Shown here: piece by piece, positions 1 through 64,000 of the stretch | Layout: each line of letters starts with the position of its first letter | How positions within the stretch are numbered: position 1 is the first letter of the stretch | Origin: Eggerthellaceae bacterium | Lineage (GTDB): Bacteria; Actinomycetota; Coriobacteriia; Coriobacteriales; Eggerthellaceae | NCBI GenBank assembly: GCA_022644775.1 | Contig: JALCHN010000003.1 | Location: 19,787 to 83,786, forward strand | DNA: 64,000 bases | Direction of reading: 5' to 3' | Notes under the pieces: model-generated | What the model saw: the letters and a program-made list of their open reading frames with translations, nothing else | What the model was told of the DNA's origin: nothing | Databases searched by the model: none | Program-made: the position numbers and the translations under genes

Positions 1-34
1 GGCTACGAGGACTAAACGGAAAGGAGCTGCGCTC

Positions 35-1720
35 GTGAGCATGCAAAGCACGGTCGAACGCTGGACCGCACGCGCCACCGACCCCGAAATCGCCGCCCAG
101 CTCTCGGCCCTCGTGGCGTCGGGAGACGCATCGGCTCTGGAAGACGCCTTCTTCCAGGACCTGTCCTTCGGCACGGCCGGTCTGCGCGGGGTGCTCGGGC
201 CGGGCACCAACCGCATGAACGTCTACACGGTGGGGAAGGCCACCCAGGGCGTGGCCGACTACCTGAAGGCTCATTTCGAGCACCCGACCGTCGCCATCGC
301 GCGCGACAGCCGCAACAACGGCGAGCTCTTCGTGCGCACCACGGCCGCCATCCTCGCGGCCAACGGGGTGCGCGCCCTGCTCTTTCCCCGCATCGAGCCG
401 GTGCCGGCGCTGAGCTTCGCCGTGCGCGACCTGGGCGCTTCGGCCGGCATCGTGATGACGGCCAGCCACAACCCGGCCGAATACAACGGCTACAAGGTCT
501 ACGGCGCCGACGGCTGCCAGATCACGAGCGACGCGGCCGACGAGATTTCGGCGGCCATTTCCACGGTCGACCCCTTCGACGGCGTGGTGTCCGGTTCCTT
601 CGACGACTTCGTAGATCAGGGCCTCATCTCGTGGATCGACGACGCGGTGCTCGACCGCTTCCTCGACGCCGAGCTGGCGGCGAGCCTCGCCGACCCCGAA
701 GCGGCCGACGAGCCCTTGAAGCTCGTCTACACGCCGCTTAACGGCACGGGCCTCGAGCTCAATTCCCGCATGTTCGAGCGCATCGGCGTGACCGACGTGA
801 CGGTCGTGCCCGAGCAGCGCGACCCCGACGGGAATTTTCCCACCTGCCCCTACCCGAACCCCGAGATCCGCGAAGCCATGCAGAAGGGCATCGAGCTCTG
901 CGAGCAGTTGCATCCCGACCTGCTCCTCGCGACCGACCCTGACGCAGACCGCGTGGGCGTGGCCTGCAAGGACGGCGACGACTACACCTTGCTCACGGGC
1001 AACGAAATGGGCATCTTGATGCTCGACTATATCTGCAAGATGCGCGCCGCGCGCGGCACCCTGCGCTCCGACGCGATTGCGGTGAGCACCATCGTGTCGA
1101 CCGTCATGATCGATGCGATCGCCGCACACTACGGCATTTCGATCGTGCGCACGCTCACCGGCTTCAAGTACATCGGCAACGTGCTCAACGACCTGGCCAG
1201 CAAGGGCGAGCTTAACCGCTACGTCCTTGGGTTCGAGGAAAGCTACGGCTACTGCCCGGGTACGCATGTGCGCGACAAGGATTCGATCGGCGCGAGCATG
1301 ATCATCTGTCAGATGGCCCAGCACTACAAGAAGCAGGGCATGAATCTGGTCGATGCGATCGAGGCCCTCTATCAGCGCTACGGCTACTACCGCAACCGCA
1401 CGATCAGCATCGCCTACCCGGGCGCCGACGGCGCGCGCAGCATGGCCAAGATCATGGACCGTCTCCATTCCCAGCCGCCTGCGGACATCGCCGGCCATCC
1501 GGTCGAGGCCGTCGTCGATTACGCAAATGGCTACAAGGGCCTGCCCAAGGCCAACGTTGTCGAGTTCCAGCTGCCCGACACCAACAAGGTCATCATCCGC
1601 CCGAGCGGCACCGAGCCCAAGATCAAGGCCTACCTGTTCGCGAAGGCGCCGGCGGAAGCCGATGCGGACGCCTTGCTCGACGTGCTCGAAGCAGCGGCCC
1701 GTTCCCTGTTGCAAGCGTAA
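35..1720 (+). CDS. Phospho-sugar mutase (phosphoglucomutase/phosphomannomutase family)
   Basis: TASHNPAEYNGYKVYG active-site serine loop, DPDADRVGVA metal loop, RPSGTEPKIKAYLFA phosphate-binding motif. Confidence 0.93.
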   Translation: MSMQSTVERWTARATDPEIAAQLSALVASGDASALEDAFFQDLSFGTAGLRGVLGPGTNRMNVYTVGKATQGVADYLKAHFEHPTVAIARDSRNNGELFVRTTAAILAANGVRALLFPRIEPVPALSFAVRDLGASAGIVMTASHNPAEYNGYKVYGADGCQITSDAADEISAAISTVDPFDGVVSGSFDDFVDQGLISWIDDAVLDRFLDAELAASLADPEAADEPLKLVYTPLNGTGLELNSRMFERIGVTDVTVVPEQRDPDGNFPTCPYPNPEIREAMQKGIELCEQLHPDLLLATDPDADRVGVACKDGDDYTLLTGNEMGILMLDYICKMRAARGTLRSDAIAVSTIVSTVMIDAIAAHYGISIVRTLTGFKYIGNVLNDLASKGELNRYVLGFEESYGYCPGTHVRDKDSIGASMIICQMAQHYKKQGMNLVDAIEALYQRYGYYRNRTISIAYPGADGARSMAKIMDRLHSQPPADIAGHPVEAVVDYANGYKGLPKANVVEFQLPDTNKVIIRPSGTEPKIKAYLFAKAPAEADADALLDVLEAAARSLLQA

Positions 1721-1731
1721 GCGCGATCGCC

Positions 1732-2745
1732 GTGAGCGGGGGACTATCGGTAAAGGGGAGGCTCCTTCGGATGCTCGTCGAGGCGTCCGCAGGGGCCTCT
1801 CCCTTCGTTTCGGGGGCGCGCGCGGCCGAAGAGCTCGGCGTGACGCGGGCAGCGGTGTGGAAGGCCGTGCAGGCGCTTGAGGATGAGGGCGTCGCCGTGG
1901 AATCGGTGCGAGCCCAGGGCTATCGGCTGACAGGCGCCTACGATGAATTGGACGAGGCGGGGCTTGCGGTCTATCTGCCCGCCGACCTGCGCACACGCGT
2001 CACCCTGCACGTGGCGCGAACAACCGGCAGCACCAACACCGACGCCAAGACGGCGGCGGAGGCGGGCGCGCCCGCCTATTCCTGTTTCGTTGCCTCCGAG
2101 CAGGTGGAGGGTAGGGGACGGCGCGGTCGGCCCTTCTATTCCCTGGGCGACACGGGCGTCTACCTTTCGATCGTATTGCGCCCAACGCTGGCCGTGGCCC
2201 AGTCGGGCCTTATCACGAGTGCGGCCGCCGTGGCGGTCTGCCGTGCGATCGAGGACCTGTTGCCCGAAGACGCCGCGCAGATCAAATGGGTTAACGACGT
2301 CTACGTGAACGGGCGCAAGGTGTCGGGCATCCTCACCGAGGCGTCGGTCGATTTGGAATCGGGCGGGTTCGCCTATGCGGTCGTGGGCATCGGCGTCAAC
2401 GTCTACGTACCCGAAGGGGGATTCCCCGAAGGCATCGCGCAGCGCGCGGGTGCGCTGTTGCCAGGGAAACGAACTGATTTCCGCAACAAGCTTGCCGCGG
2501 GCATCATCTCACGCTTCATCGAGCTCTACGAGCACGAGCCCTTCAACGCCTTCGTGCCCGAATACCAGGAGCGGTCCTTCCTCACCGGCCGCACGGTAGA
2601 AATCAAGGGTGGAGACCACGACGGGGCAGTGGCCAGGGTCGAAGGCATCGGCGACGACTTGGGGCTTGCAGTGGTACTGCCCAACGGCGAGCGCGCCGTG
2701 CTCCGCACAGGTGAAGTAAGCATCGCCGTGCAGGAGGGGCGCTAG
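1732..2745 (+). CDS. birA: Bifunctional biotin operon repressor / biotin-[acetyl-CoA-carboxylase] ligase
   Basis: N-terminal HTH (AAEELGVTRAAVWKAVQALEDEG) followed by BPL domain (GRGRRGRPFYS, KWVNDVYVNGRKVSGIL). Confidence 0.94.
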   Translation: MSGGLSVKGRLLRMLVEASAGASPFVSGARAAEELGVTRAAVWKAVQALEDEGVAVESVRAQGYRLTGAYDELDEAGLAVYLPADLRTRVTLHVARTTGSTNTDAKTAAEAGAPAYSCFVASEQVEGRGRRGRPFYSLGDTGVYLSIVLRPTLAVAQSGLITSAAAVAVCRAIEDLLPEDAAQIKWVNDVYVNGRKVSGILTEASVDLESGGFAYAVVGIGVNVYVPEGGFPEGIAQRAGALLPGKRTDFRNKLAAGIISRFIELYEHEPFNAFVPEYQERSFLTGRTVEIKGGDHDGAVARVEGIGDDLGLAVVLPNGERAVLRTGEVSIAVQEGR

Positions 2746-2975
2746 CTGCGTCGCTGGTATGTGTTTTGTGCGCGCAGGCAACCGGGCCTGCAGGGCGCCT
2801 GTGCGCACGTTGCGAGGGCCCGAAGCGCCGTGCGGCTTGTCTGCCTGCTTCGGGCCTGCGCGGCGAATGCGTGGAGTGAAGGCGGCGGATTCAAAGCACC
2901 CGGGAACGTTGGATCGGCGCGGTGAGGGAACTCAGCGCCCGGGATGGTACCTACAGCCTGGGCGGCGCAGATGAT

Positions 2976-3013
2976 AGAGGCCCTGCAGTAGGGATGCCTC
3001 CTGCAGGGCCTCT
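2976..3013. terminator. Terminator-like hairpin between convergent birA and dut
   Basis: Perfect 13-bp inverted repeat AGAGGCCCTGCAG...CTGCAGGGCCTCT with 12-nt loop; no clear U tract. Confidence 0.55.
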
Positions 3014-3119
3014 TGAGGATTGGATGCATCTCAAGCACTCTTGCATGCTACTAAGACGGTCTGTTTCGTAGCTTTACATAACATATATTATCAATACAAC
3101 ATGTTGAAGAGCGGGGGAG

Positions 3120-3554
3120 CTACTTCACTCCGCTGCTGCCGAAGCCGCCGGTGCCGCGCTCGGTTTCGTCGAGCTCTGTCTTCTCTACCAGTTGGAGCTG
3201 TTCGACCTTGATAACGACGAGCTGGGCGATGCGATCGCCCGCTTTGATTTCGATAGCTTCATGCGGGTCGAGATTGATGAGGATCACCTTCAGCTCGCCG
3301 CGGTAGCCGCTGTCGATGAGCCCCGGCGCATTGGCGATTGACAGGCCCTGCTTGATGGCCGATCCGCTGCGGGGCGTCACGAAGCCCGCATACCCTTCGG
3401 GAAGGCCGATGGCAATGCCCGTGGGCACGAGCTTGCGCTCGAACGGCTTGAGAACCACGTCTTCGGTCGACGACAGGTCGATGCCGGCGTCGCCAGCATA
3501 GGCGTTCTTCGGGATGACGGCGTTGGGCGCGAGTTTCTTTACGGGCAGTTCCAC
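3120..3554 (-). CDS. dut: dUTP diphosphatase
   Basis: Trimeric dUTPase motifs: DAGIDLSS, PRSGSAIKQGLSIANAPGLIDSGYRGE, GDRIAQLVV, ERGTGGFGSSG. Confidence 0.96.
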   Translation of the reverse strand: MELPVKKLAPNAVIPKNAYAGDAGIDLSSTEDVVLKPFERKLVPTGIAIGLPEGYAGFVTPRSGSAIKQGLSIANAPGLIDSGYRGELKVILINLDPHEAIEIKAGDRIAQLVVIKVEQLQLVEKTELDETERGTGGFGSSGVK

Positions 3555-3998
3555 TTAGAGTCCTTTCAGGGCGTTGCTGAATTCTTCCACGTTCTTGAAG
3601 TCCTTGTAGACGCTTGCGAAGCGGATGTAGGCCACTTCGTCGAGGTCCTTCAGGCGCTTGAGCACCATGTCGCCCAGGTCCTTCGATTTGATCTCGGTAA
3701 AGTTTCTATTGCGCAACTCCGACTCGAGATCCTCGACGAGATTGTTGATCTGCTCGGGCGTGATATGGCGTTTGGCGCAGGCTATGTAGATGCCGCGAAT
3801 CAGCTTGTCGCGATGGTAGACCTCTGAGGTGCCATCGGACTTCAAGACGATGAGCGGGCTTTCTCCGAGACGTTCGTAGGTGGTGAAACGACGCCCGCAG
3901 GACAGGCATTCGCGCCGTCTGCGAATGACGGTGCCATCTTCGGACGGACGGGAATCGACGACTTTGGAAACCTTGTTTCCGCAACTGGGACAGCGCAT
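3555..3998 (-). CDS. nrdR: Transcriptional repressor NrdR
   Basis: MRCPSCGNKVSKVVDSRPSEDGTVIRRRRECLSCGRRFTTYER zinc ribbon plus ATP-cone. Confidence 0.97.
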   Translation of the reverse strand: MRCPSCGNKVSKVVDSRPSEDGTVIRRRRECLSCGRRFTTYERLGESPLIVLKSDGTSEVYHRDKLIRGIYIACAKRHITPEQINNLVEDLESELRNRNFTEIKSKDLGDMVLKRLKDLDEVAYIRFASVYKDFKNVEEFSNALKGL

Positions 3999-4085
3999 GA
4001 CGCTCCTCTCGTTTGGTGAGACGAGCGTACCATATGCGGATGGCGTCTGGGTGCGACCGCTTTTGCCCGTGGCAGAATTGGTGCG

Positions 4086-4403
4086 CTAGACGAGGACTCC
4101 CAGCGCGAGAATGACGGCCGTCACGAGAGTGTAGCCAGCGCCGATGCCGATAATCTGGCCCTTCGATGCCGTATGGACGGGGCTGCCGGCAAGCGTGCCG
4201 TCGGTAAGGTCGCGGAAGAGCTGCGGCGTCTGCTTGCGCGTGCGAGGACGGGCGGATTGCACGCTTTGACGTGTCGGGGCGGGATGCGCGGCGGCACGCG
4301 CTTCGTCGAAGGAGATGACGCGGCCCCCTTCGCGATTGCAAGAACGAGCCGGAGCGAGCGCTGCGCTGCCTTCGGTGGGATAAGCTGCGGTTTCGTACCT
4401 CAT
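4086..4403 (-). CDS. Small single-TM membrane protein, divergent from lexA; putative SOS-induced protein
   Basis: ORF with GAAAGGG ribosome-binding site before MRYETAAYPTEG...; C-terminal hydrophobic helix IIGIGAGYTLVTAVILALGVLV; LexA-type box in putative promoter spacer. Confidence 0.8.
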   Translation of the reverse strand: MRYETAAYPTEGSAALAPARSCNREGGRVISFDEARAAAHPAPTRQSVQSARPRTRKQTPQLFRDLTDGTLAGSPVHTASKGQIIGIGAGYTLVTAVILALGVLV

Positions 4404-4422
4404 GATGACCCTTTCGATGTTC

Positions 4423-4450
4423 TTGCATAGAACCTTTGTTCGTGTATACT
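4423..4450 (+). promoter_or_regulatory. Putative lexA promoter: TTGCAT-N16-TATACT with LexA box in spacer
   Basis: AGAACCTTTGTTCG at 4429-4442 matches CGAAC-N4-GTTCG at 9/10 positions. Confidence 0.7.
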
Positions 4451-4456
4451 CTAAAT

Positions 4457-4476
4457 CGAACATACGTACTTGTCAA
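4457..4476 (-). promoter_or_regulatory. LexA-type box and -35 element of divergent promoter for the small membrane protein
   Basis: CGAACATACGTACT (4457-4470) directly next to TTGACA on the minus strand (4471-4476). Confidence 0.6.
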
Positions 4477-4484
4477 TGAAAAAA

Positions 4485-4498
4485 CGAACACCCGTTCG
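4485..4498. promoter_or_regulatory. LexA operator, perfect palindromic half-sites
   Basis: CGAACACCCGTTCG immediately upstream of the lexA ribosome-binding site. Confidence 0.85.
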
Positions 4499-4511
4499 AG
4501 TGGAGGATCAC

Positions 4512-5153
4512 ATGGCAAAGGCACTCACCAAACGCCAGCAGGCGGTGCTCGACTGCATCGAGGAGTTCATAGCCGAAAAGGGCTATGGGCCCACGGTGCG
4601 CGAACTCTGCGACCGCATGCATCTTTCGTCTCCCTCCACCGTGCACGTGCACCTGCATGCGCTCGAAGAAAAGGGGCTCATTCACCGCGATCCTTTGAAA
4701 TCGCGCTCCATCACTCTCGCTCATCCGCATGAAGAGGACCCCGTGGGCGGCGAGGACTACTCCCCCGCCTTCGGTTCGCTTGTGTCCCTTCCGCTTGTGG
4801 GCAACGTGGCCGCCGGCACTCCCCTGCTCGCCGAAGAGAACATCACCGAAACGATTAGCCTGCCCACCGAAATCGTGGGCGATGCGGCGTCGTTTCTCCT
4901 TTCCGTGCACGGCGAGTCGATGATCGAAGCCGGCATCAACGACGGCGACTACATCGTCGTCAAAGAGCAGCCCACGGCCACCAATGGCGACATCGTCGTG
5001 GCGCTCGTCGACGACGGTGCCACGGTCAAGCGGTTCTACAAGGAAGACGACCATATTCGCCTGCAGCCCGAGAACTCCTCGATGGAGCCCATCATCGTTC
5101 CTGACTGCACGATCGTGGGCAAAGTGGTGGCCCTCTTCCGCCGTGTGGTTTAG
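4512..5153 (+). CDS. lexA: SOS repressor LexA
   Basis: MAKALTKRQQAVLDCIEEFIAEKGYGPTVRELCDRMHLSSPSTVHVHLHALEEKGLI and S24 peptidase VHGESMIEAGINDGDYIVV; start after GGAGGATCAC. Confidence 0.97.
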   Translation: MAKALTKRQQAVLDCIEEFIAEKGYGPTVRELCDRMHLSSPSTVHVHLHALEEKGLIHRDPLKSRSITLAHPHEEDPVGGEDYSPAFGSLVSLPLVGNVAAGTPLLAEENITETISLPTEIVGDAASFLLSVHGESMIEAGINDGDYIVVKEQPTATNGDIVVALVDDGATVKRFYKEDDHIRLQPENSSMEPIIVPDCTIVGKVVALFRRVV

Positions 5154-5175
5154 CCTTTCGGTATTGTCCCCCTGC

Positions 5176-5217
5176 AGAGCGGACCCCGTTCCCGACTGTG
5201 GGAACGGGGTCCGCTCT
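5176..5217. terminator. Strong hairpin between convergent lexA and hflX
   Basis: Perfect 18-bp stem AGAGCGGACCCCGTTCCC/GGGAACGGGGTCCGCTCT with 6-nt loop. Confidence 0.7.
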
Positions 5218-5279
5218 TCGTTATCGGTACTGGGTGGTCTCGGTGAGGGCGCGGTACGGCGGTCGCTTTAGCTTTATCT

Positions 5280-6593
5280 TTAGCTTTCGTCCGCTTCGAG
5301 CGCGTAGGCGCCGAAGGCAGGTGCGTAGGCGGCCGGCACGCGCATTTCGATGGTCGTCCCTTCCGCATCGTAAGCTTCGCGCGAGATGAAGCAGCGCTGA
5401 TGGGCAAGGGATACCAAATCGCCGCGGTCGAAGGGGATCTTCACGGTGAGGTGGGTGTCCTGGGCGGCTACGAGGCGCACGAGCTGGTCGATGAGGTCGT
5501 CGATCCCCTCACCGGTGCGCGCCGAAATGAACAGCGCATGGGGATAGCGGGCCGTGAGGGCGTCCAGCTCGTCTGGGGTGAGGGCGTCGATCTTGTTGAA
5601 GACCGTCACGCGGCTGATCTTGCCGGCGTCGATCTGAGTGAGCACGTCTTCCACCGCTGCGATCTGATGCTCGTATTCGGGCGTCGAGGCGTCGACGATG
5701 TGCAGGATCGCGTCGGCCTCGCGGATCTCTTCGAGCGTGCTCTTGAAGGATTCCACAAGCGTGGTGGGTAGCTTCTGGATGAAGCCGACCGTGTCGGTGA
5801 GCGTGACCTCGCGGCCTTCGGGCAGCGTGAGCTTGCGGGTGGTGGAATCGAGCGTCGCGAAGAGCTTGTCGTAGCTCAGGACGTTGGCATCGGTGAGGCG
5901 GTTGAGCAGGCTCGATTTCCCGGCGTTGGTGTAGCCGGCGAGGGCGATGCGGATCATCCCGCTCGCCGTGCGGCTCTGCCGTTGCAGGGACCGATTGCGG
6001 TCGAGCTCTGCCAGCTCGCGCTTGATCGAGGTGATGCGCTTGCGCACGAGCCGGCGGTCGACTTCCAGCTGGCTTTCGCCTTCACCGAAACGGCTGCCCA
6101 CGCCGCCGCCCATTCGGTTGCTGGCCAGGTGGGCCCACATGCCGCGCAGGCGTGGAAGCAGGTACTGGTTCTGGGCCAAGCGCACCTGCAGGCGGCCTTC
6201 GCGCGTGTGGGCGTGCAGGGCGAAGATGTCGAGGATGAGGGCCGTCCGGTCTATGATCTTCACGTTGCGGTCGACGCATTTCTCCAGGTTCGACTGCTGC
6301 GAGGGCGTAAGCTCGTCGTCGAATATCACGACGTCGGCCCCGAGCGACCGGCACAGGTCGGCAAGCTCCTGGGCCTTGCCCGTACCGATGAAGGTGGCCG
6401 GGTTGGGCGTGGCGAGCTTCTGGGTGATACGTGCGACGGGTTGGGCGCCCGCCGTATCGGCAAGGCGCCCTAATTCGGCGAGGGTTTCTTCCAGGGGCCA
6501 TTCCGAATGGGGAAACTCCACGCCGACGAGAATCGCTTTTTCGGGTTCTTCCGCCGTGTCGTGCAGCGGGAACCGGTTGAGGTTTTTAGACAA
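5280..6593 (-). CDS. hflX: GTPase HflX
   Basis: GYTNAGKSSLLNRLT, DTVGFIQKLPTTLVESFKSTLEE, RLRGMWAHL, GEGESQLE motifs. Confidence 0.96.
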   Translation of the reverse strand: MSKNLNRFPLHDTAEEPEKAILVGVEFPHSEWPLEETLAELGRLADTAGAQPVARITQKLATPNPATFIGTGKAQELADLCRSLGADVVIFDDELTPSQQSNLEKCVDRNVKIIDRTALILDIFALHAHTREGRLQVRLAQNQYLLPRLRGMWAHLASNRMGGGVGSRFGEGESQLEVDRRLVRKRITSIKRELAELDRNRSLQRQSRTASGMIRIALAGYTNAGKSSLLNRLTDANVLSYDKLFATLDSTTRKLTLPEGREVTLTDTVGFIQKLPTTLVESFKSTLEEIREADAILHIVDASTPEYEHQIAAVEDVLTQIDAGKISRVTVFNKIDALTPDELDALTARYPHALFISARTGEGIDDLIDQLVRLVAAQDTHLTVKIPFDRGDLVSLAHQRCFISREAYDAEGTTIEMRVPAAYAPAFGAYALEADES

Positions 6594-7509
6594 GCTCGAT
6601 AGTTCCTTCGAACGCCTCGGTCGCCGTGCCGGTCATGAAGACGTGGTCGGTGTCGGCCTTCCAGTCGATATGGAGCACGCCGCCGCGCAGGTGGACGTCG
6701 ACCGTGCGATTGGTACGGCCGGTGAGGTGGGCGGCCACCGCGGTCGCGCAGGCGCCGGTGCCGCAAGCGAGCGTTTCGCCGTCGCCGCGCTCGTAGACGC
6801 GCATATGCAGGCCGTCGGGCTCGACAGAGACGAACTCGATGTTGGCCTTTTCGGGAAAGGCTTCGTGGCTTTCGTAGAAGCGACCCACCGTGGCTACGTC
6901 GAAGCTGGCGAGGCTCTTATGGGCCGGATCGGTGAAGACGGCGTCGGGCAGCGCGGTGAAGTCTTCGATGAAGGTGATCGCATGGGGGTTGCCCATGGAG
7001 ACGCAGGTGAAGTCGAAGCCCTGCCAGGGGTTGTCGATGCGGGATTCGCGGACGTAGGGCGTGCCCTCGTAGTCTGCGGTCGCGGGAAGCGCGGTGGGCA
7101 CGTCTGCGGGGACAAGGATGGGCTCGCCCATGTCGACGGTCGCTTCTACCAGCTTGCCGTCCTCGTCGAGCGTGCAGGATATGCCCTTTTCGCCGGCAAG
7201 TGTGTCGAGGACGAAGCCCTGTTCGGGATGGGCCACGTAGCCGCGGTCGACGACGAACTTGGCCAGGCAGCGCACGCCGTTGCCGCACATCTGGGCGACG
7301 GAGCCGTCGGCGTTGTAATAGCGCATGTAGGCGGCGCAGCCCTCTTTCGGCGAAGGCTCGGCGACGATCAGGCCGTCGCCGCCGATGCCGAAGTGACGGT
7401 CGCAGACGAACGCGACCTGTTCGGGCGTGAAATGGTATTCCTGCTTGAAGCCATCGAAGAAGACGAAGTCGTTTCCGAGGCCGTGCATTTTGGTGAACGC
7501 GTAACGCAT
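6586..7509 (-). CDS. dapF: Diaminopimelate epimerase
   Basis: KMHGLGNDFV, MCGNGVRCLA, ACGTGACATAVAA motifs. Confidence 0.97.
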   Translation of the reverse strand: MRYAFTKMHGLGNDFVFFDGFKQEYHFTPEQVAFVCDRHFGIGGDGLIVAEPSPKEGCAAYMRYYNADGSVAQMCGNGVRCLAKFVVDRGYVAHPEQGFVLDTLAGEKGISCTLDEDGKLVEATVDMGEPILVPADVPTALPATADYEGTPYVRESRIDNPWQGFDFTCVSMGNPHAITFIEDFTALPDAVFTDPAHKSLASFDVATVGRFYESHEAFPEKANIEFVSVEPDGLHMRVYERGDGETLACGTGACATAVAAHLTGRTNRTVDVHLRGGVLHIDWKADTDHVFMTGTATEAFEGTIELV

Positions 7510-7517
7510 GGGGTCTC

Positions 7518-8474
7518 CTAACTGTTTTCGTTCATTGTACGCTCGATTTCGCGCAGGCTCGTCTCTGTTAACAATTCGAAATCGGGGTCGTTCGCATCGA
7601 GCCAGCGAATGCGGGCGTCCTTGCGGAACCAGGTGCGCTGGCGCTTGGCGTAGCGATGGGTCGCGAACTTGATCTGCTGAATCGCCTCGTCGAGCGTGCA
7701 GCGGCCCTCGAGGGCGGCGACGATCTCTTTGTAGCCGATGGCCTGCTGGGCGGTAAGTGCGCTTCTGAAGCCCTGATCGAGCAGGCCCTGCACTTCTTCG
7801 ACGAGTCCTGCGGCGATCATGCGGTCGACGCGGGCGTCGATGCGGGCGCGCAACAGGTCGGGATCGACCGCGAGGCCTAAGAAGGTCACCGGTTCGTAGT
7901 AGGGCGGAATGTGGGCGAGCTTGGCATGCTGTGCTGCGTAGGTGGTGCCGTCGGCGCGCATTTCGAAGGCTCGCACGAGGCGCTTGGTGTCGTTAGGGTG
8001 GATGAGGGCCGCCGAAGCCGGATCGATTTCGTTGAGCTCGTTCCACACTGCCTGGGCGGACGTGGCGGCGATTTTGGCCGTGTAGGCGTCGCGCACGGGA
8101 TTACCCACCTGGTCGCCTTTGGGGAAGTCATAGGCGTCGACGACGGCGCGGATGTAGAAGCCGGTGCCTCCGCAGATCGTGCAGGGCTCCCCCTTCGCCT
8201 CGCAGCGCGCTATCACTCCCCTGCCGTACTCCTGGTAGAGCGAGGCCGAATAGGGGCTGCCGGGATCGACGAGATCGAAGCCGAAATGCGGCACGATGCG
8301 CTCGCTTGTTGGGATCTTCCCCGTGCCGATGTCCATGCCCGTGTAGATCTGCATGCTGTCGGCGCTCAGGACGCAGCCGCCCAGCTCGCGCGCGATGAGC
8401 TGCGAAAGGTCGGTTTTGCCTGAGGCTGTGGGCCCGCAGACGACGACGAGCGGGATGCCTGGCCGATGCGGCAT
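7518..8474 (-). CDS. miaA: tRNA dimethylallyltransferase
   Basis: VVVCGPTASGKTDLS, SADSMQIYTGMDIGTGK, ICGGTGFYIRAVVD; start overlaps miaB stop. Confidence 0.96.
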   Translation of the reverse strand: MPHRPGIPLVVVCGPTASGKTDLSQLIARELGGCVLSADSMQIYTGMDIGTGKIPTSERIVPHFGFDLVDPGSPYSASLYQEYGRGVIARCEAKGEPCTICGGTGFYIRAVVDAYDFPKGDQVGNPVRDAYTAKIAATSAQAVWNELNEIDPASAALIHPNDTKRLVRAFEMRADGTTYAAQHAKLAHIPPYYEPVTFLGLAVDPDLLRARIDARVDRMIAAGLVEEVQGLLDQGFRSALTAQQAIGYKEIVAALEGRCTLDEAIQQIKFATHRYAKRQRTWFRKDARIRWLDANDPDFELLTETSLREIERTMNENS

Positions 8475-9817
8475 CAGGCGATCGTACCCTTCAGATACCA
8501 GGTGCGTGCTTCGACGATGCGGATGTCGACGATACGGCCCACGAGGTCGTCGAGAGCGCAGCATTCGGGCAGATGGGCGTGAACCGTCTGGTTCTTGGGG
8601 CTCTTCCCCGCCACCATCGTGGCGTCGCGCTTGCTCGCGCCTTCGATGAGCACGGGCACGATGGCGCCCAGATCGTGCTGGTTGAATTCCCAGGCGCCCT
8701 TCTGCACGACGTCGACCAGGCGGTCGAAGCGGTCTTGGATGACCTCGTGCGGCGTGTCGTCTTCGATCTTGGCTGCGGGCGTTCCCTCGCGCTTGTTGTA
8801 GATGAAGGTGAAGACCTGGCTGTAGCCAACCGTTTCCACAAGCCGTTTGGTGGCCAGGAAATCCTCTTCGGTCTCGCCGGGGAAGCCCACGATCAGGTCG
8901 GTCGAAAGGGCGATGCCCGGGCGGGCGGCGCGGATCTTCTCGACGAGCTCGAGATAGTGCTCTACCGTGTAGCGGCGGTTCATCGCCTTCAACACGCGGT
9001 TGGAGCCCGACTGCACGGCCAGATGGAGGGCGGGCATCAGGTTGGGCAGGGTTGCGAAGCGCTCGATGACGTCGTCGGTGAGGTCTTTGGGGTGGCTCGT
9101 GAAGAAGCGGATCCGCTCGATCCCGCTTGCGGCCACGGCGTCGAGGACCTCCGCGAAGCGGGGCTCGCCGTAGAGGTCGCGCCCGTAGGAGTTCACGTTC
9201 TGGCCGAGCAGGGAAATCTCGCGGACGCCCTGCTGCACATAGGCTTTGGCCGTGTCGGCGATTTCCTCGATCGGGCGGCTGATCTCGCGCCCGCGCACGT
9301 AGGGCACGATGCAGTAGCTGCAGAAGTTGTTGCAGCCCACGGTGATCGGCAGCCAGGCGGCCCAGGGATGCTCGCGGTCTTCGGGCAGCTCGTCGTGGAA
9401 CTCGGCGCGCCCGTCGATCACTTCGGCACGGTGCTCGCCCGAATCGATCGCGTCCTGCAGGAGGTGCGGGAGGGCCTGCATGTTATGGGTGCCGAAGACG
9501 ACGTCGACGTTGCCGAGGTCTTGGAAGAGCTTCTCTCCGTCGCGCTGGCCGATGCAGCCGCCGATGCAGACGTAGCGGTGGCCGTAGGGGCTCCCCGTGC
9601 GGACGGGGTCGTTCTTCATCGATGCCACCTGGCCGCGCAGGCGCTCGTCGGCCTTTTCGCGGACACAGCAGGTGAGGAAGATGCTGAAATCGGCGTCGGC
9701 GTTGTCGTCCACGCGGACGGAGCCCAGGGATTCGAGCATGCCGGCGATACGTTCGGTGTCGTGCTTGTTCATTTGGCAGCCGAACGTGGTAATGCAAAAA
9801 GTGGAGTCGTTGAACAA
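8474..9817 (-). CDS. miaB: tRNA-2-methylthio-N6-dimethylallyladenosine synthase
   Basis: FGCQMNKHDTERI, NNFCSYCIVPYVRGRE radical SAM motif, TRAM domain. Confidence 0.95.
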   Translation of the reverse strand: MFNDSTFCITTFGCQMNKHDTERIAGMLESLGSVRVDDNADADFSIFLTCCVREKADERLRGQVASMKNDPVRTGSPYGHRYVCIGGCIGQRDGEKLFQDLGNVDVVFGTHNMQALPHLLQDAIDSGEHRAEVIDGRAEFHDELPEDREHPWAAWLPITVGCNNFCSYCIVPYVRGREISRPIEEIADTAKAYVQQGVREISLLGQNVNSYGRDLYGEPRFAEVLDAVAASGIERIRFFTSHPKDLTDDVIERFATLPNLMPALHLAVQSGSNRVLKAMNRRYTVEHYLELVEKIRAARPGIALSTDLIVGFPGETEEDFLATKRLVETVGYSQVFTFIYNKREGTPAAKIEDDTPHEVIQDRFDRLVDVVQKGAWEFNQHDLGAIVPVLIEGASKRDATMVAGKSPKNQTVHAHLPECCALDDLVGRIVDIRIVEARTWYLKGTIA

Positions 9818-9824
9818 AGCGAGC

Positions 9825-10151
9825 CTATTCTTCGGGTGCGGAAGGCGCGGTGGGAGCGCCAGCGAGCGGGACGATCTTCAGGCGGATGGCCGTGCGGTAC
9901 TCGCCGTCGATGACGATGTCGGCGAAGTTGGGGGTGCAGGCGATTTCGATCCCGACCGGGGTGAGGAAGCCGCGCGCAATCGCGATGGCCTTGACGGCCT
10001 GATTGACGGCGCCGGCGCCGACCGATTGCAGCTCGACATGGGACCCGTCCTTCACCATCCCGGCGATGGCGCCCGCGACGGAGGCGGGCGACGATTTCGA
10101 AGAGACTTTCAAAAGCCCGTTTTCGGGCTTGAGGTGGTTGACGGTGGGCAC
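9825..10151 (-). CDS. spoVS: Stage V sporulation protein S (SpoVS) family protein
   Basis: LLKVSSKSSPASVAGAIAGMVKDGSHVELQSVGAGAVNQAVKAIAIARGFLTPVGIEIACTPNFADI. Confidence 0.95.
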   Translation of the reverse strand: MPTVNHLKPENGLLKVSSKSSPASVAGAIAGMVKDGSHVELQSVGAGAVNQAVKAIAIARGFLTPVGIEIACTPNFADIVIDGEYRTAIRLKIVPLAGAPTAPSAPEE

Positions 10152-10232
10152 GGACTATCCTTTTCGAGTGCTGCGTTTTGGTCTGCGTATATGTAGAACC
10201 ATGATAGAGGTACGGGACCCACGGGGCAATTG

Positions 10233-11348
10233 CTACCGCAAAAGTCGCACGGGAATCTCAACGGTGAGCTTGGCCTTTCCCACGGTGAGCTTCGCCTCGA
10301 CGTCGGCGTCGAGGTAATAGGCCTGGGCGAGCCTGCGGTAGGCGCGGGCCACCTCGTCGAGGAAGGCGGCGCGATCGTCGGCGGCGATCTTGAGGCTGCG
10401 GCCGTCGCGGGCGCTAAGGGCGTCCTCCACGGCGTCGTGCGGGCCGGATGCGCGCTTGGGACGCGGCGTGGGTTTGGGCGCGGCGGGGCCGACGATGCGG
10501 ACGGCGTCGGCTGCCGCGGGCACGGGTTCGATCGTGCCGTCCATCACGCGGCGGGCGCTGCGCGGCGACAGGTCGAGCCCGATGCCGTGGGCAAGGGCGG
10601 CGAACTCGTCGGGCGTCGAAGCGGCGGCGAGCCGATCGCAAATAGGCAGCGTCGACGGGTCGGTGCAGAAGGCACGCGTCTGCGCCGAGGTGCCGGCGCG
10701 GCCCTGGTCCCACAACACGGCCGCGATGTCGATCGGAGAGCCCAGGTAGACGGTCACGTGCGTGCGGTCGACGTAGGCGAATTCGCAGACCGTGCGCCGG
10801 ATGTTGCGCGGGCCGCGCACGACGATCGTGCCCGATTCGGTGCGCACGAACTGCGGCAGCGTGCTCTGGTCGCGCTTTTCGGGCAGCGCCGCGGTATCGG
10901 TGACGACGGTGAAGGCCGTTCCGCCGCCCACCATCGAATCGACGACGCGGGCCTGGCGGGCGTTCACCTTGATCGCGTAGAGGGCCATGCCGCGGCCATG
11001 GATGCCCCAGGTGTCGAAATGTAGAGTGTCGAGCTTGCTCGTGACGCGGGCTTCGAAGATGCGGTCGCGCAGATGGGCGGGGATGCCGTCGCCGTCGTCG
11101 ATCATCGTGAGGGTGCGCGTGGTCCCTTCTTTAGCGGTGGCCACGTAGATGTGGGAGGCGTGGGCATCGCGGGCGTTGCGCAGCATCTCAATCACGATGT
11201 CTTCGGTGCCGCGGACGTCGTGCTTGGCTTGGCGGCGCTCGGCCTCTTCGCTCCGTAAACGGACGAAGCCATCCCCGAGGTCCTCTTCGACGCGGGAATG
11301 GCTTTCGCCGGTGACGTTGTGTATGAAGTCGGTAAGGTCTTCGGACAT
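10233..11348 (-). CDS. GHKL-type ATP-binding protein of unknown function
   Basis: N-box EMLRNARDAHAS, G1 DDGDGIP, G2 WGIHGRGMAL; no recognisable phosphoacceptor or HNH/TopoVI/MutL partner domain; start 7 bp after rny stop. Confidence 0.85.
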   Translation of the reverse strand: MSEDLTDFIHNVTGESHSRVEEDLGDGFVRLRSEEAERRQAKHDVRGTEDIVIEMLRNARDAHASHIYVATAKEGTTRTLTMIDDGDGIPAHLRDRIFEARVTSKLDTLHFDTWGIHGRGMALYAIKVNARQARVVDSMVGGGTAFTVVTDTAALPEKRDQSTLPQFVRTESGTIVVRGPRNIRRTVCEFAYVDRTHVTVYLGSPIDIAAVLWDQGRAGTSAQTRAFCTDPSTLPICDRLAAASTPDEFAALAHGIGLDLSPRSARRVMDGTIEPVPAAADAVRIVGPAAPKPTPRPKRASGPHDAVEDALSARDGRSLKIAADDRAAFLDEVARAYRRLAQAYYLDADVEAKLTVGKAKLTVEIPVRLLR

Positions 11349-11355
11349 GCCGCGG

Positions 11356-12930
11356 TTACTTCGCGATGTCGACGGCACGGCTCTCGCGGATGACGACGAC
11401 CTTGACCTGGCCGGGGTACTGCATCTCGTTTTCGATCTGCTGGGCGATGTCATGAGCGAGCACCTTGGTCGCCGCTTCGTCGACGACTTCGGGCTGCACC
11501 ATGACGCGCACTTCCCTGCCGGCCTGGATGGCGTAGGTGCGCTCGACGCCCTTGTGGGCGTTGGCAATCTCCTCAAGCTTCTCAAGGCGTTTCACATACG
11601 CGTCCAGGGTTTCCTTGCGAGCGCCCGGACGGGCCGCTGAGACGGCGTCGGCTGCCTGCACGATGACATCGAGCACGCTGTTGGGTTCGACGTCGTTGTG
11701 GTGGGCTTCGATGGCGTGGACGATTTCGGGCTTTTCGCCGAAGCGGCGGGCGAGGTCGGCGCCGATGACGGCATGCGACCCGTCGACTTCATGGTCGACC
11801 GCTTTGCCGATATCGTGCAGGAGGCCGGCGCGCTTGGCCGTCGTGGGGTCGAGGCCGAGCTCGGAGGCGATGACGCCCGACAGGTAGGCAACTTCGAGGC
11901 TGTGGTTGAGGACGTTCTGGCCGTAGCTCGTGCGGTAGCGCAAGCGACCCAGGGTGCGCACGAGTTCGGGATGCAGGTCGTGCATGCCCGTGTCGAAGGT
12001 GGCCTGCTCGCCGGCTTCCTGGACCTTCTGGTTCACGAGGCGCTGGGCCTTCTTGTACATCTCCTCGATGCGGGCCGGATGGATGCGGCCGTCGGCGATG
12101 AGGTTTTCCATCGTGACGCGGCCGATTTCGCGGCGGACCGGGTCGAAGCAGCTGATCGTGACGCACTCGGGCGTGTCGTCGATGATCAGGTTGGTGCCCG
12201 TGAGCTGTTCGAACGAACGGATGTTGCGGCCCTCGCGGCCGATGATGCGGCCCTTCAGGTCGTCGGAGGGGATGTGGATGGTCGACACGGTCATTTCGGC
12301 CGTGTGGTCGGCGGCGACGCGCTGGATGGCGATCGAGAGGATCTCGCGGGCCGTCTTGTCGGCTTCGGCCTTGGTGCGCGCTTCGGCGTCGCGGATGATC
12401 GCGGCGGATTCATGGGTGACTTCGTCGCGCAGGTTGTCGAGCAGTTCGGTCTTGGCCTCGTCGGAGGTCATGCCCGCCACCTCTTCGAGGCGCTGGTTGA
12501 CTTCCTCGAAGCGCTGGTCGAGCGACTGGCGGCGCTGGTCGAGCTTGCGCTCGCTGTCCTGAAGGTCACGGTTGCGGCGGTCGAGCTGTCCCTGCATGCT
12601 CGAGAGCTGGTGCTCGCGGGCGTCGAGCGAATCGCTGCGATGGTCGAGCGAGGTCTCGCGGGAGTTGAGGCGCTCTTCGGCGGCGCGGGCCTCTTTCAGG
12701 CGCTCGGTCTTTTCGGCTTCGATGGACTGGCGCAGCTTGAGGGCTTCGTCCTTGGCTTCGACTTCGGCTTCCTTTTTCAGCGTATCGGCCTGTTTGCGCG
12801 CTTCCTGAATGAGCGCGTCCGCTTCGCGCTGGGCGCTCTGCTGGCGAGAGTTGTTGATGGCCCGGATGGCGATGACGCCTGCGATGACGCCGACGGCAAG
12901 GCCGAGGATGAGCCATAGGATCTCCGGCAT
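11356..12930 (-). CDS. rny: Ribonuclease Y
   Basis: N-terminal TM and coiled coil, KH domain [21 protein letters not shown] domain [18 protein letters not shown]. Confidence 0.97.
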
Positions 12931-13170
12931 ACGCTCCCCCTTTCGTGGTGTATGGATCGATAGGTTGTGGACATCAAAAAATGCCCGGCAAAAACCAGGC
13001 ATGAGAATAGACGTACGGTTCTGGGGCGCTCTATGCAGTTCATCTATATAAAACACCTATGCAGGCACGTAAAATCTCACGCATATCAACTATAGATGTT
13101 CTGCCCGTGCATTTCTAGTAAACAGGCGAGATGCACACGAGCGGTCGGCGAGCGTCTCCCCTTTAGGTCC

Positions 13171-13206
13171 GCGTGCGACAACGGGGCGCATGACGCTGTC
13201 GCACGC
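13171..13206. repeat. Palindromic repeat, copy A
   Basis: GCGTGCGACAACGGGGCGCATGACGCTGTCGCACGC; 10-bp perfect stem; related to copy at 63958-63988. Confidence 0.7.
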
Positions 13207-13229
13207 CCCAGGCATTGCGTCCGCTGCGG

Positions 13230-13814
13230 TTAGCTTGCGACGTTGTCTGTGCAGTCTTCGCTCTCGCGCGCGTCGTACCACTGACGGACGGCGCGGGACA
13301 CCACGCCCGGTTGGAAGCCCCGGTTGGTGAGCTTGCGATAGGCGGCGCCCCAGGCGTCTTTAGCGCGCGGCGGATGGGATCTTAAGAGGTCGAGGGCCGC
13401 TTCCATCTGGGAATCGTCTTGAATGCCGTAGGCTTCGGGCCAGCCTTCCAGGTCGCGCGCGACGATGCCGTGCTTCAACAAATCGCGCTCGATGGACCGC
13501 TCGCCCCTTCCGCTTGCGAGCCGGGTGCGGATGAACAGTTCGGTGAAGCGCGCGTCGTCGACGATGCCGAGGCGCTGGGCTTTTGCGATTGCCTCCTGGG
13601 CGTCGGCGTCGCTGTAGCCGTAGCCGGTCAAGCGCTGGGCCAGTTCGGCGCTCGAGCGCTCGCGCACCGAGCAGAGCTGGACGAGCTTGTCGAAGGGCTT
13701 CATGCGCGGGGCGCTGCCCTCCCCCGTCTGCCTGCGGCGCCCCTTTCGCGCGGGGCGGGCGGGCGCCGGGTCGAAGGAGGACACCGCGCGATGCTCTTCG
13801 GGAACGAACGCCAT
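13230..13814 (-). CDS. recX: Regulatory protein RecX
   Basis: RSSAELAQRLTGYGYSDADAQEAIAKAQRLGIVDDARFTELFIRTR; directly downstream of recA. Confidence 0.9.
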   Translation of the reverse strand: MAFVPEEHRAVSSFDPAPARPARKGRRRQTGEGSAPRMKPFDKLVQLCSVRERSSAELAQRLTGYGYSDADAQEAIAKAQRLGIVDDARFTELFIRTRLASGRGERSIERDLLKHGIVARDLEGWPEAYGIQDDSQMEAALDLLRSHPPRAKDAWGAAYRKLTNRGFQPGVVSRAVRQWYDARESEDCTDNVAS

Positions 13815-13829
13815 CTTCGAGCACCTGCG

Positions 13830-14894
13830 CTACTTGCGCTTGGCCGGTTTGGGGTCGGGATGGGTTTCGGTCGCGACTGAAGAGCCGCTCGGTTCGGGGA
13901 TGGCGAGCTCGTATTCCTCGCGCACCTTGCGCTCGAGCTCGTCGCGCAGCTCGGGATTGTCTTCGAGGGTGCGCTTGGCCGCTTCCCTGCCCTGGCCCAG
14001 GCGCTCTTCCCCATACGTGTACCAAGCGCCGCTTTTCTTTGCGATGCCGCATTCCACGGCCATATCCAATATGCAGCCAGTTTTGGAAATGCCCTCGCCG
14101 TACATGAGGTCGAATTCGGCCTGGCGGAAGGGAGGGGCCACCTTGTTTTTCACGACCTTGGCGCGCACTCGGTTGCCCACCGTCTCGCCGTTCTGCTTGA
14201 CGTAGTCGCAGCGGCGGACGTCGATGCGCACCGACGAGAAGAACTTCAGGGCACGGCCGCCCGTGGTGGTTTCGGGGTTGCCGAACATGACGCCGATCTT
14301 CTCGCGTAGCTGGTTGATGAAGATGCAGGTGGTGTTCGAGCGGGACAGGGAGCCGGCGAGCTTGCGCAGAGCCTGGCTCATGAGGCGGGCCTGAAGGCCC
14401 ACCGTCGTGTCGCCGATCTCGCCTTCGATTTCGGCGCGGGGCACCAAAGCGGCGACCGAGTCGATGACAACGGCGTCGATCGCGCCGCTGCGCACGAGCA
14501 TGTCGCAGATTTCGAGCGCCTGCTCGCCCGTATCGGGCTGGCTGATGAGCAGGTCGTCGACGTCGACGCCGAGTTTGGCGGCGTAGACTGGGTCGAGGGC
14601 GTGCTCTGCGTCGATGAAGGCGACGATGCCGCCCAGGGCCTGGGCTTCGGCCAGGATGTGAAGGGCCAGGGTGGTTTTGCCGCTCGATTCAGGGCCGTAG
14701 ATTTCGACGATGCGCCCGCGCGGGACGCCGCCGATGCCCAGGGCCGCATCGAGCGACAGGGCCCCCGTGGGGATGACCCCGATTTCCATATGCTCGTTAT
14801 CGCCGAGCTTCATGATCGACCCGCGCCCGAACTTCTTTTCGATCTGGTCGAGCGTGGGCTTGAGCGTCTTCTCTTTATCTGCCGCCTGCGACAT
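13830..14894 (-). CDS. recA: Recombinase A
   Basis: [16 protein letters not shown] Walker [35 protein letters not shown]. Confidence 0.98.
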
Positions 14895-14926
14895 CGCGTC
14901 TCCTTTGTAGAAATACAGCAGTTGCC

Positions 14927-14954
14927 ATTATACGAACAGATGTTTGCCTGTCAA
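14927..14954 (-). promoter_or_regulatory. recA promoter with LexA box in the spacer
   Basis: On minus strand TTGACA-N16-TATAAT; spacer contains CAAACATCTGTTCG (one mismatch to CGAAC-N4-GTTCG). Confidence 0.88.
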
Positions 14955-15076
14955 GCATTCCGTCTGCGCCTTTGATGCTAGGCGCCGCATCTCGCGCAAT
15001 GCTACGAGAAAGGCCCCGCGCCTCCCCCGCTGCCGGCGCGCCGATGCTGCGAAAAGGGCGAGAAAGGGGCGCGCAT

Positions 15077-16246
15077 TTAGCGCGTGCGCGTCTGGATGGC
15101 GGCGCGGAGGGCGGCGAGGGCCTCGTGGACGGTCTGGGCGCGCACGGCGGCGCGATCGCCTTCGAAGTGGAAGACGCGCGCGGAAACGGCGTCCCCAACA
15201 GCGAGTCCGATCCACACGGTGCCGACCGGCTTGCCCGGTTCCGCCCCGCCGGGGCCCGCGATGCCCGTGACCGAAACGGCGAGGTCGGTCGAAAGGGCGC
15301 TGCGCGCCCCTCGGGCCATTTCGCAGGCCGTTTCCTCGCTCACGGCCCCGTGGGCGTCGAGCGTTTCCTGCGCGACGCCGAGCTCGCGGTGCTTCACAGG
15401 ATTGGTGTAGCTCACGATGCCGCCGTTGAGCACGGCAGACGAACCGGGCACCGACGTAAGGGCGGCGGCGATCATACCGCCCGTGCAGCTTTCGGCCGTA
15501 CCCACCGTAAGGCCCGCCCGGGCGGCCTCATGCACGACGGCGGCGGCGAGCTCTTCGTTGGCGATCGTGTCTGCCTCTTCTGAGCCCTCCCCCGCACGCG
15601 CTTGCGCGTCTTCGGCATCGGTGAAGCCCAAGATGTGCTTGGCCTTCGAGAAGTAATCGAGCATCGAGACGATCGTCATCACGAGGGCGGCGATCATCAC
15701 CACCCAACTGAAGATGTAGAAGGCGACGAAGGCGTCCTGGCCCCAGCTGGCCACGAGCCAACTGTCTTTGACGGTGAACAGGACGATCGCGCACATCTGC
15801 AGGACCGTCTTCACCTTGCCGTACCAGCTCGCGGCGATGACGACGTTCTTGCTCGCCGCCACCATGCGGATGCCCGACACGATGAACTCGCGCGCAAGGA
15901 TGACAAGCGCCACCCACGACGGCAAGGGGCCCAGCTCCACGAGCGCGAGCAGGGCGGCGGCGACGAGGATCTTGTCGGCCAGGGGGTCCATGAACTTGCC
16001 CAGGTCGGTAACCTCGTTGCGTGACCGGGCCAGGTGGCCGTCGATGAAGTCGGTCGCGGCGATGACCACGAAGACAAGGGCGGCCACCCAGGGCTTCCAG
16101 ATTTCCGCTTCGGGCCACTGGGGGAACCATTCGGGCCAGGGCGAGACGATCGCCACGACGAAGACGGGGATGAGCAAGATGCGCAGCAGCGTGACCTTGT
16201 TGGCCGGGGTCCACAGCTGCGCGGGTGCGCTTTGCTCCTGGGGCAT
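15077..16246 (-). CDS. CDP-diacylglycerol-glycerol-3-phosphate 3-phosphatidyltransferase fused to CinA-like/PncC amidohydrolase domain
   Basis: N-terminal CDP-alcohol phosphotransferase [28 protein letters not shown]-terminal [33 protein letters not shown]...[10 protein letters not shown]. Confidence 0.94.
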
Positions 16247-16249
16247 GGG

Positions 16250-17560
16250 CTATTCGCCTTCCATTTCGTAGAGCAGGGTGTCGGTGATGGTGACGGTGAC
16301 GATGTCGCCGGGCGCCCCCTTATGCACGTAGGTCACGCCGTCGACGTCGGGCGCCTGGCATTGGGCGCGCCCGTAGAGTTGGCCGTCCTCCTCGCGTCCC
16401 AGCACGAGCACCTCCATCGTCTGCCCGATGCGGTCGGCGACGCGCACGCGCGAGATCGAATCGGCGATCGCGCGCAGGTCGCGGGCGCGCTCCTCTTTGG
16501 TGTCCTCGTCAATCTGGCCCTCCATGCGGCCGGCGAGCGTCCCCTCTTCCTGCGAATAGGGGAAGACGCCGATGTAGTCGAGGTCGGCGTCTTCAATGAA
16601 GTCGCAGGCCTCTTGGGACTCGTCGTCGGTTTCGGTGGGAAAGCCGGCGATGAAGGTCGTGCGCAGGGTGATGCCGGGCACTAGGTCGCGCACGTGGGCG
16701 ATGAGCGCTTCGTAGGAGGCGCGCGAGCCCGTGCGGTTCATCGCCTTCAGGATGCGCTCGTTGACCTGTTGGAAGGGGATGTCGAGGTAGGAGCAGATGT
16801 TGTCGTGGGCGGCCATGGTGCGCAGAAGCTCGTCGGTCACGCCTTCGGGCTGCAGGTACATGACGCGGAACCAGGTGTCGGGATGGGCGTCGGCGAGTGC
16901 GCCCATGAGGGCCGCGAGCGTCGAGGGCTCGTCGAAATCGTCGCCCCAGCGGCCCGTGTCCTGGGCGATGAGCACGATCTCGCGGGCGCCGCGGGCCAAG
17001 CAGGCACGAATCTCCTCTTCGATCTGGTCGTAGGTGAAGCTGTGGTAACGGCCGCGGATATAGGGAATCGTGCAATAGCTGCAGAAGCGATCGCAACCGT
17101 CGGAGATCTTGACGTAGGCGCTGTAGAGGGGCGCGGCCTCGTGCGCGCTCGCGGCGCGGCCGCGCTGGGGGAAGAGGGCGTCGAGGACGGCCACGATATC
17201 GTCTTCCTTGCTGCAGGGCACGAAGGTTTTGGCTTCGTTCAAGGCGCTGGTCAAGTCGTCGCCGTAGCGCGCCGGCATGCAGCCGGCCACGACGACCTTG
17301 CCCTGCCCTTCCTTCACCTGCGGAAGGTCGAAGGCCTCGAAGATGGCCTGAAGGCTCTCTTCGGTGGCCGACTGTATGAAGGAACAGGTGTTGACGATGA
17401 TGCAGTCGGCCCCTTCGGCGTCGTCGACGAGGGCGTAGCCGGCCCCTTCGAGCGCCTTGCCCATGTGGAGCGAGTCGACCTCGTTTTTAGCGCAGCCCAT
17501 CGTGACGATGGACACCGCCACCGGCTGCGCGGTTTCGTTCTGCAGGATATCGTTGGTCAC
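16250..17560 (-). CDS. rimO: Ribosomal protein S12 methylthiotransferase
   Basis: MGCAKNEVDSLHM, DRFCSYCTIPYIRGRYHS, C-terminal TRAM. Confidence 0.95.
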   Translation of the reverse strand: MTNDILQNETAQPVAVSIVTMGCAKNEVDSLHMGKALEGAGYALVDDAEGADCIIVNTCSFIQSATEESLQAIFEAFDLPQVKEGQGKVVVAGCMPARYGDDLTSALNEAKTFVPCSKEDDIVAVLDALFPQRGRAASAHEAAPLYSAYVKISDGCDRFCSYCTIPYIRGRYHSFTYDQIEEEIRACLARGAREIVLIAQDTGRWGDDFDEPSTLAALMGALADAHPDTWFRVMYLQPEGVTDELLRTMAAHDNICSYLDIPFQQVNERILKAMNRTGSRASYEALIAHVRDLVPGITLRTTFIAGFPTETDDESQEACDFIEDADLDYIGVFPYSQEEGTLAGRMEGQIDEDTKEERARDLRAIADSISRVRVADRIGQTMEVLVLGREEDGQLYGRAQCQAPDVDGVTYVHKGAPGDIVTVTITDTLLYEMEGE

Positions 17561-17570
17561 CGCGCGCCGC

Positions 17571-18086
17571 CTATCGATAGTTGACGAACTGGAGGGGCTG
17601 GCCGTAGTCGTTGCCCTTCACGAAGGCGATGACCTCTTGCAAGGTGTCGCGCGAAGCGCTCGATACGCGCAGCTTGTCGCCTTCGATCTGCACCTTGGCC
17701 TTGAACTTCCGGGCCTTGATGTCCTTGTTGATCTTGCCGGCCGTGTCGCGGTCGATGCCCTCGACGATGCGGGCCACGCGGCGCACGGTGCCGCCCGCGG
17801 CCGCTTCGGGCTTGCCCCACGAAAGGGCGCCCAGATCGATGCCGCGCTTGGCGAGCTTGTTCGTGAGGATGTCGGATACCTGCCCGGCGACGAAATCGCT
17901 CGGTGCGTTGACGGTCACGGTCTTCGCTTGCTTGTCGAGCGTAATCGAGGAGCCGGAATCTTTCAGGTCGTAGCGCTGGGCAAGCTCTTTCTTCGCCTGC
18001 CCGTAGGCGTTGTCGACCTCCTGCATGTCGACGGTCGAAACGATATCGAAGCTCGATTCTTTGGCCATGGGACGCACCTTTCTCAT
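17571..18086 (-). CDS. YajQ family nucleotide-binding protein
   Basis: SSFDIVSTVDMQEVDNAYGQAKKELAQRYDLKDSGSSI...VNAPSDF. Confidence 0.95.
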   Translation of the reverse strand: MRKVRPMAKESSFDIVSTVDMQEVDNAYGQAKKELAQRYDLKDSGSSITLDKQAKTVTVNAPSDFVAGQVSDILTNKLAKRGIDLGALSWGKPEAAAGGTVRRVARIVEGIDRDTAGKINKDIKARKFKAKVQIEGDKLRVSSASRDTLQEVIAFVKGNDYGQPLQFVNYR

Positions 18087-18091
18087 ACAAG

Positions 18092-18122
18092 GGCCTCGCC
18101 TGCCGCACGTGCAGGCGAGGCC
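18092..18122 (-). terminator. Hairpin downstream of the rodZ-like gene, upstream of yajQ
   Basis: GGCCTCGCCTGC/GCAGGCGAGGCC 12-bp stem. Confidence 0.55.
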
Positions 18123-18147
18123 ATGGGATACCGAATACTGGAAGGGG

Positions 18148-19365
18148 TTAGTTGCTCGAAGAGCTCGTCTTGCTCGACGACGAGCTGGAGCTGCTCGAAG
18201 ACGACTTGCTCGACTTGGACGACGAGCTCGAGGACGAGGAGCTCTTGGAGTTGGAAGAAGAGCTGGCCGACGAGCTCGACGAGGAGGTATCGCTGCTCGA
18301 AGACGACGAAGTCGCGATGCCGTGCGCTTCGTTCCAGGCGTTCAGGATGTCGCTGAAGTAGTAGGTATTGTTGACGATGCCCTTGCTGTTGGTCTTGAGC
18401 TCCTGCTCTTCCCCGTTGACCTTGACGGTGACGCCGTCGGTTTCGGCGCAGACGAACTTCACCTTGTCGGTGAAGGTGTAGCTGCCGCTTGTGGGGCCGG
18501 TGAGGTCCTTGGCCACCTCGGTCGTTCCGTCGACGTAGATCTCGATGTAGGGCTTGGCGCCGTCGGCCACGGAGTACTCGAAGGTGGCTTCTGTGGGGGC
18601 GACGTCGTTGGCCGAAGAGGACGACGACGAATCGGCTGCGGCGTCGCTCGTGTCGGAAGAGGTCGAGGACGATTCGTCGAGGCCGGTGACGGGCATATTG
18701 GCCACTTGGGCTTCGTTGGACTTGCCGGTGCCCGAGAAGATGAAGGAGCACACGATGACGACGATAACGAGCACGACCGCCGCCGCGATGATGAAGGGCA
18801 GCTTCGAGCGCCAGCCGTCGTTGGGGTTGGTGTAGTTCGCGCCGTCGTTCAAGCGCGGCAGAAGCGAGCCCGACGACCGATGGGTCTTGCTGTCGGGGTA
18901 GACGCGCCCGGTGCGGCCGCGCACGCCGCGGGAGCTCTTCATGCTCGACAGCTCGTCGGCGGCCACGGCACCCCGCGCGCGGCGCGGCTCGCGGGAACGG
19001 TCGGCGCGCGGACGCTGGCTGGGCTGGTCGTGCCGCGACGAGCGATGGCTGCGCCCCGCCTCGTCGGCCGCCGACATGTCGATCCCCGAGCCGCGACGGT
19101 GCGAGCGCGAGATGCCCGACTGGTAGGCGTAGAGCTCCTCGATGTACATGCCGGTGATTTCGGTGGGATTCAGGCCCAGATAGCGCGCGTACCCGTTGAC
19201 CATGTTGCGCGTGTAGCCGCGCGGCGGCATGGCGGCGAAGTTGCTGTCTTCAATCGCGCGGAGGATGTCGGGGCGGATGCGCAGCCTGCGCGCGGTGGCG
19301 TTGAGGTCGAGACCCTTGCGCTCGCGCGTTTGGCGCAGTATTTCACCGAAGCTGATTTCGCCCAT
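18148..19365 (-). CDS. RodZ/YmfM-like HTH membrane protein with poly-serine C-terminal tail
   Basis: N-terminal Xre-like HTH (GEILRQTRERKGLDLNATARRLRIRPDILRAIEDSNF), basic linker, TM FIIAAAVVLVIVVIVCSFIF, extracellular domain, Ser-rich tail. Confidence 0.9.
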   Translation of the reverse strand: MGEISFGEILRQTRERKGLDLNATARRLRIRPDILRAIEDSNFAAMPPRGYTRNMVNGYARYLGLNPTEITGMYIEELYAYQSGISRSHRRGSGIDMSAADEAGRSHRSSRHDQPSQRPRADRSREPRRARGAVAADELSSMKSSRGVRGRTGRVYPDSKTHRSSGSLLPRLNDGANYTNPNDGWRSKLPFIIAAAVVLVIVVIVCSFIFSGTGKSNEAQVANMPVTGLDESSSTSSDTSDAAADSSSSSSANDVAPTEATFEYSVADGAKPYIEIYVDGTTEVAKDLTGPTSGSYTFTDKVKFVCAETDGVTVKVNGEEQELKTNSKGIVNNTYYFSDILNAWNEAHGIATSSSSSSDTSSSSSSASSSSNSKSSSSSSSSSKSSKSSSSSSSSSSSKTSSSSN

Positions 19366-19380
19366 GGATGGTTCTCCCGA

Positions 19381-21876
19381 TTATTCTTCGTCGTGTTCCG
19401 CGAAGGCGCGGATCGTTTCAAGTTCTACGGTGTCGTTGACGAGGACCTCGCGCGGCTTGCTGCCGTTAGGCGGACCCACGACGCCCTTCTCTTCGAGCAT
19501 GTCCATTATACGCCCGGCCCTTGAATAGCCAACTTTCAGGCGCCGTTGGATGTTCGAAGTGGACCCCAGGCCCGAGTTCACCACGATTTCGGCGGCCTCC
19601 CAGAGCAGCGGGTCGTCGCCGCCGCCCGCGCGCCCGCCCGACCCGTCGGGTTCGGTATCGCCCAGGCTGATGAGGTTGGTCTTCAGGATCTCCTGGTGGT
19701 ATTCGGGCTCGCCCTGCTCCTTGAGATGGGCGACGACAGCGTTGATTTCGTCGTCGGACACGTAGCAGCCCTGGAAGCGCTGGGGGCGCGGGTACTCGGG
19801 CTTGGAAACGAGCATGTCGCCGTTGCCGATGAGGTTTTCGGCGCCGGTGGTGTCGAGGATGACGCGGGAGTCGATGCCGCTCGCCACCGAAAGGGCGATG
19901 CGGTTGGTGATGTTGGCCTTGATGAGGCCCGTGACGACGTTGGTCGAGGGGCGCTGGGTGGCCACGATCATGTGGATGCCGGCCGCGCGGGCGAGCTGGG
20001 CCAGGCGGCTGATGCTCATTTCGACTTCCTTGCCCACGTTCATCATGAGGTCGGCGAGCTCGTCGATCACGATGACGATATAGGGCAGTTCGGCCGCTTC
20101 CTCGTCGCCGATCATCATGCCCTTCTGGGCCTTGGCGTTGTATTGGCCGATGTTGCGGGCGCCCACCTTGGCGAAGACCTTCAGACGGCGCTCCATTTCG
20201 GCCACGGCCCAGGAAAGGGCGCTCGCAGCTTCCTTGCATTCGGTCACGACGGGCACGTAGAGATGCGGGATGCCGTTGTAGGGCGTGAACTCGACGCGCT
20301 TGGGGTCGATCATGATGAAGCGGACTTCGGCGGGCGTGGCGCGCATGAGGATCGACATGATCATGCCGTTGATGGCCACCGACTTACCGGAACCGGTGGT
20401 ACCGCCGATGAGCAGGTGGGGCATGCGGGCCAGGTCTGAAACGATCGGATGGCCCTCGACGTCTTCGCCGATTGCCACTTCCAGCGGGCCCTTCCCCGCC
20501 GCCGGCAGCACGTCGCCCAGAAGGACGGTGCGGCGGTGGACGTTGGGCACTTCGATGCCCACGTAGTTGGTGCCGGGAATGGGCGAGAAGATGCGCACGC
20601 CCTGGGAGGCCATGGCGAGGGCGATGTCGTCGGTAAGGTTGGTCACGCGGCTCACGCGCACGCCGCTGGGCAGTGAGACCTTGAAGAGGGTGACCGTGGG
20701 GCCGGCCGCCCAGCCGACGACCTTGGCGTCGACGCCGAAGTCGGACAGGGTGTCCTGCAGCAGGGCCGCGGTCTCGCGCAGGGTCTCTTCGGTTTCCTTG
20801 TCGTTTTCGGCGTGGTCGGAATGCTTCAGAATCGACCTGTCGGGCAGGACGAAGCCTTCGGAGGGATGGGGCACCGCACCCTGCGGCACGGCCTTGCGCT
20901 TGCTCGCGTTGGCGGCCTTCTGGTGCGAGAGCTCCTGGGCGCGTTTGCTGCCGAGCTTGCGGGTGAGCGACTGGGTGCGCGCGGGTACGGGCGCCGAGGC
21001 CGTTGCGGCGGCGCGGCGGCCTCGCGCGGGTTCCGCTTTGGCGGTCGACGGGTCGAGCACCTGGGTGGCGCCGGGGTCGTCGAAGGGGATCTGCTGGGTG
21101 ACGCCCGCCTGCGCGGCCGCAGGGTCGAGGGCGGTGCCCATGCGGGTCGCCTTCACGGGGCGGCGGCGCTTGGTCGTCTGCTTGGCGTTGTAGGGGGCCG
21201 CGGGCATGGCCGAAAGGTCGGCTTCATCGTTGGCACGGGCGCTCGCGATCTCGCTGCGTTTGGAGCGGATCTTCTCCACGAGCCCGTTGACGGAAAATCC
21301 GATCACGATGAGGGCGATGATGACGACGCCGCCCATGATGATCGCGCTCACGACCTGACCGAACAGGGTGAGCAGGACCCAAGCGACGAGCGCGCCGATA
21401 TAGCCGCCCTGCGAACGCAGGTTCTGTTCGAGAAAGAGGCCGTTCAGGTTGCCCGATTCCACGTTGGGCGAGAAAAGGGCGAGCATGACCAAGACCGCGA
21501 AGAAGAGCAGAAGCAGGCCCACGGCCACGCGGGTCGACAGGCGCTCGCCGATGCGGGAGGCGAACAGGCTCGCGGAAACGAGGGCCAGGACCACGGGAAG
21601 GATGTAGGCGCCGATGCCGAAGCCGATGTGAAGGGCGGCGGAAAGCCATTTGGTCACGATGCCCGCTTCGGGCATGGCCGCCACGATAAAGAGGGCGAGC
21701 GCGGCGACGGCGCAAATGACGCCCGCGATGTCGCGACGCGAGCGCTCGTCGAGCAAAGGCTCGCTGGGCGCCTGGGCGCGTGCCGCCTGACGTCCGCGCG
21801 CAGTGCTCGCCCGCTGCTGCTTGGCGGGCGCCGCCTTGCGTTTGCTGGTGGATGTCTTCTTAGTGGCCCGGGCCAC
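19381..21876 (-). CDS. ftsK: DNA translocase FtsK/SpoIIIE
   Basis: 4 N-terminal TM helices, GGTTGSGKSVAINGMIMS Walker A, C-terminal gamma winged helix. Confidence 0.96.
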   Translation of the reverse strand: MARATKKTSTSKRKAAPAKQQRASTARGRQAARAQAPSEPLLDERSRRDIAGVICAVAALALFIVAAMPEAGIVTKWLSAALHIGFGIGAYILPVVLALVSASLFASRIGERLSTRVAVGLLLLFFAVLVMLALFSPNVESGNLNGLFLEQNLRSQGGYIGALVAWVLLTLFGQVVSAIIMGGVVIIALIVIGFSVNGLVEKIRSKRSEIASARANDEADLSAMPAAPYNAKQTTKRRRPVKATRMGTALDPAAAQAGVTQQIPFDDPGATQVLDPSTAKAEPARGRRAAATASAPVPARTQSLTRKLGSKRAQELSHQKAANASKRKAVPQGAVPHPSEGFVLPDRSILKHSDHAENDKETEETLRETAALLQDTLSDFGVDAKVVGWAAGPTVTLFKVSLPSGVRVSRVTNLTDDIALAMASQGVRIFSPIPGTNYVGIEVPNVHRRTVLLGDVLPAAGKGPLEVAIGEDVEGHPIVSDLARMPHLLIGGTTGSGKSVAINGMIMSILMRATPAEVRFIMIDPKRVEFTPYNGIPHLYVPVVTECKEAASALSWAVAEMERRLKVFAKVGARNIGQYNAKAQKGMMIGDEEAAELPYIVIVIDELADLMMNVGKEVEMSISRLAQLARAAGIHMIVATQRPSTNVVTGLIKANITNRIALSVASGIDSRVILDTTGAENLIGNGDMLVSKPEYPRPQRFQGCYVSDDEINAVVAHLKEQGEPEYHQEILKTNLISLGDTEPDGSGGRAGGGDDPLLWEAAEIVVNSGLGSTSNIQRRLKVGYSRAGRIMDMLEEKGVVGPPNGSKPREVLVNDTVELETIRAFAEHDEE

Positions 21877-21906
21877 GATCAGCTCCTTCGCTAGCTTGAA
21901 ACGGCT

Positions 21907-21931
21907 ACGGCTGCCGACGAGCGGCAGCCGT
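21907..21931 (-). terminator. Hairpin between rnj and ftsK
   Basis: ACGGCTGCC/GGCAGCCGT stem. Confidence 0.4.
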
Positions 21932-21960
21932 GGAATAGATAGAGGGTATGCGGGACGCGC

Positions 21961-23808
21961 CTAGATTTCGATCAAGTTAACGATCACCATCGGGCGCTGC
22001 TTGATGCGGTCCCACAGAAGCGACTGCAGCGACTGGCGCGCCGACTTCTCCCAGTCGCGGGGCTTCTTCTTCTGGTCGGACAGGGCCTTTTCGAGCGACC
22101 GCTGCACGGTGCGCTGGGCGTCGCGGGCCAGGTAGTCGTCGTCGCCGCCGGTGATGCCGCGCATCTCGACCTGGACCTCGCCGACCACATGGCGGTTGGT
22201 CGTGTCGACCGCGCAGGCCACGGCCGCGATGCCCTGCTCGACGAGCGCGCTGCGCTCCTGCAGGACGTCTTCGCTCGTGTCGCCCACCGAAAGGCCGTCG
22301 ACGTAGACGACGCCGCTCTGCACGGGCTCGCCGTAGCGGACGCCCTTCTGGCTCACTTCCAGGCATTCGCCGTTTTCGAGCAGGAAGATGTTGCGCGGGT
22401 CGACGCCCACTTGCTGGGCAAGCTCGGCGTGGGCGCGCAGGTGCGTCGCCTCGCCGTGGACGGGCATGAAGGCCTTGGGCTTGACGATCGAGAGCATGAT
22501 CTTGAGCTCTTCCTGGCCGGCATGGCCCGATACGTGCACGCGGGCACGGCGCTTGTCCCAAACGTCGGCGCCGACCTTGGCGAGCAGGTTGATCACGCGG
22601 GTGACGGCCTTCTCGTTGCCGGGGACGGGCGTGGCCGAGATGATGACCGTGTCGCCCGGTTCGATCGAGATGGTCTTGTGCTCCCCTGCCGCGATGCGGG
22701 CCAGGGCCGAGAGGGGCTCGCCCTGCGAACCGGTGCACATGACAACGACCTTTTCCGGCGGAATGCCCTTGAGGTCATAGGCGTCGATGATGTCGTTGTC
22801 GCTGATGTGCAGGTAGCCCAAGCGGCGGGCGATGTCAGTGTTCTGCACCATCGAACGGCCGGTGACGACCACCTTGCGGCCCGCGGCCACCGCCGCATCG
22901 CAGATTTGCTGCATGCGGTGGATGTGGCTGGCGAAGCTCGCGACGATGACGCGGCCCTTGGCCTGGCCGATGACCTCGCGCAGGGTGACGCCGACCGTTG
23001 CCTCGCTCGGCGTGAAGGTGGGCACCGTCGCGTTGGTCGAGTCGCTCATCATCAGATCGACGCCGATCTTGCTGAAACGCGCCAGGGCGCCGAAGTCGGT
23101 GGTGACGCCGTCGATCGGGGTCTGGTCGAGCTTGAAGTCGCCCGTGTGGAGCACGTTGCCGGCAGGGGTCTGGAAGAAGACGCCCACCGAACCCGGGATC
23201 GAGTGGTTGACGGCGAAGAAATCGCACGTGAAGCAGCCCATCTTGATGCGCTGGCCCGGCTGGATCTCGACGAGCTTGGCGTTCTTGATCTTATGTTCGG
23301 CGAGCTTGCCCTCGATCAGTCCCAGCGTCATCTTGGTGCCGTAAATCGGCACCTGCATGTCGAGGTCCTTCAGCAGATAGGGCAGGCTGCCCGTATGGTC
23401 TTCATGGCCGTGGGTGATCACGATGCCGCGCAGCTTGTCGCAGTTTTCCAACACGTAGGTGTAGTCGGGCAGGATCAGGTCGATGCCCGGATGGTCGTCG
23501 TCGGGGAACATGAGGCCGGCGTCGTCGAGCACCAGATCGCCGTTGCATTCGAAGACGGTCATGTTCTTGCCGATGGCGTCGAGGCCGCCGAGCGGGATGA
23601 CCTTGAGCGTGGCCTTGGCGTCCTTTTCCGCGGGCAGCACCTTCTGCCCGCCGTGACCGCGGTTGCCGCGGCGACGGGGCTTCTTTTTCGGCGCGTTGTC
23701 TTCAGGCGTGAGCTTGGGCCGTTCGGCGTCGATTTCAACGTGCTTGAACGACTGCGACTGCTTGGGTCGGCGGGGAGCCTGCGAAGACTCGCTCTTCTGT
23801 TTTTCCAT
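21961..23808 (-). CDS. rnj: Ribonuclease J
   Basis: Metallo-beta-lactamase motif ITHGHEDHTGSLPYLL, beta-CASP region, HVSGHAGQEELKIMLSIVKPKAFMPVHGE. Confidence 0.96.
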   Translation of the reverse strand: MEKQKSESSQAPRRPKQSQSFKHVEIDAERPKLTPEDNAPKKKPRRRGNRGHGGQKVLPAEKDAKATLKVIPLGGLDAIGKNMTVFECNGDLVLDDAGLMFPDDDHPGIDLILPDYTYVLENCDKLRGIVITHGHEDHTGSLPYLLKDLDMQVPIYGTKMTLGLIEGKLAEHKIKNAKLVEIQPGQRIKMGCFTCDFFAVNHSIPGSVGVFFQTPAGNVLHTGDFKLDQTPIDGVTTDFGALARFSKIGVDLMMSDSTNATVPTFTPSEATVGVTLREVIGQAKGRVIVASFASHIHRMQQICDAAVAAGRKVVVTGRSMVQNTDIARRLGYLHISDNDIIDAYDLKGIPPEKVVVMCTGSQGEPLSALARIAAGEHKTISIEPGDTVIISATPVPGNEKAVTRVINLLAKVGADVWDKRRARVHVSGHAGQEELKIMLSIVKPKAFMPVHGEATHLRAHAELAQQVGVDPRNIFLLENGECLEVSQKGVRYGEPVQSGVVYVDGLSVGDTSEDVLQERSALVEQGIAAVACAVDTTNRHVVGEVQVEMRGITGGDDDYLARDAQRTVQRSLEKALSDQKKKPRDWEKSARQSLQSLLWDRIKQRPMVIVNLIEI

Positions 23809-23821
23809 ATACGTCCTTCGT

Positions 23822-24721
23822 TTACTGCAGAATCCCTACGGCGCGCATGACCTGCGCCAGGTCGCGGGATTCCTGTTCCGTTGCCGCTACGAGCGGCAGG
23901 CGCAGCCCGCCGACCGAAAAGCCGGCGAGGTTGAGCGCCTCCTTAACGAGAATGGGGTTGGCGGTAGTGAACAGCTGGTGCATGAGGGGCAAAAGCTGTT
24001 CGTTGGCCTTGGCGGCTTCGTCCCAGTCGCCCGCGGCGCACAGGTCGACGATGCGCTTGAAGGCGGCCGGCGCCACGTTGGCGGTCGTCGAGATGACGCC
24101 CACGCCGCCGAGCTTCATGACGTCGTAGGTGAGGGCGTCGTCGCCCGAATAGACGTCGAAGCCGGCGGGAGCGCCGTCGATGATCGCTTTGATCTGATCA
24201 AGGTCGCCCGACGCCTCTTTGACGCCTGCGATGTTGGTGCAGTCGCGCGCGAGGCGCAGGGTCGTTTCGGCTTCCATGTTCTTGCCGGTACGGCCCGGGA
24301 TGTTGTAGATGAGGATCGGCAGGTCGACGGCGGCGGCCACGGCCTTGAAGTGCTGGTAGAGGCCTTCTTGCGGGGGCTTGTTGTAGAAGGGCACCACCAC
24401 GAGCAGGCCGTCGACACCCGTATCCTGGGCGGCGCGGGCGGCTTCGATCGTGTCGGCCGTGCAGTTGGTCCCCACGTTGGCGATCACGGGGGCGTCGCCG
24501 TGGAGCTCTTCCACGACGGCCTTCCAAACCTCGAGCTTCTTGTCGAAATGCACCGTGGGGCCCTCGCCGGTGGTGCCGAACACGAGCACCGAATCGCATC
24601 CGCCGTCTACCAGCTTGCGCGCGAGCTTCTTGCATCGCTCGACGTCGACGTCGAGCTTTTCGTCCATGGGGGTTACCATGGCGGGGATGAGGCGGCCGAA
24701 GCGCGGGTTGGTAGAGGACAT
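23822..24721 (-). CDS. dapA: 4-hydroxy-tetrahydrodipicolinate synthase
   Basis: TTGEGPTV, YNIPGRTGKNM, GVKEASGD motifs; start chosen after AAAGGAGACAGC. Confidence 0.96.
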   Translation of the reverse strand: MSSTNPRFGRLIPAMVTPMDEKLDVDVERCKKLARKLVDGGCDSVLVFGTTGEGPTVHFDKKLEVWKAVVEELHGDAPVIANVGTNCTADTIEAARAAQDTGVDGLLVVVPFYNKPPQEGLYQHFKAVAAAVDLPILIYNIPGRTGKNMEAETTLRLARDCTNIAGVKEASGDLDQIKAIIDGAPAGFDVYSGDDALTYDVMKLGGVGVISTTANVAPAAFKRIVDLCAAGDWDEAAKANEQLLPLMHQLFTTANPILVKEALNLAGFSVGGLRLPLVAATEQESRDLAQVMRAVGILQ

Positions 24722-24877
24722 GCTGTCTCCTTTGGTTGGGTTCACCTGGTCAGACATATGACCTTAGTATCGCACGGGGCGCCAGGTGCGCCGGTGAAGT
24801 TCTTCAAACCTACGCATGGACGGGGATAAGCGGCTGCACTCCCCCCGTCCCGTCGTCACGCTCAATGCAATGAAAAT

Positions 24878-24904
24878 GCGCCGGAAGCGGAAGGCTTCCG
24901 GCGC
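24878..24904 (-). terminator. Putative terminator downstream of dapB
   Basis: GCGCCGGAAGC/GCTTCCGGCGC stem, followed on minus strand by ATTTTCATT. Confidence 0.65.
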
Positions 24905-24954
24905 TTGAAGGCGGATGAGCTTCAGAAGGGCTCTGCAGGGACGAGTTGGCCGGC

Positions 24955-25716
24955 CTACATGAAGTTCTCGAGGCCGACGATAAGGCCTTCGCGCTCGCCC
25001 ACGCTGCGGATGCCCAGAAGAACGCCGGGCATGTAGCTCTCGCGGTCCCAGGAATCGTGCGTGATCGTGAGGGTCTGCCCCATCGAGCCGAAGATGACCT
25101 CCTGCTTGGCCACGAAGCCCATGCTGCGCACCGAATGGACGGGCACGCCGTCGATAAGGGCGCCGCGTGCGCCCTCGGCGCCTTCGATTTCGGTCTCCTT
25201 GCCCGGGGCCGTGCTCTCGAAGTCGCGCGCGGCGGCGATCATGCGGGCCGTGTTGACGGCCGTGCCGCTCGGAGCGTCCTTCTTATGGGCATGATGGAAC
25301 TCGATGATCTCGGCTTCCGGGAAGTAGGGGGCGGCGGCCTTGGCGAACTGCATCATGAGGACGGCGCCCGTGGTGAAGTTGGGCGCGTAGAAGAGGGCCG
25401 TGCCGGCAGGGGCCAGAGCGGCGAGCTCTTCGAGCTTGTCCTGCGAAAGGCCCGTGGTGCCCACCACGCAGTCGACGCCGGCGGGCAGGGCGGCGCGCAG
25501 GTTGCCTTCCACCACCGAGGGCTGAGTGAAGTCGACGATGACGTCGAAGGAGGCGGCGTCGAGGGCGTCTGCTACCGAAGGATAGACGGGGAAATCGGTC
25601 TCTTTGGGATAGGGGTCGATGCCGCAGACGAGCTCCATGTCCTCGGCGGACTTCACGGCGTTGACGACTGCGGAGCCCATGCGGCCGCAGCACCCGCTCA
25701 CTGCTACGTTGATCAT
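24955..25716 (-). CDS. dapB: 4-hydroxy-tetrahydrodipicolinate reductase
   Basis: GCCGRMGSAVVNAV, EFHHAHKKDAPSGTA motifs. Confidence 0.96.
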   Translation of the reverse strand: MINVAVSGCCGRMGSAVVNAVKSAEDMELVCGIDPYPKETDFPVYPSVADALDAASFDVIVDFTQPSVVEGNLRAALPAGVDCVVGTTGLSQDKLEELAALAPAGTALFYAPNFTTGAVLMMQFAKAAAPYFPEAEIIEFHHAHKKDAPSGTAVNTARMIAAARDFESTAPGKETEIEGAEGARGALIDGVPVHSVRSMGFVAKQEVIFGSMGQTLTITHDSWDRESYMPGVLLGIRSVGEREGLIVGLENFM

Positions 25717-25762
25717 TCGTGTCTCCTTGTGGTCGGTCGGCCGCGGGCGCGGCCGAATGAAA

Positions 25763-25787
25763 AAGGGCGGGCCCGCGGCCCGCCCTT
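25763..25787 (-). terminator. Rho-independent terminator downstream of pnp
   Basis: AAGGGCGGGCC/GGCCCGCCCTT stem followed by U tract on minus strand. Confidence 0.85.
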
Positions 25788-25801
25788 ACCCTAACGATTG
25801 G

Positions 25802-28111
25802 CTAGTCGTCGTTGCGGTGGGTGCGCGGACGACGATGGTCGGACGCGTTGCGGCCGCCGCGGTCGCCGGGATGGCGGCCCTGGCTGCGGTCGTTGCGGTT
25901 GCGGTCGCCCCGGTCGTCACGGCTGCGGCTGTCGCGGTCGCCGCGGAAACGGTCGCTTCGGCGGTCGCCCGAACGGCGGTCGTCGCGGCGGTCGCGGCGC
26001 TCGCGCGGCTGGTAGGAGCTTTCGGGCGCATCGGGCTTGTCGATGCGGTCGAGGCTGATCTTGCCGTTCTCGCCTACTTCGATGACCTGCACCTTCACGC
26101 GGTCGCCGATGTTGAGCACGTCTTCGACCTTGCCCACGCGGCCGTTGGCCATGCGGCTGATGTGCAGCAGGCCGTCCTTGCTCGGGGTGAGCTTGACGAA
26201 GGCGCCGAAGTCCTTGATGCCCACGACGGTGCCGATGTAGACCTCGCCCACTTCGGGCTCCTTGACGATGCCGAGGATGGCCTTCTTGGCGGCTTCGCCC
26301 GCCGGGCCCTCGACCGCGGCGATATGCACGGTGCCGTCTTCCTCGACTTCGATCGTCGCGCCCGTCTCTTCCTGCAGGCCGCGGATGACCTTGCCGCCGG
26401 TGCCGATGACGTCGCGGATCTTGTCGACGGGAATCTTGATGGTCTCGATGCGGGGCGCGGTGTCGCGCAGCTCGGCGCGGGGCTCGGGGATTTCCTTGAG
26501 CATGGCGTCGAGGATGAAGGCGCGGCCTTCCTTGGCCTGCTGGAGCGCGGCGCCGAGGATTTCGGTGGACAGGCCCTTGGCCTTGTTGTCCATCTGCAGG
26601 GCGGTGATGCCCTTGGCGGTGCCCGTCACCTTGAAGTCCATGTCGCCCAGGAAGTCTTCGAGGCCCTGGATGTCGGAGAGGATGACGTGCTTGTCGCCTT
26701 CCTGGATAAGGCCCATGGCGATGCCGGACACGGGCGCCTTGATCGGCACGCCGGCGTCCATGAGCGCCAGCGTCGAGCCGCAGGTCGAGGCCATCGAGCT
26801 CGAGCCGTTGGATTCGAGGATTTCCGACACCACGCGGATGGCGTAGGGGAACTCGTCTTCGCTGGGCAGCACGGGCAGAAGCGCGCGCTCCGCCAGGGCG
26901 CCATGGCCCACCTCACGGCGCTTGGGCGCACCGATGCGGCCGGTTTCACCGGTGCAGAAGGGCGGGAAGTTGTACTGGTGCATGTAGCGCTTGCCCTCTT
27001 GCGGGTCGATCGTGTCGAGGCGCTGGCCTTCGCGCAGGGTGCCCAGGGTGCACACCGAAAGGGCCTGGGTCTGACCGCGCTGGAAGAGGCCGGAGCCGTG
27101 CACGCGGGGCAGGTAGCCGGGCTTGATGTAGAGCGGGCGGATGTCCTTGGGGCCGCGGCCGTCGACGCGCTCGTTGGTGTCGACGATCATCATGCGCATC
27201 GCGTGCTTTTCGAGCGCCTTGCAGGCGGCGGCGAGGTCGCTGGCCCAAGCCGTGCGCTCTTCTTCGGTGAAGTCGTTCTGCTTGATGGATTCCTTCAGGG
27301 CCTCGACCTTGGCGATGCGCGACTGCTTGTCGGCGTCCTTCAGGGCCGCGGACATCTCGTCGTAGTGGGCGTTCACGCGCTCGGCGATGCTCGGGTCGGC
27401 TTCGTGCAGCTTGTATTCGAGCGGCTGCGGGTTGACCTTGTCGAGGAAGCGCTGCTGGGCTTGGCAGAACTGGGCGATGGCTTCCTGGCCGAAGTTCATG
27501 GCCGCGAGCATGTCGACTTCGCTGATCTCCTGGGCGCCGGCTTCCACCATGCTGATGTAGTGCTCGGTGCCGGCGATAGTGAGGTTGAGGTCGGACGTTT
27601 CGAGCTCTTCATAGGTGGGGTTGACGATGAAGTCGCCCGTTTCGATGTTGCGGCCGATGCGCACGCAGGCCACCGGGCCGTCGAAGGGGGCGCCGCCTGC
27701 GAGCAGGGCCGCCGAGGCGCCGTTGACGCTGATGCAGTCGGGGGCGTTCTGGCCGTCGACCACGAAGGTGGTGGCGACGATCTGCACTTCGTTCTTGAAG
27801 CCGTCGGGGAAGCCCGGGCGGATGGGGCGGTCGATCATGCGGGCCGTGAGGGTGCCCTTTTCGCTCGCCTTGCCCTCGCGCTTCAGGTAGCCGCCGGGGA
27901 TGCGGCCCACGGCGTACATCTTCTCCATGAAGTCGACGGTGAGGGGGAAGAAGTCGTAGTCGCGCTCTTCCTTCGAGACCACGGCGGTAACGAGAACCGT
28001 GGTGTCGCCTTGGGTTACGAGCACGGCGCCGGTGGCCTGCTTGGCCAGCTCGCCGGTTTCCAGACGGTAGGTCTTGCCGTAGAGCTCGAACTCTTCAACG
28101 ATTTTGTCCAT
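25802..28111 (-). CDS. pnp: Polyribonucleotide nucleotidyltransferase
   Basis: Two RNase PH domains, KH (IRDVIGTGGKVIRGLQEETGA), S1 domain, Arg/Asp-rich tail. Confidence 0.97.
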   Translation of the reverse strand: MDKIVEEFELYGKTYRLETGELAKQATGAVLVTQGDTTVLVTAVVSKEERDYDFFPLTVDFMEKMYAVGRIPGGYLKREGKASEKGTLTARMIDRPIRPGFPDGFKNEVQIVATTFVVDGQNAPDCISVNGASAALLAGGAPFDGPVACVRIGRNIETGDFIVNPTYEELETSDLNLTIAGTEHYISMVEAGAQEISEVDMLAAMNFGQEAIAQFCQAQQRFLDKVNPQPLEYKLHEADPSIAERVNAHYDEMSAALKDADKQSRIAKVEALKESIKQNDFTEEERTAWASDLAAACKALEKHAMRMMIVDTNERVDGRGPKDIRPLYIKPGYLPRVHGSGLFQRGQTQALSVCTLGTLREGQRLDTIDPQEGKRYMHQYNFPPFCTGETGRIGAPKRREVGHGALAERALLPVLPSEDEFPYAIRVVSEILESNGSSSMASTCGSTLALMDAGVPIKAPVSGIAMGLIQEGDKHVILSDIQGLEDFLGDMDFKVTGTAKGITALQMDNKAKGLSTEILGAALQQAKEGRAFILDAMLKEIPEPRAELRDTAPRIETIKIPVDKIRDVIGTGGKVIRGLQEETGATIEVEEDGTVHIAAVEGPAGEAAKKAILGIVKEPEVGEVYIGTVVGIKDFGAFVKLTPSKDGLLHISRMANGRVGKVEDVLNIGDRVKVQVIEVGENGKISLDRIDKPDAPESSYQPRERRDRRDDRRSGDRRSDRFRGDRDSRSRDDRGDRNRNDRSQGRHPGDRGGRNASDHRRPRTHRNDD

Positions 28112-28248
28112 ATGCGGATCTTTCTCTTTCCTCCATGCCCTATTGCATGAAGCTTCTTCGAGCGGCGGACCTTCCCCCGCTCGCGAGCAGACGCGCCCTG
28201 CGCGTCCGACCGCTCACCCGGCCGGCTACCGAACCGACCAGATAAAGC

Positions 28249-28272
28249 AAAAGCCCGCAAAAGCGGGCTTTT
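28249..28272 (-). terminator. Rho-independent terminator downstream of rpsO
   Basis: AAAAGCCCGC-TTTT-GCGGGCTTTT on the minus strand. Confidence 0.88.
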
Positions 28273-28277
28273 CGCTG

Positions 28278-28565
28278 CTACACGTTGTCGCGGATGCCAA
28301 GCTTCTTGATGAGCTCGCGATATTCGTTGATGTCGCGGTTCTTGATGTACTTGAGCAGGCCGCGGCGCTTACCGATGAGCATCATCAGGCCGCGACGAGA
28401 ATGGTTGTCCTTCTTGTGGGACTTCAGGTGCTCGGTGAGGTTCTTGATGCGCTCGGTGAGGATAGCGACCTGCACCTCGGCGGAACCGGAGTCCTGCTCG
28501 TTCTTGCCGTATTCCTTGATGAGCTCGGCTACGCGCTCTTTGGAAATGCTCAGCTTATCAGCCAT
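28278..28565 (-). CDS. rpsO: 30S ribosomal protein S15
   Basis: [34 protein letters not shown]. Confidence 0.98.
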
Positions 28566-28824
28566 GCTTCCACCTTTCTCGCCGGTGTGTAACCCCGGCA
28601 CGTTGGATTCGCTTCCGACTGAGAGCGCATGCGGTGGTGCGTGCGCGCCAAGTGGGAAGTACGCTGCCCTTTGCAGCCGCAGACGAGTATACGCGCAGGC
28701 CGTCGTCCCGGCGGGCCCCGCGCGGGGAATCTACCACCTGAACACAAATGGGCGGCCTGCCCGCGGGCGCCGCGCGGGACCTGGGCTATACTGCATCCTC
28801 GATACCGAAACGAGAGGAGAAGCG

Positions 28825-29082
28825 ATGACCACGCGCTACACCTACACCCCGCGCGGGGTGTGCAGCAGGCAGATCAACGTCGAGCTCGACGGCGACACGA
28901 TCGAGCACGTCGATTTCGTGGGCGGCTGCAACGGCAACCTCAAGGCGATCGGCAAGCTCGTCAAGGGCAAGTCGGTCGACGAGGTCGCCCAGATCCTGGA
29001 AGGCAACACCTGCGGCCCGCGCTCCACGAGCTGCGCCGACCAGATGGTCAAGGCCCTGCGCGCCGCCCAACAGGCGCAGTAG
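28825..29082 (+). CDS. TSCPD domain-containing protein (small, ~85 aa)
   Basis: YTPRGVCSRQINVELDGDTIEHVDFVGGCNGNLKAIGKLVKGKSVDEVAQILEGNTCGPRSTSCADQ. Confidence 0.92.
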   Translation: MTTRYTYTPRGVCSRQINVELDGDTIEHVDFVGGCNGNLKAIGKLVKGKSVDEVAQILEGNTCGPRSTSCADQMVKALRAAQQAQ

Positions 29083-29108
29083 CGCGCGGGGCTTGCGCTC
29101 GCCTGCCG

Positions 29109-29873
29109 CTAGAAGAGGCCGCTCGAGAAGAGGAAGTCGACCGACTTCAAGCGCACGCCCGCGTTGGCCGCGAGCCACCGCCGGGCGAAATCGAGGGCAT
29201 CGAAGGTCGCCCGCACGTCGATCGAGGTGCGGGCGATGTCGTTGAAGGTGGACATGAGCAGGAAACGGGCCCAGGCCACCGTCGTTTCCTGTATGCGTAC
29301 CGTTTCGTAGTGCATCGCGCACGAATCGCACACCGCTCCCCCGTCCAGAAACGATATACGCGTCCAGTCTTGCTCGGACTTCACAGGCCTGCCGCATTCG
29401 ATGCACTCGTCGAGCCGCGGGCGGAACCCGAGCAGGGCCGCGAGTTTGAGCAGGAAGGCAACCGTGACCGCCGGCACGCGCTCGGCATCCACGGCCGCCG
29501 CATGGTCGAGCGCCGTGCAGGTCATCTCGAACAGGCGCGGCACGGGCAGGTCGGGCTGGGCCGTCTTGTCGAGCGCCTCGAGGATGGGCAGGGCCGCCGC
29601 GCTTTGCCGGATGTCGGTGCGCAGATTCTCATGGGCGTTGACGAACCGGGCTTCGGTGACGACGTCGAGCGAGCGGCCGGGCGCCACGATGCACCGGCAT
29701 GCGCCGAACAGGTCGAGCCGGGCCGCGAAGGGGTTGGTGGGCTTGAGCGCCCCGCGGGCGACGAGATCGAGCCGGGACCCGTCGTCTTTCAAGCAGTCGA
29801 GGATGAGGTCGCTTTCCTTGAGCCGTTTCTTGCGCAGGACGACGACGTCGCACGTATAGGTCGGCTTGCCCAC
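29109..29873 (-). CDS. recO: DNA repair protein RecO
   Basis: OB-fold N-terminus (VVLRKKRLKESDLIL), C-terminal zinc motif CIECGRP...CDSC. Confidence 0.92.
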   Translation of the reverse strand: MGKPTYTCDVVVLRKKRLKESDLILDCLKDDGSRLDLVARGALKPTNPFAARLDLFGACRCIVAPGRSLDVVTEARFVNAHENLRTDIRQSAAALPILEALDKTAQPDLPVPRLFEMTCTALDHAAAVDAERVPAVTVAFLLKLAALLGFRPRLDECIECGRPVKSEQDWTRISFLDGGAVCDSCAMHYETVRIQETTVAWARFLLMSTFNDIARTSIDVRATFDALDFARRWLAANAGVRLKSVDFLFSSGLF

Positions 29874-29879
29874 GGTGCT

Positions 29880-30785
29880 TTACGCGCCCTCGCCGTATCC
29901 GAACCGTTCGATCTGTGTGAGGTCGCGGCGCCAGTTCTTGCGCACTTTCACATGGAGGTCGAGGTAGACCCGGCAGCCGAGCAACGCTTCCAAATCGGCG
30001 CGGGCCTCGGTGCCCACGCGCTTCAGGGCGCGCCCGCCTTTGCCGATAATCATGCCCTTCTGGCTGTCGCGTTCCACGTAGATCGTCGCGAAGATCCGCT
30101 CGAGGTCCTTCTTCTTGTCGTATTCGAGCTCGTCGCAGATAACGCCGATCGCATGGGGGATCTCGTCGCGGAAGGACCGCAGGATCTTCTCGCGGATGAA
30201 TTCGGCCACGATCACTTCGAGGGGCTGGTCGGTGTCCATGTCGGCCGGGAACCATTGGGGGCCTTCCGGCAGAAGGCCGGCCACCGTTTCGAGGAATTCC
30301 GGCACGCCTTCGCCCGTTTTGGCCGAAAGCTCCACGACGGCGTCCCAGGACCCCGCCGCCTTGGCGGCTTCGATCTGACGGTCGATCGCCGCGCGGTCGG
30401 CCAGGTCGATCTTGCTGATGACGAGGATGTGGGCGGCTTTGGTCTGCTGGACCATCTTGGCCACCCATTCGTCGCCGCGGCCGAAGGGCTTGCTCGCGTC
30501 GAGGAGGAAGGCCACGGCGTCGATGCCGTCGAGCGCCTGCGCCGCCGACTCGTTGAGCGCGTCGCCCAGGGCGTCATGGGGCTTGTGCACGCCCGGGGTG
30601 TCGACCAGGACGAGCTGGTAGTCGGGCGTGGTGTGCACCGCGCGGAAGCGGTGGCGGGTGGTTTGGGCCGTGTCGCTCGTGATGGCGACCTTCTTGCCCA
30701 CGACGGCGTTGATCAACGTCGATTTTCCGGCGTTCGGGCGGCCGAGCAGGGTGACGAAGCCCGAACGGAAGGGAGCGGATTCCAT
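29880..30785 (-). CDS. era: GTPase Era
   Basis: GRPNAGKSTLINAVVG, DTPGVHKPHDALG, KH domain KGMIIGKGGRALKRVG. Confidence 0.97.
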   Translation of the reverse strand: MESAPFRSGFVTLLGRPNAGKSTLINAVVGKKVAITSDTAQTTRHRFRAVHTTPDYQLVLVDTPGVHKPHDALGDALNESAAQALDGIDAVAFLLDASKPFGRGDEWVAKMVQQTKAAHILVISKIDLADRAAIDRQIEAAKAAGSWDAVVELSAKTGEGVPEFLETVAGLLPEGPQWFPADMDTDQPLEVIVAEFIREKILRSFRDEIPHAIGVICDELEYDKKKDLERIFATIYVERDSQKGMIIGKGGRALKRVGTEARADLEALLGCRVYLDLHVKVRKNWRRDLTQIERFGYGEGA

Positions 30786-30788
30786 GTG

Positions 30789-31169
30789 TTACCAACCTAG
30801 AAAGGAGACGATGTGCGGGACGAAGACGAAAAGGCCCACGGCGACTGAGGCGAGGCTAAAGACGAGCACGGCGCCGGCCGCGAGGTCTTTGGCCGCCTTG
30901 GCGAGCGGGTCGATGCGCGGGCAGGCCAGATCGACCGCGTCTTCCACGGCGGTGTTCATGCACTCGCCGCCGAGCACGAGGCCGATGCAGATGAACAGGG
31001 CGCACCACTCCCCCGCCGAGACCCGTAAGAAGAGGCCGAGCAGGACGACGAGGACGGCCGCTGCCGTCTGCACGCGGATGTTGCGGCCCACCCGATAGCA
31101 TTCCACGATGCCGGCGAGGGCGTAGCGGAAGGACTTGAGGAAGGGGGTCGTCTGGGAACCCGGCTTCAT
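30789..31169 (-). CDS. dgkA: Diacylglycerol/undecaprenol kinase family protein
   Basis: SFRYALAGIVECYRVGRNIRVQ...LGGECMNTAVEDAVDLACPRIDPLAKAAKDLAAGAVLV. Confidence 0.93.
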   Translation of the reverse strand: MKPGSQTTPFLKSFRYALAGIVECYRVGRNIRVQTAAAVLVVLLGLFLRVSAGEWCALFICIGLVLGGECMNTAVEDAVDLACPRIDPLAKAAKDLAAGAVLVFSLASVAVGLFVFVPHIVSFLGW

Positions 31170-31627
31170 TTGCGGGCCCTCCAGGCCTTGAGCAGCTCGT
31201 CCTCGCGCGATTCCATGACGGCGGCCTCGTCGTCTTCGATGTGGTCGTAGCCGCACAGGTGGAGCAGGCCGTGGGTAATGAGCAGCTCGAGCTCTTCGGC
31301 GAAGGTGGTGCCGTAGGTGGCCGTCTGGCGTTCGCAGACGTCGACGGCGATCACGATGTCGCCCAGCTCGTAGGGCTCGTCGGCGCCTTCGGCCGCCGTG
31401 AACTCGTCGTCGAGGTTGTCGCATTCGAAGCTGAGCACGTCGGTGGGCCCTTCGCGATGGCGGTAGCCTTCGTTCAGGCGCGTCATTTCCTCATCGTCGA
31501 CGAAGCTGATGGAGACTTCGGTGTTGGCGGGCTTGCCTTCCTGGGAGATGACGAACGCGGCCAGCTCCTCGATGGGCAACTCTTCCGTCATTTCGGGCCG
31601 CCAGTCGCGGTTAACGGTTATCTCCAT
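31166..31627 (-). CDS. ybeY: Endoribonuclease YbeY
   Basis: GPTDVLSFEC, LLITHGLLHLCGYDH motif. Confidence 0.96.
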   Translation of the reverse strand: MEITVNRDWRPEMTEELPIEELAAFVISQEGKPANTEVSISFVDDEEMTRLNEGYRHREGPTDVLSFECDNLDDEFTAAEGADEPYELGDIVIAVDVCERQTATYGTTFAEELELLITHGLLHLCGYDHIEDDEAAVMESREDELLKAWRARK

Positions 31628-32600
31628 GGGTCTTCCTCCTCGATGACTCTTGCTCTTCTTCCCTATTGTAAGCGGCGATGATGGCCGCGACCAGGGAATG
31701 GCGCACCACGTCGGTGCCGTCGAAGTCGCAGAAGGCGATGTCGCCGATGCCCGCGAGCACATGGCGGACCTGCTTGAGGCCCGAACGGCCGCGCGGGAGG
31801 TCGATCTGCGAGATGTCGCCGGTGACGACCATCTTCGATCCGAAGCCCAGGCGGGTGAGGAACATCTTCATCTGCTCGGGCGTGGCGTTCTGCGCTTCGT
31901 CGAGGACGACGAAGCAGTCGCTCAACGTGCGGCCGCGCATGAAGGCGAGCGGGGCGATTTCAATCGTGCCGTCCTCGATCATTTGCAGGGCCCACTCGCG
32001 TTCGCACATCTCGAAGAGGGCGTCGTAGAGCGGGCGGATGTAGGGGTCGATCTTCTCGTCGAGGGTGCCGGGCAGAAAGCCCAGGCTCTCGCCCGCTTCC
32101 ACGACGGGGCGGGAGAGGACGATGCGTCCCACTTCCTTGCGCTTGAGGGCCGCGAGCGCCATGGCCATGGCCAGATAGGTCTTGCCCGTGCCGGCCGGCC
32201 CGATGCCGAAGGTGATCGTATGGGAGCGGATCGCGTCGACGTAGGCCTTCTGCCCGGCCGTCTTGGGCCGCACGGCCTTGCCGTGGTGGACCAAGATCAC
32301 GTCGTTGCGCAATTCGGAGGGGGCGTAGGCGCCCGTGTGCAAAAGCTCGATCGCGTGCGTGACGTAGGGCACGTCGGGGGCGCCGCCCTGTTCGACCATC
32401 TTCACCAGGTCGTCGAACAGCGAGCCGACGGCCTTGGTTTCAACCGGGTCCCCCTTGATCTTCACCTCGTTGCCGCGCACGGTGATGCGGGCCTTGAACG
32501 CGTTGCGGATCGCGTCGAGATTGGCGTCATGCGGTCCCAGCACGAGCGCCATGTCGACGCTGTCGGGTGCCGTGATCGCGAGCTTCTGGGGTTCGGTCAT
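31611..32600 (-). CDS. phoH: PhoH family ATPase
   Basis: [72 protein letters not shown]. Confidence 0.95.
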
Positions 32601-33826
32601 AGGCGAAACGTTCCTTCTTCCGTAAATGCCTTCAACTGCAAGTCTATCAGCGAACCGCGCGGGGCGATACCGCCCACCTCGACGGGGAAATACGATTCCG
32701 AGGTGCCGCGCCCGTCCGATTCCACGAGCACGCGCTCGACGGTGCCTTCGCGCGCCAGGCCCGCCTCACGGCGCAGGTCTCGGGCGAGGGCCGCCAGGCG
32801 ATGGGCCCGGTCCGCGACGACCTCGGGCGGGATCTGGTCGGTGCGGGCGGCCGCCGGGGTCCCCGCCCGCTTGGAATAGCGGAAGACGTGGATCTTGCTG
32901 AAGCGGCACTCCCGTGCCAGGTCGAGCGTGGCTTGGAAGTCCTCTTCGGTCTCTCCCGGGAAGCCTGTGATGATGTCGGTCGAAAGGGAAAGGCCGGGCA
33001 CCGCCTGGTAGAGCCCCTCGACGATGCCGCGGTACTCCTCCGCCGTGTAGGGGCGGGCCATGTCGGCGAGCACGCGGGTGCTGCCCGCCTGCAGGGGCAG
33101 GTGGAGGTGGCGGCAAATCCAGCCGTCGGAGGCGGCGAGGGCGCCGGCGAGCTCGGGCGTCACGTCGCGCGGCTCGACGCTCGAGATGCGCACGCGCACG
33201 CCGGGAAGGGCCTCGTGCACGGCCAGGGCGCAGCCGGCAAGCGAGTGCCCCTCGCTTCGATAGGTGCCCAGGTTGATGCCGGTGAGGACGATCTCGCGTG
33301 CGCCGGCGCGGGCGAGAGCGCGCGCCTGGGACAGGACGTCTGCCAACGGCAGCGACCGGGCCGTCCCGCGCGCCACGTGCACGATGCAGTAGGTGCAGGC
33401 GTTGTTGCAGCCGTCTTGGATCTTGAGCCCGGCGCGCGTGGGGAACTCTTCACCGTAGCGCACGGGCGCGCCCGCTTCGGCGGGGACGGGCAGGTCGTCG
33501 GCAGGCGCGAGCTCGTCGGCGATATCGGGCACGGCGGCCTTGCCGCACACGATGACCCGCTCGTCGAGGGCGCGGAATTCGTCGGCGTGGATGGCCGCGG
33601 CGCAGCCGGTCACGAGCACGTGGGCGCCGGGGTGGTCCTTGAGCGCTCGGCGGACGGCCTTGCGGGCCTTCTTGTCGGCTTCGCCGGTGACCGTGCAGGT
33701 GTTGACGACGACGGCTTGCGCCCCCTCGTCGTCGTGCACGTGGCCGCGGGCCTCCATCTGGGCGATGATCGTGTCGGACTCGACGCGATTGACCTTGCAG
33801 CCCAGGTTCACGAGGGAAAACTTCAT
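32597..33826 (-). CDS. mtaB: tRNA (N6-threonylcarbamoyladenosine-37-C2)-methylthiotransferase
   Basis: NLGCKVNRVESDTI, IQDGCNNACTYCIVHVARG radical SAM motif. Confidence 0.95.
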   Translation of the reverse strand: MKFSLVNLGCKVNRVESDTIIAQMEARGHVHDDEGAQAVVVNTCTVTGEADKKARKAVRRALKDHPGAHVLVTGCAAAIHADEFRALDERVIVCGKAAVPDIADELAPADDLPVPAEAGAPVRYGEEFPTRAGLKIQDGCNNACTYCIVHVARGTARSLPLADVLSQARALARAGAREIVLTGINLGTYRSEGHSLAGCALAVHEALPGVRVRISSVEPRDVTPELAGALAASDGWICRHLHLPLQAGSTRVLADMARPYTAEEYRGIVEGLYQAVPGLSLSTDIITGFPGETEEDFQATLDLARECRFSKIHVFRYSKRAGTPAAARTDQIPPEVVADRAHRLAALARDLRREAGLAREGTVERVLVESDGRGTSESYFPVEVGGIAPRGSLIDLQLKAFTEEGTFRL

Positions 33827-34599
33827 CGCAGCTCCCCCAGCTCGTAGAGGGCGAGGGCGGGAGCGACGAGCCCGGCGGTCTCGGTGCGCAGGATGCTTGT
33901 GCCCAGGGTAATCGACCGGGCGCGGGGCGCGGCTTCCGCAAAGGTGCGCACCTCCCCTTCGGTGAGCCCGCCTTCGGGACCCACGACGATCGATACGCGG
34001 GCGGCTTGGGGCGCGCAGCCGGCTTCGGCCAGGGCTGCGGAAAGGGCTTCGTGCAAATCTGTGGCGCGCTCCTCTTCCCAGCATACCAGGGTGGCCGTGT
34101 CGTCGGCGCACCGGCGCGCGGCTTCAGCGACAGTGGCGGGCGACGCCACCTGCGGGATGCGGCGCTGGCCCGACTGCATGGCCGCGCTCTTCACGATGGC
34201 CTCCCAGCGGGCGAGCCGCTTTCCGGCGCGCTTGGCGTCGAGTTTGACGACGCTGCGCACACAGACGAGAGGAACGAATTCGGACACGCCGAGCTCGGTG
34301 GCGTGGCGGAAGACCTCGTCGAGCTTGTCGCCTTTGGCCAGCCCCTGGAACAGGCGCACGTAGGGCCGCGGGCGCGGCGCTTGCGCATGGCCGCAAATGC
34401 GCACGGTGAGCGCGTCGGGGTCTGCGATTTCGCATTCGAAGTAGTCGGCGGCGGCATCGACGACGGCGATGTGCTCCCCCGCTTGCAGGCGCAGCACGCG
34501 GGCATGCTTGGCGTCGTCGGGGGCGAGGGCAAGCGCGAACACGGGTTCCGTCTCCCGCGCAAGCACCTGCTCGGGGAGGAAGAACCTTGGAAGGCTCAT
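33823..34599 (-). CDS. rsmE: 16S rRNA (uracil-1498-N3)-methyltransferase
   Basis: VVGPEGGLTEGEVRTF, LGTSILRTETAGLVAPALALYELGEL SPOUT motifs. Confidence 0.94.
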   Translation of the reverse strand: MSLPRFFLPEQVLARETEPVFALALAPDDAKHARVLRLQAGEHIAVVDAAADYFECEIADPDALTVRICGHAQAPRPRPYVRLFQGLAKGDKLDEVFRHATELGVSEFVPLVCVRSVVKLDAKRAGKRLARWEAIVKSAAMQSGQRRIPQVASPATVAEAARRCADDTATLVCWEEERATDLHEALSAALAEAGCAPQAARVSIVVGPEGGLTEGEVRTFAEAAPRARSITLGTSILRTETAGLVAPALALYELGELR

Positions 34600-34608
34600 A
34601 GAGGCTCC

Positions 34609-35736
34609 TTAGTTGAAGGCGTCTTTGATCTTCTGAAAGGGCGTGCGCTGTTCGGTGACCTCTTCGCCCATCTCGTCGGCGAGCTTGGTGAGCAGCTCGC
34701 GCTCGCGCTTCGAGAGCTTCTTGGGGACGACGACGCTCACGTGGGTGAACATGTCGCCGCGGGCCCCGTTGCCGTTGAATTTAGGCATGCCGAAGCCGCG
34801 CGTGCGCACGACCTGGTCGTTCTGGCAGCCTTCGGGGATGGTGACCGTGACGGTCTCGCCTTCGAAGATGCCCTCGCATTCGATCTTGGCGCCCAGGCAG
34901 GCCTGGACGATCGAGATCTTGATCTGCTGGTGGAGGTTGTCGCCGTCGCGCTGGAAGAATTCATGCGGCATGATGCGGCAGGTGACGATCAAGTCGCCCG
35001 AAGCGGCGCCGCGCAGGCCCGCCTCGCCGAAGCCGCCCAGGCGCAGCTGCTGGCCGTCGCGGATGCCCACGGGCACTTCGACGGTGACGCGCTGGCGGTC
35101 GGGTACGCGGCCCTGGCCTTCGCATTCGGGGCAGGGATGGTCGATCGTGCGGCCCGTGCCCTTGCAGTCCGGGCAGGTGGTCGCCGTCTGCATGTCGCCC
35201 AGGAAGGTGCGCTGCACGGTGACGACGCGGCCCTGGCCATGGCAGGTGGGGCATTCCACTTCCTTGCCGCCTTCGGCCAGGCCCGACCCGTCGCATTCGG
35301 GACAGGGGGCCAGGCGGTCGTAGACGATCTCCTTCTTCACGCCGGCGGCGACCTCTTCCAGGGTGAGGCGCAGGCCCACGCCCATGTCGCGGCCCTCGCG
35401 GCGGGCGCGCGGGCCGGCCCCTCCCCCGTTGCCGCCGAAGAAGCTGCTGAAGAGGTCGCCCATGCCGAAGCCGCCGAAGATGTCGTCGAGGTCGACGTAG
35501 GGCTGAGAGCCCGAAGCGGCGCCGGGGATGGTGCCGAAGCGGTCGTACTGGGCGCGCTTGTTGGGGTCGCTCAGTACGTCGTAGGCTTCGTTGAGCTCTT
35601 TGAACTGGTCTTCGGCATCGGGGGCTTTGTTCACGTCGGGATGCAGCTTGCGCGCCTTGCGGCGGAAGGCCTTCTTGATCTCTTCGTCGGTCGCCGTCTT
35701 GTCGACGCCGAGTACCTCGTACAAATCCCTTGCCAT
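34609..35736 (-). CDS. dnaJ: Chaperone DnaJ
   Basis: J domain [34 protein letters not shown], four CXXCXGXG-type repeats. Confidence 0.97.
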
Positions 35737-35786
35737 ATGCCGGTAACCTTCCCTGCGCCGCAGAAGCGCGGCGCGATCGAGCTTTG

Positions 35787-36803
35787 CTATTCGTTGAGCG
35801 CTTCGCGGGCGGCCTTGACCGCCTTGATGACCTGCGCGTAGTTCATGCGGGTGGGGCCGATCACAGCCACGACCCCTTCGCTTGCCCCGCGTCCGTAGCG
35901 GCCGGCGACGACCGACACGCCCGAGAGCTTTTCGGTGCCGTTTTCCTTGCCGATGCGCACGGTGGTCGACGCGTCGGTTCCGCTCACGTCCCTCTCGAGA
36001 ATCTGCAGCAGGACCGTGTCGTTTTCGAGCACGTCGAGCACGGGCACGAGGGCGTTGGGGCTTTGGAATTCGGGCTGCCGCACGAGCGTGGAAAGGCCCA
36101 GGCTGTGCGCATGGGCGTCGCCGTGCTCTTTGAGGCAGATGAGCACTTCCCCCACGAGCAGCTGCACGAGGGGGTCGGAGGGCGACTGACTGTTGCCCTC
36201 TTTGATCTTCGCTTCCACTTCGGCGGGCGTTTTGCCCGACAGCAGGGCGTTGACCGTGTTCTGGGCGCGGCCGATGTCGTCGCAGGGCACAGGGCGGGAG
36301 AATTCCACCTGGCGGTTGAAGACCTGGCCGTCCTGCATGACGACGACGATCAGGGTGCGCGTGTCGGAAAGCGACACGAACGTGACCTGCTTGATGTCGA
36401 GCATGAGCGTAGAAGGCGGCACGACGATCGTGAGGCATTCGGTGAGCTTGGCCAGCTGCTTGGCCGTGCGGTCCATGAGGTCGTCGAGCTCGGTGGCGCT
36501 TTCGCGCAGGTCCTCGACGGCTTTCTTTGTGTTGTCGTCGAGCTCTTCGTCGGCGAGTTCGCCTTCCAAGAGGTGGTCGACGAAGGTGCGGTAGCCGAAA
36601 TCGGTGGGGACGCGCCCCGCCGAGGTGTGCGGCTGCGTGATGTAGCCGTCGTCTTCGAGCACCGAGAGCTCGTTGCGCACGGTGGCGGAGCTTACGCCCA
36701 GGCTGTAGTTCTCTACGAGCGTGCGCGAGCCCACGGGCAGCGCGCGAAGAACGTATTCCTCGATCAGAGCGGCGAGCACTTTCTGCCGTCTGTCTGAAAG
36801 CAT
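35787..36803 (-). CDS. hrcA: Heat-inducible transcription repressor HrcA
   Basis: [70 protein letters not shown]. Confidence 0.96.
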
Positions 36804-36859
36804 GTCCGCTCCTTTCTTCCAACCGGGGCCCAGCGGTCCCATTCATGCATCAAGGCATT

Positions 36860-36886
36860 TTAGCAGTGAGCCTAGAGGGCTGCTAA
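36860..36886 (-). promoter_or_regulatory. Degenerate CIRCE-like operator upstream of hrcA
   Basis: TTAGCAGTG-N9-GGCTGCTAA; each arm two mismatches to TTAGCACTC-N9-GAGTGCTAA, spacer length conserved. Confidence 0.65.
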
Positions 36887-36949
36887 AGTTGCAGGCAAAA
36901 GATACCAGGTTGTCACTTACCCGTCGCAGGGCCGGCGCGGGCGCGGCGA

Positions 36950-38059
36950 CTAGGGAGCGACGTCGAGAATGGCCCCGTAGAGGTCGTTGCCGCACAGCCA
37001 TCCGCGCTCGGTGGGCCGCCAGCGGCCGTCCGCGTGGGTGCAGAGTCCGCGCGACGCAAGGCCGTCGAGCACGTCGACAAGTTCGGGGGCGAGTTCCGAG
37101 GCATGCGCGACGAGTTCGTCGGACACGCCCTGGGACATCCTCATCCCCATCATGACGTCTTCGACCCGCATCTGACGGGCGTCGAGGTCGTCGGTGACGC
37201 AGTCGTCCTGCTTGCGCATGCGGCGGGTCGCGTTCTGGGTCATCGTGGCGGCCGACGGTCCCAGCCCCAGGTAGGGCACGCCCGTCCAGTAGGCGATGTT
37301 GTGGCGGCATGCGAAGCCAGGGCGGGCGTAGCTTGCCACTTCGTAGCGTGAGAAGCCCGCCTGCCCCAAGATCTCCTCGGCGATTTCCATGTACGAGGCT
37401 TCGAGGTCCTCGTCGATCGCGGGCATGCGGCCGGCGGCCACGGCCCGGCCGAAGGGCGTGCCCTCGTGGATTTCGAGCGGGTAGATCGACACGTGGGTGA
37501 CGCCGGCCGCAACGGCGGTGCGCACGCTCGCAGCAAAGCTTTCCTGGCTTTGACCAGGAATCCCGCACATGAGGTCGACGCTCACGTTCTCGAAGCGCTC
37601 GTGGGCGATTTCGATGGCCCGCTTGGCCGCTTCGGCGTCATGTACGCGTCCAAGAATGCCGAGCACCCTGTCGTCAAAGGACTGCACGCCGATCGAGAGC
37701 CGATTGACGCCGAGCGCCCAGACGTCTTTGACCAGGCGCTCGTCGAGCGAGTCGGGGTTGGCTTCCATCGAGCATTCGACTTCGTCGGTGAGGTGCATCG
37801 ACAGAGACAGGGTGTAGAGGATTTCGGTGAGGGCGCGCGAGCCCAGATAGGTGGGCGTGCCGCCGCCCAGGTAGACGGTCTCGATCGAGCCCAGGAAACC
37901 CTGCTTGCCCGCCCGCCTGATGGAGAGGACCATGTCGTCGGCATAGGCGTTTATGGCCGCGTCCCCTTGCGGGACGGCGCGGGTCGCGAAGTCGCAGTAG
38001 GCGCAGCGCTGCTTGCAAAACGGTACGTGTATATACAAGGCCTTGTAGGGGTCGAACAT
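36950..38059 (-). CDS. hemW: HemW-type radical SAM protein
   Basis: ALYIHVPFCKQRCAYCDF, GGGTPTYL, SIGVQSFDDRVL motifs. Confidence 0.93.
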   Translation of the reverse strand: MFDPYKALYIHVPFCKQRCAYCDFATRAVPQGDAAINAYADDMVLSIRRAGKQGFLGSIETVYLGGGTPTYLGSRALTEILYTLSLSMHLTDEVECSMEANPDSLDERLVKDVWALGVNRLSIGVQSFDDRVLGILGRVHDAEAAKRAIEIAHERFENVSVDLMCGIPGQSQESFAASVRTAVAAGVTHVSIYPLEIHEGTPFGRAVAAGRMPAIDEDLEASYMEIAEEILGQAGFSRYEVASYARPGFACRHNIAYWTGVPYLGLGPSAATMTQNATRRMRKQDDCVTDDLDARQMRVEDVMMGMRMSQGVSDELVAHASELAPELVDVLDGLASRGLCTHADGRWRPTERGWLCGNDLYGAILDVAP

Positions 38060-39063
38060 CACCGATCGCCTTCCATGCCGATGGCACGCAGATGGTCTTC
38101 GATCGCATCGATGACCCGGTCGTAATCGTCGATCGTGACGCACCGGTTCAGGGCCCCGCGGGCCGTGGAGGCGCCGGGCAGGCCCTTGCAGTACCAACTC
38201 GCCTGCTTGCGCATGCGCACGAGCGCGCGCGGTTCCCACTCGTAGAGCAGGTGGGCATGGCGGCGGGCGCATGCGATGCGCTCTAAGGGCGCGGGCGGCC
38301 AAGGCGCCGGAGCGCCTGCGAGCGCGGCCTTGACGTCGGCGAAGACCCAGGGGTTGCCCTGGGCGGCGCGGGCGATCATCACCGCGTCGCAGCCCGTTTG
38401 TTCTATCATCGCGCGCGCCGAAGCCCCGTCGACGACGTCGCCGTTGCCGATGACGGGAATGCTCACGGCCTGCTTGACGCGGGCGATGACGCCCCAGTCG
38501 GCGGCGCCCCGGTACATTTGCTGGGCCGTGCGACCGTGCACGGTAAGGGCCCAGGCGCCGGCATCTTCGAGCCGGCGGGCCAGTTCGGGGGCGGTCTCCT
38601 CGTCGGCGTAGAAGCCGCGGCGCATTTTGGCCGTCACGGGCACCGCTACGGCGCGCGCGGCCGCTTCTACAATGCGGGCGGCCAGGTCGGGGTCCTTCAT
38701 GAGAGCCGACCCGTCGCCTTTGGTCTGGATCTTGCGGGCCGGGCATCCCATGTTGATGTCGATTACCGCCAGGGTGTCGCCCAGAAGGTCGACGACGCGC
38801 CGGGCCATGTCGGCGATGACGGCGGGGTCGTGGCCGAAGAGCTGCACGCCCACCTCGCGCTCGGTGGGCCCTACTTCGAGCAGGTCCTCGGTGCGCTCGT
38901 TGGCGTAGGAGAGCCCCTTGGCTGACACCATTTCGCAGAAGGCAAGGTCGGCCCCCTGCTCTTCGGCGAGCTGACGCATAACGGGGTCGGTCACGCCGGC
39001 CATGGGCGCCATCACGACGCGGTGGGCCGCCACGTAGGCGGGAAAGGTCTGTCGTGTGAGCAT
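38059..39063 (-). CDS. dusB: tRNA-dihydrouridine synthase
   Basis: VMAPMAGVTDPVMRQLAEEQGADLAFCEM, DINMGCPARK, GNGDVVDG. Confidence 0.95.
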   Translation of the reverse strand: MLTRQTFPAYVAAHRVVMAPMAGVTDPVMRQLAEEQGADLAFCEMVSAKGLSYANERTEDLLEVGPTEREVGVQLFGHDPAVIADMARRVVDLLGDTLAVIDINMGCPARKIQTKGDGSALMKDPDLAARIVEAAARAVAVPVTAKMRRGFYADEETAPELARRLEDAGAWALTVHGRTAQQMYRGAADWGVIARVKQAVSIPVIGNGDVVDGASARAMIEQTGCDAVMIARAAQGNPWVFADVKAALAGAPAPWPPAPLERIACARRHAHLLYEWEPRALVRMRKQASWYCKGLPGASTARGALNRCVTIDDYDRVIDAIEDHLRAIGMEGDR

Positions 39064-39066
39064 GGG

Positions 39067-39255
39067 CTAGAGCGAATCGGCCAGCGAGCCGGCGCCCGCG
39101 ATCACGAGGACGGCGAGCACGATCAGGCCGATGAACACGACCACGCAGCCGATGCCGATGGCGGCTTTGCTGCCGCTGCTCATCCCCTTTTTGGGCGGAT
39201 TCTTCTTGTCGTTGAACGGGTCGTCGAGCCAGTCGTAGTCTTCTTTGCGAGCCAT
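39067..39255 (-). CDS. Small single-TM protein (62 aa), unknown function
   Basis: [65 protein letters not shown] overlaps lepA stop, tightly packed in operon. Confidence 0.75.
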   Translation of the reverse strand: MARKEDYDWLDDPFNDKKNPPKKGMSSGSKAAIGIGCVVVFIGLIVLAVLVIAGAGSLADSL

Positions 39256-41063
39256 TACTCGTCCACCTTCAAAATCGCCATGAACGCTTCCTGGGGCACT
39301 TCGACGTTGCCGATGCTCTTCATGCGCTTCTTGCCCTGCTTCTGCTTTTCGAGCAGCTTGCGCTTGCGGCTGATGTCGCCGCCGTAGCATTTGGCCAGCA
39401 CGTCCTTGCGCTTGGCCTTGACCGTTTGGCGCGCCAAGACGCGTCCGCCCACGGCCGCCTGGATGGGCACCTCGAAGAGCTGGCGCGGAATGATCTCCTT
39501 GAGCTTTTCGCAGAGCACCTTGCCGCGGTCGTAGGCCTTGTCTTTATGCACGATGAAGGACAGCGCGTCAATGGGCTTTCCCGACAGCAAGATGTCGAGC
39601 TTGACGAGCTTGCTGGGCTTGTAGCCGTCGAATTCGTAGTCGAGCGAGGCGTAGCCTTTGGTGTTGCTCTTCAGCTTGTCGAAGTAGTCGAGGATGAGTT
39701 CCGAAAGCGGCAGCTCCCAGATCATCTCGACCGTGGTTTGCGAGAGGTAGTTCATCGTGACGAAGGTGCCGCGGCGCGCGACGGTGAGGTCCATCACGGC
39801 GCCCACGTAATCGGGCGGGATGAGGATCTTGGCCTTCAGGTAAGGCTCTTCGATGTGCTCGATCTCGCCGGGGTCGGGCATGTCCTGCGGGGAGTGCAGC
39901 GAGAGCATCTCGCCGTTGGTCTTGTAGACGTGGTACTCCACGCTCGGCGCGGTGGCGAGCAGGTCGAGGCCGAACTCGCGCTCGAGCCGCTCTTTGACGA
40001 CCTCCATGTGCAGAAGGCCCAAAAATCCCACGCGGAAGCCGAAGCCCAGGGCGTGGCTCGTTTCGGGCTCGTAGAGCAGGGCCGGGTCGTTGAGCGAGAG
40101 CTTGTCGAGAGCGTCGCGCAGGTCGGGGTACTGGTCCGAATCGATCGGGTAGAGGCCCGTATAGACCATGGGCTTGGCCTCGCGGTAGCCCGGCAGGGGC
40201 TCTTTGACGCCGTGTTCCACGGTGGTCACCGTGTCGCCCACTTTGACCTGGGCGGGGTCTTTGAGCCCCGTGACCAGATAGCCGACCTCCCCTACCGTCA
40301 GCGACTCGCAGGGAATCTCCTTGGGGCGGCGCACGCCCACCTCTTCGACGAGGTGCTCTTGGCCGGTGGCCATGAGGCGGACCCGCTCGCCCTTGTGCAG
40401 CTCGCCGTCGACGATGCGCACGAGGGCCACGACGCCGCGATAGGCGTCGAAATAGGAGTCGAAGATGAGCGCGCGCAGGGGTGCGGCGGGGTCGCCCTGG
40501 GGCGCGGGGATGTCGTAGACGATGGCCTCGAGCAGGTCGTGGATGCCCGCGCCCGTCTTCCCGCTCGCGAGGATCGCGTCGTCGGCGGGTATGGCGAGGG
40601 CGTCTTCGATTTCGGCGCGCACGCGCTCGGGCTCGGCCGAGGGCAGGTCGATCTTGTTGATGAGCGGAATGATCTCGAGGTTGGCGTTCATGGCCATCAT
40701 CGCGTTGGCGACCGTTTGGGCCTCGACGCCCTGAGTGGCGTCGACGACGAGCACGGCGCCCTCGCAGGCGGCCAGGCTGCGCGACACCTCGTAGGTGAAG
40801 TCGACGTGGCCCGGCGTGTCGATCAGGTTGAAGTGATAGACCTCGCCGTCGTCGGCGGTGTAGTCGACGCGAACGGCCTGGCTTTTGATCGTGATGCCGC
40901 GCTCGCGTTCGATGTCCATCGAGTCGAGCAGCTGGGCTTGCATGTCGCGTTCGGCCACGGTGCCGGTCATTTCCAGAATGCGGTCGGAAATGGTCGATTT
41001 GCCGTGGTCGATGTGGGCGATGATGCTGAAATTGCGAATGTGGGTGGGATCTGCGGTCTTCAT
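39255..41063 (-). CDS. lepA: Elongation factor 4
   Basis: [48 protein letters not shown], LepA C-terminal domain. Confidence 0.97.
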
Positions 41064-41233
41064 GAAGTGAACAATACGGTATCGAGGGCGGGCAATTCAA
41101 TAGCCCCGGTCGTCTATAAGCTGTAAACCCAGGTCAACGGCGGGGTTGCTACAAAACGAACACAAGCGCGCCATGGTGCGTGCGAAGAAGCGACCCGCAT
41201 TCCGGCGACGTGCGCGGCGGGCGGCGCCCTCCC

Positions 41234-41707
41234 CTACAGGGTGATGTCGCCGCCTTCGGAAGCGTCGGGGGACACCACGACGATCTTGCCGATCGAGGAA
41301 TCGCCCTTGTCGACGCAGATGGCCCACACGCCTTCGGGCAGGGCCACGTCGGCTTCCCCGTTGGGGGCGGGTACCGTGTGGTCGCGGATGGGCGTCCAGG
41401 CCGAACCGTCGGAAGAGGTGAAGACCGGCTTGCACACGACGAGCTGGGTGGCGTCGGCGGTAACGTGCACGGTCCCGTTGGATTGGACCGCGTCGTTGTG
41501 GGCCGTGGAATCGAAGGTCTGCTTCTCGCCGTGGCAGGTGGTGCAGTCTTCGTTGGCGTCGACGATCTGATGGTGGGTGCCCTTGTGGGAGCAGCCCGCA
41601 AGGGCCACGGTCGAGGCGAGGACGAGGGCCGCCGTTGCTGCCGCAAGCACGCGGGCGCGCCGGCTGGTTGGTGCAAAATTGATGAAATGACCGAAGCGAG
41701 CCTGCAT
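41234..41707 (-). CDS. Lipoprotein with single CxxCH heme-binding motif
   Basis: Signal peptide with lipobox LAGCSHKG and CTTCHGEK heme c motif. Confidence 0.75.
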   Translation of the reverse strand: MQARFGHFINFAPTSRRARVLAAATAALVLASTVALAGCSHKGTHHQIVDANEDCTTCHGEKQTFDSTAHNDAVQSNGTVHVTADATQLVVCKPVFTSSDGSAWTPIRDHTVPAPNGEADVALPEGVWAICVDKGDSSIGKIVVVSPDASEGGDITL

Positions 41708-41912
41708 AGCTGTCCTTTCTTCGCGTACCATTCCCTGCGGAATTCGGGGTATTCTCACGTGTCCCCCGTGGCTACATCATGCGCAGTGCCGTGGAATTTG
41801 TATATCGGCTGTTCATTTTAAATGACAGGGCGCTGCAAAACCCAATGGGATTGTGCTACGATTTCCAAGTTTTCGATAGAAATTTGTTTTTTCTACGTAT
41901 GGAGGACAACAA

Positions 41913-42398
41913 GTGGCGAATATCAAGAGCCAGAAGAAACGCATCATCACCAACGAGAAAGCCCGTATGCGCAACCGCGCGGTCCGTTCCGAACTGAAGA
42001 CCGCTACGCGTGCGGTCAAGGACGCTGTGGCGGCCAACGACGGCAAGAAGGCTCTCGAAACCGCACTCTACGCCTGCAAGCTCATGGACCGCGCCGCCAG
42101 CAAGGGCGTTATCCACAAGAACCAGGCCGCCAACCGCAAGAGCGGCGTCATGAAGCTGGCCAACACGGTGATCACCGACGAAGATCGCGCCGCCTACGTG
42201 GCACCGGCCAAGAAGCAGCCCGTCGCCAAGGGCGGCACGAAGAAGGCCGCTGCCAAGGCCACCCGCGATGCCGCTATGAAGGAAGCCGAACAGGCCAAGG
42301 CCGAGCGCCGCAAGAAGCAGCAGGCTCTCGAGGCCGAAGCCGCCAAGAAGAAGGCCGCTGCCGAAGCCGCCGAAGAGTCCGAAGAAGCTGCCGAATAG
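41913..42398 (+). CDS. rpsT: 30S ribosomal protein S20 with Ala/Lys/Glu-rich C-terminal extension
   Basis: [30 protein letters not shown]...; GTG start after GGAGGACAACAA. Confidence 0.96.
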
Positions 42399-42420
42399 CT
42401 TTTCGCTCGATAGATGTTGA

Positions 42421-42446
42421 AAGGGAGCCTCGCGGCTCCCTTTTTT
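42421..42446 (+). terminator. Rho-independent terminator downstream of rpsT
   Basis: AAGGGAGCC-TCGC-GGCTCCCTTTTTT. Confidence 0.93.
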
Positions 42447-42537
42447 CATGCCTGCAGACAGGGGCAACGGCGCTTCTTCGTACAGACGGCGGTCACGGGG
42501 CCCCGTCTTCAGGTACGCGCGCAGGCGCAGCGTGCCG

Positions 42538-43518
42538 CTAGCGCAAGGGGCGGCCCGAAAGGACCGAAAGCCACCACTGCTGGAAGGCGATATGGGGGTC
42601 GGCGCCGCTCTTCATCGCCTGTTCGGTGTCACGAGCGGTCTTCAGCGCCCGATGGAGCTCGTCTTTGGTGAAGGACCGCGCCCAGCGCGCATGGTTCTTC
42701 ACGCGCCAAGCGGGTACATGCAGGATGTCGGGCAGCTGGCGAATGGTGCCGCGCTCGATGAGGCTCTGGGCGATCAAGAGCTCGCGGATGCGGGTGACCG
42801 TCATGCTGAAGACGCCGAAGACCGACTTCTCCCCCAAATGCGACTCCACATAGAGGGTCTTCTTGATGTTGCGGGTGCAGAAGGCGTCGACGAACTCCCA
42901 GGGCTTCGCCTCCGACGTGCGGCCCACCATGGCAGAAACCTCGTTGTCGGTAATCGGATCTTCCCCGCGATGCGCGAGCGCCAGCTTCTGCAGCTGTGCG
43001 TCGAGTTCGACCGTGTTCTCGCCCACCAGGTCGACCAGAAGGTTGGCGCCCGCCTGGGTGATTGTGGCCCCGTGCGCCATGGCCATCGACCGCACCATGT
43101 TGGGCAGGTCGCGGCGCTTGGGCGGAGCGCATTCGACGATGGCTGACGCGCCCACCTTCTTCACGGCCTTGTAGAGCCGGGTGTTCTTGGCCAGCCCCGT
43201 AGTGACCAGGCAGAGCACAGTCGATTCGTTGGGCCGTGCCAGGTAGTCGATCACGAGGTCCTGGTCGGCCTTCTTCAGTTTGTCGGCGTTGTTGACCTGC
43301 ACGAGTCGGTGGTCGCTGATGAAGGGCATCGTGTTGCAGGCCGCAACGATGTCGGCGCCCTCGGCGGCATCGCCGGCGAAGACGTCCATGTTCATCGAAA
43401 GGTCGCCTTCAGAGGCGAGGCGGTCGTGCAGGCGCTTCACCACCGTTTGGCGCTTGAGCTCGTCGGTGCCGGTGATGAGGTAGGCCGGAAGCAGGCTATG
43501 TGATGGTTGCGATGTCAT
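42538..43518 (-). CDS. holA: DNA polymerase III subunit delta
   Basis: YLITGTDELKRQTVVKRLHDRL, position downstream of comEC, HolA-like length and order. Confidence 0.9.
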   Translation of the reverse strand: MTSQPSHSLLPAYLITGTDELKRQTVVKRLHDRLASEGDLSMNMDVFAGDAAEGADIVAACNTMPFISDHRLVQVNNADKLKKADQDLVIDYLARPNESTVLCLVTTGLAKNTRLYKAVKKVGASAIVECAPPKRRDLPNMVRSMAMAHGATITQAGANLLVDLVGENTVELDAQLQKLALAHRGEDPITDNEVSAMVGRTSEAKPWEFVDAFCTRNIKKTLYVESHLGEKSVFGVFSMTVTRIRELLIAQSLIERGTIRQLPDILHVPAWRVKNHARWARSFTKDELHRALKTARDTEQAMKSGADPHIAFQQWWLSVLSGRPLR

Positions 43519-43522
43519 GGCC

Positions 43523-45859
43523 CTAGTGTAGCCGACTTGGCGCGAGCACGATGCGGTCCGCCCTCAATTCGCATACGACGTCCCCCTCTTGGTCGGTACG
43601 GGCAACGACGGTGCCCTGGTCTTCGAGAGCCTGGATCGTTTCCGGGTGCGGGTGGCCGTAGCGGTTGCCCTCCCCTACGCTGATAAGGCCGATGCGGGGC
43701 GCAAGGGCGCCGAGCAGCTCGGGCGTGACGCCCGCCTTCGACCCGTGATGGGGCACCTTGAGGATGTCGACCGCGGGAATCGCCCCCGCTTCGGCCAGGG
43801 GCTCGAGGACCTCCGCTTCGGCGTCCCCGCAGAAGAGGGCCCGCACGTCGTCGCGCCCGTCGGCATCGGGATCGGCCGTCACGACGAGGACGAGGCTGTC
43901 GGCGTTGCCCCCTTCGTCGGCATAGGCGTCAGGGGAAACGACCCGGGCCGTGAAGGCGCCCCAGTTGAAGGCATCGCCGGCCCGCACGCCCTCGACGGGC
44001 GCGTCCTGCAGCTGGCCCATGAGCTTGGCGCAGCTTTCCGAGGGACAGGTGGGAAGGTCGGCGGCCACGATAACCACGCCTACGGGCACGGATTTCAACA
44101 GGGCGGGCAGAGATCCGCAGTGGTCGTCGTCGGCATGGGTGATGACGACTGCGTCGAGCGAGCGTACATCGCGGCGGGCGAGCCCCTTGAGCAGGTCGGT
44201 GTCGTTGGTGCCCGTATCGATGAGGACTGCGCGCGTCCCCGAGCGCAGGACGAACGCGTCGCCCTGGCCCACGTCGAGCATGTCGATTTCGCTGCCATGC
44301 AGAAAGGGCGCGAAGACGAAGGCGGCGAGAAAGGCGCAGGCGCAGGGGGCGATTCCTGCCAGTCCCGTCGCAAGCGAGGGGCGCGGCCAGAGCCGATAGA
44401 GGGCGCACGCGAGCGCTGCGGCGACGGCGAGCGCGCTGACAAGGTCGACGTCGACGGGCACGCAGGCATGGGGAACGCGCGCGCAGAGATGCGTGGCGGC
44501 AAGCGCCAGATTCCCCAGGAAGGCGAGCCCCGACGAGAGCGCCGGCACGAGAGCCGGCACGAGGGCCATGGCGAAGGCCGCCGCCAGCCCGAGCGCGCAC
44601 AGGCCTCCGAGCGCCGGAGACACCACGAGGTTCGAAACCGGCGAGACCAGGGAGAGCTGGGCGAACAGGGGCGCGCTCACGGGCAGGGTGAGAAGCGACG
44701 CCGCAAGCGTGAGGGCGAGCGAATCCCCCACGGCAGGGATGCGGCCGCGAAAGAGCGCCGCCGCCCATGCGCGCGCAAGCGGATAGAAGAGGCCGATGCC
44801 GAGCATCGAGAGGCAGGAAAGGGCGAAGGAGACCGAAAGGGCGAGGACGGGCTCGAGCGCGAGGAATCCGACGATGCACAGGGCCAGGGCGGAAAGGGCG
44901 TCTTTTCGTCGCTTGGCAACGGCGGCGCACAGGGCGAGCGCAGCCATGAAAGCGGCGCGCAAGACCGAAGCCGGACAGCCCGCGAATACGGCGTAAACGA
45001 GCATGAAGGCGATCAGAGAGCAGGTGCGCAGAGGACGCGGCAGACGCGTGAGCAGAACGCCGACGAGACTGCAGACGATAGCCAGATGAGCGCCCGACAC
45101 GGCAACCATGTGCGCAAGCCCTGCCGCGGTGATGTCGTCGTAGGCGGCGTCTTGGAACAGGGCCGTGCGGTCGCCGCAGACGAGCGCGGCCATGAGGTGG
45201 GCGCCCGGCGTCCCCGCTGTTTGGAGGTGCGCCACCGTACGGTTGCGAAGGCCGGCAATGGCGCCCAACAGGCCCCTCGGAGCCTGAACATCTGCCGAAG
45301 AGGGCGAGATCGAACCAGCCAAACCCCGCTGGGCATAGTAGGCCTGCGCCTTCTGCGGCGGTTGGCTTGCCGCATCGGTCACAACGAGCCGGTCCCAGCA
45401 GTGCGCCGCCACGTCTTTGGGCAGGTTGACGCGCACGGACACCGTGCGCCCCGAAGCGAGCACCATGCGCCCCGTTGCATACGATCCGTAGTCGCCGACG
45501 GTGGGGTCCGCGAGAAGCGTGACGACCCGGTCGCCGTCGGAGCGGTCGGCCGCCGCGTCTTGCACGTCCGCCTCCCAGGAAAGCGATTGAGAGCCCGCGA
45601 GCAGGCACCCAGCGCAGAGGCCTGCGGCTGCGGCGCAGGCCGCAGCCGGTGCGCGGCGCACGGCGCACGCCCCTGCGACGCCCAGTCCCGCGCACCCGCC
45701 CGCAAGCAAAGCGAAGTGGGCCCACGGCGGCCACGGCCAGCCGAAGGCGAGCAGGGCCGCCGTCGTCGCCCAGAGCGGAGCGGCGCACCAGAGGGCAAGG
45801 GGCAGCGCTGGCCGCGGCGGCAGCGCGCTAGACGGTGATGGAGGCTTCGAGAGACGCAT
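43523..45859 (-). CDS. comEC: ComEC/Rec2-family competence protein
   Basis: Multiple TM, GLAHMVAVSGAHLAIV competence motif, C-terminal metallo-beta-lactamase LDVGQGDAFVLRSGTRAVLIDTG...THADDDHCGS. Confidence 0.94.
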   Translation of the reverse strand: MRLSKPPSPSSALPPRPALPLALWCAAPLWATTAALLAFGWPWPPWAHFALLAGGCAGLGVAGACAVRRAPAAACAAAAGLCAGCLLAGSQSLSWEADVQDAAADRSDGDRVVTLLADPTVGDYGSYATGRMVLASGRTVSVRVNLPKDVAAHCWDRLVVTDAASQPPQKAQAYYAQRGLAGSISPSSADVQAPRGLLGAIAGLRNRTVAHLQTAGTPGAHLMAALVCGDRTALFQDAAYDDITAAGLAHMVAVSGAHLAIVCSLVGVLLTRLPRPLRTCSLIAFMLVYAVFAGCPASVLRAAFMAALALCAAVAKRRKDALSALALCIVGFLALEPVLALSVSFALSCLSMLGIGLFYPLARAWAAALFRGRIPAVGDSLALTLAASLLTLPVSAPLFAQLSLVSPVSNLVVSPALGGLCALGLAAAFAMALVPALVPALSSGLAFLGNLALAATHLCARVPHACVPVDVDLVSALAVAAALACALYRLWPRPSLATGLAGIAPCACAFLAAFVFAPFLHGSEIDMLDVGQGDAFVLRSGTRAVLIDTGTNDTDLLKGLARRDVRSLDAVVITHADDDHCGSLPALLKSVPVGVVIVAADLPTCPSESCAKLMGQLQDAPVEGVRAGDAFNWGAFTARVVSPDAYADEGGNADSLVLVVTADPDADGRDDVRALFCGDAEAEVLEPLAEAGAIPAVDILKVPHHGSKAGVTPELLGALAPRIGLISVGEGNRYGHPHPETIQALEDQGTVVARTDQEGDVVCELRADRIVLAPSRLH

Positions 45860-46517
45860 ATTTCTTGTCGCCTATCCCCGAGACGCGCTTGAGGTCCTCC
45901 TTCTTTTTGAAGGGCCCGTTGGCCGTGCGGTCGTCGATGATTTTCTTGGCGGTCGAAGGTCCCACCCCGGGCAGGGTTTCGAGCTCGGCCTGGGTGGCGG
46001 TGTTGATGTTGACGAGCCCGCCCGTCTGCGCGCTCGAGGAAGGCGTGGAGGACCCGCTTGCCGGCGCGCTTCCCGTCTGCTCCGAAACTGCTGCTGGGTC
46101 CGATGCCTGCTCCTCGACGGTAGGCACGTCTATCTGCTCGCCGTCGGCGACGATGCGGGCGAGGTTGAGCGCGGCGGTATCGGCCGATTCGGCAAAGCCT
46201 CCCGCCGCCGTGACCGCATCGCCTACACGCGACCCTTCGGGAAGCTCGACGAGCCCCGGTGCGGCAACGGCCCCGCTCACGTAGACGATTACAGTAGCGG
46301 GTACGGCGGGCTCCGCATCGCCTGACGTCTCTTCCTGCTCGGCACTCGAAGGGGAGCTCTCGATCGAAAAGGTCTGCTCGTCGGCCGCCTGCACCGCGCG
46401 GAAGATCGCGATGCCCGCTACCAGGCAGAGCGCGACCGCGATGCCCGCCACCACAGCCGTGCGCGGCGCGGCGCCCCGAGCGCTTCCTTCAGGCTCTTTC
46501 AGGTCGATGAACGGCAT
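45828..46517 (-). CDS. comEA: ComEA-family DNA-binding protein
   Basis: TM, SLBB domain, helix-hairpin-helix VNINTATQAELETLPGVGPSTAKKIIDDR; strong RBS GAGGAGGGGAT. Confidence 0.94.
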   Translation of the reverse strand: MPFIDLKEPEGSARGAAPRTAVVAGIAVALCLVAGIAIFRAVQAADEQTFSIESSPSSAEQEETSGDAEPAVPATVIVYVSGAVAAPGLVELPEGSRVGDAVTAAGGFAESADTAALNLARIVADGEQIDVPTVEEQASDPAAVSEQTGSAPASGSSTPSSSAQTGGLVNINTATQAELETLPGVGPSTAKKIIDDRTANGPFKKKEDLKRVSGIGDKKYASLEASITV

Positions 46518-46550
46518 ATCCCCTCCTCTTCTTTGGGAATATGGTAAGAG

Positions 46551-46748
46551 CCTCCCGTCGCAGGTTCGAACGAGAAGGGTCGCGCTACCGGCGCGCTTGC
46601 GCTTCGAAACGAGTGCATGAGGGCCGCCAATGCGCTCCGAAAGAGGGGCGTCAAAGGCGCCCGGCCGTTTCGGAAGGAGCGCGCAAAGAGCGCACAGGCA
46701 CCCCGAAAACGGCGCATGCCGTGCGCCCGTTCGACGAAAAAGCGCCCT
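46551..46748 (-). repeat. Degenerate 33-bp tandem repeat, six units, upstream of comEA
   Basis: Six successive 33-nt units recognisable by eye; in-frame translation gives 11-residue units (APFSGCLCALC / ALLPKRPGAFD / APLSERIGGPH / ALVSKRKRAGS / ATLLVRTCDGR). Confidence 0.65.
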
Positions 46749-46776
46749 TGCCTTGCATGCGGCAGGGCAAGGGCGC
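46737..46776 (-). terminator. Rho-independent terminator downstream of thiI
   Basis: GCGCCCTTGCC...GGCAAGGGCGC followed by TTTTT on minus strand. Confidence 0.88.
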
Positions 46777-46806
46777 AGGTATCGCAACAGGCTCGAGCGA
46801 GCGCGC

Positions 46807-48042
46807 TTAGGCCTCTTCGGGCTCCTTATCAACGGGGCGCGCTTTGAGCGGCTTGCAGGCCGGGCAGGCGTACTCGTGCACTTCGGCGTGGGCGACGAGC
46901 TCTTCCACCCACCGATCGATCGGCAGGGGCTCTTCGCAGGCGAGGACCTCGGGCAGCTTGGCGTGCGTTTCGGGGCTGCGCGGCATGAAGAGGGTGCAGC
47001 AGTCGGGCGCGTCTTGGCTCGAGATCTCGAAGGTGCCGAGCTTCTGGGCGTCGCGGATGATCTCCTGCTTGTCGCTGCCGATAAGGGGGCGCAGCACGGG
47101 CAGCTCCATGACCTGGTTGGTGACGTAGATGTTGTCGATCGTCTGCGAGGCGACCTGCCCCAGGCTCTCGCCGGTGGCGATGCCTTTGGCGCGTTCCTTG
47201 CGGGCGATGGCCTGGGCCACGCGGAACATGAGGCGACGGTACATGATCACGCGCAGCTTCGGCGGGACCGAAAGAGAGATCTCGCGCTGATAGTCGCCGA
47301 AGGGCACCACGTAGAGGCGGCCGATGCAGCCCGTGCGCTCGAGCACGTGGGCGATATCGTCGACCAGGTACTCGCTCGTGGCCGACGTCTGCGGGCGGCC
47401 ACTGAAATGCACGGCGATGGGCACGGCGCCGCGACGGGCCATGCGCCAGGTGGCCACGGGGCTGTCGATGCCGCTCGACAGCAGGGTGACGATCTTGCCG
47501 CTGCTGCCCACCGGCAGGCCGCCCACGCCGGGCAAGCTGCGCGCGTACACGTAGCCTGCGCTCTGGATGACTTCCACGCCCACCTTCACGTCGAAACCCT
47601 TCATCTTGACCTTCTTGTCGGGGAACTTCTCGCACAGATAGGCGCCGATTTCCCGGTTCATGTCCATCGAATGGACCTCGAAATCGGTGTGGTTGCGGCG
47701 GGCGACCACCTTGAAGGAATCGAACTGCCCCACTTCGGCGAGCGCCTGGCCGGCTGCGTCGCACAGCTCCGCCAGGTCGCGATGGGTCTTGTAGCCGCAT
47801 GAGACGCGTGCCACGCCGGGGATGCCCAGGATGCGGTCCTCGATCTGGCAGGCGACCTCCCACGAGGTGCCCTCTTTGATGAAAACGAGCAGGCGGCCCG
47901 AGATGCGGTGGATCGTGACAATCGGGAAGCCGTCGAGCAGGGCTTCGATGTTATGCAGAAGGCGCATTTCGAACGAGGCGCGGTTATGGCCCTTGAGGCC
48001 GATTTCGTGATAGTGCACAAGGCAGATGCGCTGGAATTCCAT
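46807..48042 (-). CDS. thiI: tRNA uracil 4-sulfurtransferase ThiI
   Basis: THUMP domain, VTLLSSGIDSPVATWRMARRG PP-loop. Confidence 0.96.
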   Translation of the reverse strand: MEFQRICLVHYHEIGLKGHNRASFEMRLLHNIEALLDGFPIVTIHRISGRLLVFIKEGTSWEVACQIEDRILGIPGVARVSCGYKTHRDLAELCDAAGQALAEVGQFDSFKVVARRNHTDFEVHSMDMNREIGAYLCEKFPDKKVKMKGFDVKVGVEVIQSAGYVYARSLPGVGGLPVGSSGKIVTLLSSGIDSPVATWRMARRGAVPIAVHFSGRPQTSATSEYLVDDIAHVLERTGCIGRLYVVPFGDYQREISLSVPPKLRVIMYRRLMFRVAQAIARKERAKGIATGESLGQVASQTIDNIYVTNQVMELPVLRPLIGSDKQEIIRDAQKLGTFEISSQDAPDCCTLFMPRSPETHAKLPEVLACEEPLPIDRWVEELVAHAEVHEYACPACKPLKARPVDKEPEEA

Positions 48043-48069
48043 GGCGGTCTTTCGTGACGGGGCAAGAAA

Positions 48070-48101
48070 ACGCCCGCCTGCGCGCGAACGCAGACGGGCG
48101 T
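48070..48101 (-). terminator. Rho-independent terminator downstream of rpoZ
   Basis: ACGCCCGTCTGCG...CGCAGGCGGGCGTTTTC on minus strand. Confidence 0.8.
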
Positions 48102-48123
48102 GCAACGAACGGTGCGCTGGGGC

Positions 48124-48384
48124 CTAGTGGGCCTGGGCGTCGATCGTGTTGGGATCGTAGGACACTTCGCCCTTGGCGATTTCGTCGAAGGCGATGGACA
48201 GCGGCTTCTTGTTGGAAGCGCGCGCCACTTCCACGGCGGTGGACAGCTGGATGGCGCGATCGCGCTGGCCGCGCAGCATGTCGTTGATGTCGTGGGCGCG
48301 ATGCGAGGCAACCGCGCACAGCAGGAATCGGTCGTTGTCGACTTCGGCAAGCAGGTCTTCGATTTTCGGTTCGATCAAACTCAT
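48124..48384 (-). CDS. rpoZ: RNA polymerase omega subunit
   Basis: EPKIEDLLAEVDNDRFLLCAVASHRAHDINDM...KPLSIAFDEIAKGEV; between gmk and thiI. Confidence 0.92.
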   Translation of the reverse strand: MSLIEPKIEDLLAEVDNDRFLLCAVASHRAHDINDMLRGQRDRAIQLSTAVEVARASNKKPLSIAFDEIAKGEVSYDPNTIDAQAH

Positions 48385-48398
48385 CGTGTGCGAATTCC

Positions 48399-48968
48399 TT
48401 ACGATTGGTTGGCTTTGCTCTCGATGTAGGCCACCAGTTCATCGGTCGCCCGGTCGAGGTTGTCGTTCATAACCAGATAATCATACTTCTCTTTTTGGGA
48501 AAGTTCTACCTGGGCCACCTTCATACGCGCAGCAATCACATCTTCCGATTCGGTGCCGCGACCGCGCAGGCGTGCGAGCAACTCCTCTTCGCTCGGCACG
48601 TCGATGAACACGAGATGGGCTTCCGGCAGTTTTTCACGCACCTGGAAGGCTCCCTGCACATCGATTTCCAGGATGACCTGGTCCCCCGCATCGATGTGCT
48701 CCTTCACGCTGGCGAGCGGCGTGCCGTACTTGTGCGCGTGCACGTGCGCCCATTCCAGAAATCCGCCGCGCGCGACGAGGTCGTCGAATTGGTCGTCGGT
48801 CATGAAGAAGTACGACGTGCCGTCGACCTCCCCTTCGCGCGGCGGACGGGTGGTCGCGCTCACCGACACCCAGGCGTCGGGCACGCGGTCGAGCACGCGC
48901 GAGACGAGCGTCCCCTTGCCCGCGCCCGACGGCCCCGAGATGACGAAGAGGTTGCCGCGGCGCGCCAC
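48399..48968 (-). CDS. gmk: Guanylate kinase
   Basis: LFVISGPSGAGKGTLVSRVL, SATTRPPREGEVDGTSYFF, LEIDVQGA. Confidence 0.97.
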   Translation of the reverse strand: MARRGNLFVISGPSGAGKGTLVSRVLDRVPDAWVSVSATTRPPREGEVDGTSYFFMTDDQFDDLVARGGFLEWAHVHAHKYGTPLASVKEHIDAGDQVILEIDVQGAFQVREKLPEAHLVFIDVPSEEELLARLRGRGTESEDVIAARMKVAQVELSQKEKYDYLVMNDNLDRATDELVAYIESKANQS

Positions 48969-49276
48969 TAGCCGAGCCTCTCGAGCAGGGCGGCCTGCTG
49001 GCGCTCGCCCAAACCGCGCAGACGGCGGCTCTCGGCGATGTGCACTTCGGCCATGACCTTTTCGGCCTTGGCCTTGCCGTAGCCGGGCAGGGTCTCGATG
49101 AGGGTGACAACCTTCATGCGGCCCACGACCGGGTCGTTCTTCATGGCAAGGGCCTGCTCGATCGTGATTTTGCCGGTTTTCAGGTCTTCGCGCACCTGGG
49201 CGCGCTTGATGCGGGCGGCCTTCGCCTTTTCGAGCGCCGCCTTGCGCTCTTCTTGGGTGAGCTGAGGAATAGGCAT
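48968..49276 (-). CDS. mihF: Integration host factor, actinobacterial type (mIHF)
   Basis: ALEKAKAARIKRAQVREDLKTGKITIEQAL...VVTLIETLPGYGKAKAEKVMAEVHIAESRRLRGLGERQQAALLE. Confidence 0.95.
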   Translation of the reverse strand: MPIPQLTQEERKAALEKAKAARIKRAQVREDLKTGKITIEQALAMKNDPVVGRMKVVTLIETLPGYGKAKAEKVMAEVHIAESRRLRGLGERQQAALLERLG

Positions 49277-49628
49277 GAGTATCTCCTTCTCTCCCGTGGT
49301 GATTCCTCTTTCGTCTAGTTCGGATGTTAGTACAATTTTTCCGCGACGAACAGGGAAAATGCTATTTTTCGCAGGGTGTGTGCACCTCGTGGGCGCCGCA
49401 CTTGGCCCGCGCGCGGCGGGCTTGGGCGCCGCGCGCGGAGTTCCGCATCGACCGTCACAGAGCTCGGCACCCGCATGCGGTGCCTGCGGAATGCGAATTT
49501 ACGATAACCAGCTATCACCCCAGGTCAGAGAGGCGCGCCGGGAAGACCCGCCCCCGCATCGCGCCTGTTCCCGACTGCCAGCCAGAGTAGAATCGTCTGA
49601 ACAGACGACGTCCGAACGAGGAGAGCCC

Positions 49629-50483
49629 ATGCGCATCGCCGAAGCCTATCGAGCCGACAAGATACCCCTGTCCTACGAAATGTTCCCGCCCAAAGGCGAG
49701 CTCGGGATCGAAGAGGCGCGCCGCGTGCTCGACGGCTTGGCCCTACTCGACCCCACCTTCGTGTCGGTGACCTATTCGGCCGGCGGTTCGGGAAATTCAA
49801 AGCGGACGGTCGACATCGCCGAAATGGGCGCGCGCGACGTGGGCCTCACGATGATGCCCCACCTCACCTGCGCCGGCGCCGACCCGGCCCAAATCGCCCG
49901 CAGCATCGAAGCGCTCAAGGCGGCCGGCATCGAGAACGTGCTCGCCCTGCGCGGCGACTTGGGCCGGGTGGCTGCATCCCCCGACTACCGCTTCGCCAAG
50001 GACCTCATCCCCCAACTGCGCGAAGCCGGCTTCTGCGTGGGCGCCGCCGCCTATCCGGAAGGCCATATCGACTGCCTCGACAGGCGCGAGAACGTCGAGC
50101 ACCTTAAGGAGAAGGAAGACGCGGGCGCGGAGTTCTTCGTGTCCCAGCTCTTCTTCGACAACGAGGTCGCCTATCGCTTCCTCGATGAGTGCCGCGCGGC
50201 CCGCATCCGCGTCCCTATCGAGTTCGGCATCATGCCGGTGACCTCGAAGGCGCAGGTGGCGCGTATGGTCTTCATGTGCGGAGCGAGTTTGCCCTCGCGC
50301 CTGGTGAAGATCCTCGCGCGCTACGAGGACGCACCCGACGACCTGCGCCGGGCCGGCATCGAATACGCGGCCGACCAGCTCTGCGACTTGGCCCGCCACG
50401 GCGTCGACGGCCTGCACATCTATTGCATGAACAACGCCGACACGGCCCGCGAGCTGCACGACGCCGTGGAGCCCTTCCGGTGA
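49629..50483 (+). CDS. metF: 5,10-methylenetetrahydrofolate reductase
   Basis: PLSYEMFPPKGELGIEEA, SVTYSAGGSGNSK, NVLALRGD, EFGIMPVTSKAQVARM. Confidence 0.95.
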   Translation: MRIAEAYRADKIPLSYEMFPPKGELGIEEARRVLDGLALLDPTFVSVTYSAGGSGNSKRTVDIAEMGARDVGLTMMPHLTCAGADPAQIARSIEALKAAGIENVLALRGDLGRVAASPDYRFAKDLIPQLREAGFCVGAAAYPEGHIDCLDRRENVEHLKEKEDAGAEFFVSQLFFDNEVAYRFLDECRAARIRVPIEFGIMPVTSKAQVARMVFMCGASLPSRLVKILARYEDAPDDLRRAGIEYAADQLCDLARHGVDGLHIYCMNNADTARELHDAVEPFR

Positions 50484-51184
50484 GCTTGGAAGGCCCCGTG
50501 CGCATGGGGAGGCCCGAATGCGCCGTCGACCGCGCCGAGGCCCTCCGCTACCTGGGCTATGCGGGGCAAGACGTCGATGCGGCGCTCGAAGAGCGCATCG
50601 ACGGCATGTTCGAGCGCTGTGCGCGCACCTGCGAGCCCGCCTACGTCTTCCGGATCTTCCCCGCCCGATTAGGCGAGAAGGGCGTCGTCCTCGACGGCTC
50701 GGGCATCGTCCTTGTGGGCGCCGACATCGCCCGCCATCTGCACGGGGCCCGCTTCGTGGCCGTCATGGCGGCGACCGCCGGCATGACAAGCGAGCGCGAG
50801 CTGCGCCGTCTTTCGGCCACCAACGGGCTCGACGCGATGGTCTACGGGGCCGCCGCCTCGTCGATCGCCGAAGCGGCGAGCGATGCCTGCAACGCCGCTA
50901 TCGTCGCAGAGGCGCGCGCGGCGGGGCTCTGCACCAACTGGCGCTACTCCCCCGGGTACGGCGACCTGCCGCTCGACGTGCAGCCCGCCATCGTGCGCGC
51001 CCTCGAGGCGACCAAACGTTTGGGGCTCGCCGTCACGCCAACCAACCTTCTTGTGCCGGCCAAGAGCGTCACCGCTCTGGTGGGCCTCTTCGACGAGAAG
51101 CAAGACGACAAGCGGTCGTGCGCCGGCTGTTCGTTTTCTCCCTATTGCAATTTGAGAAAGGCGGGAACGCCATGCTACCGATAA
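50480..51184 (+). CDS. Stand-alone vitamin B12-dependent methionine synthase activation domain protein
   Basis: GTG start overlapping metF stop; RYSPGYGDLPLDVQPAIVRALEATKRLGLAVTPTNLLVPAKSVTALVGL; C-terminal CAGCSFSPYC. Confidence 0.9.
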   Translation: MSLEGPVRMGRPECAVDRAEALRYLGYAGQDVDAALEERIDGMFERCARTCEPAYVFRIFPARLGEKGVVLDGSGIVLVGADIARHLHGARFVAVMAATAGMTSERELRRLSATNGLDAMVYGAAASSIAEAASDACNAAIVAEARAAGLCTNWRYSPGYGDLPLDVQPAIVRALEATKRLGLAVTPTNLLVPAKSVTALVGLFDEKQDDKRSCAGCSFSPYCNLRKAGTPCYR

Positions 51185-53637
51185 CCGAAGGCGGGCTGCG
51201 CCCGCGCAACGCGCTCGACGTGCGCGCCAAGGACGACCATCTGCGCCGCGTGCTCGAGGGGCGGGACCACCTGCTCTTCGACGGCGCTATGGGCACCATG
51301 CTCCAGCGCGCGGGTCTCGAAGCCGGCGAGCTGCCCGAGCTTCTGTGCATCACGCACCCCGAGCAGATCGAGGCCGTGCATCGCGCCTACGTCGCGGCGG
51401 GCAGCGAAGTCGTGACGACCAACACCTTCGGGGCCAACGCCCTTAAACTCGACGGGGCCGCGACGGTCGACGCCGTCTTCGAAGCGGCCATTCGCTGCGC
51501 CAAACGGTCGGGCGCCCGCTACGTGGCCGCCGACATCGGCCCCTCGGGCGCCCTGCTTGAGCCCATGGGCACCTACGCCTTCGACGACGCCTACGAGCTC
51601 TTCGCCGAACAAGCCCGCGCGGCGGCCGCCCACGGGGCCGACCTCTTCATCATCGAGACGATGACCGACCTGCTCGAGATGAAGGCGGCCCTCTTGGCCT
51701 GCAAGGAACAGACCGACCTGCCTATCTTCGCAACGATGACCTTCGAGGAAAACGGGCGCACCTTCTTGGGCACGAGCCCCGAAGTGGCCGCCCTCGCGCT
51801 TTCGGCCCTGGGCGCCAACGTGGTGGGCATCAACTGCTCGTTGGGGCCGGCACAGCTCGCGCCCCTGGTGCGCACGATGCTCGCCTACGCGCCCTGCCCC
51901 GTCATGCTGCAAGCCAACGCCGGGCTGCCCTCTATGGTAGACGGCCGCACGGTCTACTCGATTTCGCCCGCATCCTACGTGGGGGCTGTCGAGCCTCTCA
52001 TCGAGGCGGGCGTGACCGTCGTGGGCGGCTGCTGCGGCACCGACCCCGACTACATTGCGCTCGAACGCGCGGCGCTCGAGAGGCACCCGGTGCCCGAGCG
52101 CACGGTCGAGCGGCATACGGCCCTCACCTCGGCGCAGAACGCCGTCGTCCTGCACGGCAGCGAGGTGGGCGTCATCGGCGAGCGCATCAATCCCACGGGC
52201 AAGCCCAAGCTCAAGGCGGCCCTGCGCGCCGGCAACTGGCAGTACGCGGTAGGCGAGGCGCTCGCCCAGGCCGAAGCCGGCGCCGACCTTCTCGACGTGA
52301 ACGCCGGCCTGCCGGAAATCGACGAAGCCGCGGCGCTCGTCGCCTTGGTGCGCGAGATCCAGGGCGTCTGCGGGCTTCCGCTGCAGATCGATTCGTCCGA
52401 CCCCGTGGCGGTCGAGGCCGCCGTGCGCAGCTACGCGGGCAAGCCCTTGATCAATTCCGTCAACGGCAAGCGGGACAACCTCGCAGCCATCCTGCCGATC
52501 GTAAAGCACTACGGGTGCGCCGTCGTGGGGCTCACGCTCGACGAGGGAGGCATTCCGCCCACGGCCGAGGAGCGCGTCGCCATCGCGGAAAAGATCGTGA
52601 ACGCCGCCGCATCGCACGGCATTCCCCGCGAGGACGTCCTCATCGACTGCCTGGTCATGTCTGCTTCAACCAACCAACGCGAAGTGGGCGAGATCCTCAA
52701 GGCCGTGCGCTTGGTGAAGGAGCGCTTGGGCTGCCGCACGGTGCTCGGCGTGTCCAACGTGAGCTTCGGCCTTCCCGCCCGTCCCATCGTCAACGCCACC
52801 TTCTTGGCCGCCGCCTTTTCGGCCGGACTCGATCTGCCCATCCTCAATCCCCTGGCGGCCCGCTACCGGGAAGTGGTCGATACCTGGCGCGTGCTCTGCG
52901 GGCAGGACGAGGGGTCGGCCCGCTACATCGAGGCCTACGCGAACTACCAGACGGCGCCCGCTTCCGCAGCGTCCTCGTCGAAGCCCAATACGGCAGCGGC
53001 GGGAGCAGCCGCATCCGACGACGCGGCCTCTGCCCTCGCCAAGCTCGTGATTGCCGGTAATAAGGGCGACGTGCCCGCCGTGGTCGAGGCTATGCTCGAC
53101 GACACGGACGCCCTATCGGTCATCGACGACCACCTCATCCCCGCCCTCGACGAGGTGGGTCGACGCTTCGAGGCAGGCACCTTCTTCCTCCCCCAGCTCA
53201 TGGCCGCCTCCGAAGCCGCCAAAGCGGGATTCGACGTGATTCGCGAGCGGACGCCGGCGGCCGAAGCGGTGCGCGGCCCCATCGCCGTCGCCACGGTGAA
53301 AGGCGACATCCACGACATCGGGAAGAACATCGTGAAGATGCTGCTCGAGAACTACGGCTACGCGGTAATCGACTTAGGGCGCGACGTCGAACCGCAGGCG
53401 GTGCTCGACTGCGTGCGCGCCCACGACGTGAAGATCGTGGGGCTTTCGGCCCTCATGACCTCGACGGTGACCGGCATGAAGGAGACGATCGACCTGCTTC
53501 ATGCGCACACGCCCCAGGTGAAGATCATGGTGGGCGGCGCCGTGCTCAACGCCGAATACGCCCAGATGGTGGGCGCCGATTTCTACGCCAAAGACGCCGC
53601 CGAAAGCGCCAAATTTGCCGCCCAGGTGCTCGGCTAG
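51172..53637 (+). CDS. metH: Cobalamin-dependent methionine synthase (Hcy, pterin, cap and B12 domains; no AdoMet domain)
   Basis: LLFDGAMGTMLQRAG, GGCCGTDPDYI, GERINPTGKPKLK, DIHDIGKNIVKMLLENYGY. Confidence 0.96.
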   Translation: MLPITEGGLRPRNALDVRAKDDHLRRVLEGRDHLLFDGAMGTMLQRAGLEAGELPELLCITHPEQIEAVHRAYVAAGSEVVTTNTFGANALKLDGAATVDAVFEAAIRCAKRSGARYVAADIGPSGALLEPMGTYAFDDAYELFAEQARAAAAHGADLFIIETMTDLLEMKAALLACKEQTDLPIFATMTFEENGRTFLGTSPEVAALALSALGANVVGINCSLGPAQLAPLVRTMLAYAPCPVMLQANAGLPSMVDGRTVYSISPASYVGAVEPLIEAGVTVVGGCCGTDPDYIALERAALERHPVPERTVERHTALTSAQNAVVLHGSEVGVIGERINPTGKPKLKAALRAGNWQYAVGEALAQAEAGADLLDVNAGLPEIDEAAALVALVREIQGVCGLPLQIDSSDPVAVEAAVRSYAGKPLINSVNGKRDNLAAILPIVKHYGCAVVGLTLDEGGIPPTAEERVAIAEKIVNAAASHGIPREDVLIDCLVMSASTNQREVGEILKAVRLVKERLGCRTVLGVSNVSFGLPARPIVNATFLAAAFSAGLDLPILNPLAARYREVVDTWRVLCGQDEGSARYIEAYANYQTAPASAASSSKPNTAAAGAAASDDAASALAKLVIAGNKGDVPAVVEAMLDDTDALSVIDDHLIPALDEVGRRFEAGTFFLPQLMAASEAAKAGFDVIRERTPAAEAVRGPIAVATVKGDIHDIGKNIVKMLLENYGYAVIDLGRDVEPQAVLDCVRAHDVKIVGLSALMTSTVTGMKETIDLLHAHTPQVKIMVGGAVLNAEYAQMVGADFYAKDAAESAKFAAQVLG

Positions 53638-53675
53638 GGGGCACGGGAGTCGGGGGTCGCATCTCCCCGATACAA

Positions 53676-53705
53676 AAACGGGGCCCTCGTACGAGGGCCC
53701 CGTTT
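53676..53705. terminator. Bidirectional terminator between convergent metH and pyrF
   Basis: Perfect 30-bp palindrome AAACGGGGCCCTCGTACGAGGGCCCCGTTT. Confidence 0.85.
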
Positions 53706-53726
53706 GCGCATATGGACGGTGCGGCG

Positions 53727-54473
53727 CTACCAGTCGGTAGAAGCGCCCGCCACCTCGTCGACGATCGAGAGGAAGGCCCGGCACGGGTCGTCTGCCTGCG
53801 TGATCGGCCTGCCGATCACCAGATGGGAGGCGCCGTTGGAGATGGCCTGAGCGGGTGTTGCGATGCGGCTCTGGTCGCCCACGGCGGAACCCGCCGGACG
53901 CACGCCCGGCGTGACGATGTAGGCGTCGGGGCCCAGGAGCTCGCGGAGCATCTTCGCCTCCTGGGGCGAAGCCACCACGCCCGAGGCGCCCGCGTTCTGC
54001 GCCAGCTTGGCAAGTGAGCGCACCTGGTCGGCAACGGGCAACACGACGTTGGTCGCCTCGAGCGCCTTCTGGTCCATGCTCGTGAGCACGGTGATCGCGA
54101 GCATGACGGGCGTTTCGCAGCCGAAGTCACCGGCCGCTTCTTCCGCCCCGCGAATGGCCTCTTCCATCATCTTGGTGCCGCCGACCGCATGCATCGTGAG
54201 CATGTCGGCGCCCGCCTGCGCAGCCGAACGGGCGGCCCCGTGCACCTGGTGAGGAATGTCGTGGAACTTCAGGTCGAGGAAGATCTTGAAGCCCGCGCTC
54301 TTCAGCTCGTTGACGATAGAAGGGCCCAGTGCGTAGAAGAGCGTCATGCCGATCTTCAGCCAGCGGGCATGGCCCGACAGGGTGTCGGCAAGATCGAGCG
54401 CGCGGGCCCGGTCGCAGTCGAGCGCGACGATGATGCGCTCGGCGGGGTCGAGACGGTCGAAATGTTCTAGCAT
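53727..54473 (-). CDS. pyrF: Orotidine 5'-phosphate decarboxylase
   Basis: [32 protein letters not shown]. Confidence 0.96.
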
Positions 54474-55384
54474 TGCAAGCCTCCGATCAATTCGTTGACG
54501 TCGGTGACGCCCTGGTCGTCGCAGTAACGCCTGATTCCTTCGATCACATCGTGGGTGGCGGTGGGGTTCATGAAGTTGGCGGTGCCCACGGCCACGGCCG
54601 TCGCACCTGCGAGCATGAACTCGACCGCGTCGGTGCCCGTGACGATGCCGCCCATGCCGAGCAGGGGAACCTTCACCGCCTTGTGGACCTCCCAGACCAT
54701 GCGCAGAGCCACCGGTTTCACCGCCGGGCCCGAAAGGCCGCCCACCACGCGGGCGAGCACCGGCTTGCGGCGCTTGGCGTCGATGGCCATGCCGAGTAGG
54801 GTGTTGATCAGCGAAATCGCGTCGGCGCCGCTCGCTTCGGCCGCGCGGGCAATCTCGGCGATGTCGGTGACGTTGGGCGACAGCTTCACGATCATCGGTT
54901 TGTTCGTGGCCGCGCGGCAGGCGCCGACGACCTTTTCGACGCTGGGCACATGGGTCCCGAAGGTCATGCCGCCCGCGTCGACGTTGGGGCAGCTGATGTT
55001 GATCTCGTAGGCGTCGACGCGGTCGTCGTCATCGAGCGCTTCAATCACGTCGACGTATTCCTGCATGCTGTGGCCCGACACGTTGACGATGACGGGAACG
55101 TCGTGCGGGGCGAGCCAGGCAAGGTAGTCGTCCTTCATCACCTGGACGCCGGGGTTCTGCAGGCCGATCGAGTTGAGCATGCCCGAAGGCGTTTCGGCTA
55201 TGCGGGGGCTCGCGTTGCCCTCCCAGCCGTGAAGCGAGACGCCTTTGGTCGTCACGGCGCCCAGTTCGTCGACGGGCACGAAGTCGTTGTACTCCTGGCC
55301 GGCGCCGAAGGTGCCCGACGCGACGGTCACGGGGTTCTTCATGCGAAGGCCGCCCAGGTTCACGGCCATGTTCACTTGAGCCAT
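54467..55384 (-). CDS. pyrD: Dihydroorotate dehydrogenase B catalytic subunit
   Basis: [49 protein letters not shown]. Confidence 0.96.
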
Positions 55385-56173
55385 CTACCACACCACCTTG
55401 GAGGATTCAAAGACCGGGCCGTCGACGCAGGCGCGGCGCTTGCCGTCCGTCGTGTCGACGACGCAGGACAGGCACGCGCCCACGCCGCAGGCCATGCGGC
55501 GCTCCATCGACACCTGGCATTCCACCTGGGCGTCGGCGGCCATCTGCGCGACGATGCGCATGAGCGGTTCGGGGCCGCAGCAGGCGACATGATCATAGGC
55601 ATGGGCGGCCAAGAGGTCTGCGGCCGGTTGGGTGCAGAAGCCGGAAAAGCCGAACGAGCCGTCGTCGGTGGCGACGACGGGAGCGTGCCCGAGCAGGGCC
55701 GTGTAGGCGTCGTAGGTGGCAAGCGCCGCCTTGGTGGCCGCGCCGAGGACCACGTCGACCGCAACCCCAGCCGCGAGCAGGGCCTTGGCGTGCAGGAAGA
55801 GGGGCGCCGCCCCTACCCCGCCGCCTATGAGCAGGGCGCGCTCGGTGCCTGTAGGCGCCTGCCAGCCATGGCCCACCGGCCCGATCTGGCTCGCCACGTC
55901 GCCGGCGCAAAGGTCGGTCATGCGATGGCTGCCGTAGCCCAGATCCTGGTAGAGGATGTCGAGCGTGCCCGCTTGCGGGTCGCAGTCGAACACCGAGAAG
56001 GGCCGGCGCAGAATGTGGTCGGGCATGCCCGGCACCTGCAGGTGGACGAACTGCCCCGGCTGCAGGCGAGCGGCGATGCGCGGGCTTTCCAAAGAAACGA
56101 CGAAGAGCCGGGGACCGACTCCCTCGTTGGCGAGAACGCGGGCGTCCTCGCAGACCAGTTGGTTGTGCTCCAC
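55385..56173 (-). CDS. pyrK: Dihydroorotate dehydrogenase electron transfer subunit
   Basis: RRPFSVFDCD, LIGGGVGAAPLFLHAKAL, CGVGACLSCVVDTTDGKRRACVDGPVF; GTG start after GGGAAGGAG (ORF track start at 56209 also possible). Confidence 0.94.
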   Translation of the reverse strand: MEHNQLVCEDARVLANEGVGPRLFVVSLESPRIAARLQPGQFVHLQVPGMPDHILRRPFSVFDCDPQAGTLDILYQDLGYGSHRMTDLCAGDVASQIGPVGHGWQAPTGTERALLIGGGVGAAPLFLHAKALLAAGVAVDVVLGAATKAALATYDAYTALLGHAPVVATDDGSFGFSGFCTQPAADLLAAHAYDHVACCGPEPLMRIVAQMAADAQVECQVSMERRMACGVGACLSCVVDTTDGKRRACVDGPVFESSKVVW

Positions 56174-56227
56174 CAGTGCTCCTTCCCAAACGGGGCGCGC
56201 CCCCGCCAAGAGGCGCGCCCGGACCTT

Positions 56228-59444
<3,217 letters not shown>

Positions 59445-59452
<8 letters not shown>

Positions 59453-60797
59453 GAGCGGCCTCCTTCGCGGCGCCGAAGTTCCAGCCGGCAAGGCGGTCGG
59501 CGGCGATGTCGATGTCCAGGTAGTCGGAGCGGCCGTCCATCAGGCGGGTGAAGGCCGTGAAGAGATAGTGGGCGTCGGTGGGCCCGGCCTGCGCTTCGGG
59601 GTGGTACTGCACCGAGAAGGCCGGCACGTCGAGCAGGGCGATGCCTTCGGCCGTGCCGTCGTTCAAGTTGACGTGGGTGAGCTGGATGCGGCCGAAGCGG
59701 TCGTTATGCACCACGGGCGCGATCCCCTTCTCGACCCAATAGCGCAGGTCGGCATGGGGCGCGCTCGCGCCGCCCGAAAGCTCGGGCACGAGCGGGCCGA
59801 GCGAATCGAACAGGAGGCCGAACCCGTGGTTCTGGGAGGTGATTTCCACGCGGTGGGTGCGCAGGTTCATGACCGGCTGGTTGCCGCCGCGGTGGCCGAA
59901 CTTGAGCTTTTCGATCTGGGCGCCGCAGGCTTTGGAGATCATCTGGTGGCCCAGGCAGATGCCGAAGACGGGCACCTTGCCGAGCAGCTTCTCGACCTGG
60001 GTGTAGGTGCCTTCGACGCGGTCGGGGTCGCCGGGGCCGTTGGAAAGGAAGACGCCGTCGGGATGGGCGGCGAGCACCTTTTCGGCCGGCGTGTCCCAGG
60101 GCACCACGGTCACGCGGCAGCCCACGCGGGCGAGGTTTTCCAGGATGCCGTCCTTCATGCCGCAGTCGTAGGCCACGACGTGGTAACGTTCGGGCGCCGG
60201 AGCGGCGAGCGCGAAGGCGTGCGAGGCGGGCACGGTGGACGCATCGTATTCGTAGGGAGCCTCGCAGGACACCCTTTCGACGTAGTTCACATCGGACAGG
60301 CTCGGGGCGGCCTCGATCTTCGCCACGAGGCTTTTGGGGTCGAGGTCGAGCGTGGAGATCACGCCCTGCTGGGCGCCCACTTCGCGGATGTGGCGCACGA
60401 GGGCGCGCGTGTCGACGCCTTCGATGCCCACGATGTTGTTGCGCACCAGGAAGGCGGGCAGCGATTCGCCCGAGCGCCAGTTGCTCGGTGTGTAGCACAT
60501 GTCGTGCACGACCATGCCGGTGGCGGCGGTGCGGTTGCGCTGGGCGTCTTCCAGGCAGACGCCGTAGTTGCCGATCTGCGGGTAGGTCATCGTGACGATC
60601 TGGCCGGCGTAGCTGGGGTCGGTGATGACTTCGACGTAGCCGACCAAGGAGGTGTTGAAGCACACCTCGCCGAACGCCTCCCCTTCCGCGCCGCAGCTCG
60701 CACCGGGCCAGACGGTGCCGTCGGCGAGCACGAGCAGAGCGGGGACGGGCGCCGGTTTCGACGTGTGCGCCAGCATCTCGTTAGCTAATTGGCTCAA
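59445..60797 (-). CDS. carA: Carbamoyl-phosphate synthase small subunit
   Basis: [62 protein letters not shown]; probable TTG start after GAGAGG. Confidence 0.96.
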
Positions 60798-60831
60798 AAT
60801 TTAATCCTCTCTTGCGGAATTGCGGAATAAA

Positions 60832-60868
60832 AAACGGTGCGCCTGGCGTGGGAGAAGGCGCACCGTTT
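60832..60868 (-). terminator. Intrinsic terminator between pyrC and carA
   Basis: AAACGGTGCGCC...GGCGCACCGTTT with continuing TTTTTTATT on minus strand. Confidence 0.88.
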
Positions 60869-60891
60869 CGCAGGCGGAATTCACCGGATCG

Positions 60892-62184
60892 CTAGGCGAT
60901 CTTCCCATCGACGAGCGTGGGAGCGCCGCCGACGTAGACGTCGGTCGCCTTGCCCGTGAGGTGGGCGCCCAGGAAACCGGAGTTGGCCGACTTGCTCTGG
61001 AAGCCGTCTGCCGTGACGGTCCATTCGCAAGCGGGGTCGAAGACGGTGAGGTCGGCGGTGGAGCCGGCTTCGAGCTTCACGGGTTCGACGCCCAAGATGG
61101 CGCGCGGGTTGACGGCCATGAGCTCGACCATGCGGTTGTAGTCGATCACGCCCGAGGACACGAGCTGGGTGAGCACGAGGGAAAGCGAGGTCTCGATACC
61201 GGTCATGCCGAAGGGAGCCAGCTCGAAGGGGCGGTCCTTTTCGTACTTGGCGTGGGGAGCGTGGTCGGTCACGATGCAGTCGATCGTGCCGTCGACGATG
61301 CCCTCGACGAGCGCGTCGTTGTCGTCCTGGGTGCGCAGGGGCGGGTTGACCTTGAAATTGGTGTCGTAGGTCTCGTCGAGCGCCTCTTCGTTGAGGAAGA
61401 GGTGGTGCGGGGTGACCTCGCAGGTGACCTTGACGCCCTTGGCCTTGGCTTCGCGGACGATGTCGAGGCCGCGCGCCGTGGTGAGGTGCTGGATGTGCAG
61501 CGGGGTGCCGGTGAGGTTGGCGATGAGGATGTCGCGGGCGATCTGGATCTCCTCGCCTTCGGCCGGCCAGCCGGCCAGTGCCAGACGGGTCGAGGCGACG
61601 CCTTCGTTGACCTGGCCGTTGCCCACCAGGCCGGCGTCCTGGCAGTGGGACATGACGACCTTGCCGAACTGGTTGGCGTAGTCCATCACACGGCGCATGG
61701 CGCCGGTGTCGGCCACGCCGCAACCGTCGTCGGTGAAGGCGACCGCGCCGTGCTCGACCATGTCGCCCATTTCGGCGATGGCGGCGCCTTCGCGGCCCTT
61801 GGTGCAGCAGCCTGCCACGTGCACGCGGCAGTGGCCCTTGGCGGCGGCGATGCCCTTCACGGCTTCGACCATGGCGCCGTTGTCGATCGCGGGCGCGGTG
61901 TTGGGCATGCAGCAGACGGCCGTGAAACCGCCCGCGGCAGCCGCGCGCGTGCCGCTTTCGATGTCTTCCTTGTACTCCTGGCCGGGCTCGCGCAGATGGA
62001 CGTGGATGTCGACCAGGCCGGGGACGAGGACTTTGCCGGAAAGGTCGCGGACCGTATCGCCCTCGGCGGCGGTTATCTGGGAGCCCACTTCGGCGATCTT
62101 GTCGCCCTCGATGCGGACGGAAACGACGTCGTCAAGGCCGATCTGCGGGTCGACGGCGCGGACGTTCTTAAGAATTAAGCTCAT
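60892..62184 (-). CDS. pyrC: Dihydroorotase
   Basis: VDIHVHLREPGQEYKEDIESGTRAAAAGGFTAVCCMPNT, TDHAPHAKYEK. Confidence 0.97.
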   Translation of the reverse strand: MSLILKNVRAVDPQIGLDDVVSVRIEGDKIAEVGSQITAAEGDTVRDLSGKVLVPGLVDIHVHLREPGQEYKEDIESGTRAAAAGGFTAVCCMPNTAPAIDNGAMVEAVKGIAAAKGHCRVHVAGCCTKGREGAAIAEMGDMVEHGAVAFTDDGCGVADTGAMRRVMDYANQFGKVVMSHCQDAGLVGNGQVNEGVASTRLALAGWPAEGEEIQIARDILIANLTGTPLHIQHLTTARGLDIVREAKAKGVKVTCEVTPHHLFLNEEALDETYDTNFKVNPPLRTQDDNDALVEGIVDGTIDCIVTDHAPHAKYEKDRPFELAPFGMTGIETSLSLVLTQLVSSGVIDYNRMVELMAVNPRAILGVEPVKLEAGSTADLTVFDPACEWTVTADGFQSKSANSGFLGAHLTGKATDVYVGGAPTLVDGKIA

Positions 62185-63109
62185 TGTTGCCTCCAAGCAG
62201 CAGATACAGGACGGCCATGCGGACGCAGATGCCTGCGTAGACCTGGTCGAGGATGACGGAACGTTCGGGGTGGTCGGCCATGTAGTCGTCGAGTTCGACG
62301 CCGCGGTTGATGGGGCCCGGATGGCAGACGATCGTGTCGGGCTTAAGCAGACGGTCGCGCTCTTCGGTGAGGCCGTAGAGCTTGTTGTACTCGCGCAGGC
62401 TGGGGAACGGCGCGCCGTCGAGGCGCTCCATCTGGATGCGGAGCATGTAGACGACGTCGAGTTCGGGCAGGACCTCGTCGATGTGCGAGGACACGGCGTC
62501 GAAGCCGAGCAGGTCGGGGCGGGCGGGAAGCAGGGTCTGCGGGGCGATGCCGTAGACGGTGGCGCCCATGATCTTCAGGGCAGGCGCAAGCGAGCCCACG
62601 ACGCGCGAGTGGCCGATGTCGCCCACGATGCCCACCTTGAGCCCGTCGAGCGTGCCCTTGCGCTGCCAGATCGTGAAGAGGTCGAGCAGGGCCTGGGTGG
62701 GATGGTTGTGCTTGCCGTCGCCGGCGTCGATGACGCCTGCGGAGGTGTGCTGGCTGACGATGTAGGGGGCGCCGGCCATCTTGTCGCGGATGACGACCAT
62801 GTCGATCTTGTAGCTGTTGAGCGTTTCCATCGTGTCGAGGAGGCTCTCGCCCTTGACCGTGGCCGAGCTCTTGCCGCCGGCGGAGAGCTTGTCGCAGGAC
62901 AGACGCGATTCGGCGAGCTCGAAGCTCGACTTGGTGCGGGTCGACGGCTCGTTGAACATGTTCACGACCGTGATGCCCTTGAGCAGCGGGACCTTCTTGA
63001 TCTTGCGCTCGTTGACTTCCTGGAAGGTCGTCGCCGTTTCCAGGATCTGCATGATGTCATCGGCCGAGTACTCGGTGATGTCGATGAGGTTCTTATGGTT
63101 GAAAGCCAT
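62168..63109 (-). CDS. pyrB: Aspartate carbamoyltransferase catalytic subunit
   Basis: FNEPSTRTKSSFELAESRL, HPTQALLDLFTI, HPGPINRGVEL. Confidence 0.97.
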   Translation of the reverse strand: MAFNHKNLIDITEYSADDIMQILETATTFQEVNERKIKKVPLLKGITVVNMFNEPSTRTKSSFELAESRLSCDKLSAGGKSSATVKGESLLDTMETLNSYKIDMVVIRDKMAGAPYIVSQHTSAGVIDAGDGKHNHPTQALLDLFTIWQRKGTLDGLKVGIVGDIGHSRVVGSLAPALKIMGATVYGIAPQTLLPARPDLLGFDAVSSHIDEVLPELDVVYMLRIQMERLDGAPFPSLREYNKLYGLTEERDRLLKPDTIVCHPGPINRGVELDDYMADHPERSVILDQVYAGICVRMAVLYLLLGGNNELNS

Positions 63110-63699
63110 TAGCGATCTCCTCCCAGGGGAGCCGAGCCTGCGCGGCCGCCCGGTGCGATATCGAGGATGTCCACTTCAGAGCGCCCGTCGACCTCTTCGA
63201 GGAACAGGCGGACGTTTTCGTCGGCGGCCGACGGGACGTTCTTGCCCACGTAGTCGGCGCGGATCGGCAGCTCGCGATGGCCGCGGTCGATGAGCACGGC
63301 GAGCTGGACGGTCTTGGGGCGGCCGATGTCCATCAGCGCGTCGAGCGCAGAACGGACGGTGCGGCCCGTGTAGAGGACGTCGTCGACGAGGACGATGTTC
63401 ATGCCGTCGATGTTGAAGGGGATGTTGGTGGAATGAATCTCGGGCGCGAGGTATTCCAGGTAGTCGTCGCGATAGAAGCTGATGTCAAGATGGCCCAGGG
63501 GCACGTCGACCCCTTCGATGTCCTTGATCTTCTTCACGAGCTTTTCGGCGAGAATGTCGCCGCGCGTGACGATACCCACGAGCGCAAGATTGTCGGCACC
63601 ATGATTCGACTCGAGAATTTGATGCGTGATGCGCGTGAGCGAGCGTTCGATCTCTTCCGCGTCCATACACACGGATTTGATCGCTTGGTTCCCGTTCAT
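63109..63699 (-). CDS. pyrR: Bifunctional pyr operon regulator / uracil phosphoribosyltransferase
   Basis: LALVGIVTRGDILAEKL, NIVLVDDVLYTGRTVRSALDALMDIGRPKTVQLAVLIDRGHRELPIRADYVGKNVP. Confidence 0.97.
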   Translation of the reverse strand: MNGNQAIKSVCMDAEEIERSLTRITHQILESNHGADNLALVGIVTRGDILAEKLVKKIKDIEGVDVPLGHLDISFYRDDYLEYLAPEIHSTNIPFNIDGMNIVLVDDVLYTGRTVRSALDALMDIGRPKTVQLAVLIDRGHRELPIRADYVGKNVPSAADENVRLFLEEVDGRSEVDILDIAPGGRAGSAPLGGDR

Positions 63700-63780
63700 A
63701 CACACTCCTCTCTTTCGAGTGCGTACAGAACGACCACCGGTTCCGCACGAACGAGCCGCGAGCCTTCGCGTCCGCGCAAG

Positions 63781-63810
63781 AAAAAAGGTTCTTGCGCCAG
63801 ACAAGAACCT
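63781..63810 (-). terminator. Attenuator terminator in the pyr leader
   Basis: Minus strand AGGTTCTTG-TCTGGCG-CAAGAACCTTTTTT. Confidence 0.92.
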
Positions 63811-63829
63811 CGTGTTCACATTATGTGCT

Positions 63830-63853
63830 CAGAGCCTTGTCGGTCTCTCTGTA
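63830..63853 (-). promoter_or_regulatory. Putative PyrR-binding (anti-antiterminator) hairpin
   Basis: Minus strand TACAGAGAGACCGACAAGGCTCTG; CAGAG/CTCTG stem, similar to consensus UCCAGAGAGGCU. Confidence 0.75.
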
Positions 63854-63873
63854 CCGCTTTTAAAGACAGGCTC

Positions 63874-63901
63874 ATTATACGGTGCGGCCGGCGCGTTGCA
63901 A
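63874..63901 (-). promoter_or_regulatory. Putative pyr operon promoter
   Basis: Minus strand TTGCAA-N16-TATAAT upstream of PyrR-binding hairpin. Confidence 0.75.
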
Positions 63902-63957
63902 GCGAGAATCGCATACTTCGACGGAATTATGCAGAAAGGCTCGCAACGCCGGTGCGT

Positions 63958-63988
63958 TGTGACAACGGGGGCGCGTGATGTTGTCACA
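63958..63988. repeat. Palindromic repeat, copy B
   Basis: TGTGACAACGGGGGCGCGTGATGTTGTCACA; related to copy A at 13171-13206. Confidence 0.7.
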
Positions 63989-64000
63989 CGGGCGTGTGAC

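Follow-up and report, generated by a model that had tools for sequence, protein, structure and literature searches.

The window analysed here, a stretch of 64,000 nucleotides from an Eggerthellaceae bacterium, carries lexA on the plus strand at 4512–5153 (TIGR00498 at 229.5 bits, the cut-off being 110.95) and, adjoining it and diverging from it on the minus strand at 4086–4403, a gene for a 105-aa protein that starts with ATG and is preceded by a ribosome-binding site, AAAGGG, read from the sequence 5 nt before the start codon (4409–4414, minus strand). On the same strand, 87 bp downstream of this small gene, lies nrdR (3555–3998, minus strand), which encodes the Zn_ribbon_NrdR and ATP-cone domains and possibly shares a transcript with it. 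The order lexA < > gene-nrdR puts the 105-aa gene in the slot of ChiZ: in Mycobacterium tuberculosis, Rv2719c, nrdR and Rv2717c form a LexA-controlled operon (PMC4181829). Of 124 Eggerthellaceae, 97 have an nrdR on the same strand after the slot, as have 57 of 74 others. A search of Rfam over positions 3000–6000 of the window gave no match.

The 105-aa ORF is a real gene, because its product is 62% identical to the protein of Hugonella massiliensis (L025), the dN/dS of this pair is about 0.14, a rough ratio given that dS is saturated, and the differences between the two genes by codon position are 30/22/61. H. massiliensis is the nearest named relative of the source genome and belongs to the same genus, the LexA proteins being 91–92% identical. 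Searches of Pfam and NCBIfam with the 105-aa protein returned no match at E ≤ 1 and no LysM, the domain for which the first-pass annotation had proposed a scan, and searches of PHROGs and the PDB returned nothing significant. That annotation's description of the locus, a 105-aa ORF divergent from lexA with a good ribosome-binding site, one C-terminal transmembrane (TM) helix and no LysM, is borne out by the reading frame, by these profile searches and by hydropathy.

The protein is predicted to be a tail-anchored membrane protein with three conserved motifs ahead of its helix, all encoded on the minus strand. The N-terminal cytoplasmic motif GSAAL (residues 12–16, 4356–4370) has the family form G[TS][SA]AL, in which G12, A15 and L16 are invariant in the family alignment; the second cytoplasmic motif, VISF (residues 29–32, 4308–4319; family form (I/V)IxFP), is a possible counterpart of LxVIEGG in LysM-bearing relatives; and the pre-membrane motif RDLTDGTLAG (residues 64–73, 4185–4214) has the family form L[RK]xGxxxG. 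The TM helix itself spans residues 81–104 (4092–4163, minus strand) and includes at its cytoplasmic end the KxQ of the core [RK]x[QE]. The best 19-residue Kyte-Doolittle window, residues 87–105, scores 2.24, and an AlphaFold model places a helix at 81–104 at low confidence (mean pLDDT 52.9).

Three LexA boxes, scored by their mismatches to CGAACNNNNGTTCG, lie between the two divergent genes, with starts exactly 28 bp apart (4429, 4457 and 4485): box A, AGAACCTTTGTTCG, at 4429–4442 with one mismatch; box B, CGAACATACGTACT, at 4457–4470 with two; and box C, CGAACACCCGTTCG, a perfect match at 4485–4498 in the predicted lexA leader. Box B falls within the spacer of the promoter that serves the 105-aa gene, TTGACA-N17-TAGAGT (4448–4476, minus strand), a sequence that occurs once as an exact match in the window against 0.01 expected from shuffling and is exactly as the first-pass annotation had given it. 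The box that was named there is box B, correctly placed in the promoter, which is the weakest of the three and would mean little by itself, as matches with two mismatches are common (83 in the window against 54 expected); the two better boxes, A and C, had been missed, and the interval proposed for the whole feature, 4086–4476, is right for gene and promoter but leaves box C outside. A putative lexA promoter, TTGCAT-N16-TATACT (4423–4450, plus strand), can be read from the sequence with box A in its spacer; its –10 element and that of the promoter on the other strand overlap. Minus-strand terminator matches at 4485–4502 were rejected, being the palindrome of box C.

These boxes are a general feature of the 130 Eggerthellaceae lexA loci counted (from 127 genomes, three of which were fetched twice): at least two boxes are present at 123 and at least three at 96, and a box with no more than one mismatch is found at 120, against 0.55 expected from dinucleotide shuffles. 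Of 126 genomes, 110 show the 28-bp spacing again, and 108 have a box inside the spacer of a promoter that faces the small gene and agrees with the consensus at 9 or more of 12 bases. The same box is found in the promoter spacer of recA (13830–14894 of the window, minus strand; promoter TTGACA-N16-TATAAT, box 14933–14946), and a perfect one stands directly upstream of a gene for a Y-family polymerase (L234). As the boxes are conserved and recur at recA and at the polymerase gene, their sequence makes LexA control of the 105-aa gene very likely, and its product is almost certainly an SOS-regulated membrane protein. The slot of YneA, Rv2719c and DivS, in which the ORF had been placed at first pass, is thus filled by a LysM-less membrane protein with the sequence marks of LexA control.

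The orientation proposed at first pass, a topology opposite to that of the known inhibitors, is not supported. In 75 Eggerthellaceae relatives, the 15 residues preceding the TM helix hold 168 K/R and 63 D/E, and after it there are one K/R and one D/E in total. Because of this charge bias, the N-terminus is predicted to lie inside, as in YneA, ChiZ and SosA. The helix stands at the C-terminus because the protein has no extracytoplasmic part, and the 78 Eggerthellaceae rows selected by motif all have only 0–5 residues after the TM window.

Outside the Eggerthellaceae, the same slot usually holds a longer protein. A LysM-bearing protein diverges from lexA at 65 of 76 non-Eggerthellaceae loci and at none of the 130 Eggerthellaceae loci; Pfam LysM scored above its cut-off in all three of the LysM-bearing relatives tested, and a search of the source genome assembly (95% complete) for LysM proteins gave none. 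The slot proteins of Atopobiaceae and Coriobacteriaceae resemble the 105-aa protein in their N-terminal cytoplasmic motif, GTxAL, and their one TM helix, and they differ from it in the 71–85 residues, including a C-terminal LysM, that follow the TM window in the motif-bearing proteins. Profile-profile comparison of the Eggerthellaceae and LysM-bearing sets gave E = 6.5e-9 over 20 N-terminal columns, against 0.37 for a reversed control. Since both sets had been selected by GTxAL, which makes this comparison partly circular, the motif counts were repeated on proteins selected by LysM: G[TSN]xA[LVI] occurs in 14 of these 29 (0.86 expected) and a VIEGG-like second motif in 16 (0.27 expected), and the Bacillota among them have neither. 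The TM helix matches that of the LysM-bearing relatives weakly (profile probability 21.8%, E = 1e-3), with HMM scores only partly above those of shuffled sequences. When 400 genomes of the class were searched with a profile of 12 rows, 76 gave a match, of which 72 are Eggerthellaceae, and such whole-genome searches in relatives lead to the place beside lexA. Because the LysM-bearing slot proteins of the sister families share its N-terminal cytoplasmic motif, the 105-aa protein belongs, by sequence comparison, to a lexA-linked family that includes LysM-bearing Coriobacteriales proteins, as a branch that lacks LysM. The earlier description of a positional analogue from an undescribed family was therefore too weak, the motif being common to the LysM-bearing slot relatives; no curated model for the family was found.

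Two LysM-less proteins outside the Eggerthellaceae, both encoded between lexA and nrdR, seem to have arisen independently: that of L248 (1374–1670) is 99 aa long, and that of L250 (997–1374) keeps the LysM-type second motif as GFRVIDG. Apparently these are separate losses of LysM. On a LexA tree, the sampled Eggerthellaceae form one clade (100/99) and the LysM-less label needs three changes, with long branches that make the positions of L248 and L250 less sure. Loss is the simpler reading of these changes, on the distribution of the domain, because LysM occurs in Bacillota, Atopobiaceae and Coriobacteriaceae.

Within the Eggerthellaceae, the reduction appears to go further. When 127 genomes were classed, with five motif-less proteins (L135, L146, L164, L183 and L188) assigned by eye, 90 had the motif with the TM helix, eight a motif-less cytoplasmic part with the helix, and 11, in two genera, a TM-only ORF of 23–34 aa; in 17 the slot held no recognised gene, and in one it fell at a contig end. 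A TM-ending ORF thus stands beside lexA in 109 of 126 informative genomes, in keeping with the proposal of the first-pass annotation, for which presence in relatives mattered, and in the other 17 of the 126 the function is dispensable or replaced, or the gene was missed. In genus g2 (L140, L150, L151, L158, L159, L161, L165 and L167), all eight scorable genomes have an ORF of 23 aa, for example MARYEFPIAFALSTIASFVIFFA, which is hardly more than one TM helix and has its ribosome-binding site, promoter and LexA boxes in place. In genus g32 (L184, L187 and L190), the TM-only ORFs in the same slot are 33–34 aa long and score 14.7–23.0 bits against the TM core profile, above all shuffles (top 10.1). 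The 23-aa forms score 1.9–7.1 bits, overlapping reversed sequences (1.1–4.3), and since this match does not go beyond shuffles, their descent rests on position. An ORF of 23 aa is short enough that gene callers may overlook it.

This shortening across the family, together with the 17 genomes in which no gene was recognised, is what one would expect if a former YneA/ChiZ gene were in decay here, its LysM lost and its remainder drifting. Such decay is highly improbable: dN/dS is 0.10–0.47 in ten pairs, and even the 23-aa forms, in which variable columns by codon position number 12/5/20, show a pN/pS of 0.26. Start codon, ribosome-binding site and promoter are also kept, and a length of exactly 23 codons is shared by eight genomes of one genus.

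The single helices of 23–34 aa also bring to mind TisB, a small SOS membrane peptide that forms pores through an amphipathic helix. If the small SOS-controlled membrane protein at this locus acted in the same manner, it would damp the membrane potential and promote dormancy and would leave the divisome unblocked. This is rather unlikely, as the core helix of the family has no charged residues, unlike that of an amphipathic pore former, and most members are longer, with conserved motifs in their cytoplasmic part; moreover, LysM, which binds the wall in YneA and ChiZ, is present in the versions of the sister families, and the gene occupies the slot of ChiZ.

We consider that the 105-aa gene is probably repressed by LexA and its product a division inhibitor of the YneA/ChiZ kind, the kind linked to lexA; the protein would have lost its LysM and now be tail-anchored. 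Boxes in the two promoter spacers, purifying selection and the ChiZ slot favour this at the level of sequence, and inhibition of division as such, plausible as the first-pass annotation had suggested it, seems a good deal more probable than its absence. A LexA-controlled membrane protein could also have another target, such as a different enzyme of the envelope or something connected with nrdR, and not inhibit division: the function is deduced from position and relatives, nrdR follows the small gene and, where that gene is lacking, can come straight after the region of LexA boxes. The sequence links of the protein lead to LysM-bearing proteins in the slot of a lexA-linked inhibitor, which makes a different target unlikely.

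Among described systems, ChiZ (Rv2719c) of M. tuberculosis is nearest in gene arrangement, its LexA-controlled gene also being followed by nrdR (PMC4181829); its topology is like that of YneA (PMC13396833), and unlike the 105-aa protein it carries LysM, without which, according to a review, it appears able to function (PMC3989709). YneA of Bacillus subtilis is likewise small and lexA-linked with one TM helix and the C-terminus outside, SOS induction being a prediction in the present case, but it has a required outer LysM (PMC13396833), whereas the 105-aa protein has nothing outside and has instead a cytoplasmic N-terminus with conserved motifs. SosA of Staphylococcus aureus and DivS of Corynebacterium glutamicum are lexA-linked, SOS-controlled proteins with a single TM helix and no LysM (PMC6851548); the likeness noted here is one of arrangement, and the outer C-terminal part that SosA needs (PMC6851548) is missing in the 105-aa protein. 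Closest in size to the forms of 23–34 aa is SidA of Caulobacter, an SOS-induced membrane protein of 29 aa that inhibits division through FtsW (PMC4211646), although it comes from another phylum, shows no expected homology and lacks the long cytoplasmic part of most Eggerthellaceae forms.

In the mechanism that we envisage for the preferred reading, a division inhibitor without LysM, DNA damage would lead RecA to trigger cleavage of LexA and the 105-aa gene would be expressed; the TM helix would insert with its N-terminus inside and dock on a TM helix of the septal peptidoglycan synthase, keeping the synthase inactive until repair is finished. As there is no outer domain, any inhibition would go through the TM helix itself, the cytoplasmic motifs or both, as in SidA, and not through binding of glycan by LysM as in B. 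subtilis YneA. The best candidate for the target is FtsW, a tentative assignment to which we would give somewhat less than an even chance; the TM helix of YneA suffices for midcell localisation and for interaction with FtsW, through TM7 (PMC13396833). A more doubtful step, though one worth entertaining, is that the TM helix alone is the whole inhibitory effector in Eggerthellaceae and blocks the septal synthase with no wall-binding domain; LysM and then the cytoplasmic part would have been shed, leaving in one genus a single-helix SOS inhibitor of 23 aa opposite lexA. Counted against an inhibitor are the behaviour of B. subtilis YneA, whose LysM does the blocking and which without it localises and does not inhibit division (PMC13396833), the outer part that SosA requires, the weak TM profile match to the LysM-bearing relatives and the 17 genomes in which the gene was not recognised.

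Should division indeed be inhibited, an SOS division checkpoint would extend to a large gut-dwelling family of Actinomycetota, in which the literature searched describes none: a search for work on LexA in Coriobacteriia found none, and papers naming LexA, SOS and Eggerthella were on other subjects by their titles. The family also offers a natural deletion series, from LysM with TM helix and motif, through TM helix with motif, to the TM helix only, which bears on how septal wall synthesis is stopped and by which part of such an inhibitor. This series makes the requirement for LysM testable, the domain being essential in B. subtilis and LysM-less forms having arisen three times or more on the LexA tree.

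A further observation concerns nrdR. At the loci L178, L196, L197, L198, L201, L202, L203, L204, L205, L209 and L223, where the small gene was not found, nrdR starts 127–300 nt from lexA and immediately follows the divergent region of LexA boxes, and there nrdR itself may be under the control of LexA.
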